Assembly: GCF_001618955.1 (NCBI RefSeq)
Contig: NZ_LVYV01000002.1
Coordinates: 62,001 to 126,000, forward strand
Origin: Tardiphaga robiniae
Lineage (GTDB): Bacteria; Pseudomonadota; Alphaproteobacteria; Rhizobiales; Xanthobacteraceae
Direction: 5' to 3'
Length of the DNA stretch: 64,000 bases
A program made the translations under genes and the position numbers. Positions within the stretch are counted from its first letter, which is position 1. Each line of letters opens with the position of its first letter. The notes beneath the pieces were generated by a model, which saw only the letters and a program-made list of their open reading frames with translations, searched no databases and was not told the DNA's origin. This document shows, one piece after another, positions 1 through 64,000 of this stretch.

Positions 1-575
1 CCGATCGTCAACTGACGATAGCCACGCACATGCAGCAGAATATCGTTGGTCATATCGACCAGTACCGGCGACTCGCTGAGCGAGATCAGCGCCTGGTGGA
101 AAGCGATATTCGCTTTCGAATATTCCTCAACGTGGTCCTGCGGCAGACGGTCCTTGTTGAAGTCCTTGAAGAAGTCGCGCAGCGCCGAGATATCTTTCTT
201 GCGTGCGGTAGTCGTGATCAGACGCGCGGCCATGCTTTCCAGCGCCGCCCAGGCGCGGATCATGTCGACGATCTCGACCTTGGTCTTTCTGACAACGACG
301 ATGCCGCGGCGTGGCACGGTCTTTACGAAGCCATCCTGCTCCAGCATCGCAATGGCTTCGCGGATAGGTGTGCGGCTGACACCAAGTCGTTCCGACAGCG
401 CGCGCTCGTCAAGCATCACCGGATCGGGCGAGGTGTAGATGTCCATCTTAAGAATGGCTTCTTTCAAGGCTTCATAGGCCTTGGTCTTGAAGCTGGTCTC
501 CGGTGCAATCCGAACGATCGCGATATCGGCTTCAGACATGACGGACGGCGCCTTGGTTTGTTTTCGCGTGGGCAT
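1..575 (-). CDS. GntR-family (FCD subfamily) transcriptional regulator, 3' end cut by window edge
   Basis: The minus-strand frame from the ATG at 575 runs open to base 1, giving about 191 residues with no stop in the window. An N-terminal winged helix-turn-helix is visible near residues 30-90, including LGVSRTPIREAIAMLEQDG, the hallmark GntR recognition helix. It is followed by the start of an all-helical FCD ligand domain that contains AFHQAL. FCD regulators usually bind organic acids and repress the adjacent catabolic gene. The gene is divergent from the acyl-CoA synthetase at 763. Two identical-type palindromes lie in the shared 187-bp intergenic region, one near each promoter, so it probably controls both itself and the synthetase. 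The effector is unknown. Confidence 0.93.
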   Translation of the reverse strand, partial: MPTRKQTKAPSVMSEADIAIVRIAPETSFKTKAYEALKEAILKMDIYTSPDPVMLDERALSERLGVSRTPIREAIAMLEQDGFVKTVPRRGIVVVRKTKVEIVDMIRAWAALESMAARLITTTARKKDISALRDFFKDFNKDRLPQDHVEEYSKANIAFHQALISLSESPVLVDMTNDILLHVRGYRQLTI

Positions 576-626
576 GAATCATCTCCAGTCGAGATGTCCT
601 ACCACAGAAATAACGTCAAGAATTTT

Positions 627-643
627 TGGCATACCAGATGCCA
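627..643. promoter_or_regulatory. Palindromic operator, copy 1 (TGGCAT-N5-ATGCCA)
   Basis: A perfect 6-bp inverted repeat with a 5-bp centre (ACCAG). A minus-strand TTGACA (652-647) lies just upstream relative to the regulator gene, so the palindrome covers the spacer and -10 region of the presumed GntR-gene promoter. FCD regulators typically bind short palindromes of this kind. The assignment to the adjacent GntR protein is inferred from position and from the second copy at 708. Confidence 0.75.
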
Positions 644-707
644 GCATGTCAAGATGACAGCTATTTCAGCAATTTTGCGCTGCAACGCGGCTTGACAATC
701 AAGTTTC

Positions 708-724
708 TGGCATACCAAATGCCA
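708..724. promoter_or_regulatory. Palindromic operator, copy 2 (TGGCAT-N5-ATGCCA)
   Basis: Same arms as the copy at 627, with centre ACCAA; 16 of 17 bases are identical. A plus-strand TTGACA at 692-697 precedes it by 10 bp, so the palindrome overlaps the expected -10 region of the acyl-CoA synthetase promoter. This is a layout expected for repression by the divergent GntR regulator. Confidence 0.78.
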
Positions 725-762
725 TCAATCCGTCTATTGGAAAAGACGTGAAGGAGGAAGCC

Positions 763-2925
763 ATGTCCCAATCGAATCTTGCCGTCAAAGAAGCAACACC
801 ATCGGCGAAACAGGCCGTCCGCAAAGTTCTCGATGCGGTCAAAGCCGACAAGCGCACCAGCCTGACCGCCCCCGAGGGCAAGCTTGTGTGTGACGCCTAC
901 GGCATTCCCGTGCCGAAGGAAGGCGTGGCCACCTCAGCCGCTGACGCTGCCAAGATGGCAAGCGGCATGGGCTTCCCGGTCGTGATGAAGATCGTCTCGC
1001 CGGACATTCTCCACAAGACTGAAGCGGGCGGCGTCATCGTCGGCGTCAAGACCGCCGAAGACGCGCAGAAAGCTTACGACACTATTCTGGCCAATGCCAA
1101 GAAGTACAAGGCCGACGCCAAGATAGAAGGTATCCAGGTTCAGCAAATGCTGATGGGCGGCACCGAAGTGATCATCGGTTCGATCACCGATGGTTCGTTC
1201 GGCAAGCTGGTGGCTTTCGGCCTCGGCGGCGTGCTGGTCGAAGTGCTGAAGGATGTGACATTCCGTCTCGCCCCCGCGACCAATGAAGATGCGCTGTCGA
1301 TGCTCGATGGCATCCAGGCCGCCGAGATGCTGCATGGCGTGCGCGGCGGCGATCCCGCCAACCGCGAAGCGCTGGCCGACATCATCGTCAAAGTATCGCA
1401 GCTTGTCAGCGATTTCCCGGAGATGGTCGAACTCGATCTCAACCCTGTCTTCGCCACCAAGAAGGATGCGATCGCCGCCGACGTGCGCATCGTCGTCGAT
1501 TTCGACTACCAACCGCGCCCGGCGCCGCGCTCCAACGCCGAAATCGTCACGGCGATGAACCGCATCATGATGCCGAAGGCCGTCGCTGTGATCGGCGCCT
1601 CCGCCGAAGATGGCAAGATCGGCAATTCGGTGATGAAGAACCTCATCAACGGCGGCTACAAGGGCGACATCTACCCGATCCATCCCAAGGCGGAAGAGAT
1701 CATGGGCCGCAAAGCCTATAAGAGCGTCAAGGATGTTCCGGGTGTGATCGATACCGCGGTATTCGCGATTCCCGCCAAGTTCGTTGCAGGTGCGCTGATC
1801 GAGTGCGGCGAGAAGAAAATTCCGGGCGCGGTGCTGATCCCGTCGGGCTTTGCCGAAGCCAATGAGCCTGCGCTGCAGGAAGAGATCGTCGAAATCGGCA
1901 AGAAATACGACGTCCGTCTGATGGGGCCGAATATCTATGGCTTCTATTATACGCCGGCCAATCTCTGCGCGACTTTCTGTACAGCCTATGACGTGAAGGG
2001 CTCGGCGGCATTGTCGTCGCAGTCCGGCGGTATCGGCATGGCGATCATTGGTTTCTCGCGCTCTGCCAAGATGGGCGTGTCGGCGATCGTCGGCCTCGGC
2101 AACAAGTCGGATATCGATGAGGACGATCTGCTCGCCTTCTTCGAGCAGGATCCCAACACCACGATCATCGCGCAGCACTGCGAGGACCTGAAGGATGGCC
2201 GTGCCTTCGCCGAAGCCGCCAAGCGCGTCTCCAAGATCAAGCCGGTTGTCGTCCTCAAGGCTGGCCGCACCTCGGCCGGCGCCAAGGCGGCGTCGTCGCA
2301 TACCGGCGCACTCGCCGGCAACGACAAGATCTATGAGGACGTACTGAAGCAGTCGGGGGTCATTCGCGCCCGCTCGCTGCGGCAATTGCTCGAATTCGCC
2401 CGTGGCATTCCCGTGCTGCCGACGCCGAAGGGCGAGAACGTGCTGATCATCACCGGTGCTGGTGGTTCGGGCGTGCTGCTGTCGGATGCGGTGGTCGATA
2501 ACGGCATGTCGCTGATGGCGATGCCGCCGGATCTCGATGCGGCGTTCCGCAAGTTCATCCCGCCGTTCGGTGCCGCCGGCAACCCGGTCGACATCACCGG
2601 TGGCGAACCGCCCATCACTTACGTCAACACTGTGAAGCTGGGCCTCACCGATGATCGCATCCACTCGCTGATCCTCGGCTACTGGCACACGATCGTGACG
2701 CCGCCGATGGTGTTCGCGCGCAACATGGTCGAGATCAAGAACGAGATGAAGGCCAAGGGCATCGAGAAGCCGATGGTGGCTTCGCTCGCGGGCGACGTGG
2801 AAGTCGAGGAAGCCGCCGAATATCTCTACCAGAACGGCATTCCGGCTTACGCCTATTCGACCGAATTGCCGGTCGAAGTGCTTGGCGCCAAGTACAAGTG
2901 GGCGCGCGGAGCAGGCCTGCTGTAA
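763..2925 (+). CDS. Acyl-CoA synthetase, ADP(NDP)-forming (acetate--CoA ligase family)
   Basis: A 720-residue protein starting at the ATG at 763, chosen because a strong ribosome site (AAGGAGG, 751-757) precedes it; a GTG at 748 is less likely. Domain order is an ATP-grasp domain first (about residues 20-250), then a CoA-binding Rossmann domain (about 265-370) and succinyl-CoA-ligase-like domains. The ADP-forming family's phosphohistidine loop is present as SSHTGALAG, with His513. The enzyme should make an acyl-CoA from a carboxylate with ATP and CoA, releasing ADP and phosphate. The substrate cannot be read from sequence. Its promoter carries the GntR-type operator at 708, so expression is probably induced by the substrate or its CoA ester. 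It ends in a clear terminator. Confidence 0.93.
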   Translation: MSQSNLAVKEATPSAKQAVRKVLDAVKADKRTSLTAPEGKLVCDAYGIPVPKEGVATSAADAAKMASGMGFPVVMKIVSPDILHKTEAGGVIVGVKTAEDAQKAYDTILANAKKYKADAKIEGIQVQQMLMGGTEVIIGSITDGSFGKLVAFGLGGVLVEVLKDVTFRLAPATNEDALSMLDGIQAAEMLHGVRGGDPANREALADIIVKVSQLVSDFPEMVELDLNPVFATKKDAIAADVRIVVDFDYQPRPAPRSNAEIVTAMNRIMMPKAVAVIGASAEDGKIGNSVMKNLINGGYKGDIYPIHPKAEEIMGRKAYKSVKDVPGVIDTAVFAIPAKFVAGALIECGEKKIPGAVLIPSGFAEANEPALQEEIVEIGKKYDVRLMGPNIYGFYYTPANLCATFCTAYDVKGSAALSSQSGGIGMAIIGFSRSAKMGVSAIVGLGNKSDIDEDDLLAFFEQDPNTTIIAQHCEDLKDGRAFAEAAKRVSKIKPVVVLKAGRTSAGAKAASSHTGALAGNDKIYEDVLKQSGVIRARSLRQLLEFARGIPVLPTPKGENVLIITGAGGSGVLLSDAVVDNGMSLMAMPPDLDAAFRKFIPPFGAAGNPVDITGGEPPITYVNTVKLGLTDDRIHSLILGYWHTIVTPPMVFARNMVEIKNEMKAKGIEKPMVASLAGDVEVEEAAEYLYQNGIPAYAYSTELPVEVLGAKYKWARGAGLL

Positions 2926-2952
2926 GCAGCCTCGATCTATACACAAAGCAAA

Positions 2953-2984
2953 GCGCCGTCCGGGAAACCGGGCGGCGCCTTTTT
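2953..2984 (+). terminator. Rho-independent terminator of the acyl-CoA synthetase gene
   Basis: An 11-bp stem (GCGCCGTCCGG paired with CCGGGCGGCGC, one G-U pair), a GAAA tetraloop and a following run of five T. It lies 28 bp after the synthetase stop and may also serve the convergent pncB. Confidence 0.9.
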
Positions 2985-3000
2985 GCGTCTGCAGTTTTGA

Positions 3001-4302
3001 TTAGACGATCACCGGTTGCTCAGCCACGCCCTCGCGGCCGAAGATGCGCAGATAGCGTTCGATCTCCGCAGGGCTGCTACCGGTGGTCTTGGCCGGATTG
3101 TCCGACAGCTTCACGGCCGAGCGGCCGTTGGCATAGGTGACCTTGCAGACCAGACTGATCGGGTCGAGTGAATCGAGCCCGCGCGGATGCGCGCCGCGGA
3201 AGTCGTTGGTGGCCATGGTGCCCCAGCCGAAGCTCTCGCGGATGCGGCCGCGGAAGCGCTGATGCAGATCGATCATCAGATCGACTTCGAGACCGTCGCT
3301 GAACATTGCGCGCTTCTTGCGCGGATCTTCGCCACGCATGGCATACCAGGCGATCATCTCTTCGCCCGCCGCAACCGGTTCCTTGCTATCCATGCGCATA
3401 CCGGTCCATTTCGAGGCCCAGGCCGGCGCATCGCGCAGGAACTGCGTCATGCCGAATGTGTCGGGCAGGATGATCAAGAGCTCGCCGTCATAGACCTCCT
3501 GCCACTTCGCCAGCACGTCATATTGTGCGGTCTTCAACTGGTCGTCGTTTTCGGCGAGGCAGGCGAACACCATCGGCAGTTCGTGCGAATTGGTGCCGAT
3601 GGCCTCGAATGAATGCTTGAAGGCGAGCAGGGCGTTCGACGTTCCGACGAAGCTGCGGCCAAGCTCGTTGGCCATCGCGTCCGTCACCCATTCCTGCCAC
3701 AGGAAGCCGTGGCGGCGACGGGTGCCGAATTCCGCGAGCCGCATGTCCGGATAGGATTTCAGCTTCTTGATCTTGTTCCAGATCTTGGTCTTGGTCTGGG
3801 CGTAGAGAATATCCAGCTCGAACTTGTCCAGCGTGGCCATGGCGATCCGCGACCGCAATTCGCTGACGATGGCGAGGGCGTAGATCTCCCACATCGTGAC
3901 TTCGGCCCAGTCACCTTCGAAGGTGAGCACATATTGACCATCGATGGTCTCAAGCTTGTAGTCAGGCAACCTGAAACTGCGCAGATATTCGATATATTCC
4001 GGACGGAAAATGTCGCGGCGGCCATAGAAGCGGTTGCCGGCCAGCCAGATCAGTTCGTTCTCTCGGAATGAAAGCGTGCGGGCATGATCGAGCTGCGCGC
4101 GCAGCACCGCCTCCGGAATGATCTCGGCAAGGCGGACGGTCTTGGTCCGGTTGATCAGGCCGAAGGTCACGGGCACCTTCGGATAGAGCATCCAGATGAA
4201 CTGATGCATCAGGAATTTGTAGAAGTCGGTGTCCAGCAGCGACCGGATGATCGGATCAAGCCGGTAGTTGTGATTGTGGACTCGGGTGGCGAAATCCATC
4301 AT
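3001..4302 (-). CDS. pncB: Nicotinate phosphoribosyltransferase
   Basis: A 433-residue cytoplasmic enzyme of the NAD salvage pathway. It converts nicotinate and PRPP to nicotinate mononucleotide with ATP hydrolysis. Family landmarks are the N-terminal LLDTDFYKFLMHQF segment (residues 22-35), EFGTRRRHGF (191-200) and GTNSHELPM with His240, the expected phosphorylated histidine. Length is normal for the proteobacterial enzyme. The start could be either of two adjacent ATG codons. It is a monocistronic unit convergent with the acyl-CoA synthetase. nadE, the last NAD-synthesis step, is also in this window at 47.5 kb but is not linked. Confidence 0.96.
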   Translation of the reverse strand: MMDFATRVHNHNYRLDPIIRSLLDTDFYKFLMHQFIWMLYPKVPVTFGLINRTKTVRLAEIIPEAVLRAQLDHARTLSFRENELIWLAGNRFYGRRDIFRPEYIEYLRSFRLPDYKLETIDGQYVLTFEGDWAEVTMWEIYALAIVSELRSRIAMATLDKFELDILYAQTKTKIWNKIKKLKSYPDMRLAEFGTRRRHGFLWQEWVTDAMANELGRSFVGTSNALLAFKHSFEAIGTNSHELPMVFACLAENDDQLKTAQYDVLAKWQEVYDGELLIILPDTFGMTQFLRDAPAWASKWTGMRMDSKEPVAAGEEMIAWYAMRGEDPRKKRAMFSDGLEVDLMIDLHQRFRGRIRESFGWGTMATNDFRGAHPRGLDSLDPISLVCKVTYANGRSAVKLSDNPAKTTGSSPAEIERYLRIFGREGVAEQPVIV

Positions 4303-4538
4303 GGCAACGCCACTCCTGGTAACGTGCCTGATCGTGGCACCTGCACCGAAACGGCTGTGGCCGCATCGCTGACGCTGTCTTTGCAGCAGTTCATTAAATT
4401 GGCGTATCCGCCGGGTTTATCGATGTCAACGCAAGCGCTGAACGGCGCTTTCACAATCGAGGATTGTCGTGGCAGCCCAGCGTTTGCCGGTCTGTTTCTG
4501 GCCCTGATCCTGCATCTGCGGGCATTGCGCAGAATTGT

Positions 4539-4553
4539 TTGTATGCTTACGAT
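4539..4553 (+). promoter_or_regulatory. Putative operator, motif TTGTATGCTWACRAT (site A)
   Basis: A 15-bp sequence 45 bp upstream of the cyclase-family start. It matches 13 of 15 bases of the sequence at 23730 in front of the molybdenum hydroxylase operon. Its core TTGTNNGC is also shared with the three sites at 8251, 8328 and 11053. It is a partial palindrome. The binding protein is not known. Confidence 0.55.
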
Positions 4554-4597
4554 TTCCACCTGCCGGTGGGCGCCCCGAAACGATGAAGGATAGCACC

Positions 4598-5446
4598 ATG
4601 AAAGTCGTCGATCTCTCCCACGTCATGAACATCCACACGCCCGGCTGGGTCGGCTATGCCGGCAACAAGATGTATTATGCGCAGAACCTGCAGACACAGA
4701 TGATCGTGGCGCAGCGGATCGAGACGGCGCTGCATGCCGGCACCCATTTCGACGGCGCGATGCACGCCACCGACGGGCGCAAGGGCGACATGGCCTCACT
4801 GCCGCTGGATTACCTGTTCAATCGCGGCGTGGTGGTCGACATCTCCAGCCAGATGCATGACTGGGCGGTGATCACACCGGAGATGCTCGAGAAGTCCGGC
4901 GCGGATATTCGCGAAGGCGACATTCTGATCCTGCACACCGGCTGGCACAAATATTACGAAGGCCAGGCGCAGCAGGATCTGGTGAAATATTTCTGCTATC
5001 ACCCCGGTCCGAATCTCGACACGCTGCACTGGATGCTGGAGAAGAAGATCAAATGGTTCGGCATGGACACCGGCTCCTGCGATCACTCGATGAACACCTC
5101 GATCCGCAATATGCGGCCGGACATCGCTGCGCAGTTCACCAAGAAGCACGGCAAGACGCCGGCTGAATTCTTCGGCACCTTCGAATACACCCACAAGCTC
5201 TCGGGCCGGCATGTCTCCGCCGACATGTTCCCGTTCCACAACTACGCGTTCCAGGAAGGCCTGTTGCATGCCGAGAATATCGGCGGCGACATCGAACTGA
5301 TGCTGAACCAGCGCTGCCTGATCGGTGCATTCCCGTGGCGCTATGATGGGCTTGAGTCATGCCCGTGTCGTATCCTGTGCTTCACGGATACGGGCGATGC
5401 CTCGGTGGAAGCCATGGGCAATGCCGCCAAGGCGATCATGGGATGA
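4598..5446 (+). CDS. Cyclase-family metal hydrolase (kynurenine formamidase/isatin hydrolase fold)
   Basis: 282 residues from the ATG at 4598, which has an AAGGA ribosome site at 4586-4590. An in-frame ATG at 4583 is possible. The cyclase-family metal motif HxGTHxDxxxH is present as HAGTHFDGAMH (His46, His50, Asp52, His56), and DILILHTGWHKYYEG is also typical. Known members hydrolyse amide or lactam bonds (formylkynurenine, isatin) with Mn or Zn. The protein is longer than standard kynurenine formamidases (about 210 residues) because of an insertion around residues 125-215. The substrate is unknown. Site A lies in its promoter, which ties it to the ABC and molybdenum-hydroxylase operons nearby. 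Confidence 0.85.
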   Translation: MKVVDLSHVMNIHTPGWVGYAGNKMYYAQNLQTQMIVAQRIETALHAGTHFDGAMHATDGRKGDMASLPLDYLFNRGVVVDISSQMHDWAVITPEMLEKSGADIREGDILILHTGWHKYYEGQAQQDLVKYFCYHPGPNLDTLHWMLEKKIKWFGMDTGSCDHSMNTSIRNMRPDIAAQFTKKHGKTPAEFFGTFEYTHKLSGRHVSADMFPFHNYAFQEGLLHAENIGGDIELMLNQRCLIGAFPWRYDGLESCPCRILCFTDTGDASVEAMGNAAKAIMG

Positions 5447-5470
5447 TGTAGTTTAGGCTCGCAGCCAGCG

Positions 5471-5614
5471 CTCCCTCGCCCCGCGCTTGCGGGGAGAGGG
5501 CGGGGTGAGGGGCTCTTTCGATCCGCAATGTTGTCGTTGATGAGAGGACTGTGCCATGCCCCTCACCCGACCGACTTCGCCAGTCGACCTCTCCCCGCGC
5601 AGAGCGGGGAGAGG
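5471..5614. repeat. Paired REP-like palindromes, gene-less copy of the element at 58768-59262
   Basis: The left half (5471-5513) contains CCCTCGCCCCGCG...GCGGGGAGAGGG and ends GGGTGAGGGGC. The right half (5558-5614) begins with the inverse, GCCCCTCACCC, and ends with the hairpin CTCTCCCCGC...GCGGGGAGAGG. About 44 bp separate the halves. The element fills the gap between two convergent genes and could act as a bidirectional terminator. The same left and right ends bracket the DUF559 gene at 58.8-59.3 kb. Confidence 0.8.
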
Positions 5615-5619
5615 TTAGA

Positions 5620-6398
<779 letters not shown>

Positions 6399-6402
<4 letters not shown>

Positions 6403-7214
6403 GCCCGCCACCGCAATACGTGCGTTTCGAGCCTGACGAGCAATGCTTCGAGGAAGAACAGCAGCACGACCAGCACCAGCGTCCAGGCAAATACGTCGGC
6501 CACCGAGAACAATTCCTGGGCCACCGAGAGCTGATGCCCGATGCCCGTGACTGCGCCGACGAGTTCAGCGATGGTCACGACGCGGATGGCGAGGCTGAGA
6601 GTGATCTTCCAGCTCGTGATGATGCCTGGCGTGATCGCGGGCAGCATCAGCTTGTGAAAGAACTGGAAGGGCGTCGGCCGAAAGGAACGGATCATCTGCT
6701 TCAGGTCGCGTGAGACCTCGCGCATATTGTCGAGGGCATCGACGGTGAAGACCGGCGCGCAGACCACCACCAGCACGAAGACGATGCGGAATTCGACGCC
6801 CTTGAACCACAGCACCGCGAACAGGATCCAGGAGACGACCGGCACGGCCATCAGGATACGCACCATCGGACGCAGATATTTCTCGACGCTTTCGGACAGA
6901 TACATCAGCACCGCTACCAGCAGTCCGATGACGAAGGAGACAACCAGCGACAGCAGCACGCGGCCGAGCGTCACCGCGACGTCGAGCAGGGTGATCTTGG
7001 TCAGGCTTTCGGCAATACGGCCGAGGCCCGGGATCGCGAAAGCGGGAATGCCCAGCGACGGCGCGAGATAGGACATGACCTGCCAGACCGCTGCGAAGAG
7101 GACGATCGATATGATCGTCTCGCGCGGCAGGCTGGAGATCATCAGGCTTCGCGGTGACCTTTCGAAGATCGGTTCTTCGAATGGCGTGGCAGGTCTCGGC
7201 TCGTCAGGGGGCAT
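6399..7214 (-). CDS. ABC transporter permease (nitrate/sulfonate/taurine type)
   Basis: 271 residues with about six membrane segments, beginning near residues 32-52 (IISIVLFAAVWQVMSYLAP). It carries the binding-protein-dependent permease (BPD_transp_1) domain seen in TauC/SsuC. The start at 7214 overlaps the end of the binding-protein gene by 11 bp, and the stop overlaps the ATPase start. These overlaps indicate a translationally coupled operon. It forms the homodimeric channel of the importer. Confidence 0.92.
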
Positions 7215-8184
7215 AGATGATCGCTTCGTCAGGCAGCTTTGGATGGAAGCCGGCGGCGACGGCGCGCTCGAACGTATCCCAGATGCTCTTGCGCTCGGTG
7301 GCGTCCCAGGCTGGCTTGGCGTCGAAGTCCCAGCGCTTGGCGAGCACGGCCTCCTTCAAAATGCCGGGCGGCAGCTTCACGGTCTCGACTGCGATCTTGT
7401 CGGCACCGTCAGGATCGCTGCGCAGATATTTGGTGACGTCCGCAAGCGCCGCGACGAACTTCTTCGGCGCATCCGGGGCTTTCTTGATGGTATCCTCGCG
7501 CATGGCATAGACCAGCTCCCAGCCGGTGGTGCCTGCTATCTCTTTCCATCCGTCATTGGCGTTGAAGATGATCTTCAGCGACGGATCGTCCTTCATCATC
7601 ATGGTGGCGATCGGCTCGATGATCATCGCGGCATCCACGCGGCCGGCGGCGAGCTGGGCGCGCGCCACCGCGAAGTTGGCATTGACCAATGTCGTGTCTT
7701 TGGCCAGGTCCATCTTTTTGGATTTTGCGTAGATCGACAGGATCTGGAATTGCCCGCTGCCCATGTCGGCGGCGAGTTGCTTGCCTTTCAGGTCGGCCAG
7801 CGACTTGATGGCCGGGTCCTTGGTGATGATGACGAGATCGGCGAGCGTGGCACCTGTTGCGACGATTTGCAGCGGCACGCCTTCGAGGCGCAGCTTCTGG
7901 AAGTAGGTGGGCCCGCCGATCAGCGTGTCGATTTCGCCGGTGGCGAGGCCCGCATAATAAGAGGAGAAAGAAGGGTAGACCTGAACTTCGGCCTCGAAAC
8001 CGTTCTTGGTATCGAACTTCTGCGCCTTCATGATGTTGACGATGATCGGCGCGAAGACGGGAAGTGTCAGGCTACCCACGCGGATTTTTGTCGACGCCTG
8101 CGCCGGCGAATTTGTTGCGAGCGCGCTGCTCATCAGCGTAGCAGCGGTGCCCATTGTGAAGGCGCGTCGCGAAAGTCCGGTCAT
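7204..8184 (-). CDS. ABC transporter substrate-binding protein (NMT1/SsuA-like), Tat-type signal
   Basis: 326 residues. The N-terminus has a twin-arginine motif (SRRAFTMG) followed by a hydrophobic stretch and a probable cleavage site around ANSPAQA-S, so the protein is probably exported folded to the periplasm. The mature part is a two-lobed periplasmic protein of the NMT1/OpuAC-like class, with IKSLADLKGKQLAADMGSG near residues 135-155. It is the first gene of the importer operon. Sites B and C lie in the divergent promoter region shared with the hydrolase operon at 8371, which suggests coordinated induction of uptake and degradation. Confidence 0.92.
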   Translation of the reverse strand: MTGLSRRAFTMGTAATLMSSALATNSPAQASTKIRVGSLTLPVFAPIIVNIMKAQKFDTKNGFEAEVQVYPSFSSYYAGLATGEIDTLIGGPTYFQKLRLEGVPLQIVATGATLADLVIITKDPAIKSLADLKGKQLAADMGSGQFQILSIYAKSKKMDLAKDTTLVNANFAVARAQLAAGRVDAAMIIEPIATMMMKDDPSLKIIFNANDGWKEIAGTTGWELVYAMREDTIKKAPDAPKKFVAALADVTKYLRSDPDGADKIAVETVKLPPGILKEAVLAKRWDFDAKPAWDATERKSIWDTFERAVAAGFHPKLPDEAIIYAP

Positions 8185-8250
8185 GACATCTCCTCAAGAA
8201 ACGTTGTGGCGCGTGGCTTTTCGATCGGTTTATGCGGCGGTGCGATATTT

Positions 8251-8264
8251 GTTTGTAAGCAAAT
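8251..8264. promoter_or_regulatory. Putative operator GTTTGTNNGCAAAT (site B)
   Basis: GTTTGTAAGCAAAT, containing the palindrome TTTG-N4-CAAA. It lies 67 bp upstream of the ABC binding-protein start in the 186-bp divergent intergenic region. The same 12 fixed bases occur at 8328 and, inverted, at 11053. Confidence 0.7.
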
Positions 8265-8327
8265 GATATGCCAAAATTGAATCCACTAAATCCTCTTGCA
8301 GTCCCGAAATAACGCTACTAGCATTTC

Positions 8328-8341
8328 GTTTGTGTGCAAAT
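8328..8341. promoter_or_regulatory. Putative operator GTTTGTNNGCAAAT (site C)
   Basis: GTTTGTGTGCAAAT. The symmetry extends outward to ATTTC...GAAAT, so a 24-bp region (8323-8346) is nearly perfectly palindromic. It is 29 bp upstream of the alpha/beta-hydrolase start, overlapping where the promoter or transcript start should be, which is typical of repression. Confidence 0.75.
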
Positions 8342-8370
8342 GAAATCTGCTCTGACTGCAGGAGGCAACG

Positions 8371-9231
8371 ATGCCGCACGTGACGACAGCCGACGGCGCG
8401 AAACTCTATTATGAGGAAGTCGGCACCGGGAGTCCTGTGGTTTTCGTCCATGAGTATGCGGGGGATTACCGCACCTGGGAGCCGCAGCTTCGTTACTTCT
8501 CGCGCTCCTATCGTTGCGTCACCTACAGCCAGCGCGGTTATCCGCCATCGGACGTGCCGACCGATCCAGCACGCTATGGCCAGGATATCGCGCGCGACGA
8601 CGTCGTCGCACTGATGGACGCACTGAAGATCGATAAGGCGCATATCGTCGGTCATTCCATGGGCGCGTCGACGGCGCTGCATGTCGGTATTCATTATCCC
8701 GATCGTTGCTTGTCGGTGACGGCTGCCAGTTGCGGCTATGGCTCAAGCCCGGATCCTGCTTTCGTCGAACAGGGCCGCGCAGCCTCGCGCGAAACCGCGA
8801 AGATGTTCGAGACGGTCGATTTCCCGACCGCTGCGGCGCGTTACGCTGATGGTGCGACGCGTCAAACCCACAAGAACAAGGATCCGCGTGGTTTCGCCGA
8901 GTTTGCGCGGATGCTGGCGGATCACTCCCCGGTCGGGCACGCGCTGACCATGCGCGAGCTGCAGGCCAAGCGGCCGATGCTGTGGGAGATGAAGCCGCAA
9001 CTCGAGAAATTCACGCCGCCACTGCTGATCATCGTTGGCGACGAGGACGACTGGTGCCTCGATCCCAGCATCTTTCTCAAGCGCACGGTGCCGACGGCAG
9101 GTCTTCTGGTATTGCCGCGCGCCGGCCATACCATCACCAGCGAAGAGCCGGCGGCATTCAATGCGGCGCTGGCTGAGCTTTTCCCGGCGGCCGAGTTCGG
9201 TCGCTGGATGTCGCACAAACCGGCGGCCTGA
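8371..9231 (+). CDS. Alpha/beta-hydrolase
   Basis: 286 residues, with a good ribosome site (AGGAGG) 6 bp before the start. The fold is the classic alpha/beta hydrolase: the HEYAG oxyanion region near residues 27-31, nucleophile elbow GHSMG (Ser near residue 96), an acid region in GDEDDWCLDPS and a C-terminal catalytic His in PRAGHT. It probably hydrolyses an ester, lactone or C-C bond in the catabolic pathway. It is the first gene of an operon with the crotonase (3-bp gap) and the SDR. The promoter carries site C. Confidence 0.92.
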   Translation: MPHVTTADGAKLYYEEVGTGSPVVFVHEYAGDYRTWEPQLRYFSRSYRCVTYSQRGYPPSDVPTDPARYGQDIARDDVVALMDALKIDKAHIVGHSMGASTALHVGIHYPDRCLSVTAASCGYGSSPDPAFVEQGRAASRETAKMFETVDFPTAAARYADGATRQTHKNKDPRGFAEFARMLADHSPVGHALTMRELQAKRPMLWEMKPQLEKFTPPLLIIVGDEDDWCLDPSIFLKRTVPTAGLLVLPRAGHTITSEEPAAFNAALAELFPAAEFGRWMSHKPAA

Positions 9232-9234
9232 GCG

Positions 9235-10023
9235 ATGAGCACGCCCGGCGATATCGTCATTGATATTGCGGACAGCATCGCGACGCTGCGTCTGGCCAAT
9301 CCGGCACGACGTAACGCGATCTCCACGGCGATGTGGAACAAGATCGCCGCCTTTGCCGGCGACGTCGCCACCCGCAAGGACATCGGTGTCGTGGTCATCC
9401 GCGGCGAGGGCGACCTGATGTTTTCCGCGGGCGCAGACATTTCCGACTTTGCTACGGCGCGCAGCGGCGAGGGCAATGCCCGTGCCTATGACGACCTGGT
9501 CGAGAATACCTGCCTGGCGATCGAGGCGATCCCGCAGCCGACCATCGGCCTGATCTATGGAGGCTGCATGGGTGCTGGCTCGTCTGTGGCGGCGAGTTGC
9601 GACATGCGCGTTGCTGCGGATGATGCCTTCTTCGCAGTACCCGCCGCCAAGCTAGGTCTGGGCTACGATCCGCGCGGCATTGCGCGCTTCATCCGCGTGT
9701 TCGGCGCCGGTGCGACGCGACAAGTCTTGTTTACGACCGATCGTCTGCCTGCCATGCGCGCTCATGCGCTGGGCGCGGTGCATGTCATCGCACCGAAGGC
9801 TGACATTGAATCGCTGGCTGGCGAGCTTGCAAGGAAGATCGCCGGCAATGCGCCGCTGACCATCAAGGCGGCCAAGGCTGCCATTCGTGCGCTGAGCACG
9901 AGTAATGCCGAACTCCTGGCTGAAGCCGAGCAGTTCTATGCCGCGGCCGACGCCAGCGCCGACTACGCCGAAGGCCGCAAGGCCTTTGCCGAGAAACGAC
10001 CCCCGCGCTTTACAGGAAGCTGA
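9235..10023 (+). CDS. Crotonase-superfamily protein lacking both canonical hydratase glutamates
   Basis: 262 residues with the enoyl-CoA hydratase/isomerase fold: NPARRNAIS near residue 25, the oxyanion-hole segment FSAGADISDF (63-72) and the GGCMGAGSS loop (109-117). In rat mitochondrial hydratase Glu144 and Glu164 are catalytic. The aligned positions here are Ser117 and Ala137. An Asp at about 145 (GLGYDP) could instead act as in isomerases or other crotonase-fold enzymes. It is therefore probably a CoA-ester isomerase, hydrolase or lyase rather than a simple hydratase. It starts 3 bp after the hydrolase stop in the same operon. Confidence 0.88.
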   Translation: MSTPGDIVIDIADSIATLRLANPARRNAISTAMWNKIAAFAGDVATRKDIGVVVIRGEGDLMFSAGADISDFATARSGEGNARAYDDLVENTCLAIEAIPQPTIGLIYGGCMGAGSSVAASCDMRVAADDAFFAVPAAKLGLGYDPRGIARFIRVFGAGATRQVLFTTDRLPAMRAHALGAVHVIAPKADIESLAGELARKIAGNAPLTIKAAKAAIRALSTSNAELLAEAEQFYAAADASADYAEGRKAFAEKRPPRFTGS

Positions 10024-10075
10024 TCTACCGACGAATTTTCGTTTCCATTTTCGCCAACCTCAGAAGGACACGCAC

Positions 10076-10885
10076 ATGGATCTCCAACTCAAAGGCAAAT
10101 GCGCTCTCGTCACCGGCGGTAGCGAAGGTATCGGCAAGGCGATTGCCATGACGCTGGCCAAGGAGGGCGTCAATGTCGCCATCTGCGCCCGCCGCATGGA
10201 GCCGCTGGAGAAAACCGCTGAAGAAATCCGCAACGCCTACGGGGTGACGGTGGTCGCGATTACCGCCGACCTCACCAAGGATGCGGATGCCAAGGCTTTC
10301 GTCGAGAAGGCTGCCAAGGAACTCGGTAGCGTCGACATCATGATCAACAATGCCGGCTCGGCGCCGGGCGGCGTGATCGAGACGCTCACCGAAGCCGACT
10401 GGGAACAGGCGCTCCAGCTCAAATTCATGGGCTATGTGCGCTGCCTGCGCTACGCGCTGCCGATCATGGTCAAGCAGGGCGGCGGCCGTGTCGTCAACCT
10501 GATCGGCAATGATGGCGTGAAGCCGTCCTATTGGGAAATCGCGCCGGGCGCGGCGAACGCTGCCGGTCAGAACATGACGCTGTCGCTCGCCGGCCAGTAT
10601 GGCCGCCACAACATCTCGTTCTGCGCAGTCAATCCGGGCCCGGTTCGCACCGAGCGCTGGGCTGGCCTCGTCAACGCCATGTCGCGCGACATGAAGATCT
10701 CCTACGAGGAAGCCGACAAGCTTGCGCCGGCCTCGATCCCGCTCGGCCGCATCGCCGAAGTCGAGGAAGTTGCAAACCTCGTGGTCATGCTCGCGTCACC
10801 ACTGGTGCAGATGGCGAACGGCACCATGATCGAAATCGATGGCGGTCAGGACAAGGCGCTGATGGATCGCTTCCGCGACCGGTAG
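10076..10885 (+). CDS. SDR-fold protein without the catalytic tetrad
   Basis: 269 residues with a normal Rossmann cofactor motif (TGGSEGIG, residues 13-20) and NNAG (91-94), but none of the classical SDR catalytic residues. The usual Asn is Lys116, the Ser position is in NLIGNDG (no Ser), the Tyr is Pro157 and the Lys is Asn161, in APGAANAAGQN. The C-terminal PGPVRTERW and IDGGQ segments are normal. It belongs to a divergent SDR branch or has an altered chemistry; it may bind NAD(P)(H) but use different residues. It is the third gene of the hydrolase-crotonase operon. Confidence 0.88.
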   Translation: MDLQLKGKCALVTGGSEGIGKAIAMTLAKEGVNVAICARRMEPLEKTAEEIRNAYGVTVVAITADLTKDADAKAFVEKAAKELGSVDIMINNAGSAPGGVIETLTEADWEQALQLKFMGYVRCLRYALPIMVKQGGGRVVNLIGNDGVKPSYWEIAPGAANAAGQNMTLSLAGQYGRHNISFCAVNPGPVRTERWAGLVNAMSRDMKISYEEADKLAPASIPLGRIAEVEEVANLVVMLASPLVQMANGTMIEIDGGQDKALMDRFRDR

Positions 10886-11187
10886 TCGTCAAAACAGAAC
10901 GCGCGGCGGCGGAATATCGCTGCCGCGCAGCTCTGCGAAATTCGGTCGCAGATGCGCGTGCATTGGCCGACATCAGATGATCAAAACTTCGGCGATGTGC
11001 TAGGCATGTTGCACCAAGACCGGTCTTGACAACGAAGAGGGTGCGCCGGACTATTTGCGTACAAACTAATTCGCGTTGCAAACATGGGGCTGCAAGCGAC
11101 GCAAGGGCGAACGGTTGATCCGTTTCTTGCGAAGGCTTCGGCGAGAATCACTTCTATCGCAAACGTCGATCACAACGGAGTTCGATC
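10886..11187. other. 302-bp intergenic region before the Liv-type importer
   Basis: No convincing gene was found. It holds the end of the SDR operon, without a clear U-tract terminator, and the promoter region of the binding-protein gene at 11188, including operator site D (11053-11066). Confidence 0.6.
11053..11066. promoter_or_regulatory. Putative operator GTTTGTNNGCAAAT, inverted orientation (site D)
   Basis: Reads ATTTGCGTACAAAC on the plus strand, which is GTTTGTACGCAAAT on the minus strand. It matches all 12 fixed bases of sites B and C and lies 122 bp upstream of the Liv-type binding-protein gene. Confidence 0.7.
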
Positions 11188-12411
11188 ATGATGACGGCTC
11201 GTTCCCTTCACTCACTCGCGATTGCCGGCACAATGGCCGGCGCACTGACATTGTCGTTCGGCCACGCGGCGCGCGCGCAGGACACGATCAAGATCGGTGA
11301 GCTCAACAGCTACAAGACACAGACCGCGTTCCTCGATCCCTACAAAAAGGGCTGGGAGCTGGCGATCGAACAGATCAATGCCAAGGGCGGCGTGCTCGGC
11401 AAGAAGCTTGAAGTGATTTCGCGCGATGATGGCTCCACGCCGGGTGATGCAGTGCGCGTGGCCGATGAGCTGGTGACGCGCGAAGGCGTCAACATCATCG
11501 CCGGAACGTTCCTCTCGCATATCGGTCTCGCGGTGACCGAATTCGCCGGCAAGAAGAAAGTGTTCTTCCTCGCTGCCGAGCCGCTGACCGACAAGATCAC
11601 TTGGCAGAACGGCAACAAGTATACGTTCCGCCTGCGTGCCACGACCTATATGCAGGTCGCGATGCTGCTGCCGGATGCGCTTGCTGCCAAGAAGAAGCGT
11701 TGGGCACTGGTCTATCCGAACTTCGAATACGGGCAGGCCGCGGTCGCGACCTTCAAGGAAATGATGAAGGCCAAGCAGCCTGACATCGAATTCGTCACCG
11801 AGCAGGCGCCGCCGCTCGGCAAGGTTGACGCCGGCGCCGTCGTGCAGGCCATCGACGATGCTAAGCCGGACGCGATCTTCAACGTGCTGTTCGGCGCGGA
11901 CTTCTCCAAGCTGGTGCGCGAGGGCACTACACGCGGCGTGTTCAAGGATCGCACCGTCGTGAGCCTGCTGTCGGGCGAGCCGGAATATCTCGATCCGGTG
12001 AAGGAAGAAGCGCCGGTCGGCTGGATCGTCACCGGCTATCCCTGGGACAAGATCAAGACCCCGGAATACCTGGCCTTCCTGACGGCCTATCAAAAGAAGT
12101 ACAATGACTATCCGCGTCTCGGTTCGATCGTCGGCTATGTGACCATGACCTCGCTCGCGGCCGGCATCGCTAAGGCAGGCTCCACCGACACCGACAAGCT
12201 GATCGCGGCCTTTGAGGGCTTGAAACTCGACAGCCCGTTCGGCCCGTTCATGTATCGCGCTAGCGACCATCAGGCGACGATGGGTGCCTATGTCGGCAAG
12301 ATCGCGCTTGAAGGCGGCAAGGGCACCATGAGCGACTTCAAATATGTCGATGGTGCATCTGTGCTGCCCAGCGACGCTGAAGTGAAGAAGCTCCGTCCCG
12401 CGACCGAGTAA
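11188..12411 (+). CDS. Branched-chain amino acid-type ABC transporter substrate-binding protein
   Basis: 407 residues with an N-terminal Sec signal peptide (hydrophobic segment about residues 10-25, cleavage near AARAQ-D). The mature part is a type I periplasmic binding protein of the Peripla_BP_6/LivJ class: IKIGELNSY at its start and AIEQINAKGGVLGKKLEV near residues 55-75. Such proteins in soil alphaproteobacteria often bind aromatic acids, amides or urea rather than leucine. It is the first gene of a four-gene importer. Site D lies in the promoter. Confidence 0.93.
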   Translation: MMTARSLHSLAIAGTMAGALTLSFGHAARAQDTIKIGELNSYKTQTAFLDPYKKGWELAIEQINAKGGVLGKKLEVISRDDGSTPGDAVRVADELVTREGVNIIAGTFLSHIGLAVTEFAGKKKVFFLAAEPLTDKITWQNGNKYTFRLRATTYMQVAMLLPDALAAKKKRWALVYPNFEYGQAAVATFKEMMKAKQPDIEFVTEQAPPLGKVDAGAVVQAIDDAKPDAIFNVLFGADFSKLVREGTTRGVFKDRTVVSLLSGEPEYLDPVKEEAPVGWIVTGYPWDKIKTPEYLAFLTAYQKKYNDYPRLGSIVGYVTMTSLAAGIAKAGSTDTDKLIAAFEGLKLDSPFGPFMYRASDHQATMGAYVGKIALEGGKGTMSDFKYVDGASVLPSDAEVKKLRPATE

Positions 12412-12441
12412 GAGGAAGTACGACGATGATCGCCGTTGATA

Positions 12442-12472
12442 CTCTCCCCGCGCGCCCGTTGCGGGGAGGGGG
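12442..12472 (+). repeat. Intra-operon REP-like hairpin containing the permease ribosome site
   Basis: CTCTCCCCGC (12442-12451) pairs with GCGGGGAG (12461-12468). The 3' arm runs on as a G-rich tract that is also the Shine-Dalgarno sequence (GGGGAGGGGG) 9 bp before the permease ATG at 12482. The repeat is of the same family as those at 5.5 and 59 kb. It may lower permease translation relative to the binding protein. Confidence 0.7.
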
Positions 12473-12481
12473 ATTCCTCCG

Positions 12482-14380
12482 ATGAGTTTCAACGCGTTTC
12501 TGTTTCAGGCGCTGAACGGCCTGTCTGCCGCCTCCGGCCTGTTCTTCGTGGCTGCCGGGTTGTCGCTGATCTTCGGCGTCACCCGGATCGTCAATATCGC
12601 CCACGGGTCCCTCTATATGATCGGGACCTATATCGCTTACAGCATCGCCACCAAGGTCGGCGGTGCCGTGGGTTTCTGGGGCGGCATTGTTCTGACCGCC
12701 TTGCTGGTGGCCCTGATCGGCGCTGCCATCGAGATCCTGCTGCTGCGGAGGATCTATAAGGCGCCCGAACTGTTTCAATTGCTCGCCACTTTCGCGCTGG
12801 TGCTCGTTATCAACGACGCGACGCTGTGGATCTGGGGTCCTGAGGATTTGCTTGGCCCGCGCGCGCCAGGCCTGACCGGCTCCATCGAGGTGCTCGGCCG
12901 CCGGCTGCCCACTTACGATATCTTCCTGATTTTCGTCGGCCCGTTCGTGCTGTGGATGCTGCATCTGGCGCTGGCCAAGACCCGCTTCGGCCGTCTGATG
13001 CGTGCGGCCACGCAGGACCGTGAGATGGTGGGCGCGCTCGGCGTCAACCAGGCCATGCTGTTCACGGGCGTGTTCGCGCTCGGCGCATTGCTCGCTGGCC
13101 TTGGCGGCGCGCTGCAGATCGCGCGCGAGCCGGCGACGCTGGCGACCGATCTGATCGTGATCGGCGACGCCTTCGTCGTCGTCGTGGTCGGCGGCATGGG
13201 GTCCATTTCTGGTGCCTATCTCGCTGCAGTCATCATCGCCGAGGTCAAGGCGCTGTGCATCGGCCTCGGCGTCGTGAATTTTGGCGGCTTCACGGTGAAT
13301 TTCTCCAAACTGACGCTGGTGGCGGAATTCCTCGTGATGGCTGCAGTGTTGATTGCGCGACCATATGGTCTGCTCGGTCGGGAGCAGGTAGCCGTGCGCA
13401 GTGTCGCCGAGCCTGAAGAGCCGCTACGTCCGGCGACTGCGGCCACGAAGATCGCTGGCCTCATCCTTCTTGTCGTTCTCGTGTGCCTGCCACTGATCGC
13501 CAAGAACTCGCCCTATACGCTGGTGTTGGGTATCGACGTGTTGATCGCCGTGCTGTTCGCGACCAGCCTGCATTTCATCATGGGGCCGGGCGGTATGCAT
13601 TCCTTCGGCCACGCGGCCTATTTCGGCCTCGGTGCTTACGGCGCAGCGCTGCTGGTGAAATGGTTTGCTGCGCCGATGGGACTCGCACTGGCAGCCGCGC
13701 CAGTGCTGGCGCTGTTCGGCGCGCTGCTGTTCGGCTGGTTCGCTGTGCGACTGTCCGGTGTCTATCTGGCGATGCTCACGCTCGCCTTCGCCCAGATCGT
13801 ATGGGCGGCCGTGTTCCAGTGGGAAACACTCACCGGCGGCTCCAACGGCGTACTCGGGGTGTGGCCGTCGGCGCCGTTCGACAGCCGTGGGGCATTCTAT
13901 TTCCTGACACTCGCACTGGCGGTGCTCGGCGTGTTTCTGCTCCGCAAATTCCTCTTCGCGCCATTCGGTTACGCGATGCGGGCAGGGCGTGACTCCCCCT
14001 TGCGCGCTGAAGCCATCGGTCTCGACGTCAAGCGCGTGCACTGGCTCGCTTTCGCTATTGCCGGTGCAGTCTGCGGCATCGCCGGCGGGCTGTTCGCCTT
14101 CGCCAAGGGCTCGATCTCGCCGGAAACCATCGGCGTCAGCCGCTCCATTGATGGTCTCGTCATGGTTCTCCTCGGCGGCATCCAGACCCTGACCGGCCCG
14201 ATCGTCGGTGCGTCGGTCTATGCGGTGCTGCAGGATTTCATGATGCGTTCGACAGAATACTGGCGGGCCTTGCTCGGCGGCATCATCCTGCTGCTGGTAC
14301 TGGCGTTCCCGAGTGGCATCGTCGGCGGTTTCGTCAAGCTGATCTCGCGACGAAAGACAACATCGAAGGCCGCATCATGA
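12482..14380 (+). CDS. Fused LivH-LivM branched-chain-type ABC permease
   Basis: 632 residues. Residues 1-290 match LivH (GVTRIVNIAHGSLYMIGTY near 30-50, then GGMGSISGAYLAA near 240). After a linker, residues 320-620 match LivM (MGPGGMHSFGHAAYFGLGAYG near 362-382, TGGSNGVLGV, and a C-terminal GGIQTLTGPIVGASVY). In most bacteria these are two genes. Here one polypeptide supplies both halves of the channel, with about 15 or more membrane segments. It overlaps the next gene by ATGA. Substrate unknown; context suggests the same compound class as the nearby catabolic enzymes. Confidence 0.93.
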   Translation: MSFNAFLFQALNGLSAASGLFFVAAGLSLIFGVTRIVNIAHGSLYMIGTYIAYSIATKVGGAVGFWGGIVLTALLVALIGAAIEILLLRRIYKAPELFQLLATFALVLVINDATLWIWGPEDLLGPRAPGLTGSIEVLGRRLPTYDIFLIFVGPFVLWMLHLALAKTRFGRLMRAATQDREMVGALGVNQAMLFTGVFALGALLAGLGGALQIAREPATLATDLIVIGDAFVVVVVGGMGSISGAYLAAVIIAEVKALCIGLGVVNFGGFTVNFSKLTLVAEFLVMAAVLIARPYGLLGREQVAVRSVAEPEEPLRPATAATKIAGLILLVVLVCLPLIAKNSPYTLVLGIDVLIAVLFATSLHFIMGPGGMHSFGHAAYFGLGAYGAALLVKWFAAPMGLALAAAPVLALFGALLFGWFAVRLSGVYLAMLTLAFAQIVWAAVFQWETLTGGSNGVLGVWPSAPFDSRGAFYFLTLALAVLGVFLLRKFLFAPFGYAMRAGRDSPLRAEAIGLDVKRVHWLAFAIAGAVCGIAGGLFAFAKGSISPETIGVSRSIDGLVMVLLGGIQTLTGPIVGASVYAVLQDFMMRSTEYWRALLGGIILLLVLAFPSGIVGGFVKLISRRKTTSKAAS

Positions 14381-15144
14381 GCGACCTCGCCATTCGTTCC
14401 CTGTCGAAAACCTTCGGCGGCGTTCGTGCCGTCAACGAGGTCTCGTTCGACATCAAGCGTGGTGAATTCCTCGCGCTGATCGGCCCCAACGGCGCCGGCA
14501 AGTCGACCTGCTTCAACATGATCAACGGCCAGCTGCCGCCGGATTCCGGCGAGATCTTGTTCGAGGGCGCCAAGCTCAACGGCAAGAAGCCACGCGATAT
14601 CTGGCGCCTTGGTATCGGTCGTACCTTTCAGGTGGCCGCGACGTTCAATTCGATGACGGTCATCGAGAATGTGCAGATGGCACTGATCTCTCACGCCAAT
14701 CAGGTCTATCGGCTGTGGAAGCCGGCGTCGTCGCTGCATCGTGAACGCGCGCTGGAGCTGCTCGCGCAAGTCGGCATGCAGGATGCGGCCGACCGGCCGA
14801 GCCGTGAACTGGCTTATGGCGACGTCAAGCGCGTCGAGCTGGCGATTGCGCTCGCCAACGATCCCCGCCTGCTGCTGATGGACGAGCCGACGGCCGGCAT
14901 GGCGCCCAAGGAGCGCAACGACCTGATTGCGCTGGTGAAACGTCTGGTGATCGAGAAGGGCATCTCCGTGCTGTTCACCGAACATTCGATGGATGTGGTG
15001 TTCGCCTTCGCCGATCGCATCATCGTGTTGGCGCGGGGCCGGCTGATCGCCGACGGTGACGCCAAGTCGATCCGTGACAATCCGCAGGTGAGGGAAGTGT
15101 ATTTCGGCACCGGCAAGACATTCCAGAAATCGGGGGCCCACTGA
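14377..15144 (+). CDS. Branched-chain-type ABC transporter ATPase (LivG-like)
   Basis: 255 residues with Walker A GPNGAGKST near residue 36, Walker B LLLMDEPTAGM and the LivG-type insert after Walker A. The signature motif is unusual: LAYGDVKRVELAIALA replaces LSGGQ, which is within the variation seen in LivG proteins. Coupled to the fused permease by an ATGA overlap and to livF by a one-base overlap. Confidence 0.93.
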   Translation: MSDLAIRSLSKTFGGVRAVNEVSFDIKRGEFLALIGPNGAGKSTCFNMINGQLPPDSGEILFEGAKLNGKKPRDIWRLGIGRTFQVAATFNSMTVIENVQMALISHANQVYRLWKPASSLHRERALELLAQVGMQDAADRPSRELAYGDVKRVELAIALANDPRLLLMDEPTAGMAPKERNDLIALVKRLVIEKGISVLFTEHSMDVVFAFADRIIVLARGRLIADGDAKSIRDNPQVREVYFGTGKTFQKSGAH

Positions 15145-15872
15145 TGAGCGCTCCGATGCTCTCGGTCGAAAATTTCGGCGCCTCCTATGGCGCCGCGCAG
15201 ATCCTTTACGACCTCAGCCTGCAGGTCGGGCGCGGCGAAGTCGTCGCACTGATGGGCCGCAACGGCGCCGGCAAGACCACGACCATGAAGGCCATCATGG
15301 GCCTGATGGCGCAGTCCACTGGCAAGATCCGGTTCGACGGCCACGATATCTCCGGCAAGCAGCCTTACGAGATCGCGCGGCTCGGCCTCGGCTTCACGCC
15401 GGAAGACCGTCGTATCTTCTCCGATCTGACGGTATTGGAAAATCTCGACATCGGTCGCCAGCCGCCGCGCAAGTTCAGCGACGGCGTGCCGGCGCCGGTC
15501 TGGACCGAAGAGAAGCTGCTGGCGCTGTTTCCCAATCTCGGCGAAATGCCGAACCGTCCGGGCGGTCGGATGAGCGGTGGCGAACAGCAGATGCTCACGG
15601 TGGCGCGGACGCTGATGGGCAATCCGCTGCTGATGCTGTTGGACGAGCCGTCCGAGGGCGTCGCCCCCCTGATCGTCGAGTTGATGGCCAACACCATTCT
15701 CGAGCTCAAGAAGGCGGGCGTATCGATCCTGCTGTCCGAGCAGAATGTTCATTTCGCCGAACTGGTGTCCGACAGAGCCTATGTCCTGGAGAAGGGACAA
15801 ATCCAATGGAACGGAACTATGGCCGAGCTCGCGGAGAATATTGACATTCAGCGGGCTTATTTGACGGTGTAA
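15144..15872 (+). CDS. Branched-chain-type ABC transporter ATPase (LivF-like)
   Basis: 242 residues with Walker A GRNGAGKTT, signature RMSGGEQQMLTVARTL, and Walker B LMLLDEPSEGVAPL, the LivF hallmark. It pairs with the LivG-like ATPase to power the fused LivHM permease. The start codon shares one base with the preceding stop. The MarR gene follows after 69 bp, probably in the same transcript or with its own weak promoter. Confidence 0.93.
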   Translation: MSAPMLSVENFGASYGAAQILYDLSLQVGRGEVVALMGRNGAGKTTTMKAIMGLMAQSTGKIRFDGHDISGKQPYEIARLGLGFTPEDRRIFSDLTVLENLDIGRQPPRKFSDGVPAPVWTEEKLLALFPNLGEMPNRPGGRMSGGEQQMLTVARTLMGNPLLMLLDEPSEGVAPLIVELMANTILELKKAGVSILLSEQNVHFAELVSDRAYVLEKGQIQWNGTMAELAENIDIQRAYLTV

Positions 15873-15941
15873 CGATCAAAACTTCATCTGTCGCAACAAC
15901 CGAAGATCGTCCATAACTAGCAAGAGATCATCGGGGACGAC

Positions 15942-16403
15942 ATGGCGCAGAAACCGAGCAAGCTGAAGGCCCTTCCGGCCGTGGAGCCGTCGCCGGACTA
16001 TGTCCTTGACGCCCAGGTCGGCTTCCTGATGCGCGTGGCGATGCAGCGCCACACCTCCATCTTCATGTCCAACATGATCGAGGATCTGACCCAGACGCAA
16101 TTTGCCGTGCTGGCGAAGCTGCATGAGGTCGGTCCGAGTTCGCAGAACCATCTCGGCCGCCTGGTCTATCTCGATGCCGCCACCATCAAGGGTGTGGTCG
16201 ATCGGCTGGGCCTGCGTGGTTTCATCACCACCGGTAGCGACCCCACGGATCGCCGTCGCCGTGCGGTGTCGCTGACCGAGAAGGGCGCCCGCGTGGTCGA
16301 GGCCGCCATCCGCGTCGCCGCGGAAGTCAGCGCCAAGACGCTTCGGCCGCTGACGGCCGAAGAGCAGCGCACGCTGACGCGATTGCTGAAGAAGATCACG
16401 TAG
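15942..16403 (+). CDS. MarR-family transcriptional regulator
   Basis: 153 residues. The winged-helix DNA-binding region is visible as SSQNHLGRLVYLDAATIKGVVDRLGLRGFI (about residues 66-95), followed by the wing TDRRRRAVSLTEKG. The N-terminal GFLMRVAMQRHTSIF helix is seen in MarR proteins that control aromatic and N-heteroaromatic catabolism. It is the only complete local regulator in the 4.6-24 kb block. It is therefore the best candidate to bind the GTTTGTNNGCAAAT sites, although no such site is seen in front of its own gene. Confidence 0.92.
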   Translation: MAQKPSKLKALPAVEPSPDYVLDAQVGFLMRVAMQRHTSIFMSNMIEDLTQTQFAVLAKLHEVGPSSQNHLGRLVYLDAATIKGVVDRLGLRGFITTGSDPTDRRRRAVSLTEKGARVVEAAIRVAAEVSAKTLRPLTAEEQRTLTRLLKKIT

Positions 16404-16631
16404 TTCGCCCGGGTATTCATCGCACAACGTCAGATTTTAGTCAGCTTGACCTGCCTTGCAGCGTCTGAGCGGAGTTTGCGCTCGACGTGGATAACGTATA
16501 GACTAAAATTACAATTTTAAATTGTTTTCCAATTTCGTTAATTTATATGTTTCATCAAGCGCCAGTTGTCATGCATGTGCATCCCACGATGAAGCCCTGC
16601 TACTGGATCGCTGCACTGTGGGACACTTGGC
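16404..16631. other. AT-rich junction region with inverted repeat
   Basis: After the MarR gene base composition drops sharply (16500-16555 is mostly A and T). A 9-bp inverted repeat ATTTTAGTC (16434-16442) and GACTAAAAT (16501-16509) is present. GTATAGACT near 16496 could be part of a -10 element for the downstream low-GC gene. No attachment site or transposase is visible. Confidence 0.5.
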
Positions 16632-17696
16632 ATGTTTGGCGCATGGATCTCGTCGGCTATCAGAGGCATCGGCGAGCATTGGCAACTCGTTCTGATCGCA
16701 GCATTGTTGGCTTGTCTAATTCTGCAGCCTCTTGGAAACTTCTTACTTTACGGCTGGAGTCGCAAGGCAGAGGAAATCAACAGCAGTTTGCGAACGGAAG
16801 CTAAGAAGACTTACTTGAGTGTCTTCTGGGACCGGACCGTCGAATTGCCCAAAGTGGAGAGTGAATTTTCAGAACTCTACTACACTTGGTACGGAAGAAG
16901 GCGCTTTCTCATTCCGCTACTTCTTATTTTTTGCGTTGTTGTAGCCGTGACGCTATTTTTGGGATCGGAGTTAGTGGAGATTGCTAACGGTAGAAGCCAA
17001 AAATTCAGCGCCGCCTGTGCCGCAGTAGCCGGAGCATACACATTTGTAGCTTGGGACTTCCTCGGTCGGGCACAGCGCCGAAATGTCACGACCTCTGCAA
17101 TTATGCGCGGCGCGCTACGCTTAAGTATGGCCGTCCCCGTTGGATTTGCTTTCGCTGCGGTCGTTAGCGCTGACTTAGGGCTTTTCATAAGTTTCGCAGT
17201 TGGCGTTTTCCCGTTGGAGACTATCAGTACAATATTGCGCCGGTTGGTGAATGATAAATTGAAAATTGAACTCGGTGCGAATAGCGCGCCTGATCAGGTT
17301 GCGACGCTCTCGGGAATTGATCGATCTATAGCTGATCGCATCGAAGACGCGGATATTACGACGATACCGCAGTTGGCTTGGTGCGATCCCATTCTTCTGA
17401 CCATGCGGACGAATCTGTCGTTTGATTATGTGGTTGATATAGTGGGGCAGGCATTGGCTTGGGTCTATCTGGGCGAGAAATTGCAGATATTAAGAATGTT
17501 TGGGTTGCGGAGCGCGTACGAAATTAAAGTCTTCATGGATGAGTTAGAGGGATCCGACAAGAATTTGAAGAGCAACGCATCAAAGGTTTTAATTGCGGCT
17601 TCGTTAGCTTCGCAAATCCCTGAAGAAGGACTAAAGTATGCCTTTGAGCAGATAGCTGGAGATAAGGCGACCCAGTTTTTGTACGAGGCCTCTTGA
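16632..17696 (+). CDS. Unrecognised polytopic membrane protein with HhH-like C-terminal domain, low GC
   Basis: 354 residues, no family recognised. Hydrophobic segments lie near 18-40, 92-112, 126-145 and 162-197. The stretch 41-90 between the first two is charged. The soluble C-terminal part (200-354) contains TLSGIDRSIADRIEDADITT and then IPQLAWCDPILLTMRT (225-260), which resembles the helix-hairpin-helix repeats of DNA-binding or scaffold proteins. GC content in sampled stretches is about 38-42 percent, against over 60 percent in neighbours, with many TTA, ATA and AGA-type codons. This indicates recent transfer. It ends 1 bp before the end of the convergent molybdenum-hydroxylase operon. 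No partner gene of the same composition is adjacent. Confidence 0.75.
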   Translation: MFGAWISSAIRGIGEHWQLVLIAALLACLILQPLGNFLLYGWSRKAEEINSSLRTEAKKTYLSVFWDRTVELPKVESEFSELYYTWYGRRRFLIPLLLIFCVVVAVTLFLGSELVEIANGRSQKFSAACAAVAGAYTFVAWDFLGRAQRRNVTTSAIMRGALRLSMAVPVGFAFAAVVSADLGLFISFAVGVFPLETISTILRRLVNDKLKIELGANSAPDQVATLSGIDRSIADRIEDADITTIPQLAWCDPILLTMRTNLSFDYVVDIVGQALAWVYLGEKLQILRMFGLRSAYEIKVFMDELEGSDKNLKSNASKVLIAASLASQIPEEGLKYAFEQIAGDKATQFLYEAS

Positions 17697-17697
17697 T

Positions 17698-20013
17698 CTA
17701 GATATTAGTTCGTTTGACAAGCGCCTTGATCCTCTGCGGCGAGACCGGCAGCTGCGTGATGGCGCCGGGCTGGCCGAGCGCGTCGTCGATGGCCGCTGCA
17801 ATCGCTGCGCCGACGGCATTGGTGCCGCCTTCGCCGGCGCCCTTGAGCCCCATCGGGTTGAGCGGGCTCGGCGCATCCTCGGAAATGATCACTTCCACAT
17901 CAGGTACTTCGCGGGCCGTCGGCATCAAATAGTCGGCGAAGGTTACCGCCAGCGGTTCGCCGCGGTCGTCGTAGGTGAACTCTTCATAAAGCGCACCGCC
18001 GATGCCTTGGGCCACGCCGCCAACGATTTGGCCATCGACCAGCATCGGGTTGATCGCTTTGCCGATGTCATAGGCGACGAGATACCGCTCGACGCTGATG
18101 CCGCCTGTATCGCGCGCCAGCGAGACGACGGCGACATGGACGCCGTATGGGTAGGTCATATGCTTGGATTCGAACGATGCTTCGGCGAACAGGCCAGGTT
18201 CGCCATCACCAACCAGATTGCTTCCCGGTTCGAGCGCTTTCGCGATCTCGGCAAGTGTCATGGACGGGCCGGTGCTGCCATCAAGGCGGACAATCTCGCC
18301 ATCCACGATATCGAGTTGATCGGCCGTCAACTGCATCAATTCAGCTGCGGCCGCGAGAGCCTTGTCGCGCAGCTTCAGCGCGGCTTGCCGCGTCGCTTCG
18401 CCCGTCATCACGGAGACGCGCGAGGCGAAGGCGCCGAGACCTCTGGCGATACGGTTGGTCTGGCCGTGGATCACGCTGACATTGGCATAGCTGGCGCCGA
18501 GTTTCTCTGCGCAAATCTGAGCGATGACAGTTTCGACGCCCTGGCCGACCGAAGCGGCGCCGGTGACGACTTCCACGAGCCCGTCGGTCCCGACATTGAT
18601 CCGCACATCGTCGAACGGGCCAAGACCGCTTTTCTCGACGAACATGGCGACGCCGGAGCCGACCAGTTCGCCCGCCTTGCGACGCGACGTAATCTGCGTC
18701 TGCAGGTCGTCCCAGCCGATGCCATTCAGCGCCTTGTCCAGCAGCTTCGGATAATCGCCTGAATCCAGCACGATGTCGGTGCCGAGCGTTTCCAATGCAC
18801 GCGTGACCGGCATCTCGCTGGTCGCGATGAGGTTACGGCGGCGGACCTCGACGCCGCTGATCCCCACTTTGGCCGCGACCGCATCCAGCAAGCGTTCGCG
18901 CACGAAAGTGCTCTCATAGCGGCCGGGCGCGCGATAGGTGCCGCCAGGCGTCTTGTTGGTCAGGCGGATATGGCCGAGCACGCGATAGGCGGGAATGCGA
19001 TAGGGGCCGGGCAGCATCGCAGCTGCTAGGTCGGGCACGGTGGCGGCATGCGTGCGCATGTAGCCGCCCTGATCGTGAAAGAACTCGTTGTCGATCGCCA
19101 GAATATTGCCGTCGCGATCGATCGCCGCGCGGATGTGATGGGTCTGCTGCCGCGAGTGATTGGCCGCGATCAGATGCTCGCGGCGATCCTCTATCCATTT
19201 CACGGGACGTCCGAGGCGCAGCGCGGCGAGGCAGACGAGAACGTCTTCGGGATACATCTCGCCGCGAATGCCGAAGCCGCCGCCGACATGGCCTTCGAAC
19301 AGATTGGTGTTGGCAGCGGTGCGGCCAAACATCTTGGCGAGTTGGTCGCGATTCCAGTGCGGGACCTTTGCCGCACCATACATTTCCAGCATGTCGGTCT
19401 CGGCGATATAGTGGCCGATCGCACCGCGCGTTTCCATGGGGACGCCGGAATGGCGACCGATGGAGAGTGAGAGGTTGACTACGGCATGCGCCGTGGCAAA
19501 GGCGCCATCGACGTCGCCATAACCCTTCTTGATGAGCGCTGTCTCAGTGGGAAGCCCATCGCGGAATTCGCCGATCTCGCCATCGGCATGCAGGATGACC
19601 GGGAGTTCCTCGATCTCGACCACGACATGCTCGGCGGCGTCTTCGGCGAGATAGGGGTCCTCGGCGAACACGACGGCGACGGGATCGCCGACATAGCGTA
19701 CCTTGTCCTTGGCCAGAATGGTCTGGCGATAGGCGGCGAGTTGTTCGAGCCGCGTCAGACGGAAATCGATCGGCGGAATCTCAGCGACATCGGCAAAGCT
19801 CCAGGCGGCGACCACGCCCGGAATCGCCAGTGCCGGCGCGAGATCGACGGAGACGATGTTGCCGTGGGCATAGGTCGAACGCACCACGCGCATATGGAGC
19901 TGGTTCGGGAAATTGATGTCCGCAGCAAACTTGCCCTGGCCGCGCAGCAGCGGGCCGTCTTCCTTGCGGAGGACGGACTTGCCGACCAAGGTCGCTTTCG
20001 CGGCAGCACTCAC
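17698..20013 (-). CDS. Molybdenum hydroxylase large (catalytic) subunit, second copy
   Basis: 771 residues from a GTG at 20013 that overlaps the FeS-subunit stop (GTGA). It is a full-length xanthine dehydrogenase/CoxL-type subunit: an a/b hammerhead domain (about 18-130), then Moco-binding domains with GHVGGGFGIRGE, GGTYRAPGRYE, GAASVGQGVE and the active-site Glu728 in GAGEGG. The CO-dehydrogenase loop AYRCSFR is absent, so it is not a CO dehydrogenase. It should hydroxylate an aromatic heterocycle or aldehyde at a molybdopterin-cytosine-dinucleotide centre. It is last in a four-gene operon that contains a second, different large subunit at 20486. Confidence 0.92.
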   Translation of the reverse strand: MSAAAKATLVGKSVLRKEDGPLLRGQGKFAADINFPNQLHMRVVRSTYAHGNIVSVDLAPALAIPGVVAAWSFADVAEIPPIDFRLTRLEQLAAYRQTILAKDKVRYVGDPVAVVFAEDPYLAEDAAEHVVVEIEELPVILHADGEIGEFRDGLPTETALIKKGYGDVDGAFATAHAVVNLSLSIGRHSGVPMETRGAIGHYIAETDMLEMYGAAKVPHWNRDQLAKMFGRTAANTNLFEGHVGGGFGIRGEMYPEDVLVCLAALRLGRPVKWIEDRREHLIAANHSRQQTHHIRAAIDRDGNILAIDNEFFHDQGGYMRTHAATVPDLAAAMLPGPYRIPAYRVLGHIRLTNKTPGGTYRAPGRYESTFVRERLLDAVAAKVGISGVEVRRRNLIATSEMPVTRALETLGTDIVLDSGDYPKLLDKALNGIGWDDLQTQITSRRKAGELVGSGVAMFVEKSGLGPFDDVRINVGTDGLVEVVTGAASVGQGVETVIAQICAEKLGASYANVSVIHGQTNRIARGLGAFASRVSVMTGEATRQAALKLRDKALAAAAELMQLTADQLDIVDGEIVRLDGSTGPSMTLAEIAKALEPGSNLVGDGEPGLFAEASFESKHMTYPYGVHVAVVSLARDTGGISVERYLVAYDIGKAINPMLVDGQIVGGVAQGIGGALYEEFTYDDRGEPLAVTFADYLMPTAREVPDVEVIISEDAPSPLNPMGLKGAGEGGTNAVGAAIAAAIDDALGQPGAITQLPVSPQRIKALVKRTNI

Positions 20014-20489
20014 GACTGACGCATCTCCACCGCGGCAGCGCGCACCGCCTTGATGATGTTCTGATAGCCAGTACAGCGGCACAGGTTCGACGACAGCACG
20101 TCGACCAGATCGTGGTCGGAAATATCCGGTTCGCGTTCCAGTACGCCGACGGCGAGCATCAGGAATCCGGGCGTGCAGAAACCGCATTGCAGGCCATGGT
20201 TTTCCATGAAGGCGCGCTGCATCGGGTGCATCTCGTCGCCATCGGCGAGGCCTTCGACGGTGCGGATCTGCTTGCCGTCCGCCTGCTGGGCGAACATCAG
20301 GCACGAGCGCACCGGTTCGCCATTGACCAGCACGGTGCAGGCGCCGCAGACGCCGTGCTCGCAGCCGATATGCGTGCCGGTCTGGCCGCAATCCTCGCGG
20401 ATCGCGTCGGCGAGGGTCCGGCGCGACTCCACGCGAATGGCGTAGGACTGGCCGTTGATGATGAGGGTGATGTCGGTCTTGTCGCTCAT
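20010..20489 (-). CDS. Molybdenum hydroxylase small (2Fe-2S) subunit
   Basis: 159 residues. The plant-type ferredoxin cluster is bound by Cys43, 48, 51 and 63 (CEHGVCGAC then RSC). The second cluster is bound by Cys102, 105, 137 and 139 (CGFC and CRC). All eight ligands are intact. It passes electrons between the Moco site and FAD. Stop and start codons overlap with both flanking large-subunit genes, so one FeS subunit is made between two catalytic subunits. Confidence 0.95.
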   Translation of the reverse strand: MSDKTDITLIINGQSYAIRVESRRTLADAIREDCGQTGTHIGCEHGVCGACTVLVNGEPVRSCLMFAQQADGKQIRTVEGLADGDEMHPMQRAFMENHGLQCGFCTPGFLMLAVGVLEREPDISDHDLVDVLSSNLCRCTGYQNIIKAVRAAAVEMRQS

Positions 20490-22840
20490 GCAGTTTTTCC
20501 GTTGCTTGGCAATTTTCCGCTGCTGCGCAGGGCCGCCCGAATGCGCTGCGGCGTTGCCGGCATTTCGTCGATGGAGATTCCGAATGGCGAGAGCGCATCG
20601 TTGATTGCGGAGATCACCGCTGCCGGCGCGCCGATGGCCCCGCCTTCACCGAGGCCCTTGGCCTTGGTGATGGAGTTACCGGTCAGGGTCTCGACGTGAT
20701 GCAGCTCGATTTCGGGAATTTCGCGCGTTGTCGGCGGCAGGAAATCAGCCAGTGTGCTGGTCAGGATATTTCCGGTCTCGTCATAGATGATCTCTTCCAG
20801 CAGCGCGTTGCCGATGCCCTGCGCGACACCGCCATGGACTTGACCGTCAGCGATCATCGGATTGATGATCAGCCCGGCATCCTCCGCGACCAGAAACTTC
20901 TCCATCTCGACACGGCCGGTCTCGATATCGACCTCGACAATCGCGACATGGCAGGCATTGGAGAAGGTTCCGGATGGATCGTAAGTGCCGGTTTCGGTGA
21001 GACCCGGTTCGATCTCGCCCTTGAAGATATGGGTTTGGTGATAGGCCGCACGGGCCATTGACGCGATAGTCACCGAGCGGTCGGTCCCGATGACATGCGC
21101 CGAGCCGGACTGCAGCGTGATGTCTTCGGGCGCTGCTTCAAGGAAATGGCTCGCCATCTTCAGCAGTTTGGCGCGGATTTTTTGCGCGGCTAGCAGGCTG
21201 GCGCCGCCCGACAGCACCAACGAACGGCTGGCAAAGGTGCCCCAGCCATAGGGCGAGCGATCGGTGTCGCCATGAACCACCTTGATGAATTCCGGATCGA
21301 TTCCGATCTCGTCGGCAATGATCTGCGCCAGCGATGTGCGCAGGCCCTGACCATGCGGCGACGAGCCGATCCGCGCTTCGACGAAGCCCGAGGGATCGAT
21401 GGTCAGATACACGGTCTCGAAGCCCGGAGTGATCTCCATGCCGCGCGCCGCGAAAGCGGGGCTGCCATAGCCGGTGCGTTCGGAGAAGGTCGCAAAGCCG
21501 ATACCGAGATAGCGGCCGGCATCGCGTGCAGTCTTCTGGCGCTTGCGGAATGCGTCGAGGTCGATGGCCTTAATGGCCATCTCCATGGTTTCCTTGTAGC
21601 TGCCGTCGTCGAAGACGAGACCGGTCGCCGATGTGTAGGGAAATTTGTCGATGAGGTTTCGGCGACGCAATTCAGTCGGTTCAATGCCGAAGGCTGCGGC
21701 AGCCTTGTCCATGAGCCGTTCGAGCACGAAGGTGATCACCGGTCGCGAGACGCCGCGATAGGGGGCCATCGGACAGGTATTGGTCATCACGCCGCGCGAG
21801 CGACAATCATAGGCGCGCACGTCATAGGGGCCGGGAAGTTCGGCCAGTGCCATCAAGGGTTCGACGCCGCAGGTCGTGGGAAAGCAAGAGTAGGCGCCGA
21901 TATTGGCGACAATGTCGCCGCGCAAAGCGAGCAGCTTGCCGCTCTTGTCGAACGCGCCTTCGAGCTGGACGTGTTGATCTCGGCTGTGGAAGCTTGCGAT
22001 CAGGTTTTCGCGACGATCCTCGGTCCAGGCTACGGAGCTCCGCAGTTTGCGCGCCAGCCAGACCAGCAGCACATATTCCGGCGCGAGCGACATCTTCTGC
22101 CCGAAGCCGCCACCGACGTCGGGGGCGACGACGCGTAGGTCGGATTCGGGAATGCCGAGGATATCGCACACCGCCGTGCGTGTCAGATGCGGCATCTGCG
22201 TGGTGCAGGTCAGCGTCACGCGGCCGGTCGAACCATCATAGGCGGCATGGCCGGCGCGGGCCTCCATAGGCGTCGCATTCTGACGGTGCGAGCGCGCTTC
22301 AACATGCAGCACCTTGTGTGCGGTCTTCCAAACATCCTCGAAGCCGGGTGTCGCGATGCGACCCTCGACGATCACGTTGTGCTTGGTGTCGGCGTGAACC
22401 AGCGGAGCGTCTCCAGCAAGCGCATCCATCGCATCGATCAGCGGCGCACCTTCGGATATCTCGACCTCGATCTGATCGGCGATGTCCTCCGCCTGATCCT
22501 TGCTCGGCGCGTAGACGGCCGCGATGGACTCACCTGTGAACCGCACCACGCCATCGGCAAGGATTGGCTGACCCACGGCGACATAGTTGAACTTGCTCAG
22601 CATGGGCCGGATCGGCTTCAGCTTTGCGAGGTCCTTGGCCGTGACGATGCTTGCGCCCTCCGGCGCCGTGATGTTCTTGATCGTTCCTGCAGCCACGCCG
22701 CTGCGGACGAAGCGCACCCAGTGCGTGGCCGGCATATCCGCGGTGAAGCGGCCGCGGCCGGTGACGAGGGCGGGGTCCTCGAGTCGGCGGATCGAGCGCC
22801 CGACCCAGGTCGTGCCGGAGCCCTTGGTGTGGACCGTCAT
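20486..22840 (-). CDS. Molybdenum hydroxylase large (catalytic) subunit, first copy
   Basis: 784 residues. It starts with an ATGA overlap with the FAD-subunit stop. The full xanthine-dehydrogenase-type architecture is present: PDVGGGFGQKMS, APYRGVSRP in place of the CoxL loop, SSPHGQGLR, and active-site Glu732 in GLGEGG. It is only distantly similar to the other large subunit in the operon, so the pair is not a recent duplication. Both keep the catalytic Glu and Q-loop, so both are expected to be active or to form alternative complexes with the shared small and medium subunits. Confidence 0.92.
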   Translation of the reverse strand: MTVHTKGSGTTWVGRSIRRLEDPALVTGRGRFTADMPATHWVRFVRSGVAAGTIKNITAPEGASIVTAKDLAKLKPIRPMLSKFNYVAVGQPILADGVVRFTGESIAAVYAPSKDQAEDIADQIEVEISEGAPLIDAMDALAGDAPLVHADTKHNVIVEGRIATPGFEDVWKTAHKVLHVEARSHRQNATPMEARAGHAAYDGSTGRVTLTCTTQMPHLTRTAVCDILGIPESDLRVVAPDVGGGFGQKMSLAPEYVLLVWLARKLRSSVAWTEDRRENLIASFHSRDQHVQLEGAFDKSGKLLALRGDIVANIGAYSCFPTTCGVEPLMALAELPGPYDVRAYDCRSRGVMTNTCPMAPYRGVSRPVITFVLERLMDKAAAAFGIEPTELRRRNLIDKFPYTSATGLVFDDGSYKETMEMAIKAIDLDAFRKRQKTARDAGRYLGIGFATFSERTGYGSPAFAARGMEITPGFETVYLTIDPSGFVEARIGSSPHGQGLRTSLAQIIADEIGIDPEFIKVVHGDTDRSPYGWGTFASRSLVLSGGASLLAAQKIRAKLLKMASHFLEAAPEDITLQSGSAHVIGTDRSVTIASMARAAYHQTHIFKGEIEPGLTETGTYDPSGTFSNACHVAIVEVDIETGRVEMEKFLVAEDAGLIINPMIADGQVHGGVAQGIGNALLEEIIYDETGNILTSTLADFLPPTTREIPEIELHHVETLTGNSITKAKGLGEGGAIGAPAAVISAINDALSPFGISIDEMPATPQRIRAALRSSGKLPSNGKTA

Positions 22841-23694
22841 TGCAATGACCGCTCCAGCGCACGGCGCGTGACAGCGCGGACCAGATCGCAGCGATACTCC
22901 GCAGTGGTCTGGATATCCTCCAGCGGCTCGATAGCATTTGCTGCAGCTTCACCCGCGGCGACGAACAGTTCCGGCGAAGGAGCCTGACCGTTCAACACGT
23001 CTTCGGCTTCAGTAATCCGCCGTGCGCGATCTTCGGCACCGCCGATGCCGACATGGGCGTCGGCGATCACGCCGTCGACGAGACGATAGGTGACGAGTGC
23101 CGCCGACATCGCGAAATCGCCGGCGCGGCGGCTGAACTCGTAGAAGCCGAATTTGGTATCGTCGGGTAGCAGCGGCAAGCGTGCTTCGGCGAGGAATTCG
23201 TCCTCGGCCAGCGATGTCGACATGATGCCTTCGAGGAAATCGGTGACAGGCACGATGCGTTCGCCGCGCACACTCTTCACGACCAGTTGGGCGTCCAGCG
23301 TTGCCGCGACGAGGCACCACTCCGATGCAGGATCGGCATGGGCGAGGCTGCCGCAAAACGTGCCGCGCATCCGGATCGGATAATGCGCGATGTGGCTGAC
23401 AACGAAAGCAAGGAGCTTACCAAGCGGACCGTCAATGACAGGCTTGTGGAATGCGCCGTGGCGCACCCGCGCGCCAATCGAGAGGTAGTCGCCGTCGACA
23501 GCGAGGCGGTCGAGCCCTTCGACCTCGTTGATATCGATTAAGTGTGCTGGCCGCGCCATGCGGAACGCCATGATCGGCACCAGGCTCTGGCCGCCCGCCA
23601 GAATGCGGCCATCGAGCGGCGCAAACTCGGCCAATGCACTCACAACTTCATCCACGGTGCGTGGGACGTGTCGCGTGAACGGCGCCGGCTTCAT
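22837..23694 (-). CDS. Molybdenum hydroxylase medium (FAD-binding) subunit
   Basis: 285 residues of the CoxM/FAD_binding_5 type. FAD-binding motifs are ILAGGQSLVPIM (31-42) and TFCGSLAHADPASEW near residues 110-125, followed by the CO_deh_flav_C domain. It transfers electrons from the FeS subunit to an acceptor. It is the first gene of the operon; site E lies 36 bp upstream of its start. Confidence 0.94.
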   Translation of the reverse strand: MKPAPFTRHVPRTVDEVVSALAEFAPLDGRILAGGQSLVPIMAFRMARPAHLIDINEVEGLDRLAVDGDYLSIGARVRHGAFHKPVIDGPLGKLLAFVVSHIAHYPIRMRGTFCGSLAHADPASEWCLVAATLDAQLVVKSVRGERIVPVTDFLEGIMSTSLAEDEFLAEARLPLLPDDTKFGFYEFSRRAGDFAMSAALVTYRLVDGVIADAHVGIGGAEDRARRITEAEDVLNGQAPSPELFVAAGEAAANAIEPLEDIQTTAEYRCDLVRAVTRRALERSLQ

Positions 23695-23729
23695 ATGGAA
23701 AAACCCCGAGCAGGAGTGCCAAAATTCAC

Positions 23730-23744
23730 TTGTATGCTAACAAT
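23730..23744. promoter_or_regulatory. Putative operator TTGTATGCTWACRAT (site E)
   Basis: TTGTATGCTAACAAT, including the palindrome TTGT-N6-ACAA. It lies 36 bp upstream of the first gene of the molybdenum hydroxylase operon. It matches site A (4539) at 13 of 15 positions and shares TTGTNNGC with sites B-D. Confidence 0.6.
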
Positions 23745-23851
23745 CGTCTTTTGGAAGTCAATCAGTGTCGCTGACGCAAAACGGGGCGTTCGCCGCCTGC
23801 GTTTTGATCACACGGGGATAGCTGAATTCGTCGAGTCGAGCGCGCTAAGTT

Positions 23852-25144
23852 TCAGGCGATATCGCGCTGCAGCGCGAAGTCATCCAGCAATGGCGAGCGT
23901 TTGCCCGCGATCATCCCGCCGATCAGTTGCGCTGCGAGATAACTGAAGGTGATGCCGTTCCCGCCATAACCATAGGCGGCATAGAGATGCGGATGGCCGG
24001 GGACAGGGCCGATCAGCGGCAGGCCATCGCGCGTGGTGTCGAAAGTGCCGGCCCAGCGATAGTCGATGGCAAGTTCGGCGCGTGGCCAGAGTGATGCGAG
24101 CTTCTCCTTCAGCGCACGTGCCTTGGCAGGGATCAGGGCATCGCGTGCATCGGGATCAATGATCTCGTCGCTGTCTTCGCCGCCGATGATGATGCGGCCG
24201 GATGTGGTGGTTCGGGCGTAGAGATAATCCTTGCTGTCTTCCCAGATCAGCACACCGTCGCGCCAGAGTCTGTCCGGCTGCGGCTTCGTCGCGATCGCCC
24301 AGCTCGATGACGGCTTTTGCACGGTCGTTTTTACGATGTCGGGCATCACATAGCCGGTCGCCAGCACGACATGGCGCGCCTCGACGGTACGGCCGTCCAT
24401 CAATTGAACGCCGACGGTGTGGCCTGCGGAGTCGAACGTGGCCGTCTCCGCCTCGAACAATCGCGCGCCGCGCGCCGTCGCGACATTCAGCAGTCCCAGT
24501 GCCAGTTGCAACGGATCGGAATCTGCCGAGTCCGGCGACACGATGGCACCCGCCCGGGCAATGTCGTATTCGGACAGGAGGGCCTTGTGATCGAGGAGTG
24601 TGCCGGGCAGGCCGGCGCGCTCGCGAAGCGCGTGTTCCTCGATCAGCCCTTTGGCACTCTCGTCTGCGGCAAGATAGAGCGAGTCCTTCGCGCGCATGTC
24701 GCATCGCAGGTCGAGCGTCCGGACCAGTGCCTTCAATCCATGGACGGCGTCATAGCTGGCGCGATAGGCACGCGCGGCGCGCTCATAGCCATAGAGATGT
24801 GTCAGCTCCTGCAGCGAGCGATCGATCTCCCATAGCAGCATCGACGTGCTCGCTACCGTACTGCCGCGCCCAGGCAATTCGCGATCGACGATGACCACAT
24901 CCAGTCCCTGCCGCGTCAGTTGCTCGGCCATCAGGGCGCCGGTGATGCCCGCGCCGACGATCAGCGCATCGCATGTGGTGTCTTCGGGGAGGGGCTGACG
25001 GGAGGCATGCTGCAGGCCAGCAAACCACGGCGAATGTCCGCCGCGCAAATCAGCATGCTCGGTGGTATCGGGATCGAGATCGGAAATGGGGCACCTTGAA
25101 GTCGGGGGAGGAAGGCGCTCCGGCGCCTCACGCTGAATTCGCAT
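23852..25144 (-). CDS. FAD-dependent oxidoreductase (DadA/glycine oxidase family)
   Basis: 430 residues. A dinucleotide-binding motif ALIVGAGITGALMAEQL lies near residues 60-76, after an unusual 55-residue N-terminal extension. The C-terminal GYGGNGITFS is the second FAD contact typical of DAO-family amine or amino-acid oxidases (PuuB, DadA-like). It probably oxidises an amino acid or amine, but the substrate is not inferable. It is separated from the molybdenum operon by 157 bp in the same direction and may be independently transcribed. Confidence 0.88.
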   Translation of the reverse strand: MRIQREAPERLPPPTSRCPISDLDPDTTEHADLRGGHSPWFAGLQHASRQPLPEDTTCDALIVGAGITGALMAEQLTRQGLDVVIVDRELPGRGSTVASTSMLLWEIDRSLQELTHLYGYERAARAYRASYDAVHGLKALVRTLDLRCDMRAKDSLYLAADESAKGLIEEHALRERAGLPGTLLDHKALLSEYDIARAGAIVSPDSADSDPLQLALGLLNVATARGARLFEAETATFDSAGHTVGVQLMDGRTVEARHVVLATGYVMPDIVKTTVQKPSSSWAIATKPQPDRLWRDGVLIWEDSKDYLYARTTTSGRIIIGGEDSDEIIDPDARDALIPAKARALKEKLASLWPRAELAIDYRWAGTFDTTRDGLPLIGPVPGHPHLYAAYGYGGNGITFSYLAAQLIGGMIAGKRSPLLDDFALQRDIA

Positions 25145-25420
25145 GACAATTTCCCGGGCCCTGTTCCGTTCCTTGCGAGATCGCGCGGGCGGGCCAGCTA
25201 CTCCAGATTCTCGCAGGCCACGGCGCGGTCCCGAGCCGGATTCTCTATGACCTTGGATCAGAGATAAGTGATTTCAAAGGGTTAGATACCCGTAGCAAGA
25301 TCGCCGCGGTGACGTTAAACAGGCGCCAAACCAAACCAGACGATGTGAGCCGGACCAACCGGGGCTTTACCGCTCCAGCGTGGTTTCTATCTCATTCATT
25401 GCTCAAAGGACGCCGCGACC

Positions 25421-26689
25421 GTGACCAAGAACAGCCTGCCTTTGCCGCAGCTTTCCCTCCCGAAAGACAAGATCAAAATCCTTCTGCTCGAAGGCGTGAA
25501 CGACAGCGCGGTCGAGCTGATCGAGGCGGCGGGCTATTCGAGCGTGACGCGCCTGCCGAAGGCGCTCGATGGCGAAGCCCTGAAGGAAGCCATCAAGGGC
25601 GTTCATATTCTGGGTATCCGGTCGCGCACCCAGATCACGCAGGACGTGCTCGATGCCGCAGACCGGCTCATCGGCGTCGGCTGCTTCAGCGTCGGCACCA
25701 ACCAGGTGGATATCGATGCTGCGCGCCGCAGCGGCATTCCCGTGTTCAATGCGCCGTTTTCCAACACCCGCAGCGTCGCCGAACTGGTGATCGGCGAAAT
25801 CGTCATGCTGTTGCGTAGGATCGTGCCGCGGTCCAATGCTGCGCATGACGGGCGGTGGGACAAGTCGGCGAATGACAGCCACGAGGTCCGAGGCAAGACG
25901 CTGGGCATCATCGGCTACGGCAGCATCGGCTCGCAGCTTTCCAATCTGGCGGAGGCTCTGGGTATGCGCGTGATCTTCTACGATCACACCGACAGGCTCC
26001 GCCATGGCAATACCGAGCCGGTCGCGAGCCTGCAGGAATTGCTGGCGCAGAGCGATGTCGTCAGCCTGCACGTCCCGGAGACGCCAGCCACGCAGGGGAT
26101 GATCGGCCGCGATGAACTGGCGGCGATGAAGGACGGCGCCTATTTCATCAACAACAGCCGTGGCACCGTGGTCGATCTCGACGCGCTTGCCGAAGCGCTG
26201 CGCAACGGCAAGCTACGGGGCGCCGCAGTGGACGTGTTTCCGGTCGAGCCCGGCTCCAATCAGGAACGTTTCGTGACGCCGCTTCAGGGACTGCCGAACG
26301 TGCTGCTGACGCCGCATATCGGTGGCTCCACCGAAGAAGCGCAGGAGCGCATTGGCGCTGAAGTCGCGCGCAAGCTGATCGACTACAGCGACAGCGGTTC
26401 GACCATGGGCGCCGTGAATTTCCCGCAGGTGCAGCTGCCGGCGCGTCCGTCGGGCACGCGTTTCATTCAGGTCCAGCGCAATGTGCCGGGCATGCTCGGG
26501 CGGCTCAACGAAGTGCTCGCGCGTCACGCCGTTAACATTGCTGCGCAATACTATGAGTCTTACAGCGACGTCGGCTATGTCGTGCTCGATGCCGACGCGT
26601 CCGCCGCGGACAGTCAGCGGGTGCTCGCGGATATCCGGGCGCTCGAAGGCACGATCCGCGCGCGCTTGCTATATGAATACAAGGGTTAA
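25421..26689 (+). CDS. serA: D-3-phosphoglycerate dehydrogenase with C-terminal ACT domain
   Basis: 422 residues from a GTG. It has the 2-hydroxyacid dehydrogenase fold: IIGYGSIGSQL in the NAD-binding domain, the catalytic Arg in NNSRGTVVDL, and the Glu and His region ending in TPHIGGSTEEAQ. A C-terminal ACT domain (about 350-422, VQRNVPGMLGRLNEVLARH) matches the short E. coli-type enzyme. It catalyses the first step of serine synthesis and is probably feedback-inhibited by serine through the ACT domain. Bradyrhizobia often carry a second, long form elsewhere. Confidence 0.93.
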   Translation: MTKNSLPLPQLSLPKDKIKILLLEGVNDSAVELIEAAGYSSVTRLPKALDGEALKEAIKGVHILGIRSRTQITQDVLDAADRLIGVGCFSVGTNQVDIDAARRSGIPVFNAPFSNTRSVAELVIGEIVMLLRRIVPRSNAAHDGRWDKSANDSHEVRGKTLGIIGYGSIGSQLSNLAEALGMRVIFYDHTDRLRHGNTEPVASLQELLAQSDVVSLHVPETPATQGMIGRDELAAMKDGAYFINNSRGTVVDLDALAEALRNGKLRGAAVDVFPVEPGSNQERFVTPLQGLPNVLLTPHIGGSTEEAQERIGAEVARKLIDYSDSGSTMGAVNFPQVQLPARPSGTRFIQVQRNVPGMLGRLNEVLARHAVNIAAQYYESYSDVGYVVLDADASAADSQRVLADIRALEGTIRARLLYEYKG

Positions 26690-26762
26690 ACCCGGCAGGC
26701 TGAACTTGATGGCTGTTTCTGATATGGTCGGAAACAGCTTATCTCGATGATGGATTGGACGA

Positions 26763-27758
26763 TTGACGTATCAGGACATCCGTTTTTCCGTTGCGCCCAT
26801 GATGGACTGGTCGGATACCCATTGCAGGGTATTTCACCGGATACTGTCGAAGCGCGCGCGGCTCTATACGGAGATGCTGACGACGGGCGCCGTGATCCAT
26901 GGCGACCGTGCGCGGTTGCTTGGCTTTGACGCCAGCGAACATCCGGTGGCGCTGCAACTCGGTGGCTCTGAGCCGGCGCATCTTGCGGAAGCGGCGAAGA
27001 TCGGCGTGGATTTCGGCTATGACGAGATCAACGTCAATGTCGGCTGCCCCTCGGATCGCGTGAAGGACGGCCGTTTTGGGGCCTGCCTGATGGCCGAACC
27101 GGATCTGGTAGCTCGCGGTGTGGCCGCGATGAAGCAGGCGGTGGACGTGCCGGTCACCGTGAAGTGCCGCATCGGCATCGACGATCAGGATCCCGAAGTC
27201 GCTCTTGATACGCTGGCGCGCGCGGTGGTCGCCGCCGGCGCCGACGGTCTGATCGTCCATGCGCGCAAGGCGTGGCTCAACGGCCTGTCGCCGAAAGAGA
27301 ACCGCAACATTCCGCCGTTGAACTACGACCGCGTCTATCGGCTGAAGGCGGCGATGCCCGACGTGCCGATCGTCATCAATGGCGGCATCGTCGGTGTCAC
27401 TGAAGCCGCTGCTCATCTCGCGCATGTGGATGGCGCGATGCTCGGTCGCGCCGCCTATCAGGAGCCTTGGCGCTTGCTGTCGGTCGATCCCGAATTGTTT
27501 GGCGAGCCGGCGCCGCATGCGACGATGAAAGACGCCTTCGAAGCGATGATGCCCTATATCGAGGATCAGCTCGCGCAAGGCACGCGGCTGCACTCGATCA
27601 CCCGGCATTTTGTCGGCGCATTCCACGGCGTGCGCGGCGCACGCGCCTTCCGGCGACATCTTGCGGAGAACGGCGTCAAGCATGGCGCCGGCATCAATGT
27701 GTTGCGTGAGGCGATTGCACTGGTCGAGGATGAACCGGCGGTTTCCGAAGCGGCATAA
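26763..27758 (+). CDS. dusA: tRNA-dihydrouridine synthase A
   Basis: 331 residues from a TTG at 26763, the only plausible start in this frame; nearby ATGs at 26747 and 26750 are out of frame. It begins RFSVAPMMDWSD, the Dus hallmark. NVNVGCPSDRVKDGRFGACLM contains the catalytic Cys and the DusA-specific context, and VIVNGGI-type segments bind FMN. The enzyme reduces U20/U20a of tRNA with NADPH. Confidence 0.95.
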   Translation: MTYQDIRFSVAPMMDWSDTHCRVFHRILSKRARLYTEMLTTGAVIHGDRARLLGFDASEHPVALQLGGSEPAHLAEAAKIGVDFGYDEINVNVGCPSDRVKDGRFGACLMAEPDLVARGVAAMKQAVDVPVTVKCRIGIDDQDPEVALDTLARAVVAAGADGLIVHARKAWLNGLSPKENRNIPPLNYDRVYRLKAAMPDVPIVINGGIVGVTEAAAHLAHVDGAMLGRAAYQEPWRLLSVDPELFGEPAPHATMKDAFEAMMPYIEDQLAQGTRLHSITRHFVGAFHGVRGARAFRRHLAENGVKHGAGINVLREAIALVEDEPAVSEAA

Positions 27759-27867
27759 CTCTGCAGGATACTAACAAGCGCAGCCAGATTGAGAGAAGCG
27801 ACAGATGTCTCCTCTCATCGTTCTGGCTAGGCATGTTGCTTCGCGCATCCCGGCTACGTGCAGGCAA

Positions 27868-28413
27868 TTATATCTTTGACGAGCTTGGCTCCTCGGAACA
27901 GATTCGCAGCGATTTCTGCATCTCGATGTTTTCGATTGGGCTGTTGCATTCGAAACCTGGGTAGCGCCTGAATTCGGACCAGCCACGGCTTTGATAAAAG
28001 CTAATCGCACGTTCGTTGAATGTACGAACTTCGAGCCGGCCTATCGCATGGTGCTTCGCAATCTGATGTTCAGCATACGTCATCAATTGAGAGCCTATGC
28101 CGGCACCCCAAGTCTTGTGATCTACGTGCAGGGTTTCGATGCAATCACCCGTGACATGGAGAACGCCGACCAAGTCTGTATCGATCGTGGCCACCACGAA
28201 AGATCTCCATATCGTCTGAACATGATTGGTGACCGGGTCGGCGGCGGCAAATGCTTGTACGGCTTCAAATGGGAGCTCTGGTGCCCAAGCCACAAGCCAG
28301 GAGCGGCGTATCAAGCAAATGAGTGCGGGAATGTCGTTACAGGTCGCGTCACGAAGGATAGCACGGCTGCGTACTGCCATTTTGGTCGCTAACCTGGAAG
28401 GTGCGCGCGTCAT
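27868..28413 (-). CDS. GNAT-family N-acetyltransferase
   Basis: 181 residues from the ATG at 28413, which has a GGAAG ribosome site; a GTG at 28440 is possible. The acetyl-CoA-binding region is WGAGIGSQLMTYAE, a variant of the Q/RxxGxG/A loop, and LEVRTFNERAISFYQSRGW is the usual C-terminal GNAT motif. Its target is unknown. It lies opposite to dusA with a 109-bp gap. The GC content is slightly lower than neighbours. Confidence 0.88.
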   Translation of the reverse strand: MTRAPSRLATKMAVRSRAILRDATCNDIPALICLIRRSWLVAWAPELPFEAVQAFAAADPVTNHVQTIWRSFVVATIDTDLVGVLHVTGDCIETLHVDHKTWGAGIGSQLMTYAEHQIAKHHAIGRLEVRTFNERAISFYQSRGWSEFRRYPGFECNSPIENIEMQKSLRICSEEPSSSKI

Positions 28414-28600
28414 CGCTCGGGCTTCCATTCTACGTTTCACTTTTGCAATTTCGTCGGATTCCCGTCAAGATTGTTGGTCAGCACGGCCTGAATGAGCGCA
28501 ACGATATCTTTTTTCTCGGTGTGCCGCAGCCCGCCTGCCTCTCCACCAACGCGTGCCGGAGTTGCCGGCAGCACAAACTAAGAGCGATGAAGCGGCTTAG

Positions 28601-29113
28601 TTACGGATAACCGCGCAGCATCAGCCTGTCGGCACGCACTTCCCAGCTTTCCAGGCGGTCGAGAAAGCTCATGCCGAGCAGGTTGGTCTTCATCTGGCCG
28701 CGCGGCACTACCAGTGCCGGGACGGATCGCTCGACCAGCTTGCCGACGGCGAGGCGATCCAGCGTCAATCGTGCTGCCTTGGTGCGGCCGCCGGCAGTCT
28801 CGACGTCGACATTGTAGTCGAGCAATTCGAGCGGCAGACCCGCGGCCTTTGCGGTTTCATAAGTCAGCACCACCGAGGTTGCGCCGGTATCGATCACCAT
28901 GGCTGTCTTGACGCCGTTGATCTTGGCCTCAAGTCCGAATTCGCCCGTATTGCCGCGCGGGACGTCGACCAGCCGCAGTGGCGGCGGGCTCTGCTTGCGC
29001 AAGATTTCCGTGACGAGATTGCCGGCTTTGGAGATCTGCTTGGGATCGCCATAGGCGAGGGCGGCGCCCGCAGTCGCGACAATGACGATGACGAGAAGAA
29101 AGACCCGGCTCAT
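28601..29113 (-). CDS. Membrane-anchored retropepsin-like aspartic protease (TIGR02281 type)
   Basis: 170 residues. An N-terminal hydrophobic segment (residues 4-21) is a signal anchor, followed by a clan AA single-domain protease with DTGATSVVL (catalytic Asp75) and a conserved LLGMSFLDRL near residues 145-155. It probably acts as a homodimer on the periplasmic side. Such proteins are widespread in alphaproteobacteria. It is followed upstream by the DUF1289 gene in the same direction. Confidence 0.9.
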   Translation of the reverse strand: MSRVFLLVIVIVATAGAALAYGDPKQISKAGNLVTEILRKQSPPPLRLVDVPRGNTGEFGLEAKINGVKTAMVIDTGATSVVLTYETAKAAGLPLELLDYNVDVETAGGRTKAARLTLDRLAVGKLVERSVPALVVPRGQMKTNLLGMSFLDRLESWEVRADRLMLRGYP

Positions 29114-29123
29114 GGCGAGCCTC

Positions 29124-29342
29124 TCAGGTGGCCGCGGATGTCCTCTTCGCTGCGTATGTCGACGAAGGCTCCAGCCCCGCCTCGGCCATGCGGGCCGGCA
29201 GCAGTGCCATCGTGTCCAGACGCTCCGCGCTGTCCATTTTTCCCCAGCGCGCGATCTCCGGCAGCGTGCGTCCGCAGCCGAGGCAGAGCTTGGTCTTGGG
29301 GTCGATGAAGCAGACGGCGATGCACGGTGTTTCTTTGCTCAT
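29124..29342 (-). CDS. DUF1289 small Cys-rich protein
   Basis: 72 residues from the ATG at 29342, chosen because MSKETPCIAVC is the normal family start. Four cysteines, Cys7, 11, 20 and 23, in the pattern PCIAVCFIDP...CLGCGRTLPEIARW, suggest a small metal-binding site. Function is unknown. It ends 10 bp before the protease start, so the two are likely cotranscribed, which recurs in related genomes. Confidence 0.9.
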   Translation of the reverse strand: MSKETPCIAVCFIDPKTKLCLGCGRTLPEIARWGKMDSAERLDTMALLPARMAEAGLEPSSTYAAKRTSAAT

Positions 29343-29387
29343 CCAGTAATATTGAAGCGGATCGGCTTGCTTGCGCAAGCGTCGAAA

Positions 29388-30989
29388 TCACAGCCCGGTT
29401 CCTGCATTCATGATGGGTTTGTTACGGGCCCGACGCTTTTCGTCGGCGACGTTCATCTCGTAATCGGGCTGCAACGGTGGCCCATCGGGCGCCATCGGCG
29501 CAAGCGCGGACATCACACGCTCCGGCGGGAAAGTGATGATCACTTCGGTGCCGACTCGCAGCTTCGATTTCAGCGTGAACGTGCCGCCATGCATGTCGAC
29601 CAAGCTCTTGGCGATCGGGAGACCGAGACCCGCGCCCTGTTCGGCAGATTTGATCGAGTTCGATCCCTGACCGAACGACGCCAGCACGATCGGAATCTCT
29701 TCTTCGGCGATGCCCGAGCCAGTGTCCTTGCAGCTCAAATACTGCCCGCCGGAGGCGGTCCAGCCAACCTTGAGCCAGATCTCGCCGCCCTGCGGCGTGA
29801 ACTTGATCGAATTGGACAGCAGGTTCAGCACGATCTGCCGGCAGGCGCGCTCGTCGCCCCAGACCCGCGGCATGCCGTGTTCGAACACTTCGTGGATGGT
29901 GATGCCGCGGCTCGATGCGCGCAGCTTCAACAGGTGATGGCAGTCTGCGACGACATGCACGAGCGAGACGGCTTCTTCGTTGAGTTCGTAGCGGCCGGCT
30001 TCGATGCGTGACAGATCGAGGATCTCGTTGATCAGATTCAATAGATGCACGCCGGAATTATGGATGTCGGCGGAATAGTCCTTGTAGACCGGCACGGCAT
30101 GGCCGCCGAAGATCTCGCTCTTCATCACTTCCGAGAAGCCGAGAATGGCGTTCAGCGGCGTGCGCAGTTCATGGCTCATCTGCGCGAGGAAGCGCGACTT
30201 GGCGACATTTGCGGCTTCAGCGCGGTGGCGCGCTTCGTCGGAGATCGCCTTGGCCTGTTCGAGTTCGCCGATCAGCGCGTCTTTCTCGGCGCGGGCTTCC
30301 AGCGTCGCGAGCGTGGTCGAATGCAGGCGCTGCGCCAGCAGAGCGAAATAGCCTTCGGCGGCGACAGCCAGAACGGCCAGCACGTAGTTGTCGAAGGTGC
30401 CGCGCAGGATGAAGCTCAGCGCCACGCCGAGGGTCACCGGCGCGGTGGCGGCAAAGGCGGCAATCGGCAGGCTCGCGGCGAGCATGCTGGAGACCGCGAC
30501 CACCAGCAGCATCAGGAACATCATCAGCGAATTGGAGACGACGTCGACGCCGGTTGGATGCACCAGGATCACCGTCCACGACAGGCCGTAGAGCAGGTCC
30601 AGAAAGATAAAGCGCAGCCGCCATTTATGCGTGCTGCTGGGTGTCGGTGTTTCCGCCAGATAGCGATTGCAGGTGCGCAGGATCACCGCGTGAATGCACA
30701 GCATTCCACAAGACCATGCGGCGGCCGGCAGCGGCTGCATCCAGAACCCGAACAGGATGCCTGTGCCGACCACCAGCAGCGTGATGACGAGCGAGGCGGA
30801 GAGGCGGGTCTGGGCGTATTGGCGGAGCAGTTCGCGATCGAAAGCGGGGCGCGTTCCCGATGTCGAGGTCAGCCGGTCGCGCGCTTCGCGCACCCGCTGT
30901 TGTGCCGCCCGGCGGTTGCGCGGCGGAACAGCGACGGGCGTTTCAGCCGGAAGCTGGACGACCTCGGGCCTGGCGGCGGGCTCACTCAT
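29388..30989 (-). CDS. Sensor histidine kinase, DivJ/PleC-like
   Basis: 533 residues from the ATG at 30989. A further upstream start at 31055 is less likely. An N-terminal region with about five to six membrane segments (65-220) is followed by a short coiled coil. The HisKA domain has phospho-acceptor His273 in MSHELRTPLNAILGFSEV. The HATPase_c domain shows an N-box (IVLNLLSNSIKFT), G1 (DTGSGIAEEE) and G2 (GAGLGLPIAKSL). The HELRTPLNAILGFSE context and FG insertion resemble the DivJ/PleC/PdhS kinases that feed CtrA through DivK. No response regulator is adjacent, as is usual for this group. Signal unknown. Confidence 0.9.
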   Translation of the reverse strand: MSEPAARPEVVQLPAETPVAVPPRNRRAAQQRVREARDRLTSTSGTRPAFDRELLRQYAQTRLSASLVITLLVVGTGILFGFWMQPLPAAAWSCGMLCIHAVILRTCNRYLAETPTPSSTHKWRLRFIFLDLLYGLSWTVILVHPTGVDVVSNSLMMFLMLLVVAVSSMLAASLPIAAFAATAPVTLGVALSFILRGTFDNYVLAVLAVAAEGYFALLAQRLHSTTLATLEARAEKDALIGELEQAKAISDEARHRAEAANVAKSRFLAQMSHELRTPLNAILGFSEVMKSEIFGGHAVPVYKDYSADIHNSGVHLLNLINEILDLSRIEAGRYELNEEAVSLVHVVADCHHLLKLRASSRGITIHEVFEHGMPRVWGDERACRQIVLNLLSNSIKFTPQGGEIWLKVGWTASGGQYLSCKDTGSGIAEEEIPIVLASFGQGSNSIKSAEQGAGLGLPIAKSLVDMHGGTFTLKSKLRVGTEVIITFPPERVMSALAPMAPDGPPLQPDYEMNVADEKRRARNKPIMNAGTGL

Positions 30990-31173
30990 CACTCGTACAC
31001 AAATCCTGCACGCAAACGCGCGCGGTTTTTCACAGACCCTATCTGTGCCGCACAATCATTAAGAGGTGCCTTAAAGAACGAAGTAATCCGGTTAATATTC
31101 AATAAAAATGGTATCGACGGAGGGCGCCTGCAGGGCGCCGCTCCGCCGTGATTTGTTCAGGAAACCTAGATGG

Positions 31174-32043
31174 TTACCGGGGCAATCTTGCCAAGAGGCT
31201 TGAAGTGTCCCACCGCTTGCCGCCGAGCGCTTCGACCTCGCCGTAGAACTGATCGACAGTGGCCGTGACCGGCAGGCTGGCGCCGTTACGGCGGGCTTCG
31301 GCGAGACAGATCGAGAGGTCCTTGCGCATCCATTCGACGGCGAAGCCGAAATCGAATTTTCCGTCATTCATGGTCTTGTGACGGTTCTCCATCTGCCACG
31401 ACTGCGCGGCGCCCTTGGAGATCACCTCGACCACCGCATTGACGTCGAGACCGGCCTTCTTGGCGAAGTGGATGCCTTCGGACAGCGCCTCGACGAGGCC
31501 GGCGATGCAGATCTGATTGACCATCTTGGTGAGCTGGCCGGAGCCGGCGGGGCCGAGCAGCTTCTGCATCTTGGCGTAGGCGGTGATCACCGGCTCGACC
31601 TTGGCATAAACCTTCGCGTCGCCGCCGCACATCACGGTGAGGGCGCCGTTTTCGGCACCTGCCTGTCCGCCGGACACCGGCGCGTCGATGAAGTGAAAGC
31701 CGGCCTTGGTCGCAGCCGCATCGAGTTCTCGCGCCACTTCGGCGGAGGCGGTGGTATGATCGACGAAGATCGCGCCCTTGGTCATGCCGGCGAAGGCGCC
31801 GTCGGGGCCGGTGGTGACCGAGCGCAGGTCCTCGTCATTGCCGACGCAGCACATCACGAAGTCCTGGCCTTCAGCAGCCGCTTTCGGGGTTGCTGCGGAC
31901 TTGCCGCCGAACTTCTCCACCCATGCCTTCGCCTTGGCTACGTTGCGGTTGTAGACGGTGACCTTGTGGCCGCCCTTGGTGGCAAGGTGGCCGGCCATGG
32001 GGAAACCCATGACGCCGAGACCGATGAATGCAACTTTGGCCAT
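31174..32043 (-). CDS. 3-hydroxyisobutyrate dehydrogenase-family reductase
   Basis: 289 residues from the ATG at 32043. It has an N-terminal NAD(P) site GLGVMGFPMAGHL (8-20), the substrate-binding APVSGGQAGAENGALT (121-136) and catalytic Lys173 in GSGQLTKMVNQI. These fit the beta-hydroxyacid dehydrogenase family (3-hydroxyisobutyrate, glyoxylate/succinic semialdehyde or tartronate semialdehyde reductases). It is monocistronic, without valine-degradation genes next to it, so the exact substrate is open. Confidence 0.88.
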   Translation of the reverse strand: MAKVAFIGLGVMGFPMAGHLATKGGHKVTVYNRNVAKAKAWVEKFGGKSAATPKAAAEGQDFVMCCVGNDEDLRSVTTGPDGAFAGMTKGAIFVDHTTASAEVARELDAAATKAGFHFIDAPVSGGQAGAENGALTVMCGGDAKVYAKVEPVITAYAKMQKLLGPAGSGQLTKMVNQICIAGLVEALSEGIHFAKKAGLDVNAVVEVISKGAAQSWQMENRHKTMNDGKFDFGFAVEWMRKDLSICLAEARRNGASLPVTATVDQFYGEVEALGGKRWDTSSLLARLPR

Positions 32044-32356
32044 GTCCGTACCCTTTGGATGCTGTCGGCTGTGCTGCCGAACGTCGACTATTGGGAAGTG
32101 AGGCGCCGCCCTGGTTCGTGGCGGCGAGATCGCTGGTGATGAGGAGCGCCAGCATAGTCGCTGCACAGGACGCGGCAAAGCCCCCGTTACCACTCATGGC
32201 TGCAGCCGCTTATGGTGCGCTGCAAAAGAAAAACTGGTGCCGGTCTTGTGCCAGAGCAATCTCGGAATTCTCAACATAGCCTAGAAACAGCATGGACTTA
32301 GGGCGGAAGTTCTCTATCTGTGCGGTCTAGTTCGTCCGTCGATCGGGAGACACGCA
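32044..32356. other. 313-bp intergenic region
   Basis: Divergent promoter region between the dehydrogenase and the Mrp gene. No gene, clear operator or hairpin was recognised. Confidence 0.5.
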
Positions 32357-33538
32357 TTGAGCGTTTCGCAGCAGCAGGTTCTGGATGGTCTGGCCAAGGT
32401 GACATCGCCGCGCGGCGTGCCGCTGATCCATGCGGATGTTTTGTCCGAGATCGTCGTGACCGACGGCAAGGTGCTGTTTTCGATCAATGTGGACGCCGCT
32501 GAAGCGCGCGCCTGGGAAAGCGTGCGCGCGCAGGCGGAAGCCGCAGTGCGAGCGATCCCTGGTGTCACCGGTGCAATGGTCGCGCTGACCGCCGAGCGCA
32601 AGCCGGGCAGCGCGCCGCCTGCGCCGCAGCGCCACGACCACGCAGGACATTCCCATGGTCCCGGTGGGCATTCGCATGGTCCGCAGTCCGGCGGCGTACA
32701 GCCGGTCTCGGCGCATCGCCCGCACGCCAACCCGGCCAACTCGCCAATGTCAAAACAGGCTGAGATTCCTGGCGTTGCCGCGATCATCGCCGTGGCTTCG
32801 GGGAAGGGTGGTGTCGGCAAGTCCACGACGGCACTCAATCTGGCGCTGGGGCTGCGCGATCTCGGCCTGAAGGTCGGTTTGCTCGACGCCGATATCTATG
32901 GTCCTTCGGTGCCGCGGCTGACCGGCATCAATGAAAAGCCGACCCTGGACGACAACAGGAAGATGATCCCGATCGAACGCTTTGGTCTGTCGATCATGTC
33001 GATCGGCTTCCTCGTCGAGGAGGAAACCGCGATGATCTGGCGCGGGCCGATGGTGATGTCGGCGATCACCCAGATGCTGCGCGATGTCGCATGGGGCACG
33101 CTCGACGTCCTCATCGTCGATATGCCCCCCGGCACCGGCGATGCACAGCTCACGCTGGCGCAGAACGTGCCCCTTAAGGGCGCCGTGATCGTCTCGACGC
33201 CGCAGGATCTGGCGCTGATCGATGCGAGGCGCGGCCTTGCGATGTTTACCAAGGTCAATGTGCCCGTGCTCGGCATCATCGAGAACATGAGCTATTTCCA
33301 GTGCCCGGAATGCGGCACGCGCTCCGACATTTTCGGCCATGGCGGCGCCCGTCATGAGGCCGAGCGGCTCAAGGTGCCGTTCCTCGGCGAAGTGCCGCTG
33401 CATATGTCCATCCGCGCTATGTCGGATGCCGGCACGCCGGTGGTCGTGAGCGAGCCCAACGGCCCGCACGCGGCGATCTATCGGGCCATCGGCACGCAGA
33501 TACGCGACCGGTTGCAGGGCGTTATTGCGGCAGCGTAA
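32357..33538 (+). CDS. Mrp/ApbC-family iron-sulfur cluster carrier ATPase with His-rich linker
   Basis: 393 residues from a TTG. It has an N-terminal MIP18/DUF59-type domain (1-80), a His- and Gly-rich linker (93-108, e.g. HDHAGHSHGPGGHSHG), then a ParA/MinD-like P-loop domain with GKGGVGKS (149-156). The family's CxxC (Cys316 and Cys319, in FQCPECGT) bridges the Fe-S cluster in the dimer. It should bind and hand over Fe-S clusters to apo-proteins, fitting the demand from Mo hydroxylases, MoaA and others. The His-rich linker may bind metal and is longer than usual. Confidence 0.94.
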   Translation: MSVSQQQVLDGLAKVTSPRGVPLIHADVLSEIVVTDGKVLFSINVDAAEARAWESVRAQAEAAVRAIPGVTGAMVALTAERKPGSAPPAPQRHDHAGHSHGPGGHSHGPQSGGVQPVSAHRPHANPANSPMSKQAEIPGVAAIIAVASGKGGVGKSTTALNLALGLRDLGLKVGLLDADIYGPSVPRLTGINEKPTLDDNRKMIPIERFGLSIMSIGFLVEEETAMIWRGPMVMSAITQMLRDVAWGTLDVLIVDMPPGTGDAQLTLAQNVPLKGAVIVSTPQDLALIDARRGLAMFTKVNVPVLGIIENMSYFQCPECGTRSDIFGHGGARHEAERLKVPFLGEVPLHMSIRAMSDAGTPVVVSEPNGPHAAIYRAIGTQIRDRLQGVIAAA

Positions 33539-33742
33539 GCCGGCCGATGGCGGGGGCCGAGATGTGGCATAGAACTTTCGTTCAATTGGGCAGGCAACGA
33601 CGTTCGTCGTGTTTTCCGCGGCTGAATAACCGTGTTAGACAGCCTCTGCACCAGAGCGTCTTCGGTTGAATCGCGCAACGATTTGCCGCTGAATATGCTC
33701 AAAGGAATTCTAGGGAAAACGCCCGCAAAAAGGAGAGCTTGA

Positions 33743-34831
<1,089 letters not shown>

Positions 34832-34837
34832 TCTTAA

Positions 34838-36085
<1,248 letters not shown>

Positions 36086-36108
36086 TCGAAGACTGTTTCG
36101 GAAAAGGG

Positions 36109-36140
36109 AGCCTGACCTTCGTGAGAAGGCCAGGCTTCTT
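36109..36140 (+). terminator. Terminator-like hairpin after TRAP binding protein 2
   Basis: AGCCTGACCTTC pairs with GAAGGCCAGGCT (12-bp arms, one mismatch) around loop GTGA, then TCTTGTTG. The U-tract is weaker than in the first copy at 34855, to which it is otherwise very similar. Confidence 0.8.
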
Positions 36141-36219
36141 GTTGAAGCGGTCTCCCTTAGCCGGTGCGCGGACCGCGAATCCGCTAAGTGTTTTGTTCCT
36201 GGAGGGAGCCGAATTTGCC

Positions 36220-36963
36220 ATGACCGAACCTGAAATCGAAACGGCCGCCGACATTCTCGCCGAAGCGCGCCGCGGCGGAACGCAGATCGAAGCGCTGCCC
36301 GTCACACCATCTTCGGTCGCGGAGGCGCACGAGATTCAGGATCGGGTTGCTGCGCGGGTCGGACAGCCCATCGGTGCCTTTAAGGCCGGTGCACCGCCCG
36401 AGGGCGAACCGACACGCGGTCTGATCGAAGCACGGATGGTCCGTTCAAGCCCGGCGCATATGTCTGTGGCTGAAGTTCCGCATCTCGGCGTCGAGGGCGA
36501 GGTCGCCTTCCGCTTTACCCGCGATCTGCCGGCGCGCAGCGTGCCCTACACGCGCGACGAGGTCGCGAAGGCCGTCGCGGTGCTTCCGGTGATCGAAGTG
36601 GTTTCAAGCCGCTTCCGCAATCCGCTCAGTCGACCGAAGATGGAACAGCTCGCCGATTGCGGCATCAATGCCGGGTTGGTCACCGGTCCCGAACTCGCCG
36701 ACTGGTCGCATCTCGATCTGCCGAACCTGCAGATGACCTTTATCGTGAATGGCGAGACGCAGATCGCGCGCAAGGGTGGCCACCCCACCGACGATCCGAT
36801 CGCAGGCGCTGTCGCGCTGGTGAACATGATGCGCGACGGCGTGAAGGCTGGCCAGATCGTGACCACAGGCAGCTGGACCGGACTGCCGTTCTTCAAACCG
36901 GGCGATCGATGCACCGTCCGGTTCGAGGGGCTGGGCGAAGCCGAAGTGGTGTTCGACGGCTAA
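36220..36963 (+). CDS. 2-keto-4-pentenoate hydratase/FAH-family protein
   Basis: 247 residues from the ATG at 36220. It resembles MhpD-type hydratases: GVEGEVAFRF (metal-binding Glu residues, about 90-99), the conserved CGINAGLV region and TGSWTGLPFFKPGD near the C-terminus. It would hydrate 2-oxopent-4-enoate-like products of aromatic ring cleavage, or act as a related decarboxylase. It sits between the TRAP binding-protein genes and the convergent TRAP permease genes, so the substrate imported may be an oxo-acid. No ring-cleavage dioxygenase is nearby. Confidence 0.85.
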   Translation: MTEPEIETAADILAEARRGGTQIEALPVTPSSVAEAHEIQDRVAARVGQPIGAFKAGAPPEGEPTRGLIEARMVRSSPAHMSVAEVPHLGVEGEVAFRFTRDLPARSVPYTRDEVAKAVAVLPVIEVVSSRFRNPLSRPKMEQLADCGINAGLVTGPELADWSHLDLPNLQMTFIVNGETQIARKGGHPTDDPIAGAVALVNMMRDGVKAGQIVTTGSWTGLPFFKPGDRCTVRFEGLGEAEVVFDG

Positions 36964-36977
36964 GCCCCGACTTCCAG

Positions 36978-38387
36978 TTACTTCGCTGGTCCGAAGTCCG
37001 GCATCGCCGGCATCTCGATCTGCGGAATCTCGATCTTCACGTTGGACGTATCCACAGCCGTGTTGTCGATCCAGTAGGTCACGAGACCGGGCCAGTAGAT
37101 CACGATGATCACCAGGATGATCTGCATCCCGACCCATGGCAGGGCGCCGAGATAGATATCGCGGCTCTTCACTTCGGGCGGCGCGATGCCGCGCAGGTAG
37201 AACAGTGCGAAGCCGAACGGCGGATGCATGAATGACGTCTGCATGTTCACGCAGAGCAGCACGCCGAACCAGACGAGATCGATGCCGAGCTTGGCGGCCA
37301 CCGGCGCCAGCAACGGAATGATGATGAAGGCGATCTCGAAGAAGTCGAGGAAGAACGCCAGGAAGAACACGAAAATGTTCACGAAGATCAGGAAGCCGAT
37401 CGCGCCGCCGGGCAGGCCGGTCAGCAGATGCTCGATCCAGCGCGCGCCATCCATGCCCTGGAAGACGAGGCTGAAGCAGGTCGAGCCGATCAGGATGAAC
37501 ACCACCATCGACGTCAGGCGCATGGTCGAGGTCATCGCCTGTTCGACCAGCGGCCATGTCAGGCGGCGATGCAAGGCGGCGAGCACCATGGCGCCGACCG
37601 CGCCCATGGCGCCGGCTTCGGTCGGTGTTGCCAGGCCAAGACCGATGGTGCCGAGCACCAGGAAGATCAGAACGATTGAGGGGATCATGCCCCACAGCAC
37701 GCGGCTGATGAGCTTCCAGTTCATCGGCTCGCGCGCATGTTCCGGAATCGGCGGCATCGAATTCGGACGCAGGAACGACAGCACGGCGATGTAGAGGATG
37801 AAGATCACGACCTGGATGATCGAAGGACCGATCGCGCCGAGATACATGTCGCCGACCGAACGGCCGAGCTGGTCGGCGAGCACGATCAGCACCAGCGACG
37901 GCGGGATCAGTTGTGTGATGGTACCGGATGCGGCGATGACGCCGGTGGCCACCTTCATGTCGTAGCCGTAACGCATCATGATCGGCAGCGAGATCACGCC
38001 CATGGCGATGACCGATGCCGCGACCGTGCCGGTGATGGCGCCGAGCACGGCACCCACGATGATCACCGCATAAGCGAGACCACCGGGGATCTTGCCGAAC
38101 AACTGGCCGGTGCCCTCGAGCAGATCTTCAGCAAGGCCGCAGCGCTCGAGGATCGCGCCCATGAAGGTGAAGAACGGGATCGACAGCAGCAGGTCGTTCG
38201 AGATCGTGCCGTAGAAGCGGAACGGCAGCGCCTGCAGGAAGGACGGATCGAAGTGGCCGGTGAAGATGCCGAGAATGCCGAAGAACAGGCCGACCGCGGC
38301 CAGTGAGAAGGCGACCGGGAAGCCGAACACCATGAAGCAGATCATGGTGCCGAACATCAGCGGGGGGAACACGCCGTACGAAAACAT
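36978..38387 (-). CDS. dctM: TRAP transporter large permease subunit
   Basis: 469 residues, strongly hydrophobic with about 12 segments. DctM-family motifs include GTISNDLLLSIPFFTFMGAILER and GTITQLIPPSLVLIVLADQLG. The C-terminal 40 residues are a hydrophilic tail rich in Pro and Ile. It is the Na+/H+-coupled transport subunit working with the small permease encoded 75 bp upstream and with one or both binding proteins encoded convergently. Confidence 0.95.
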   Translation of the reverse strand: MFSYGVFPPLMFGTMICFMVFGFPVAFSLAAVGLFFGILGIFTGHFDPSFLQALPFRFYGTISNDLLLSIPFFTFMGAILERCGLAEDLLEGTGQLFGKIPGGLAYAVIIVGAVLGAITGTVAASVIAMGVISLPIMMRYGYDMKVATGVIAASGTITQLIPPSLVLIVLADQLGRSVGDMYLGAIGPSIIQVVIFILYIAVLSFLRPNSMPPIPEHAREPMNWKLISRVLWGMIPSIVLIFLVLGTIGLGLATPTEAGAMGAVGAMVLAALHRRLTWPLVEQAMTSTMRLTSMVVFILIGSTCFSLVFQGMDGARWIEHLLTGLPGGAIGFLIFVNIFVFFLAFFLDFFEIAFIIIPLLAPVAAKLGIDLVWFGVLLCVNMQTSFMHPPFGFALFYLRGIAPPEVKSRDIYLGALPWVGMQIILVIIVIYWPGLVTYWIDNTAVDTSNVKIEIPQIEMPAMPDFGPAK

Positions 38388-38462
38388 CGGTGGTCCTGAC
38401 TATCGAACTGGTTCTATCGAACGGATTGGTCGAAATGCGAGAGGCTGAAAAAGCAAACGCCG

Positions 38463-38999
38463 CTATTGCAGCGGCGCTTCGTAATGGGTGTCGATCTTGA
38501 CGACGCCGGCGAGCGCGGCGATGCGCTTGGCGAGTTCGGCCAGACCCTGCAGTAGCAGCAGACCGAAGCCGAGCGGCAGCACCAGCTTCACCGGCCACAG
38601 GATCAGGCCGCCCGCATTGCTGGAGACCTCCTGCGAATTCCAGGAATTCAGGAAGAACGGCCACGTCATGTAAGTGAGATAGGTCATCGCCGGCAGCAGG
38701 AAGACGCATAGGCCGATAATGTCGATCCACAACCGCGCACGGTCGGAGACCGCCGAATAGAGCAGATCGACGCGCACATGCTCATTGAGGCGCAGTGTCT
38801 GCGCCGCGCCGAAAAACACGATGCCCGCGAACATGTACCACTGGATTTCGAGCCAGCCGTTCGACGAATAGTTGAAGAGATAACGGATCGTGGCATTGCC
38901 GGCGCTGACGAGGCAGGCGAGCAGCACGAGCCACTTGGCGATGAAGCCAAAGACATCGCTCAGGCCGTCGATCACACGTGTGATTTTAAGTAAGTCCAC
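38463..38999 (-). CDS. dctQ: TRAP transporter small permease subunit
   Basis: 178 residues with four membrane segments and the DctQ pattern ISSxGWLEIQWYMFAG, here SSNGWLEIQWYMFAG near residues 47-61. It is the first gene of the dctQM operon. Unusually, the binding-protein genes are on the opposite strand, so expression of binding protein and permease can be set separately. Confidence 0.93.
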   Translation of the reverse strand: MDLLKITRVIDGLSDVFGFIAKWLVLLACLVSAGNATIRYLFNYSSNGWLEIQWYMFAGIVFFGAAQTLRLNEHVRVDLLYSAVSDRARLWIDIIGLCVFLLPAMTYLTYMTWPFFLNSWNSQEVSSNAGGLILWPVKLVLPLGFGLLLLQGLAELAKRIAALAGVVKIDTHYEAPLQ

Positions 39000-39233
39000 C
39001 GGTTTCCCCCGTCGTCGCTCCAGCGCGTGCTCGTCTCGGCTTTCCTACTGAGAAAGCGCAGCTTTTTCCGCTGGGCGAAGTAACGCGGCGGCACCATTTC
39101 AGCGCGTCATGCAATCGTCAATCGGAAAATCGACAAATTGACGCACGGGCTAAAACATGGGTGGGACAGGGGAATCCTGCTTTGCGCTGGATCGGGGGAG
39201 GCTTCAGACGATCTCGCAGCGCAGCGTTATCGG

Positions 39234-40265
39234 CTATCCGCCGGTGACGCTCATATGCCGGCTGACGCTCGGCCGGTTGTGGCGTCGATCGATGATGAAA
39301 TCGTGCCCCTTGGGCTTCAGGCCAATGGCGCGGTCGATGGTGGCATTGAGCAGTTCATTGCTCTCGGAAGCCCGCAGCGGCTTGCGCAGGTCGGAGGCAT
39401 CCTCGTGTCCGAGACAGGTATGGATCGTGCCGGTGCAGGTAATGCGGACACGGTTGCAGGATTCGCAGAAATTGTGGGTCATCGGCGTGATGAAGCCGAT
39501 CTTGCCGCCAGTTTCGGCAACGCGGACATAGCGGGCGGGACCGCCGGTATCGTCCGGCAAATCCGTCATCGTGAACTGCTGGGCGAGACGCGTACGCAGC
39601 ATAGACAGCGGCACATACTGGTCGATGCGGCCTTCGCCGATATCGCCCATCGGCATCACTTCGATCAGCGTCAGCGCCATATCGCGGCCGTGGGCCCATT
39701 CGATCAATGAGGGGATCTCATCCTCATTCATGTTCTTCAGGGCGACGGCATTGATCTTCACGGCGAGGCCCGCAGCCTGCGCCGCGTCGATCCCGGCCAG
39801 CACCTTGTTGAGGTCGCCCCAGCGCGTGATGGTGCGGAATTTCGCAGGGTCGAGCGTGTCCAGGGAGACGTTGATGCGCTTCACGCCGCAATCCGCGAGC
39901 TCAGCGGCATATTTGGACAACAGCGAGCCGTTGGTGGTCAGCGTCAGCTCTTTCAGCGCGCCGGTCTTGAGGTGGCGCGACAGCGAACGCACCAGACCCA
40001 TCACATTGCGCCGGACCAGTGGCTCGCCGCCGGTGAGCCGCAGCTTGGTGACGCCCTTGGCGATGAATGCGGAACACAGCCGATCAAGTTCTTCCAGCGT
40101 CAGCAGGTCAGCCTTGGGCAGGAAGGTCATGTCTTCCGACATGCAGTAGAAGCAGCGCAGATCGCAGCGATCCGTCACCGAGACACGCAGATAGCTGATC
40201 CGCCGGCCGAACGGATCGGTCATGGCAGAGGAGGCCAGGGCGGGGCTCAACTCGGAGACGGTCAT
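39234..40265 (-). CDS. moaA: GTP 3',8-cyclase, molybdenum cofactor biosynthesis
   Basis: 343-residue radical SAM enzyme. The SAM cluster is bound by Cys34, Cys38 and Cys41 (CDLRCFYC). The C-terminal cluster is bound by Cys267, Cys270 and Cys284, and the protein ends in the expected Gly-Gly tail (SVTGG). It converts GTP to 3',8-cyclo-dihydro-GTP, the first step of Moco synthesis. The molybdenum hydroxylase at 17.7-23.7 kb depends on this pathway, though the genes are not linked in an operon. Other moa genes are not in the window. Confidence 0.96.
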
Positions 40266-40377
40266 TCAGATGCCTGACTGCAAAACATGAATTGCTCGCG
40301 CGGCGAAAAACGCCGCACGTTCAATCTAGTCACGTGTTGCAGCTGGCACAATCACGCCAACGTATATGTTTGGTGGA

Positions 40378-40821
40378 TCAGCGAGGGGCGGGGAACGGTG
40401 AGCCCGCCGCAGATGCGGCGGCGGCCGGGGCCGCGGCAGGCGCTGCTGCACGCTTGGCAGCCTTGCGGGCGCGGCGTGGCGGCGTCGCAGGCTGCAACTC
40501 GGCGACGACCGGGCTCGGATCGACCGTGGTCCGTGCCGGCGAGGTGAAATCCCCGGGAACGCGGGTGATGGTCACTGGAACTGTCATCGGCTGGAATTTT
40601 GCAAGGGTAAAGGTTGCACTGAACCCGGTTTCCGTCGCCAGAGGCAGCGAGCACGGGGTTTTGCAGCTCGGGCCAATCGACGTGACCACCTCTGCGCCGG
40701 GCGGAACCGAGTCGAATTGCACGGTAACCGGTTCCGGTGCTGACTTGAATGCGTCCATGGAGAACGAGGTGCAACCGGCCAGGCTCAGGCCTGCCGCTGC
40801 CAAAACTATTACTCTACGCAT
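40378..40821 (-). CDS. Putative outer-membrane lipoprotein, PEGA-like with Ala/Pro-rich tail
   Basis: 147 residues from the ATG at 40821. A lipoprotein signal peptide ends in the lipobox LSLAGC. The next 60 residues (VTVQFDSVPPGAEVVTSIGPSC and onwards) resemble a PEGA beta-sandwich repeat, with a Cys pair in SCKTPCSLPL. The C-terminal 45 residues are Ala/Pro/Arg-rich and low in complexity, suited to contact peptidoglycan. A CtrA-like site lies 92 bp upstream of the start. Function unknown. Confidence 0.8.
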   Translation of the reverse strand: MRRVIVLAAAGLSLAGCTSFSMDAFKSAPEPVTVQFDSVPPGAEVVTSIGPSCKTPCSLPLATETGFSATFTLAKFQPMTVPVTITRVPGDFTSPARTTVDPSPVVAELQPATPPRRARKAAKRAAAPAAAPAAAASAAGSPFPAPR

Positions 40822-40912
40822 GGGTATATCCGTCACGTTTTGCGGCTAGCCGCCATCCCCGGGCAACCATAGGAGCGTCGCACATATGACGCAACACGCA
40901 GGGCGTTTATAG

Positions 40913-40928
40913 TTAATTGATGGTTAAT
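40913..40928. promoter_or_regulatory. CtrA-like binding site TTAA-N7-TTAAT
   Basis: Matches the CtrA consensus TTAA-N7-TTAAC except for the last base. It lies upstream of the lipoprotein gene on the minus strand and just beyond the 3' end of gph. An identical arrangement precedes motA at 62833. Confidence 0.5.
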
Positions 40929-40970
40929 GGTTCTGCCGAAGAACCTGAGAAGCTCAATTAAATGAGAGGG

Positions 40971-41663
40971 CTAGGAGGGGCGTTTGGGCATCAGGCGCTC
41001 AACGGTGGCCGGCAAATCGCGGAAATGGTCGATCACGATGTCGGGCTTGAGCTCGATAATCGGGACATCAGTATAGCCGAATGTAACGCCGATTACCGGG
41101 ACATTGGCCCGCCGCGCCACACCGACATCGGGGCCGGCATCGCCGACCATGACAACGGACGACATCACGCCACCGGCACGCGCTACCGTTTGCTGCAAGA
41201 TGACCGGATCGGGCTTCGCGACGCCGAACGTGTCAGCGCCGCAGATCGCCGCGAATCGGTTGGTCAGCTCCAGCTTTTCGAGCAGCAGCTTCGACAGCCA
41301 TTCCAGCTTGTTGGTGCAAACCGCGAAGCGGTAGCCGCGCCCTGCCATCTCGTCGAGCGCGCCAATCAGCCCCTCGAAGGGGCGCGACTCGTCAGCGATA
41401 TGCTCCGCGTAATAAGCGATGAAATCCTCGGTCAGGCGTGTGACCTCGTCCGGGGTCATTTCCCGCCCTTCAAGCTCGAGCCCGCGTTCGATCAGGCGCC
41501 GGGCGCCCTGGCCGATCATTTTCCGCGCGGATTCCAGCGGGACGGGGGCCAGCCCCTCCTGGTGGAGCACGTGGTTCAGCGCGCTGATGAGATCGGGGGC
41601 GGTATCGACGAGGGTGCCGTCGAGGTCGAAAACGACGAGGGGGGCAGGGGAAGCATCTGTCAT
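40971..41663 (-). CDS. gph: Phosphoglycolate phosphatase (HAD superfamily)
   Basis: 230 residues from the ATG at 41663; earlier in-frame starts would run into the divergent rpiA. HAD motifs are VFDLDGTLVDTAPDL (I), VCTNK (II), and KPDP with GDAGPDVGVARRA (III and IV; Ala replaces the common Ser after GD). It removes phosphate from 2-phosphoglycolate formed by DNA repair or Rubisco oxygenation. It is divergent from rpiA, a sugar-phosphate gene. Confidence 0.9.
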   Translation of the reverse strand: MTDASPAPLVVFDLDGTLVDTAPDLISALNHVLHQEGLAPVPLESARKMIGQGARRLIERGLELEGREMTPDEVTRLTEDFIAYYAEHIADESRPFEGLIGALDEMAGRGYRFAVCTNKLEWLSKLLLEKLELTNRFAAICGADTFGVAKPDPVILQQTVARAGGVMSSVVMVGDAGPDVGVARRANVPVIGVTFGYTDVPIIELKPDIVIDHFRDLPATVERLMPKRPS

Positions 41664-41854
41664 GCAGGGATCGCTACCGGTCATCGGCCGATCCCGCAAG
41701 GGGGCCCGGATGCGGTCCGGCATCCCTTGAAATGCAGGCCTGCATTCCCCGGGAAAGCACGCCCTTCGCCCTGTTCCTTCCCCCCAAACGTCGCTAGATA
41801 TGCGGCGCATCCCGTCCGCGGGACCGATTGTGAACCGCAAGGACCGCTGCGCCG

Positions 41855-42553
41855 ATGAATATGGACGAGCTGAAACGACAGGCTGCCGCAAAGGCGCTCG
41901 AACATGTGCGTGATGGTATGAAGCTCGGACTCGGCACGGGATCGACAGCGAAGCACTTCGTCGAGCTGCTTGGCGAGCGCGTGGCGGGCGGTCTCAAGGT
42001 TATTGGCGTTCCGACGTCTGAGACCACGCGGGCCGATGCGCAGCGTTGCGGCGTGCCGCTGACCACACTCGACGAGGTCGATCGGCTCGATCTCACGGTC
42101 GACGGTGCCGACGAAGTCGATCCGGCGCTGAATCTCATCAAGGGCGGCGGCGGCGCATTGTTGCGCGAGAAGATCGTGGCGGCGGCGTCCGACCGCATGA
42201 TTGTCATTGCCGACGATTCCAAATGGGTGCCGACCCTCGGCCGCTTCCCGCTGCCCGTGGAAGTGATCCCGTTCGGCCTGTCGGCCACGCGCCGTGCGAT
42301 TGCCGATGTGTTCGCGAAGTGCGGGTTGCACGGCGAAATGGCCATTCGCAGCGGCAAGGACGGCCATGCTTTCGTCACCGATGGCGGCCACTGGATCATC
42401 GACGCCCGGCTCGGGACCATCACCGATGCGCCCCGACTGGCCGGGCTGCTCGGCGCCATTCCGGGCGTGGTCGAGCACGGTTTGTTTATCGGTCTGGCAA
42501 GCACCGCCATGCTGGCAGGATCGCAGGGAATTCGCGTTTTCGAGCGTCCGTAA
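41855..42553 (+). CDS. rpiA: Ribose-5-phosphate isomerase A
   Basis: 232 residues. Motifs are [11 protein letters not shown] (30-40), [29 protein letters not shown] (residues 77-105, containing the catalytic Asp and Glu) and a C-terminal EHGLFIGLA. It interconverts ribose 5-phosphate and ribulose 5-phosphate in the pentose phosphate pathway. It is followed by the DUF2059 gene 23 bp later, probably in one operon. Confidence 0.96.
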
Positions 42554-42576
42554 CGGCGCAATCAAGGAGAATTGGA

Positions 42577-43116
42577 ATGAAGAAGCTTTCGCACATGCTG
42601 CTGTCCGCTGGTCTAGCGCTCGGCGTTGCAGTCACCGCGCTGCCGGTCTCCGCGCAGCAGGCGTCTCCGGAAGGACAGGCTCGTCCGATCAAGCCGGCAT
42701 CGCCCGCTGCGATCGCTTACGCCAAGGAGATCCTGGCGATGAAGAACGCCAGCGCGATGTATGCCAATGCCGTGCCGAATATGGTTCAGCGCGTCAAGGA
42801 TTCGCTGCTGCAGAGCAATCTGAACTATCAGAAGGATCTCAACGAGGTCGCCATCACCATCGCGCAGACGATGGCCGGGCGCGACAAGGAGATCACCGAG
42901 CAGATGGCGAAGATCTATGCCAGCGACTTCACCGAGGCGGAGTTGAAGGATCTTGCGACCTTCTACAAGTCGCCGCTCGGCCAGAAACTTCTGGTGCAGG
43001 AGCCCCAGTCGATTTCCGCCAGCATGACCTATATGCAGCAGTGGGCGCAGCAGTTTTCGGAGCAGGTCAATGGCCTGTTCCGCGCTGAAATGCGCAAGCG
43101 CGGCAAGGAAATCTAG
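42577..43116 (+). CDS. DUF2059 periplasmic protein
   Basis: 179 residues from the ATG at 42577 (ribosome site AAGGAGA). A Sec signal peptide (about 1-26, cleavage near VSAQ-Q) precedes a helical DUF2059 domain containing EAELKDLATFYKSPLGQKLL. Function unknown. In many alphaproteobacteria it lies between rpiA and gor, as here. Confidence 0.92.
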   Translation: MKKLSHMLLSAGLALGVAVTALPVSAQQASPEGQARPIKPASPAAIAYAKEILAMKNASAMYANAVPNMVQRVKDSLLQSNLNYQKDLNEVAITIAQTMAGRDKEITEQMAKIYASDFTEAELKDLATFYKSPLGQKLLVQEPQSISASMTYMQQWAQQFSEQVNGLFRAEMRKRGKEI

Positions 43117-43125
43117 GGGCGTAAG

Positions 43126-43151
43126 CTGAGGCCCGTCATCCCGGGCCTCAG
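43126..43151. repeat. Short palindrome between DUF2059 gene and gor
   Basis: CTGAGGCCCG and CGGGCCTCAG form a perfect 10-bp stem with a 6-base loop. There is no T-run, so it is a REP-like hairpin or a weak attenuator rather than a clear terminator. Confidence 0.65.
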
Positions 43152-43170
43152 TCCGCAGTTCGGAGCGATC

Positions 43171-44556
43171 ATGGCTGACGTCGACGTCGATCTGTTTGTC
43201 ATTGGTGGTGGTTCTGGCGGCGTGCGCGCCGCCCGTATCGCGGCCGGCTACGGCGCGAAGGTCATGGTGGCCGAGGAATATCGCTTCGGCGGCACCTGCG
43301 TGATCCGCGGCTGCGTGCCGAAGAAGCTGATGGTTTATGCCTCGCATGTCCGGCGCGAGATCGACGATGCCGCCGGCTTCGGATGGACCATTCCGACGGC
43401 AACATTCGACTGGTCGACCTTCATCGCCAACAAGGACAAGGAGATCGCCCGGCTTGAGGGCATCTATCAGTCCAATGTCGAGAAGTCCGGCGCGACCACC
43501 GTCAAGACACGCGCAGTGTTCGAGGATCCGCACACGCTGCGGCTCGGCACCGGCGAGATGGTTCGCGCCAAACACATCCTGATTGCGACCGGCGGCGCGC
43601 CCAATCATGGGCCGGCGATTCCCGGCATCGAGCATGTGATCTCCTCCAACGAGGTGTTTCATCTGCCCGAACTGCCGAAGCGCATCGTGATCCAGGGCGG
43701 GGGCTATATCGCGCTTGAATTCGCCTGCATCTTTGCGGGACTCGGCTCCGACGTGACGGTGGTCTATCGCGGCGACAACATCCTGCGCGGCTTCGATGAA
43801 GACGTGCGCGCCCATGTTCGCAGCGAGATGGAGAAGGATGGCATCACCATCCTGACCGGCTGCACGGTCACCAGGGTCGAGAAGCACCGGCACGAATTCA
43901 CGACGCATCTGTCCAGCGGCGCAAGCATCGCGTCCGATCAGGTGTTGTTCGCGATCGGGCGTAATCCGAACACCGCCAATCTCGGCCTCGAAAAGGCTGG
44001 CGTTGTACTCAAGCCCGCCCATGGCGGCATCATCGTCAACGAGTTCTCGCAGACCAATGTGCCGCATATCTACGCGGTCGGTGATGTCACCAATCGCGTC
44101 AACCTCACTCCGGTGGCGATCCGCGAAGGCCACGCCTTTGCCGATACGGTGTTCGGCAAGAAGACCGTGAAGGTCGACCACAGCAATATTCCAACCGCGG
44201 TGTTTACTCAGCCGGAAGTCGGTACCGTCGGCATGAGCGAAGAAGAGGCGCGCGCCACTTTCAGCCACGTCGATATCTACAAGACCAATTTCCGGTCGAT
44301 CAAATCGACCATCTCCGGCAGCGAAAGCCGGGTGCTGATGAAGCTGGTGGTCGACGGCGCGACCGATATCGTGATCGGTTGTCACATCGTCGGACCGGAG
44401 GCGGCCGAGCTCATTCAGGTGCTGGGTATCTGCGTGAAACTGAAGGCCACCAAGGCTGACTTCGACGCCACGGTGGCCGTGCATCCGAGTGCGGCCGAGG
44501 AGCTGGTGACGATGCGCACGCCCACTGCACGCTACGTGCGCGAGGCCGCAGAATAG
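43171..44556 (+). CDS. gor: Glutathione-disulfide reductase
   Basis: 461-residue flavoenzyme. The FAD site is VIGGGSGGVRAARIAAGYG (10-28). The redox-active disulfide is Cys43-Cys48 in GGTCVIRGCVPKK. The NAD(P)H site is GGGYIALEFACIFAGLG. The C-terminal interface His-Pro-Ser-Ala-Glu-Glu is present as VHPSAAEELV. It keeps glutathione reduced. It is third in the likely rpiA-DUF2059-gor unit. Confidence 0.95.
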   Translation: MADVDVDLFVIGGGSGGVRAARIAAGYGAKVMVAEEYRFGGTCVIRGCVPKKLMVYASHVRREIDDAAGFGWTIPTATFDWSTFIANKDKEIARLEGIYQSNVEKSGATTVKTRAVFEDPHTLRLGTGEMVRAKHILIATGGAPNHGPAIPGIEHVISSNEVFHLPELPKRIVIQGGGYIALEFACIFAGLGSDVTVVYRGDNILRGFDEDVRAHVRSEMEKDGITILTGCTVTRVEKHRHEFTTHLSSGASIASDQVLFAIGRNPNTANLGLEKAGVVLKPAHGGIIVNEFSQTNVPHIYAVGDVTNRVNLTPVAIREGHAFADTVFGKKTVKVDHSNIPTAVFTQPEVGTVGMSEEEARATFSHVDIYKTNFRSIKSTISGSESRVLMKLVVDGATDIVIGCHIVGPEAAELIQVLGICVKLKATKADFDATVAVHPSAAEELVTMRTPTARYVREAAE

Positions 44557-44576
44557 TTTCGAGGGCGTCGCAGCCT

Positions 44577-44664
44577 TTGTAGCCCGGATGAGCGCAGCGA
44601 CATCCGGGATCAGTCGATCGCCGCTGCAAAGCCCCGGATATCGCTGCGCTCATCCGGGCTACAA
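44577..44664. repeat. Long REP palindrome, perfect 24-bp inverted repeat
   Basis: Arms 44577-44600 and 44641-44664 are exact inverse complements (core GCCCGGATGAGCGCAGCGA). The 40-bp centre holds further short palindromes (CATCCGGG, CCCCGGAT). It sits between convergent gor and hydrolase genes and probably acts as a bidirectional terminator or mRNA stabiliser. Confidence 0.9.
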
Positions 44665-44684
44665 TTGTGAAGCAGGGAAGTCGT

Positions 44685-45605
44685 TTAGTCCGGCATCTGG
44701 ATCCATTCGGCTGCGCCTCGCCACAACGTGTCGCGGTGCTCCGGCCGGAAGAATCCAAAATGGCCGACCTTTTTCGAGCCGGCTTCGATGGGGCGGATAC
44801 TGTCGATCTCCGGCTTGATCGACGTGAAGCCGGCACAGAGCATTTCGACGGCAGCGCGTGTGGCCCATGGATCGTCCGAAAAGCTGAGGGCCCGCAGCTC
44901 GCCGCGGTAGCGCGGAAAGTTCACCAGCGCCCGCAGCTTGCTGTCGTCGAAGAAGTAGCGATCGCTGGTGACCCAGCCCGCCCATTCCAGAAACACGTCG
45001 CGTGGCAGGTCGTAGCCGAGGCCTATCCTGCCGGGCGCATAGCCGATGAAGCGCGCCAGCGGCGCGCCGACGAATTTCATCAGCGCATAGATGCGGTAAC
45101 CCTCAGGAGGCGTCATCAGTCGCCAGGTGCCGGCCTGTGCCGCGATGAGCAGGGCGCGTGACACCTCGGAATTGTTGGGGATCAGGCCGAGCGCCTGACC
45201 GCCGAAGGAGTGACCGACAAAGGCGAGTGGCATCGTCTTGTAGCGCTCGCGCATCCAGTTCACCGCGGCGGTGACGTCGAGCGCCGCCCAATCGGTCATG
45301 GACGCCTTGAAGCCGACCAGCGCGTTCGACCGGCCGGACAGGGGATCGGCCTTGGGCCGCGAATCCCCGGTGCCGCGGTAGTCATAGGTCAGTACGGCAC
45401 AGCCGCGGCTTGCGAGGTAGCTGGCGAAGCCTCTGTAGATTTTGCGGGGAACGGCGGTTGCGGAATTGATCAGAACCGCGTGGGTACGGGCGCCGCGGGG
45501 CAGGTACAGCGTCGCGCCCAACGAATAGCCGTCGGTCGCCTGGAAGGTGATGTCATCGGCAAAAGCGTCGTCCAGTGCAGCCTCCGACACCGCAGTTTCT
45601 CCCAT
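44685..45605 (-). CDS. Alpha/beta-hydrolase
   Basis: 306 residues. The serine-hydrolase elbow is GHSFGGQ near residue 146, a YDYRGTGDSRP segment is typical of the fold, and the final His lies in KVGHFGFF. It belongs to the group of hydrolases annotated as YheT-like or COG4757. The substrate is unknown. It is monocistronic and convergent with gor. Confidence 0.88.
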   Translation of the reverse strand: MGETAVSEAALDDAFADDITFQATDGYSLGATLYLPRGARTHAVLINSATAVPRKIYRGFASYLASRGCAVLTYDYRGTGDSRPKADPLSGRSNALVGFKASMTDWAALDVTAAVNWMRERYKTMPLAFVGHSFGGQALGLIPNNSEVSRALLIAAQAGTWRLMTPPEGYRIYALMKFVGAPLARFIGYAPGRIGLGYDLPRDVFLEWAGWVTSDRYFFDDSKLRALVNFPRYRGELRALSFSDDPWATRAAVEMLCAGFTSIKPEIDSIRPIEAGSKKVGHFGFFRPEHRDTLWRGAAEWIQMPD

Positions 45606-45764
45606 GGTGTCCCATATGTTCCTTACCCGAGCCTAGCAAATGCGAATTCAGCTTTGACTGCAAGGGCTTGGGGCGCAATGTGGATTTCGAACTGGCGATC
45701 CCCATCTGTGCTGTGTATAACGCGGCCTCCGCAGCCATAAAGCGCGGTTTTCAGGAGAGAAGTG

Positions 45765-47153
45765 ATGTCCGAGCGGTGGACGCCCGATAGCTGGCGCGGC
45801 AAGCCCGTGCTGCAAATGCCGGAATACCCGGATCTCAAGGCCCTTGGCGATGTCGAGGCGCAGCTTGCCACGTTTCCGCCGCTGGTTTTTGCAGGCGAAG
45901 CCCGCAATCTGAAGAAGTCACTCGCCCGCGTGGCTGCCGGCGAAGCCTTCCTGCTGCAGGGCGGCGATTGCGCCGAGAGCTTTGCCGAGCACGGCGCCAA
46001 CAATATCCGCGATTTCTTCCGCGCCTTCCTGCAGATGTCGGTGGTGCTGACCTATGCCGGCGCGCTGCCCGTGGTGAAGATCGGCCGTATCGCCGGCCAG
46101 TTCGCCAAGCCACGGTCGTCGCCGATGGAGAAGCTCAACGGTGTCGAACTGCCAAGCTATCGCGGCGATATCATCAATGACATCGCCTTCACGCCAGAAT
46201 CGCGCGTGCCCGATCCGCAGCGCCAGCTAATGGCCTACCGCCAGTCGGCGGCGACGCTGAACCTACTGCGCGCTTTCGCGACCGGCGGGTTCGCCAATCT
46301 CGGCAGCGTGCATCAGTGGATGCTGGGCTTCCTGAAGGATTCGCAGCAGTCACGCCGTTACAAGGAACTGGCCGACCGCATCTCGGACGCGCTGAACTTC
46401 ATGCGCGCCTGCGGCCTCAATCTGGAAAGCCATCCGGAACTGCGCTCGACGGATTTCTATACCAGCCACGAAGCGCTGTTGCTCGGTTACGAGCAGGCCT
46501 TCACGCGCGTCGATTCCACGACCGGCGACTGGTACGCGACCTCCGGCCACATGATCTGGATCGGCGACCGTACGCGGCAGCTCGATCATGCCCATGTCGA
46601 ATACTTCCGCGGCATCAAGAACCCGATCGGCCTGAAGTGCGGCCCGTCGCTGAAGCCCGATGAACTGATCAAGCTGATCGACGTGCTCAATCCGGACAAT
46701 GAGCCCGGTCGCCTGACGCTGATCAACCGCTTTGGCCACGAGAAGGTTGGGGAGCATCTGCCGGGCTTCATCCGCGTGGTGCAGAAGGAAGGGCGCTCGG
46801 TGGTATGGTCGTGCGATCCGATGCACGGCAACACGATCACGTCGAATTCCGGCTACAAGACCCGGCCGTTCGACCGCATCCTGTCCGAGGTAAAGTCGTT
46901 CTTCCAGATTCATGCCGCCGAAGGCACTCATCCGGGCGGCGTGCATCTGGAGATGACCGGCCAGAACGTGACGGAATGCACCGGTGGCGCGCGCGCCATT
47001 TCGGACGAGGACCTCAACGATCGTTACCACACGGTCTGCGATCCGCGCCTGAATGCCGAGCAGTCCATCGACATGGCGTTCCTGATCGCCGAACTGCTGA
47101 AGACGTCCCGCGTCGACCGGGCGGAGCCGCTGCCGGTGGCATCGGGTCTCTGA
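45765..47153 (+). CDS. 3-deoxy-7-phosphoheptulonate synthase, class II
   Basis: 462 residues from the ATG at 45765, after the GGAGAGA ribosome site. Class II (plant/Mycobacterium-type) motifs are [14 protein letters not shown] with the metal Cys, [27 protein letters not shown] and [18 protein letters not shown]. It condenses PEP and erythrose 4-phosphate in the first step of aromatic amino-acid synthesis. dgkA follows directly. Confidence 0.96.
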
Positions 47154-47154
47154 C

Positions 47155-47508
47155 TTGTCGCGCCTCTGGCGGGCCACCATCAACACCTGGAATGGCCTGA
47201 CCTTCGCGACGCGATCGGAGCAGGCCATTCGCGAGGAGCTGTTTGCACTGCTCCTCGCGGTGCCGCTGTCATTCCTCATCGGCACCACCGCAGTGCGCCG
47301 GCTCGAGCTGGTGGCGGTGGTTTTGCTGCTGCTCACCGTCGAACTCCTCAACACCGCTATCGAGAAACTGGCCGACCGGCTCACCACCGAACACGATCCG
47401 CAGATCGGGCGTGTGAAGGATATGGGCTCGGCGGCCGTCGGCGTCGCGCTGGTGATCGCTGGCATGACCTGGTTGTACGCGCTCGGTGAGCGCATAGGGC
47501 TCCTTTAA
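47155..47508 (+). CDS. dgkA: Diacylglycerol kinase (integral membrane)
   Basis: 117 residues from a TTG at 47155, immediately after the DAHP synthase stop. It shows the DgkA pattern: RATINTWNGLTFATRSEQAIREE, three membrane helices and ELLNTAIEKLADR with the catalytic Glu. It rephosphorylates diacylglycerol released by membrane glucan or lipid modification. Confidence 0.93.
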   Translation: MSRLWRATINTWNGLTFATRSEQAIREELFALLLAVPLSFLIGTTAVRRLELVAVVLLLLTVELLNTAIEKLADRLTTEHDPQIGRVKDMGSAAVGVALVIAGMTWLYALGERIGLL

Positions 47509-47551
47509 ACACGCAGTTGCGAAGGGTGGGCCGGTAGGCTTGGATGTTTCC

Positions 47552-49303
47552 ATGACAGAATCTGCCCGCTTCACCATCACGCTCGCTCAGCTCAATCCCA
47601 TTGTCGGCGATATCACCGGCAATGCCGCCAAGGCGCGCGCTGCGCGGGCGCAGGCCAAAGCCGACGGCGCGACGCTGATCGTGTTTCCTGAATTGTTCAT
47701 CGCCGGCTACCCACCGGAAGACCTGGTGCTGAAGCCGGCCTTCCAGGCGGCTTGCCGCGCGGCCATAGAAGAGCTGGCGCGCGAGACCGCAGACGGTGGT
47801 CCCGCCGTCCTGATCGGTTCGCCCTGGGTCGATGGCGGCAAGCTCTACAATGCCTGTGCGCTGCTCGACGAAGGCCGCATTGCCGCCATCCGCTTCAAGG
47901 TCAACCTGCCGAATTACGGCGTGTTCGACGAGAAGCGCGTCTTTGCGCGTGGTCCGGTATCCGGACCGATCACCATCCGCGGCCTCCGCGTCGGCGTGCC
48001 GATCTGCGAAGACACCTGGATGGAAGAATCCGCCGACTACGAGAACGTGGTCGAGTGCCTCGCGGAGACCGGCGCTGAAATCCTGATCGTGCCGAACGGC
48101 TCGCCTTACGCCCGCAACAAGAACGATCTGCGTTTGTCGGTGCAGGTCGCGCGTGTCACCGAAAGCGGTCTGCCGCTGGTCTATCTCAATCAGGTCGGCG
48201 GTCAGGACGAACTCGTGTTCGACGGCTCGTCTTTCGTGCTTAATGCCGACCGCTCGCTCGGTGCGCAACTGCCCGCCTTCGCCGAGAGCATCACCACGCT
48301 GACGTTCGAGAAGGCCGATGGCCACTGGCGCTGCGACGGTCCGATCGCGCCTGTCTTGGAAGGCGACGAGGGCGATTACGCAGCTTGTGTGCTCGGTCTG
48401 CGCGACTACGTCCAGAAGACCGGTTTCCCCGGCGTGCTGATGGGCGTCTCCGGCGGCATCGACTCGGCACTCTGTGCGGCTATCGCCGTCGATGCCCTCG
48501 GCGCGGATCGCGTTCGCGGCGTCATGTTGCCGTTCCGGTTTACGGCGCAGGTGTCGCTCGACGATGCCGCGCAACTCGCAAAGGCGCTTGGTATTCGCTA
48601 CGAGGTGTTACCGATTGCCGAAGCCGTCAACGGCTTCGAGAACATTCTCGCCGGCACGTTCAAAGGTCTCGAACGCGACATCACCGAAGAAAACCTGCAG
48701 GCGCGCACCCGCGGCACGCTCCTGATGGCGATCTCCAACAAGACCGGTGCGATGGTCGTCACGACAGGCAACAAGTCGGAAATGTCGGTCGGCTATGCCA
48801 CGCTCTATGGCGACATGAATGGCGGCTTCAATCCGATCAAGGACATCTACAAGACCGAGGTGTTCCGGCTGTCGACGCTGCGCAATTCGTGGAAACCGGA
48901 AGGCGCGCTCGGTCCCGATGGCGAGGTGATCCCGGTCAATATCATCGTGCGACCGCCGACCGCGGAATTGCGCGAGAACCAGACCGATCAGGACTCGCTA
49001 CCCCCATACGATATTCTCGATGGTATTCTCGAACGTCTGGTCGAGCGCGAAGAGCCGCTGTCGGAGATTGTCGCGGCCGGCTTTGAGAAGGACGTCGTGA
49101 CGCGCATCGACCGTCTGCTCAACATCGCCGAATACAAGCGCCGACAGGCGGCACCGGGCGTGAAAGTGACGCGGAAGAACTTTGGTAGGGATCGCCGCTA
49201 TCCGATCACCAACAAGTTTCGCGATCTGGCCAATCCATTGCCGAAGCCCGATGAGGACTTGGTGACGCGGCCCGGCAAGGGCACCAGCGAAGCGTTTGAA
49301 TGA
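47552..49303 (+). CDS. nadE: Glutamine-dependent NAD+ synthetase
   Basis: 583 residues from the ATG at 47552; a TTG at 47540 is an alternative. The N-terminal carbon-nitrogen hydrolase (glutaminase) domain has the Glu-Lys-Cys triad in FPELFIAGYPPEDL, FKVNLPNYGVFDE and PICEDTW (Cys152). The C-terminal synthetase domain has the PP-loop GVSGGIDSALCAAI. It amidates nicotinate adenine dinucleotide to NAD+ with glutamine nitrogen and ATP. Confidence 0.96.
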   Translation: MTESARFTITLAQLNPIVGDITGNAAKARAARAQAKADGATLIVFPELFIAGYPPEDLVLKPAFQAACRAAIEELARETADGGPAVLIGSPWVDGGKLYNACALLDEGRIAAIRFKVNLPNYGVFDEKRVFARGPVSGPITIRGLRVGVPICEDTWMEESADYENVVECLAETGAEILIVPNGSPYARNKNDLRLSVQVARVTESGLPLVYLNQVGGQDELVFDGSSFVLNADRSLGAQLPAFAESITTLTFEKADGHWRCDGPIAPVLEGDEGDYAACVLGLRDYVQKTGFPGVLMGVSGGIDSALCAAIAVDALGADRVRGVMLPFRFTAQVSLDDAAQLAKALGIRYEVLPIAEAVNGFENILAGTFKGLERDITEENLQARTRGTLLMAISNKTGAMVVTTGNKSEMSVGYATLYGDMNGGFNPIKDIYKTEVFRLSTLRNSWKPEGALGPDGEVIPVNIIVRPPTAELRENQTDQDSLPPYDILDGILERLVEREEPLSEIVAAGFEKDVVTRIDRLLNIAEYKRRQAAPGVKVTRKNFGRDRRYPITNKFRDLANPLPKPDEDLVTRPGKGTSEAFE

Positions 49304-49306
49304 AGC

Positions 49307-49329
49307 TGTAGGGCGAATGACGCCCTACA
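49307..49329. terminator. Hairpin between convergent nadE and DUF1217 genes
   Basis: Perfect 9-bp arms TGTAGGGCG and CGCCCTACA with a 5-base loop, directly after the nadE stop. There is no long T-run, so termination efficiency is uncertain. Confidence 0.6.
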
Positions 49330-49400
49330 AACCCGTCGTGTATCAGCGCGTGATCCCGTCACCGCGCCGTTTTGGCCACCGCCGCAAAAGGTCGATTGGC

Positions 49401-51416
49401 TCAAAGGCCACCGCGTTGAAACAGGGTAACGACGGATGAGGATGCGGCGCTGGTGTCGTTCTTGATGTCATACAGCGCCGAGAAACGGTTCAGCAGTTTG
49501 GCCAGCTTGGCGGGATCGGCGAGGTCCTTCAGATTGAGGTGTTTCTCCACCACCTTGGCCTGCTGATCGATATCCATCGCGCCCACCTCGTCCGGCAGGC
49601 TGAAGATGGTGCGGAACACTTCCGCCAGCGCCTTGTCCGCAAGCAGGTCATAGGCCGAGGTGATGCTCGGCGCCTTGCGCTCGAAGTAGAGCGCGAGCCG
49701 CACGCCGGGATTGCTTTCGCCCTGCTGCGTCTCCAGCGTCTGCTGCAGATATTTGTGCTGGGTTTCCATGAACTGGTCGCGGGTCTGCGGCCCGAATTTC
49801 GGTAGCCGCGCGATCTCGCCGTCGTCGTCGAAATTGAACGAGGCCACCAGCTCCGCGAAACGCGGATCCTTCTGCGTGTTGACGAAGCTCTTGGGGTCGT
49901 TCAGGTCGGAATCGAACATCTTGCGCAGATCGGCGGTGGTCACCTTGGCGGGGTCGAGGTCCTTGGCGACGAGCGCGATGTCGATGAGCTTCCTGTCGGC
50001 AAGCAGGTCCTTAACGCTCTCGATATTGGCGATGTTCTTCTGATAATAGACCGCGTCCTTGTCGGCCGCCTTGCGCAGCTCGGCCTGTTCCTTGTCCTTC
50101 GTGAAGCGGGTCTTGGCGATGATGTAGTCCTTCATCACCAGGGTGACTTCCGCCGCGTCCTGCGCCACGACAGGCGTCGTGATATGTCCGCTGCTGTCGA
50201 AATTGAATGCCCGAGCGAGCTGAACGTATCGGTCGTCGTGCAGCTTGTTCACGTAGCTCGTCGCATCGTCCGGATCGCTTTTGAGCACGTTCTTGATGAT
50301 TGTCGGCGACACCTCTTCGGGATCGAGGCCAAATGCTTTCAGAGCAAAATTATAGACGTTTGGCGTCTTGAGAAAGGCATCGACCGTAGTCACATTGGCG
50401 ATGCCCGCGCGATACTGCTTGATCAGCGATGCCGCGTAATTTTCATCCGCTGCGAGATAGGCCGCGCCCTGGCTGTTGACATATTTGGTATGGGTGTCGC
50501 TCAGCTGCGCGGCTGTCTGGGCAGACGTTCCGGTGGGCAATGTGCCGTCGGGCGAGAACTCGAAAGCGCCGGCAAGCGCCACATAGCTGTCGATCGTCTC
50601 GAGTGCATCCTTATAGCTGAGGATGCTGACCTCATTCATCGATCCGCGCGTGCGCTCCAGATCGATCTTCCGGCGCAGATCGGCCATATCGGCGCCCGGC
50701 TGTTTCAATGCCGCCATGTATGTGTCGATCTTGCCGGCGGCATCGAGCATCGCTGCCTGGGCCTTGGTGATATTCGCATTGATGTCGTCCTTCTGCGACA
50801 CCCAAACGGAATTGACATAGCTGTTCGGATCGGACGGATCGCTGCTCAGCACCTTGCTGATCGTGTCGTGGGACCAGCGATTCTTGTCGATGCCGAAGGC
50901 CGAGAAAACATAATCGCGCAGCTTGTCGTCGGCGAGCAGGTCATTGACGTTGGTGATTTTTCCGATCGCGAGATTGTAGTAGTTCTTGTTCGCGTCGATA
51001 GCATCGACCCCGCGCTTCGCTACGGCCGTGTACAGACCGATCATGTCGTCGGTCTGGTTCTCGGACTGGGCAGCGTTGGTGCTGCTGCCGGTGGTCCCGA
51101 AGGGGAAGGCCGCCGCGAAATCCCGGTAGCGCTTGTCGCTCAGCTTGTTGGCGAAACTGTTGGCGTCGGAGAGATCGCTTTCCAGCACCTTGCGCAGGAA
51201 GGCCTTGGCATAGGCCATGTCCTCCAGACCATAGGCCGTCGTTGCATAGGTATAGAGCCGATAGTCGTTCAGGAGATCATCGACGGTTTTCACCTTGCCG
51301 ATGTTCTCTTTGTAATAGGCCGTATCCCGGGAGACGGTGGCCTGTTGCGAGACCCGCGTCAGCGATTGGGTGAGATTGCGGGAGACGATATTATAGTTGA
51401 GATAAGTCGAGACCAT
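49401..51416 (-). CDS. DUF1217 protein with five tandem repeats (flagellum-associated family)
   Basis: 671 residues from the ATG at 51416 (MVSTYLNYN, the normal family start, with GAGGGTG before it). Five copies of a 55-65-residue unit are visible at about 41-106, 152-205, 341-406, 465-530 and 583-650. Each has the form VxDLLxDxxLxxxAxxAxGLD...VLxSDxxDxxSxVNxxxDxRxxxLAxAFNF. DUF1217 proteins in alphaproteobacteria are usually encoded among flagellar genes and carry fewer repeats. No signal peptide is seen, so export by the flagellar apparatus is possible. The function is unproven. Confidence 0.88.
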   Translation of the reverse strand: MVSTYLNYNIVSRNLTQSLTRVSQQATVSRDTAYYKENIGKVKTVDDLLNDYRLYTYATTAYGLEDMAYAKAFLRKVLESDLSDANSFANKLSDKRYRDFAAAFPFGTTGSSTNAAQSENQTDDMIGLYTAVAKRGVDAIDANKNYYNLAIGKITNVNDLLADDKLRDYVFSAFGIDKNRWSHDTISKVLSSDPSDPNSYVNSVWVSQKDDINANITKAQAAMLDAAGKIDTYMAALKQPGADMADLRRKIDLERTRGSMNEVSILSYKDALETIDSYVALAGAFEFSPDGTLPTGTSAQTAAQLSDTHTKYVNSQGAAYLAADENYAASLIKQYRAGIANVTTVDAFLKTPNVYNFALKAFGLDPEEVSPTIIKNVLKSDPDDATSYVNKLHDDRYVQLARAFNFDSSGHITTPVVAQDAAEVTLVMKDYIIAKTRFTKDKEQAELRKAADKDAVYYQKNIANIESVKDLLADRKLIDIALVAKDLDPAKVTTADLRKMFDSDLNDPKSFVNTQKDPRFAELVASFNFDDDGEIARLPKFGPQTRDQFMETQHKYLQQTLETQQGESNPGVRLALYFERKAPSITSAYDLLADKALAEVFRTIFSLPDEVGAMDIDQQAKVVEKHLNLKDLADPAKLAKLLNRFSALYDIKNDTSAASSSVVTLFQRGGL

Positions 51417-51526
51417 CCGAACACCCTCGCGGTTTGGCGTGAGCCTACCGTTCGGAGGTTGTCCGAAGCTGGACGCAAGAGCTGCGTGCCGTCCTCGCCC
51501 CGCCTGGCCGGGCGAGGACACGAGGC

Positions 51527-52711
51527 TTAACGCGGCGCGTTGTTCGGCAGGAATTGCGGGCCGACGGTCCGGATCTGGCCAGGAGCGGACGGTGTCGCCG
51601 GTTGCGCGGGAGCCGCCGCTGCAGGCGCCTCCGGTGTTGCGCCCTTCTTCAAGGCGGCAGGCGTGCCCTTTTGCGGCTGCGACATCCGCTTGGCACGTTC
51701 CTCGGTGACGATGATGTCGCCATTCTCCGCTGCCGATTTGTCGTCGACATTCTTCAACGCCTCGGACCAGGTCTGGCCCTGCGCCTTGCAGGAGCACGAC
51801 GGATTGAATTCGGTGCGATACTTGAAAGCGTTCGGCGACGACGAATAGGGCTGTCCCGAAACCGAGACGGCCGAGTTCATGTCCTCGCCGGGATTGCGAT
51901 AGGTGAACAGGTTGGCGTCGGAGGCCGGGCAGAGATTCTTGCAGGTCCGCTCGTCATCGCCGAAACGCGCCGGGATCGTCGCGAACGAGATCGGGAAATA
52001 GAAGCCGTCGCAGGTCCGCACGCAGACGGTGCGATAGGTGCCCGACGGAACGGGGGTCATATTGCCGTCCAGCGGCGGCGCGCCGGGGCTCGGCTCATTG
52101 TTACCGAACAGGTTGCTCAGGAAACCGCCGGGGCCCGAGTTCTGCGGCGCGGCGCGCTGCGCAGCGGCGGCGTATTGCGGGCCGCAATTGTTCTGCGCGA
52201 GGGCCAGCAGCACCGAGCGGCGCTGGGTATCACGGTCCGAACTGCCGGGCGTGCCGACGCGCAGGCGTTCGAGATTGCTGGTGATCTGATCCAGATTGCC
52301 GCGCATCTGCTGGATCTGGGTGTTGACCGGACCGCATTGCTGCGACTGGCCATTGAACAGCGAGAAGAAGCCGGAACTGTCGCAGCCCATCCGCTTGGCC
52401 TGCGCCGAGACGCGGTCGAGCTCGCTCTGCTGCTTGGACGCGGCGTCCTCATAGCGACGAAGCTGTTCGGCGCGCGCAGGATCGAGGCCGTTGCCGCGAT
52501 CGATGGTCGCAAGCTGCGCCTCGAGGCGACCGCACATCGGATTGGCAGAGCCCTGCTGCTGCGCCTGGCTTGGCGGATAGACCTGCTGCGCGGGATAGGC
52601 CGGCGGCGGTCCGTTCTGCGCCGATGCAGGAGTGCCTAGCGACAGCGCACCAACCAGTGCGGCACCAACGAAAGCCCAGCGAGAAAGGGAAGCAGTCACA
52701 GTGTCAGACAT
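51527..52711 (-). CDS. DUF2865 secreted protein
   Basis: 394 residues with an N-terminal hydrophobic export signal (about 10-32, TPASAQN cleavage region). A Pro/Gln-rich stretch is followed by a coiled-coil-like region (60-150). The Cys-containing DUF2865 core (about 225-320) shows TVCVRTCDGFYFPISF, ERTCKNLCPASDANLFTY and PSCSCKAQG. The tail is Ala/Pro-rich. Function unknown; the family is common in Bradyrhizobiaceae and related rhizobia. Confidence 0.9.
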   Translation of the reverse strand: MSDTVTASLSRWAFVGAALVGALSLGTPASAQNGPPPAYPAQQVYPPSQAQQQGSANPMCGRLEAQLATIDRGNGLDPARAEQLRRYEDAASKQQSELDRVSAQAKRMGCDSSGFFSLFNGQSQQCGPVNTQIQQMRGNLDQITSNLERLRVGTPGSSDRDTQRRSVLLALAQNNCGPQYAAAAQRAAPQNSGPGGFLSNLFGNNEPSPGAPPLDGNMTPVPSGTYRTVCVRTCDGFYFPISFATIPARFGDDERTCKNLCPASDANLFTYRNPGEDMNSAVSVSGQPYSSSPNAFKYRTEFNPSCSCKAQGQTWSEALKNVDDKSAAENGDIIVTEERAKRMSQPQKGTPAALKKGATPEAPAAAAPAQPATPSAPGQIRTVGPQFLPNNAPR

Positions 52712-52941
52712 ATCCGGCCAATGCGCGAGTCAGAAGCGAGCGAGACAGAAACAAGCGGGGTGGTGCGGCATCGCGCGTCGATACCGCCGCCAACCTCTCG
52801 CTGACGTTGCCAGACGCGCGCGATGAAAATGCGGCGGCGAACGGGGCTTTCCATAGCTGCTTCTCGCGGCAGGGTCACGTCGTTTCCGGGGCCTCACTGT
52901 GGCCGCAAGCGTGACGCAAGAACGTCGCAAGCTGGGGGATG

Positions 52942-53247
52942 TCAGCGCTGGCAGGTAATCGCGACGAATTCATCGCATTTGCCGTGATGGCAGGCGCCGC
53001 CTGACGTGGGGACCGAACCGGTCACTTCATCGGGATCGACGCGGCGATAGGCGACGGCCTGGTCGAAGGCGCGCGATTTGCAATAGGACAGGGCTGCATG
53101 CGCGCCGCACTTCTCGCCGCGGGCGAGGCACTGGTCGATGCCGTAACCGTCAGACTGGTTGGCGATGATGAAGACGCGGGAATCGGCAAAGGCCGAGGAA
53201 GCGGCCAGAACAAATGCCGCCGTCAGAACGACTGAAATGGATTTCAT
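52942..53247 (-). CDS. Small secreted Cys-containing protein
   Basis: 101 residues with a clear Sec signal peptide (MKSISVVLTAAFVLAASSAFA-D). The mature 80 residues contain six cysteines, suggesting disulfides, and the sequence GACHHGKCDEFVAITC. No named family was recognised. A perfect 8-bp hairpin (53260-53267 with 53276-53283) lies just upstream of the start in the presumed 5' leader. Confidence 0.8.
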   Translation of the reverse strand: MKSISVVLTAAFVLAASSAFADSRVFIIANQSDGYGIDQCLARGEKCGAHAALSYCKSRAFDQAVAYRRVDPDEVTGSVPTSGGACHHGKCDEFVAITCQR

Positions 53248-53549
53248 AACTCACCGAATGAATGAGGAAATTCGCCCTCATTCGATACGCCCCAAAGATT
53301 AATAATCATTAACCATGGGCGGCGTAGCGATGGATTGAGGCCGAAATCAGCCGTTTACGACATAGTTCCACACCCTTGACGGGCCACCTGGGGTTGCCCC
53401 ATGGTGCCTCGATGAACGGTTCTCTCGCCATTTGTGGCATTTGCCGCGAGATTAAGAGCTAGCGATTCGCTGGCTGAGGCCGTCTTTTCTCACACGAGAT
53501 CAATCTCAAGAGGGATGAGAGGACGCCCGGCCGCAAGGGACGGACATCC
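53248..53549. other. 302-bp intergenic region before cysS
   Basis: Contains the 8-bp hairpin near 53260-53283 and an AT-rich stretch with TTAA-N6-TTAAC at 53299-53313, which misses the CtrA spacing by one base. No further gene was seen. The cysS promoter should lie here. Confidence 0.5.
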
Positions 53550-54944
53550 ATGGAACTGCGCCTTTACGACACTCTGACCCGCGAGAAGCGCGTCTTCACG
53601 CCGATCGATGCCGACAACGTCCGGATGTATGTCTGCGGGCCGACGGTCTACGACTTCGCCCATATCGGCAATGCGCGTCCGGTGATCGTGTTCGACGTGC
53701 TGTTCCGGCTGCTGCGGCACGTCTACGGCGCCGACAAGGTCACCTATGTCCGCAACATCACCGACGTGGACGACAAGATCAACGATCGCGCGTTGCGCGA
53801 TTTCCCCGGGCTGCCGCTGAACGAGGCGATCCGCCGGGTCACCGAAACCACCGCCAATCAGTTTCAGGCCGATGTCGAAGCGCTGGGCTGCCTGTCGCCG
53901 ACAGTGCAGCCGCGGGCCACGGACTTCGTGCTGCCGCGACCCGACGGCAAGACCGATATGGTGACGCTGATCAGGGAATTGATCACGCGCGGCCACGCCT
54001 ATGAGGCTGCGGGCGAAGTGTTGTTCGACACCCAGTCGATGGCCGATTACGGCGCACTCTCCGGCCGCAAACTGGAAGACCAGCAGGCCGGTGCGCGCGT
54101 TGCCGTCGATGCGCACAAGAAGCACCCGACCGACTTCGTGTTGTGGAAACAATCATCGGCAGAGGAGCCCGGCTGGGACAGCCCATGGGGCAGGGGCCGT
54201 CCGGGCTGGCACATCGAGTGCTCGGCGATGGCGGAGGCCTATCTCGGCACGATCTTCGACATTCATGGGGGCGGCCTCGATCTGATCTTCCCGCATCATG
54301 AAAACGAAATTGCCCAGTCGCGCTGCGCGCACGGTACGCATGCGATGGCGAATTACTGGATGCACAACGGCTTCCTGCAGGTCGAAGGCGAGAAGATGTC
54401 GAAGAGCCTCGGCAATTTCTTCACGATCCGCGAATTGCTGCAAGATTGGCCGGGCGAAGTGCTGCGCCTGAACATGTTGAAGACACACTATCGTTCGCCG
54501 ATCGACTGGACCGTGAAAGGTTTGGAAGAAAGCGCCAAGACGCTCGATGACTGGTATTGGGTCGCAGCGGATGCAACAGGTGGCGACGTCTCCGACAAGG
54601 TGATGGAGCCGATGTTCGACGATCTGAATACGTCGCTGGCTGTTGCGGCGTTACACGGTCTTCGCAACAGTGCGGCGTCAGGCAATGACGGCGATCGCAG
54701 CCAGTTTGCAGCGTCACTGCGTGCGCTCGGTTTTCTGTCGGAAACGGCTGCTGCATGGAATGGACGCAAACAACAGGCCAGCGGAATCGATGCAGCAAAG
54801 GTCGATGGTTTGATTGCGCATCGTACCGCCGCACGGGCCCGCAAGGACTTCAAGGAGTCCGACCGTATCCGCGACGAACTTGCCGCCATGGGCGTCGTCA
54901 TCAAGGACTCGAAGGAAGGCACCACCTGGGAGATCGCGCGATGA
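53550..54944 (+). CDS. cysS: Cysteinyl-tRNA synthetase
   Basis: 464 residues, class I synthetase. HIGH-like motif HIGN in [16 protein letters not shown], zinc-site Cys/His residues ([14 protein letters not shown]) and KMSKS in [14 protein letters not shown] are all present. It charges tRNA-Cys. It is followed with overlapping codons by a 37-residue membrane peptide gene and a GNAT gene, forming an operon. Confidence 0.97.
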
Positions 54945-55054
54945 GCCGACCCGACACACCGTTTCCAAAGCACTGGAAATATTACATTGCGCTGAAGTGG
55001 GCGCTGATCATCGGCGCGATCGCGCTGGCGCTGAAGCTGGTGGATTTCTGGTGA
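54941..55054 (+). CDS. 37-residue single-span membrane peptide
   Basis: Starts with ATGA overlapping the cysS stop and ends in TGA overlapping the next GTG start. The peptide has a short polar N-terminus ([19 protein letters not shown]) and one hydrophobic helix ([18 protein letters not shown]). Both junctions are coupling-type overlaps, which argues it is translated. No family recognised; it could be an inner-membrane microprotein. Confidence 0.65.
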
Positions 55055-55554
55055 GCGCGATGGGCGAGGCGAAACCGGCATTGCGGCCGTTCCTGCCGGA
55101 TGACACCGCGATTGCGGCTGCGATCTATGTGGCCAGCATCGAGGAATTGACGGGCGACGACTACAGCGAGGCGCAGCAGGAAGCCTGGGCTGCAACGGTC
55201 GACGACGAGGTGGCTTTCGGCAAGCGGCTGGCGTCGCAACTCACGCTGATCGCGACGCTGGACGGCGTCCCGGTCGGCTTTGCATCGCTGAAAGGCGCCA
55301 ACCACATCGACCTGCTTTACGTGCATCCGAATGCGGCCCTCCAGGGTGTGGCATCGCTGCTGATCGATGCGATCGAGAAGCTGGCAGGTGCACGCGGCGC
55401 CAAGCTGCTGACCGTCGATGCCAGCGACACCGCCGAGCCCTTCTTCAAGAAACGCGGATATATCCCAACGCAGCGCAACAGCGTGCCGCTGAATGACGAG
55501 TGGCTTGCCAACACCACGATGCAGAAGACGCTGGGCGAATCCGGGGCGTCCTGA
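55051..55554 (+). CDS. GNAT-family N-acetyltransferase
   Basis: 167 residues from a GTG at 55051 overlapping the microprotein stop; an ATG at 55060 is an alternative. LRPFLPDDTAIAAAIY begins the fold, IDLLYVHPNAALQGVASLLI is the acetyl-CoA loop (Q-G-V-A-S variant), and AEPFFKKRGYIP is the C-terminal motif. Substrate unknown. It is third in the cysS operon. Confidence 0.85.
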   Translation: MSAMGEAKPALRPFLPDDTAIAAAIYVASIEELTGDDYSEAQQEAWAATVDDEVAFGKRLASQLTLIATLDGVPVGFASLKGANHIDLLYVHPNAALQGVASLLIDAIEKLAGARGAKLLTVDASDTAEPFFKKRGYIPTQRNSVPLNDEWLANTTMQKTLGESGAS

Positions 55555-55585
55555 ATCGAATGAAAAAGACAGGGGAGGAAGACCG

Positions 55586-55978
55586 ATGATTGATCACATC
55601 TCCATCGCGGTCAGCAATCTCGAACGTGCCGTGCCCTTCTACGAGCGCAGTTTCGCGCCGCTTGGCATGGCCCGGCTGGTAACACGGCCGGCAATGGCTG
55701 GGTTCGGCAAGACCTATCCGGAAGTCTGGATTAATCTGCGAGCAGGCATGGCGCCGCTACCGCTTGATAGCGGCGCGCATCTTTGCCTTCGCGCGAAGAC
55801 GACGGATGAGGTTGATGCGTTTTATGCGGCAGCCATGGTGGCTGGCGGCGTCTCGGAAAGCGCGCCCTCGCTGCGGCCGCATGATCGCGTGCGCTACTAT
55901 GCGACTTTCATCGCCGATGCCGATGGCAATCGTATCGAGGTGGTGACGTTCCCGAAGGACGACGCCGCCACGTCGTAG
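55586..55978 (+). CDS. VOC/glyoxalase-family protein
   Basis: 130 residues from the ATG at 55586 (ribosome site GGGGAGGA). It starts MIDHISIAVSNLERAVPFYE, typical of glyoxalase/bleomycin-resistance folds, and ends DADGNRIEVV with the metal Glu. It forms a dimer in known members; reaction unknown. It is likely the last gene of the cysS operon. Confidence 0.88.
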   Translation: MIDHISIAVSNLERAVPFYERSFAPLGMARLVTRPAMAGFGKTYPEVWINLRAGMAPLPLDSGAHLCLRAKTTDEVDAFYAAAMVAGGVSESAPSLRPHDRVRYYATFIADADGNRIEVVTFPKDDAATS

Positions 55979-55984
55979 CAGGGC

Positions 55985-56590
55985 TCAGAGCCGCGTCGCG
56001 ACGTCGGGAGCCAGCTTCTTGGCTTCGTCGGAGGCCAGCGCCGCAGCGGTGCGGAGCCGGGGCAGGATGTCTTCGGCACGGTCGGCCGTCAGCACGTCCA
56101 GCGGCAGTGTCGGCCGGATGAAGGCGGTCGAGCGCATGTGTTTGAGCAGCTCGAGCAGCGGCTCCCAGAAGTTATCGATATTGGCCATCAGGATCGGCTT
56201 GCTGTGGCGGCCGAGCTGCTGCCAGGTGAGCTGTTCGACCAGCTCTTCCAACGTGCCGATGCCGCCGGGCAGGGCGACGAACGCGTCCGACCGCTCGAAC
56301 ATCAGCCGTTTGCGCTCATGCATGTCGTGGGTGACGATCAGTTCCTGGGCGGCGGTCAGCGCGTTTTCGCGTTTGGTCAGGAATTCCGGGATGATGCCGG
56401 TGACCCGTCCGCCATTGTCCAGGACGGACTGGGCCACGGCGCCCATCAGGCCGATGGAGCCGCCGCCATAAACCAGGCCAATGCCTTGCTCGGCCATGAT
56501 TTTGCCGAGCGTGACCGCTGATTCGACGAAACTGGGATTGGTACCGGGGCCGGAGCCGCAATAGACGCAGATCGTTTTAATTGTGCTCAT
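55985..56590 (-). CDS. LOG-family cytokinin/nucleotide phosphoribohydrolase
   Basis: 201 residues from the ATG at 56590; an in-frame ATG at 56599 is also possible. LOG motifs are VYCGSGPGTNP, GGGSIGLMGAV, MHERKRLMF and PGGIGTLEELVE, the last being the PGGxGTxxE catalytic signature. Family members release ribose 5-phosphate from adenosine or cytokinin monophosphates. Confidence 0.92.
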   Translation of the reverse strand: MSTIKTICVYCGSGPGTNPSFVESAVTLGKIMAEQGIGLVYGGGSIGLMGAVAQSVLDNGGRVTGIIPEFLTKRENALTAAQELIVTHDMHERKRLMFERSDAFVALPGGIGTLEELVEQLTWQQLGRHSKPILMANIDNFWEPLLELLKHMRSTAFIRPTLPLDVLTADRAEDILPRLRTAAALASDEAKKLAPDVATRL

Positions 56591-56799
56591 GGAATCCATG
56601 TGGCACTGCGGGATAACAGCGTCAAGACACGGAATGAACGCGATACGGGAAATTCCTGCCCGGGACACCTCTCCGCAGGGAAAAGAATGCTCCGCGAGGG
56701 TGCGACGCTCCCGCAAAGCGCCTATATGCGTTCTAATGAAATCGACCTCCATTTTGAGCCGGCCCCGGGCCGCAGCTCCGTTCGTTCCAGGCGCCGTGC

Positions 56800-58755
56800 A
56801 TGTCTGATTCCGATCCCGCGCTGAACGACGAGACAGCTCCCAATCCGGCCCATATCGAAGGCGGTACGCTGTTCGGGACGCTTGCGCATCTGTGGCCCTA
56901 TATCTGGCCGGGCGACCGCGACGACCTGAAGATGCGCGTCGTCTGGTCAATGCTGCTACTGCTGGTCGCCAAGGCGGCCACGCTGACGGTGCCGTTCACC
57001 TTTAAATGGGCGATCGATGCGCTGACCGGTGCCGATACGGCTCCCGTCCAGTCCTCGAACTGGACGTTGTGGCTGATCGCATCGCCGGTCGCCATGACCG
57101 TCAGCTACGGCGCAATCCGCGTGCTGATGGCGATTTTCACGCAATGGCGCGACGGCATCTTCGCCAAAGTGGCGATGCATGCGGTGCGCAAGCTCGCATA
57201 TCTCACCTTCGTTCATATGCACGAGCTGTCGCTGCGCTTTCATCTGGAGCGCAAGACCGGGGGCCTGACGCGTGTGCTCGAACGCGGCCGCGCTGGCATC
57301 GAAGTCATCGTGCGCATGGTCATCCTGCAACTGGTGCCGACCATCGTCGAGCTGTTGCTGGTGATGGGTGTGCTGCTCTGGCAGTTCGACTGGCGCTATG
57401 TGCTGGTCGTGGCGATCACCGTGGTCGTCTACATGTACTATACGTATCTGGCGACCGAGTGGCGCATCGCCATCCGCCGCAACATGAACGAGTCCGATAC
57501 CGAGGCGAATACCAAGGCGATCGACTCGCTGCTGAACTATGAGACGGTCAAATATTTCAGCGCCGAAACGCGCGAGGCCGAACGCTATGACAAGACCGTC
57601 GAGCGTTTCGAGCGCGCCAGTGTCAAGACCTATACGTCGCTGGCCGTGCTCAATACCGGGCAGGCGATCATCTTCACGCTCGGTCTGACATCGACGATGC
57701 TGATGTGCGCGGTCGGCGTGCGCAACGGTACCCACACGGTGGGCGATTTCGTCATGATCAACGCCATGATGATCCAGCTCTACCAGCCGCTGAATTTCAT
57801 GGGCATGGTGTATCGCGAGATCAAGCAGGCGATCATCGACATCGAGAAGATGTTCGGTGTCCTGAACCGCAATCCGGAAGTGAAGGATATTCCAGGAGCC
57901 AGGCCGCTGCTGGTGACGTCAGGTGCCGTGCGCTTCGACGATGTACGTTTCGCCTATGACCCGGAGCGGCCGATCCTGAAGGGGCTCTCCTTCGAGGTGC
58001 CGGCCGGTAAGACCGTCGCCATCGTCGGCCCGTCGGGCGCCGGCAAGTCGACGATCTCGCGGCTGCTGTTCCGGCTGTACGATGTATCGGGTGGCACGAT
58101 CTCTATCGATGGCCAGAACATTCGCAATGTCACGCAGGCCTCGCTGCGCCAGTCGATCGGCATGGTCCCGCAGGACACCGTGCTGTTCAACGACACCATC
58201 CGCTACAACATCCGCTATGGCCGCTGGGACGCGACGGACGAAGAGGTCGAGGAAGCCGCCCGGATGGCGCAGATCGACTCGTTCATCCGGATGTCGCCGA
58301 AGGGCTACGAGACCGAAGTGGGCGAGCGCGGCCTGAAACTCTCTGGCGGCGAGAAGCAGCGCGTGGCCATTGCGCGCACCGTGCTGAAGGGCCCGCCGAT
58401 CCTGCTGCTCGACGAGGCCACATCTGCGCTCGACAGCCATACCGAGCAGGAGATCCAGGACGCGCTGGAGAAGGTCTCGCAGGGCCGCACCTCGCTGGTG
58501 ATCGCGCATCGACTGTCCACCATCGTCGGCGCCGACGAGATCATCGTGCTCGATCAGGGCCGGATTGCCGAGCGCGGCACCCATGGCCAGTTGCTGGCCG
58601 CAGGCGGTCTTTACGCCAGCATGTGGAACCGGCAGCGTGAGGCCCAGGAGGCCCGTGAGCGGCTGGCCCAGATCGGCGACGATGCCATCGCCCCCAATCG
58701 CACCCCGCCGCCGGTCGATGACGACCGGCTGATGACGCCTGACGCGGCGGAGTGA
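56800..58755 (+). CDS. Atm1/HMT1-type ABC exporter (fused membrane and ATPase domains)
   Basis: 651 residues. The N-terminal transmembrane domain (about 40-345) includes the family-typical LRFHLERKTGGLTRVLERG. The ATPase domain has Walker A GPSGAGKS, signature LSGGEKQRVAIART, Walker B ILLLDEATSALD and the H-loop IAHRLS. Alphaproteobacterial Atm1 proteins export glutathione-linked metals or sulfur species across the inner membrane. The DUF559/repeat unit lies just after its stop. Confidence 0.94.
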   Translation: MSDSDPALNDETAPNPAHIEGGTLFGTLAHLWPYIWPGDRDDLKMRVVWSMLLLLVAKAATLTVPFTFKWAIDALTGADTAPVQSSNWTLWLIASPVAMTVSYGAIRVLMAIFTQWRDGIFAKVAMHAVRKLAYLTFVHMHELSLRFHLERKTGGLTRVLERGRAGIEVIVRMVILQLVPTIVELLLVMGVLLWQFDWRYVLVVAITVVVYMYYTYLATEWRIAIRRNMNESDTEANTKAIDSLLNYETVKYFSAETREAERYDKTVERFERASVKTYTSLAVLNTGQAIIFTLGLTSTMLMCAVGVRNGTHTVGDFVMINAMMIQLYQPLNFMGMVYREIKQAIIDIEKMFGVLNRNPEVKDIPGARPLLVTSGAVRFDDVRFAYDPERPILKGLSFEVPAGKTVAIVGPSGAGKSTISRLLFRLYDVSGGTISIDGQNIRNVTQASLRQSIGMVPQDTVLFNDTIRYNIRYGRWDATDEEVEEAARMAQIDSFIRMSPKGYETEVGERGLKLSGGEKQRVAIARTVLKGPPILLLDEATSALDSHTEQEIQDALEKVSQGRTSLVIAHRLSTIVGADEIIVLDQGRIAERGTHGQLLAAGGLYASMWNRQREAQEARERLAQIGDDAIAPNRTPPPVDDDRLMTPDAAE

Positions 58756-58767
58756 TTCTTTCTCTTT

Positions 58768-58850
58768 CCCTCGCCCCCGAGCGCGGCGAAGCTGCGCTTG
58801 GCGGGAGAGGGTGGATCGCCCGCGCTAGCGGGCGAGACGGGAGAGGGGGC
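58768..58850. repeat. Left half of repeat bracketing the DUF559 gene
   Basis: Begins CCCTCGCCCC, includes GCTTGGCGGGAGAGGG and a CGCCCGCGCTAGCGGGCG hairpin, and ends with GGGAGAGGGGGC, which doubles as the ribosome site of the nuclease ATG at 58851. The start matches the left half of the gene-less element at 5471. Confidence 0.8.
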
Positions 58851-59273
58851 ATGGCGAGGGATCAGGCCAAAGCTTTGCGCGCCAAGATGACGGATGCCGA
58901 GCGGCAGCTCTGGTATCGGCTGCGCGCCCACCGATTTCAGAGCTTCAAATTCAAACGCCAGGTGCCGATTGGGCGATACATCGTTGATTTCGTCTGCCTT
59001 GAACGGCGCCTCGTCATTGAGGTCGATGGCGGGCAGCATGCTGACAGCAAACCGGATCAAACCCGAGACCAATGGCTTCAACAACAAGGGTTTCGCGTTC
59101 TGCGGTTCTGGAATAATGAGGTGTTCAACAACACGGATGGAGTGTTTGAGGTGATCGTTGAACATCTTGGCCATTCCGCGCCAGCCCCCTCTCCCGGCAC
59201 GCCGCTTCGCGTCGAGCCACCCTCTCCCGCCTGCGCAGCTTCGCTGCTTGGGGGAGAGGGGAAGAAAGAATAG
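58851..59273 (+). CDS. DUF559 (Vsr-like, PD-(D/E)xK) endonuclease-domain protein
   Basis: 140 residues. The DUF559 fold residues are present: Glu17 (TDAERQLW), Asp46 (RYIVDFVC), Glu57 and Asp59 (LVIEVDGGQH) and the RFWNNEV strand. Its nearest described relatives are the Vsr mismatch nickases and the endonuclease domains of DUF559 proteins. The last 35 or so residues are encoded by the right-hand repeat and look like translated repeat (SAPAPSPGTPLRVEPP). The gene starts and ends within palindromic repeats. The activity is not established. Confidence 0.9.
   Translation: MARDQAKALRAKMTDAERQLWYRLRAHRFQSFKFKRQVPIGRYIVDFVCLERRLVIEVDGGQHADSKPDQTRDQWLQQQGFRVLRFWNNEVFNNTDGVFEVIVEHLGHSAPAPSPGTPLRVEPPSPACAASLLGGEGKKE
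59184..59262. repeat. Right half of repeat bracketing the DUF559 gene
   Basis: Begins GCCCCCTCTCCCGGC, continues through CTTCGCGTCGA and CCCTCTCCCGC, and ends CTGCTTGGGGGAGAGGGG. The order of blocks (GCCCCYC, CTTCGC, TCGA, CTCTCCC, GGGGAGAGG) is the same as in the right half at 5558-5614. It encodes the C-terminal tail of the nuclease. Confidence 0.78.
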
Positions 59274-59279
59274 AGCTTC

Positions 59280-59978
59280 ATGTCCATCGCAAATTCCATC
59301 CGTGGCCAGATCCCGCCGATCCACAAGGAAGGCTATCCGTTCATTGGCGCCTTTGCGCTGGCGAGCCTGGTGCTGTTCTGGATCTGGACGCCGCTCGGAT
59401 GGATCGGCACGGTCCTGACCGTCTGGTGTGCGCTGTTCTTCCGCGATCCGGTGCGCGTGACCCCGACCCGCGAGGGTGTCGTGGTGTCGCCCGCCGACGG
59501 GAAAGTGTCGATGGTGCAGCCGGTGCTGCCGCCGGCCGAACTCGGCCTCGGCGACCAGCCGCTGCTGCGCATCTCGGTGTTCATGAGTGTCTTCAACGTT
59601 CACGTAAACCGCAGCCCGGTGGCTGGCCGGATCGAGCGCATTGCCTATCGGCCGGGCAAGTTCATCAATGCCGAGCTGGACAAGGCCAGCGAGGACAACG
59701 AGCGCAATTCGCTGGTGATTTCGACCCCCGGCGGCCGGATCGGCGTGGTGCAGATCGCCGGCCTCGTGGCGCGCCGGATCGTGTCTTTCGTGCGCGAGGG
59801 CCAGACTCTGAGCGCCGGCGAGCGCTTCGGCCTGATCCGTTTCGGCTCCCGGCTGGATATCTATCTGCCGGAAGGCAGCAAGGCGCTGGTGGCCGTGGGG
59901 CAGACCGCGATTGCCGGTGAGACCGTGCTGGCCGATTTCAGGATCGGTGATGGCGGCCGCACCTATCGCGTCGATTAA
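59280..59978 (+). CDS. psd: Phosphatidylserine decarboxylase proenzyme
   Basis: 232 residues. An N-terminal membrane helix (about 22-45), SPADGKV (70-76), [11 protein letters not shown] (101-111) and the self-cleavage site Gly189-Ser190 in [11 protein letters not shown] define the short alphaproteobacterial enzyme. Ser190 becomes the pyruvoyl group. It makes phosphatidylethanolamine. pssA, the preceding step, follows 118 bp downstream. Confidence 0.95.
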
Positions 59979-59981
59979 CCC

Positions 59982-60053
59982 GGGTGATAACCTAGGGGTG
60001 ATAGCCCGCGGGGGGTGATTAACCCCGATTTCCTGCCGCTTTGGGCGGCAGGA
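59982..60053. repeat. Three GGGTGATWR repeats and hairpin between psd and pssA
   Basis: GGGTGATAA at 59982, GGGTGATAG at 59996 and GGGTGATTA at 60013, then a perfect 9-bp hairpin TCCTGCCGC/GCGGCAGGA at 60031-60053. It could be a regulator-binding array plus attenuator, or chance in a short spacer. Confidence 0.5.
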
Positions 60054-60096
60054 CGCCACAATGGCGGAGGAGGGTGGGATTTGCTAGGATCACGCC

Positions 60097-60978
60097 ATGC
60101 AAATGCCTCCTGACCAGTCTCCCGAGACGCGCCGCCGCCGGTTCCGGACCATTCCGATCCGGATGCTGGTGCCGAACATGATCACGCTGCTGGCGATCTG
60201 CGCCGGCCTGACGGCGATCCGCCTGTCCACCGAGGGGCGGATGGAACTCGCGGTTGCGGCCATCGTGTTCGCCGCCGTGCTCGATGGTGTCGACGGCCGT
60301 GTCGCCCGCATGATCAAGGGCCAGTCCAAATTCGGCGCCGAACTCGACAGCCTGGCTGACTTCGTCAATTTCGGCGTTGCGCCTGGCCTGATCCTGTATT
60401 TCTGGCAGCTCCACGATCTCAGCAATGCTGGCTGGATCGCCGCGATGGTGTTTGCCATCGCCGGCAGTCTGCGGCTGGCGCGTTTCAACGCCACCATGGA
60501 TGATCCGGACAAGCCGGCCTTCGCGGCCAACTTTTTCACGGGCATGCCGGCGCCGCTGGGCGCGCTCACCGTGATGCTGCCGATCTATCTGGGCTTCCTG
60601 GGCATGCCGATGCCGCCGGCCATCCTGACGACCCTCTACACGCTGCTCGTTGGCTTCCTGATGGTGTCGCGGCTGCCGGTCTTCTCCGGCAAGGCCGTGA
60701 ACATGCGGGTGCCGCGCGAGCTGGTGCTGCCGGTGTTCGTCGGCGTCGTGCTCTTCATCGCGCTGCTGATCGGCTACCCTTGGCACATCCTGTCGGCGCT
60801 CTCGATCATGTATCTGCTCAGCCTGCCGCTGGGCTGGAAATCGTATCGCGATCAGGAACGCGCGCTCGCCGCGCAGTCGGTGGTCCCTGTCGATCCGGCG
60901 GCGCCCAATGCATCGACGCCCTATACGCCGGGTGCACCTGAGATCGCACCGGATGATCGGCCCGCACGCCTGAACTAA
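60097..60978 (+). CDS. pssA: CDP-diacylglycerol--serine O-phosphatidyltransferase
   Basis: 293 residues with about eight membrane helices. The CDP-alcohol phosphotransferase motif DGVDGRVARMIKGQ...GAELDSLAD is intact. The N-terminus is Arg-rich (ETRRRRFRTIPIR), and the C-terminal 40 residues are a hydrophilic Pro-rich tail. It makes phosphatidylserine, which Psd decarboxylates. Confidence 0.95.
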   Translation: MQMPPDQSPETRRRRFRTIPIRMLVPNMITLLAICAGLTAIRLSTEGRMELAVAAIVFAAVLDGVDGRVARMIKGQSKFGAELDSLADFVNFGVAPGLILYFWQLHDLSNAGWIAAMVFAIAGSLRLARFNATMDDPDKPAFAANFFTGMPAPLGALTVMLPIYLGFLGMPMPPAILTTLYTLLVGFLMVSRLPVFSGKAVNMRVPRELVLPVFVGVVLFIALLIGYPWHILSALSIMYLLSLPLGWKSYRDQERALAAQSVVPVDPAAPNASTPYTPGAPEIAPDDRPARLN

Positions 60979-60981
60979 GCT

Positions 60982-61100
60982 GTCGTCCCGGCGAATGCCG
61001 GGACCCATAACCACGGTCAGCGTGGTTATGGCGTTGCGGTGGCCGCATTGCTGTCGCACATTCTCCAGCGTGTATGGGTCCCGGCGTTCGCCGGGACGAC
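60982..61100. repeat. Large nested palindrome (REP type) after pssA
   Basis: Outer arms 60982-61009 and 61073-61100 are inverse complements with few mismatches (GTCGTCCCGGCG...TGCCGGGACCCATA). Inside lies a second palindrome, CCATAACCACG/CGTGGTTATGG, at 61005-61031. A related short arm follows near 61110. It is likely a transcription terminator or mobile repeat. Confidence 0.85.
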
Positions 61101-61159
61101 ACCGAGAGTGCGACGTCCCGCGAAGACGGGATGCGACAATCAAACCGAGGAGAAGCGCC

Positions 61160-61879
61160 GTGACGAATTCCGCGACCGGTCCGCCGCCTGCATCCGTTCT
61201 GGAAGCACTGGGCCGCTACGACACGCCGACCATCTGCAATGCGATGGAGATCGTCGCCCCCGAGCGCCGGTTGATCGGCTACACCACGCGTCCGCTGGTT
61301 TGTCCGTTTCCGAATCTGCCGCCCATCGTCGGCTATGCGCGCACCGCGACCATTCGCTCGACCATGGCGTCCGGTCTGCCTGCCGCGGAGCAGAAGGCGC
61401 GGCGGCTCGCTTACTACGAATATGTCGGCACGGGGATCGGTCCGCGCATCAGCGTGATCCAGGATATTGACGGGCCCGACGCGGGCTATGGCGCGTTCTG
61501 GGGCGAGGTGAACAGCGCCGTGCACAGGGCGCTCGGTTGCCTCGGTGTGGTCACCGACGGCTCGATCCGTGATATCCCGCAATGGGCGCCGGACTTCCAG
61601 GCGCTCGCTGGCACGATCGGTCCGTCGCATGCGCATGTGCATGTGAGCGAGTTCGGCAACGAAATACGCGTGGCCGGTATGAGTGTTCGTTCGGATGATC
61701 TGATCCATGCCGATCAGCACGGCGCGGTTGTGATCCCGCTCGATGTCGCCGCGAAACTGCCGGAAGCGGCAGAGCTGTGCGGCCGGCGGGAGACACCCAT
61801 TCTCGATATCGCGCGCAGTCCGTCATTCACGCTCGAGAAGCTGAAAGAGGCGATGGCGCGCTCGTCGGAAATACACTGA
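61160..61879 (+). CDS. RraA-family aldolase/regulator-like protein
   Basis: 239 residues from a GTG at 61160 with ribosome site GAGGAGAAG. The family motif GEVNSAVHRALGCLGVVTDGSIRDI is present, with the conserved Arg and Asp of the metal-dependent 4-hydroxy-4-methyl-2-oxoglutarate/oxaloacetate aldolases. True RraA (RNase E inhibitor) is shorter (about 160 residues), so an aldolase or decarboxylase role is more likely. Confidence 0.88.
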   Translation: MTNSATGPPPASVLEALGRYDTPTICNAMEIVAPERRLIGYTTRPLVCPFPNLPPIVGYARTATIRSTMASGLPAAEQKARRLAYYEYVGTGIGPRISVIQDIDGPDAGYGAFWGEVNSAVHRALGCLGVVTDGSIRDIPQWAPDFQALAGTIGPSHAHVHVSEFGNEIRVAGMSVRSDDLIHADQHGAVVIPLDVAAKLPEAAELCGRRETPILDIARSPSFTLEKLKEAMARSSEIH

Positions 61880-62029
61880 AATGTAGGGCTATTAAGACTA
61901 ACGATAAAGGTTAGATGCCGATCATACCGAACCAGCTCCGGTTGCTTGCGCGGCCGGAGGGCTTCGGGCTAACTGCCGGTTCCGCCGTTGAGACGGGCAT
62001 TGGAGACGGTATTGCCTCAGACCAAGGAT

Positions 62030-62758
62030 ATGAAGAAAGCTTGGAATGAGCGCGCAAATCGTGACCCGTTCTTTTACGTCGAGACCGAGCTGTGGGATCA
62101 CGATCCCGAAAAATTCTTCGCACTCGGTCGCGAACGCGCGACGCTGCTGATCGATCCTGTTCTCGCAAAATATGCAGTTGATCCCGTCGGCAAGACGGCG
62201 GTCGATATCGGCTGCGGCGTCGGACGTTTCACGCAGGCGCTTGGCCGGCGTTTCAGCAGGGCTGTCGGCATCGATGTGTCCGACGTCATGGTGGAAAAGG
62301 CCAAGGCGGCGGCAGCGGCGTTCAGCAATCTCGACTTCGTCGCAGGCAATGGCGTCGTGTTTCCGTGTGCGTCCGAGACCGCGGACTTCGTGTGGTCATA
62401 TGAGGTCTTTCAGCACATGCCGTCGCATGACGTCGTGAAGGCCAATCTGGTCGAGGTTGCCCGCATCCTGCGTCCATCCGCGCTCGGGCTCATTCACTTC
62501 CGAACGGCGCATGAGTATCCGACGATCCTCTGGCATATTGCCAAATTCGTCCCGACACCTGTCATCCAGAGGATCAAGGCGCTGCTCGGCAAGGATCCGC
62601 TGACGGCGGATACGTCGTGGCGCGGTGCAAAGCCCTTGCCGAAGGACACGATCGCGGACTTCTGCGTGGCTGCCGGCCTCAAGCCGATCGAGTTTCTCGA
62701 TGACCCGACCCACGCGCCGGGATCACGTACCTTCGTGGTCGTCCGACGCGCTACCTGA
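62030..62758 (+). CDS. SAM-dependent methyltransferase
   Basis: 242 residues from the ATG at 62030; upstream TTG codons cannot be excluded. Class I motif I is AVDIGCGVGRFTQALG, motif II region GIDVSDVMVEKAK, then NLDFVAGNG and WSYEVFQHMP. Substrate unknown. It is monocistronic between the RraA-like gene and motA. Confidence 0.86.
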   Translation: MKKAWNERANRDPFFYVETELWDHDPEKFFALGRERATLLIDPVLAKYAVDPVGKTAVDIGCGVGRFTQALGRRFSRAVGIDVSDVMVEKAKAAAAAFSNLDFVAGNGVVFPCASETADFVWSYEVFQHMPSHDVVKANLVEVARILRPSALGLIHFRTAHEYPTILWHIAKFVPTPVIQRIKALLGKDPLTADTSWRGAKPLPKDTIADFCVAAGLKPIEFLDDPTHAPGSRTFVVVRRAT

Positions 62759-62832
62759 CGCGCCATCGTCGACATCAAGAATCCGTCTGCTGCACGAACT
62801 CCCAGCATCGTTCCACACGCGTACGCGCGTCA

Positions 62833-62848
62833 TTAATCTGTCGTTAAT
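62833..62848. promoter_or_regulatory. CtrA-like binding site TTAA-N7-TTAAT upstream of motA
   Basis: TTAATCTGTCGTTAAT fits the alphaproteobacterial CtrA consensus (TTAA-N7-TTAAC) except for the final base. It lies about 127 bp upstream of motA. CtrA controls motility genes in many alphaproteobacteria. Confidence 0.6.
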
Positions 62849-62974
62849 GAACCGTGAAGCGGTAACGCGTCCTTAATCGCAGTATCGCTAAGGTACCTTC
62901 GCGCGGCCTGATCTCGAGGCGTGCCGCCGTCCAGGACGGGCGTCGTTCGATACGTGTATAGCGTCGGAGTTGAC

Positions 62975-63748
62975 ATGGATATCACAACACTCGTCGGTTT
63001 TGTCGCTGGCATCATTGTGCTGTGTACCCTGGTCCTCATGGGCGGCAGCTTCGGGATGTTCTACGACATCCACGCCGTCATCATCATTTTCGGCGGTTCG
63101 TTCGCCGCGACGCTGATCCGCTTTCCGCTCTCGTCCATTCTTCATGGCATTCCTCTCGGCGCCAAATTTGCATTCACGCTGAGCCGCTTGAACGCTCGTG
63201 ATCTCGTTGACGAACTCGCCCGCATCGCGGAAATCGCGAGGAAGCAGGGACCGGTCGGACTCGAAAAAGTCGAAACTGATGACGCATTCCTTGCCAAGGG
63301 AATCCGCTTCGTTGCCGACGGCTACGACCTTGAATTCATCCGCGACAATCTTGAGCGCGACCGCGACAATTTCCTCATGCATCTCGACGAAGGCTCGAAG
63401 ATCTACCGCGCCATCGGCGATTGCGCCCCGGCCTTCGGCATGATCGGCACGCTGCTGGGCATGGTGCAGATGTTCTCGAACATGTCCGATCCGTCCAAGC
63501 TCGGACCGTTCATGGCTGTCGCGCTGCTCGCTACATTGTACGGCGCTATCGTCGGCAACCTGATCTGTTTGCCGATCGCCGACAAACTGCACGTCAAGGT
63601 ACTCGATGAGGAGACCAACCGCACACTCATCATCGACGGCATCCTGATGATCCGCGACTCGAAGAGCCCGGCGCTGGTGCGCGAAATGCTGCTGGCCTAT
63701 CTGCCCGAGAAGCACCGCCATGACGAAAGTGAGCCGGTCCCAGCGTAA
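62975..63748 (+). CDS. motA: Flagellar motor stator protein MotA
   Basis: 257 residues from the ATG at 62975, with four membrane helices (about 5-22, 30-50, 148-170, 180-203). The PomA/MotA-type cytoplasmic loop carries charged residues. The helix-3 motif APAFGMIGTLLGMVQMF and GNLICLPIADKL are characteristic. With MotB it forms the ion channel that drives the flagellum. motB starts 30 bp later. Confidence 0.95.
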   Translation: MDITTLVGFVAGIIVLCTLVLMGGSFGMFYDIHAVIIIFGGSFAATLIRFPLSSILHGIPLGAKFAFTLSRLNARDLVDELARIAEIARKQGPVGLEKVETDDAFLAKGIRFVADGYDLEFIRDNLERDRDNFLMHLDEGSKIYRAIGDCAPAFGMIGTLLGMVQMFSNMSDPSKLGPFMAVALLATLYGAIVGNLICLPIADKLHVKVLDEETNRTLIIDGILMIRDSKSPALVREMLLAYLPEKHRHDESEPVPA

Positions 63749-63778
63749 CACACTGGAGGCAGGCTCGGAGCACGTCCG

Positions 63779-64000
63779 ATGGCGAAGAAAAAACGCGGAG
63801 AAGCACACGGCGGCCATGGCTGGTTCGTGACCTTCGCCGACCTGATGGCGCTGCTGCTCAGCTACTTCGTCATGCTCGTCGCGTTCTCCAGCCCTGATGG
63901 TGCGAAGCTCAAGATCGTTGCCGGCTCGGTCCGCGAAGCATTCGGCGTGCAATCCGATGCGCGTTATTCGGGCGTGATCGAATCCGATGGTCTGCCGACG
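63779..64000 (+). CDS. motB: Flagellar motor stator protein MotB, 5' part (cut by window edge)
   Basis: The first 74 residues are visible from the ATG at 63779. A basic N-terminus (MAKKKRGEAHGGHG) precedes the single membrane helix WFVTFADLMALLLSYFVMLV, with the proton-channel Asp21. The peptidoglycan-binding OmpA-like domain should lie beyond the window. Confidence 0.93.
   Translation, partial: MAKKKRGEAHGGHGWFVTFADLMALLLSYFVMLVAFSSPDGAKLKIVAGSVREAFGVQSDARYSGVIESDGLPT

Follow-up and report, generated by a model that had tools for sequence, protein, structure and literature searches.

In a stretch of DNA of 64,000 nucleotides (the window), we found a DUF559 nuclease gene framed by two mutually inverted copies of the PIT/TM repeat. 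The repeat itself was already known; new is DUF559 as its partner gene. The gene and its ends very likely constitute a real gene-plus-ends unit, and the reading we favor, to which we assign a probability of roughly 0.6, is that it represents a selfish element, compact and of REP/RAYT type, driven by an unrelated, Vsr-like DUF559 nuclease.

The unit lies between an Atm1-type ABC transporter gene (stop codon at 58753–58755) and psd (start at 59280), with the DUF559 gene bracketed by inverted repeats at 58768–58850 (left) and 59185–59262 (right) (Table 1). Read from the outside towards the gene, each end consists of an outer hairpin formed by a pyrimidine and a purine arm, the trinucleotide TGG, a variable inner hairpin and a gene-proximal third purine arm. 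The end arms are 19–38 nt long and 71–95% complementary across the gene. Folded as single strands, the left end had a z score of −3.9 (equaled by none of 200 shuffles) and the right end one of −2.2 (equaled by 6 of 200). A preliminary description of this DNA had proposed that the left repeat provides the ribosome site of the nuclease and that the right repeat encodes its C-terminal tail, and both proposals were borne out: the left third purine arm, GGGAGAGGGGG, immediately precedes the start codon (ATG at 58851), and translation of the right repeat yields the C-terminal tail APSPGTPLRVEPPSPACAASLLGGEGKKE. The same placement of the third purine arm directly before the gene was seen at 36 of the 71 flanked DUF559 loci described below. 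At further right ends (L013, L065, L074 and L075, among others) tails such as PNPLP.., TPNPSPGGRGE and PHPNPLPEREREKE in DUF559 or neighboring predicted proteins are likewise translated PIT arms.

Table 1. Coordinates of the DUF559 unit and of a gene-less repeat pair in the window
Feature	Position	Strand	Basis and remarks
Gene-less repeat pair, sister subclass T1b (ACCTCTCCCCGC..GCGGGGAGAGGT)	5471..5614		Sequence; not a direct derivative of the ends of the window gene
Outer pyrimidine flank TTCTTTCTCTTT, left end	58756..58767	+	Matched in inverted orientation by AAGAAAGAA at the right end; gene-less copies have these outer tracts too
Left outer hairpin	58768..58811	+	Arm 1 CCCTCGCCC at 58768-58776, arm 2 GGGAGAGGG at 58803-58811; sequence and fold
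Left inner variable hairpin TCGCCCGC-GCTA-GCGGGCGA	58816..58835	+	Sequence and fold
Left third purine arm GGGAGAGGGGG; doubles as Shine-Dalgarno-like tract of the DUF559 gene	58839..58849	+	Sequence
DUF559 (PF04480) Vsr-like nuclease gene, 140 aa	58851..59273	+	Profile, conservation, model, dN/dS
Right third arm (inverted), within the DUF559 coding frame	59185..59195	-	Sequence
Right inner variable hairpin	59196..59218	-	Sequence and fold
Right outer hairpin CCCTCTCCC..GGGAGAGGGG; codes for the C-terminal tail	59220..59261	-	Sequence and fold
Right outer purine flank AAGAAAGAA	59262..59270	-	Sequence

Both ends display a pyrimidine arm, a complementary purine arm and a mirror third purine arm, which identifies them as the PIT/TM intrastrand triplex repeat with the motif CCCTCTCCC-n-GGGAGAGGG-n-GGGTGAGGG. 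This motif (TMECO) was described by Holder et al. in 2015, often as inverted pairs, in genomes including that of E. coli K-12, and triplex formation in vitro was demonstrated for the E. coli motif; the repeats occur in more than 260 bacterial genomes, their origin was left open, and no mobility gene was found near the motif (PMC4666352). The window repeats had no match in Rfam. Across DUF559 loci, a hairpin of pyrimidine and purine arms was present at 233 of 260 ends tested. After deduplication (40 different purine arms), the third arm was the mirror image of the hairpin purine arm in 107 cases and its direct repeat in 13, with 52 ties, though the loci are mutually related, so that these counts are not independent events; the mean mirror match was 0.837, as against 0.740 (sd 0.004) for shuffled arms. 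Since intrastrand triplexes depend on mirror repeats, the capacity to form the triplex fold seems to have been kept while the arm sequence changed, and this covariation suggests, at the level of sequence, that the triplex-capable fold itself is the conserved feature. At several loci from Nitrospirota, Omnitrophota and similar groups (L264, L310, L328, L336 and L337), the left and right arms are shifted relative to one another (CCCTCCCC versus CCCCTCCC), and both ends have a mirror third arm of their own.

To quantify the association of DUF559 genes with such ends, we aligned the left flank of each gene to the reverse complement of its right flank, with a score of at least 16 as the threshold. 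In a first sample of 99 DUF559 loci, taken from 18 genomes of the genus together with others sampled across the phylum (mainly Pseudomonadota), 71 had matching inverted ends, compared with 2 of 177 displaced windows in those loci. The left and right ends of one locus reached the threshold in 72% of cases, as against 11% when left ends were paired with right ends of other loci. The preliminary description had considered that the repeats might be no likelier at DUF559 genes than elsewhere, which these counts contradict; it had also considered a nuclease conserved without repeats, and this does apply to the roughly 28% of the first sample in which no ends were detectable, although the repeats accompany DUF559 genes far more often than random ones. 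Among the loci with no detected ends is a rhizobial DUF559 clade (L056, L061, L070 and L071), and a long fusion protein with a DUF559 domain in the window's own genome (L004) has no PIT-type repeats. A second set, which consisted of the best matches from a single-protein scan with the window DUF559 and is thus biased towards its relatives, gave 60 of 70 further loci with scores of at least 16 (59 PIT-type); of the controls, 5 of 124 (~4%) reached that score. This set covers about ten phyla, with named records from Alpha-, Beta-, Gamma- and Deltaproteobacteria, Nitrospirota, Omnitrophota, Verrucomicrobia, Chlamydiae, Chloroflexi, Sumerlaeota and others. Because the pairing recurs across many phyla, DUF559 enzymes are probably the partner of the PIT/TM repeats that had long been missing and that spreads them.

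Stand-alone GIY-YIG genes of the same genus (L227–L256) provided a comparison. Inverted repeats flanked 16 of 25 of these loci and 0 of 100 displaced windows, but the repeats were of the CGTC type or the TTCGAGACGG..ATGAGGG type. In a strict PIT test within the genus, 29 of 33 flanked DUF559 loci scored as PIT, compared with 0 of 16 flanked GIY-YIG loci (p ~1e-9), and the four DUF559 loci that failed appeared PIT-like by eye. Of the 18 genomes in the genus, 17 lacked the RAYT family (PF01797) and one gave a borderline match. Together, the different repeat types of DUF559 and GIY-YIG genes and the near absence of RAYTs indicate that PIT framing is not general to small genes or nucleases. It is therefore very improbable, and largely refuted, that repeats and small genes merely accumulate at the same intergenic spots without being functionally linked: the same spacers do turn over between repeat families, but displaced windows reach the threshold at a rate of just 1–4%, and GIY-YIG genes in the same genomes carry other repeats and never PIT. 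Still harder to credit is that a RAYT tyrosine transposase moves the PIT repeats with DUF559 as a passenger; the layout does resemble that of REP/RAYT pairs, yet the scarcity of PF01797 in the genus contradicts such a mobilizer. The likeness to REP/RAYT pairs with an unrelated nuclease, drawn in the preliminary description, holds as an analogy. CGTC-type REPs of Alphaproteobacteria are said to have no dedicated transposase (PMC3733652), and the GIY-YIG nuclease is a candidate partner for them.

The class of repeat follows the class of enzyme. Within one genome, different DUF559 subfamilies are framed by different repeat classes (CCCTCTCCC at L001, CCCTTCCCC at L002, and CCCTCCCCC at L003 and the remnant L005), and related DUF559 proteins at unrelated loci keep their class, as T3 does at L003, L018, L019 and L032. 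At non-orthologous loci, the median similarity of the ends rose from 0.25 to 0.48 at protein identities above 0.65. The remnant, at ~1450–1620 of L005 (G000 C1:183575), is a decayed unit of the third class beside a gltD-like gene; another genome (G007) has an intact copy of the unit there (L019).

The repeats also occur in pairs with no gene between them. The genome from which the window derives (G000) contains 110 CCTCTCCC..GGGAGAGG hairpins, compared with 24 for the reversed pattern, a difference which together with the flank pairing excludes chance; at least 11 pairs spaced 94–166 bp apart were counted by eye among about 50 listed, so that dispersed gene-less inverted pairs, a hallmark of REP/RAYT systems, are present here. 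Gene-less counterparts of the window gene's own ends include C1:137454-137604, C1:538405-538559, C1:541719-541907 and C2:244438-244613, the first two of which resemble the window unit in their arms, in how the inner hairpin is laid out and in their outer TTCTTTC/GAAAGAA tracts, with a short spacer replacing the gene. Within the window, the gene-less element at 5471–5614 (fold z −6.6) has the block order of the unit's ends, as had been noted in the preliminary description, but rather than the non-autonomous derivative of the window unit proposed there it represents the sister subclass T1b, found around other DUF559 genes (L012, L015, L025 and L026). In two related genomes the corresponding spacer carries a CGTC-type REP. 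The related genome G015 has unrelated REP-type palindrome pairs at the spots of both 5471–5614 (CGTC-type) and G000 C2:244425-244615, and G017 has a REP-type palindrome pair at the former spot; one repeat family thus seems to be exchanged for another at a given site. Genomes that possess a T1a DUF559 gene have modestly more copies of the T1a repeats (p 0.013, without phylogenetic correction), and gene-less copies are also found in three genomes with no obvious cognate DUF559 gene (G003, G011 and G001).

The protein encoded by the unit is a clear DUF559 member in a profile search (PF04480, 142.8 bits, E 4.5e-42, gathering cut-off 20.6). Eleven columns were invariant over 53 DUF559 sequences, among them E17, D46, E57, D59 and H63. 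An AlphaFold model of the window protein (pLDDT 89.7) matched a DUF559 structure (3HRL, Z 16.3) as well as the homing endonuclease I-Bth0305I (Z 11.1) and, at Z 9.4, Vsr; the predicted structural match combined with the conserved catalytic residues places the protein among the Vsr/EDxHD nucleases. In twelve DUF559 pairs dN/dS was 0.08–0.20 (0.16–0.17 against the closest relatives of the window protein), indicating that the protein has been kept functional. We rejected its assignment as a Vsr mismatch-repair enzyme proper (NCBIfam vsr, 17 bits against a cut-off of 97.85), a role in defense (PADLOC matches were weak and partial) and carriage by phages (just 3 weak or moderate relatives among viral contigs). 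The open-licence papers on DUF559, as far as their titles, abstracts and inspected passages show, describe no link to repeats, and we found no report in the literature of DUF559 proteins cutting repeat DNA. The single relative that has been assayed, the Caulobacter crescentus DUF559 protein VsrA, was interpreted as a mismatch-repair enzyme and proposed to work in very-short-patch repair; it elicits an SOS response and is genotoxic when cytosine methylation is missing (PMC12907096), which suggests that DUF559 proteins can damage DNA in vivo. The main functional rival to our reading is a host enzyme of very-short-patch-like repair, the repeats being regulatory or incidental. VsrA, the purifying selection and the Vsr-like fold all fit such an enzyme, but we consider it quite unlikely, as it leaves unexplained the inverted paired ends, the class matching, the covariation of the mirror arm and the patchy presence and absence of the unit.

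The Atm1–psd interval itself is polymorphic. The whole unit is present there in five genomes, and a truncated one in a further genome (G012). The other genomes, including G014, have a repeat-free spacer of 44–53 bp, with sequence common to all but the most divergent; this spacer is the ancestral empty allele. Filled alleles belong to three separate lineages on the trees of both flanking genes, where supported branches require a minimum of three changes. Either species have exchanged alleles here, or the spot has received the unit on more than one occasion. The filled allele replaces about 50 bp of the old spacer, and thus simple excision could not restore the empty one. No sampled unit exceeds 81% DNA identity to that of G000, which is below the identity of the flanking genes; there is no recent donor for it among the sampled genomes, and no recent jump of a unit was caught among the genomes compared. 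The target-site duplications sought at the suggestion of the preliminary description were not seen at Atm1–psd, at the gene-less sites compared between G000 and G015 or G017, and at the polymorphic E. coli pairs inspected. The idea of a compact mobile unit with clean presence and absence thus survives in part: units are present or absent as wholes, but about 50 bp are replaced in place of a clean insertion. A classical transposon or insertion sequence was rejected, there being neither target-site duplications nor a clean empty site.

An element that spreads like a homing endonuclease gene would account for some of this pattern. Its nuclease would cut gene-less repeats or a fixed site in the empty allele, into which homologous recombination would then copy the filled one. 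Consistent with such allelic spread, the closest characterized fold beyond DUF559 itself is that of I-Bth0305I, and filled alleles occupy the same spot in three distant lineages while empty ones retain the ancestral spacer. However, the empty alleles are repeat-free, which rules out cutting at the repeats in them, one repeat class occurs at several unrelated loci (T3 at the four named above), and the window's own genome alone has more than 100 gene-less hairpins. We therefore regard homing-like spread as unlikely.

In E. coli, the DUF559 gene ycjD (protein YcjD, PRK09767) shares with the window unit its protein family and a C-terminus that reads into a PIT arm, after which PIT/TM element no. 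9 follows; it differs in that its left end is not recognizable. The ycjD region was complete in 3333 of 5426 E. coli genomes and was not found complete in about 2,000. We rejected it as a case of clean presence and absence, as the three ycjD-less alleles examined hold an RND efflux operon in that place (between fabI and sapF, L139–L141, together with TetR). Gene-less PIT pairs are polymorphic among E. coli at several sites. At one site (alx–sstT, L221) the alternative allele has ~420 bp of a different GC-rich palindromic sequence instead of a PIT pair.

Returning to the selfish-element reading, we infer binding, cutting and copying by DUF559 from features that can be read in the sequences: framing, class matching, mirror-arm covariation, presence and absence of whole units, gene-less copies, the active site and purifying selection. 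Of these, the layout, the specific link of DUF559 to its repeats and the gain or loss of complete units have strong support. Counting against the reading are the failure to find target-site duplications, the replacement of the old spacer in filled alleles, the lack of a recent jump or of reported repeat cutting, the modest copy-number correlation, the gene-less copies in genomes with no obvious cognate gene, and the DUF559 loci with no detectable ends. The nuclease would recognize the hairpin and third arm of the triplex-capable ends and would cut or nick there; host repair or recombination may then copy the whole unit, or gene-less end pairs, to other intergenic sites or into an empty allele. 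That the nuclease acts on its ends is likely; that it also spreads them is somewhat less so, though still probable. A broader proposal, for which we see even odds, is that REP-like repeats have several unrelated cognate nucleases, with PIT/TM repeats served by a Vsr-like DUF559 enzyme that recognizes a triplex-capable fold and CGTC REPs by stand-alone GIY-YIG enzymes. If true, at least three enzyme families, RAYTs being just one of them, would have independently turned short palindromes into intragenomic replicators. A cognate nuclease between PIT/TM ends would moreover explain the origin of these repeats, give a role to DUF559, a very widespread family of unknown function, and show that REP-type replicators evolved repeatedly, with enzymes unrelated to one another.

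Among known systems, the unit would by analogy work like REP/RAYT elements and resemble homing endonucleases in its fold. With REP/REPIN–RAYT (TnpA-REP) systems it shares a single small nuclease gene within inverted palindromic repeats, many gene-less inverted pairs dispersed in the genome, and a repeat class that follows the enzyme lineage. It is not a member of that group because the defining HUH tyrosine transposase (Y1_Tnp) is absent; the framed gene is DUF559, with a PD-(D/E)XK/EDxHD Vsr-like fold, and its ends lack the GTAG tag and have a mirror-repeat third arm. Vsr-like (EDxHD) homing endonucleases such as I-Bth0305I are similar in fold and in probable catalytic residues, whereas the DUF559 unit has no intron or split target gene, has paired repeat ends and occupies many loci. 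The CGTC-tagged REPs (PMC3733652) are likewise palindromic repeats of Alphaproteobacteria with no known transposase, but they form a different repeat family and in this genus frame GIY-YIG genes, not DUF559. Finally, the motif of Holder et al. (PMC4666352) is the same repeat, often arranged in inverted pairs; as published it had no attached gene or mobility function, whereas here DUF559 genes lie between its copies and the arm sequence varies with the DUF559 subfamily.
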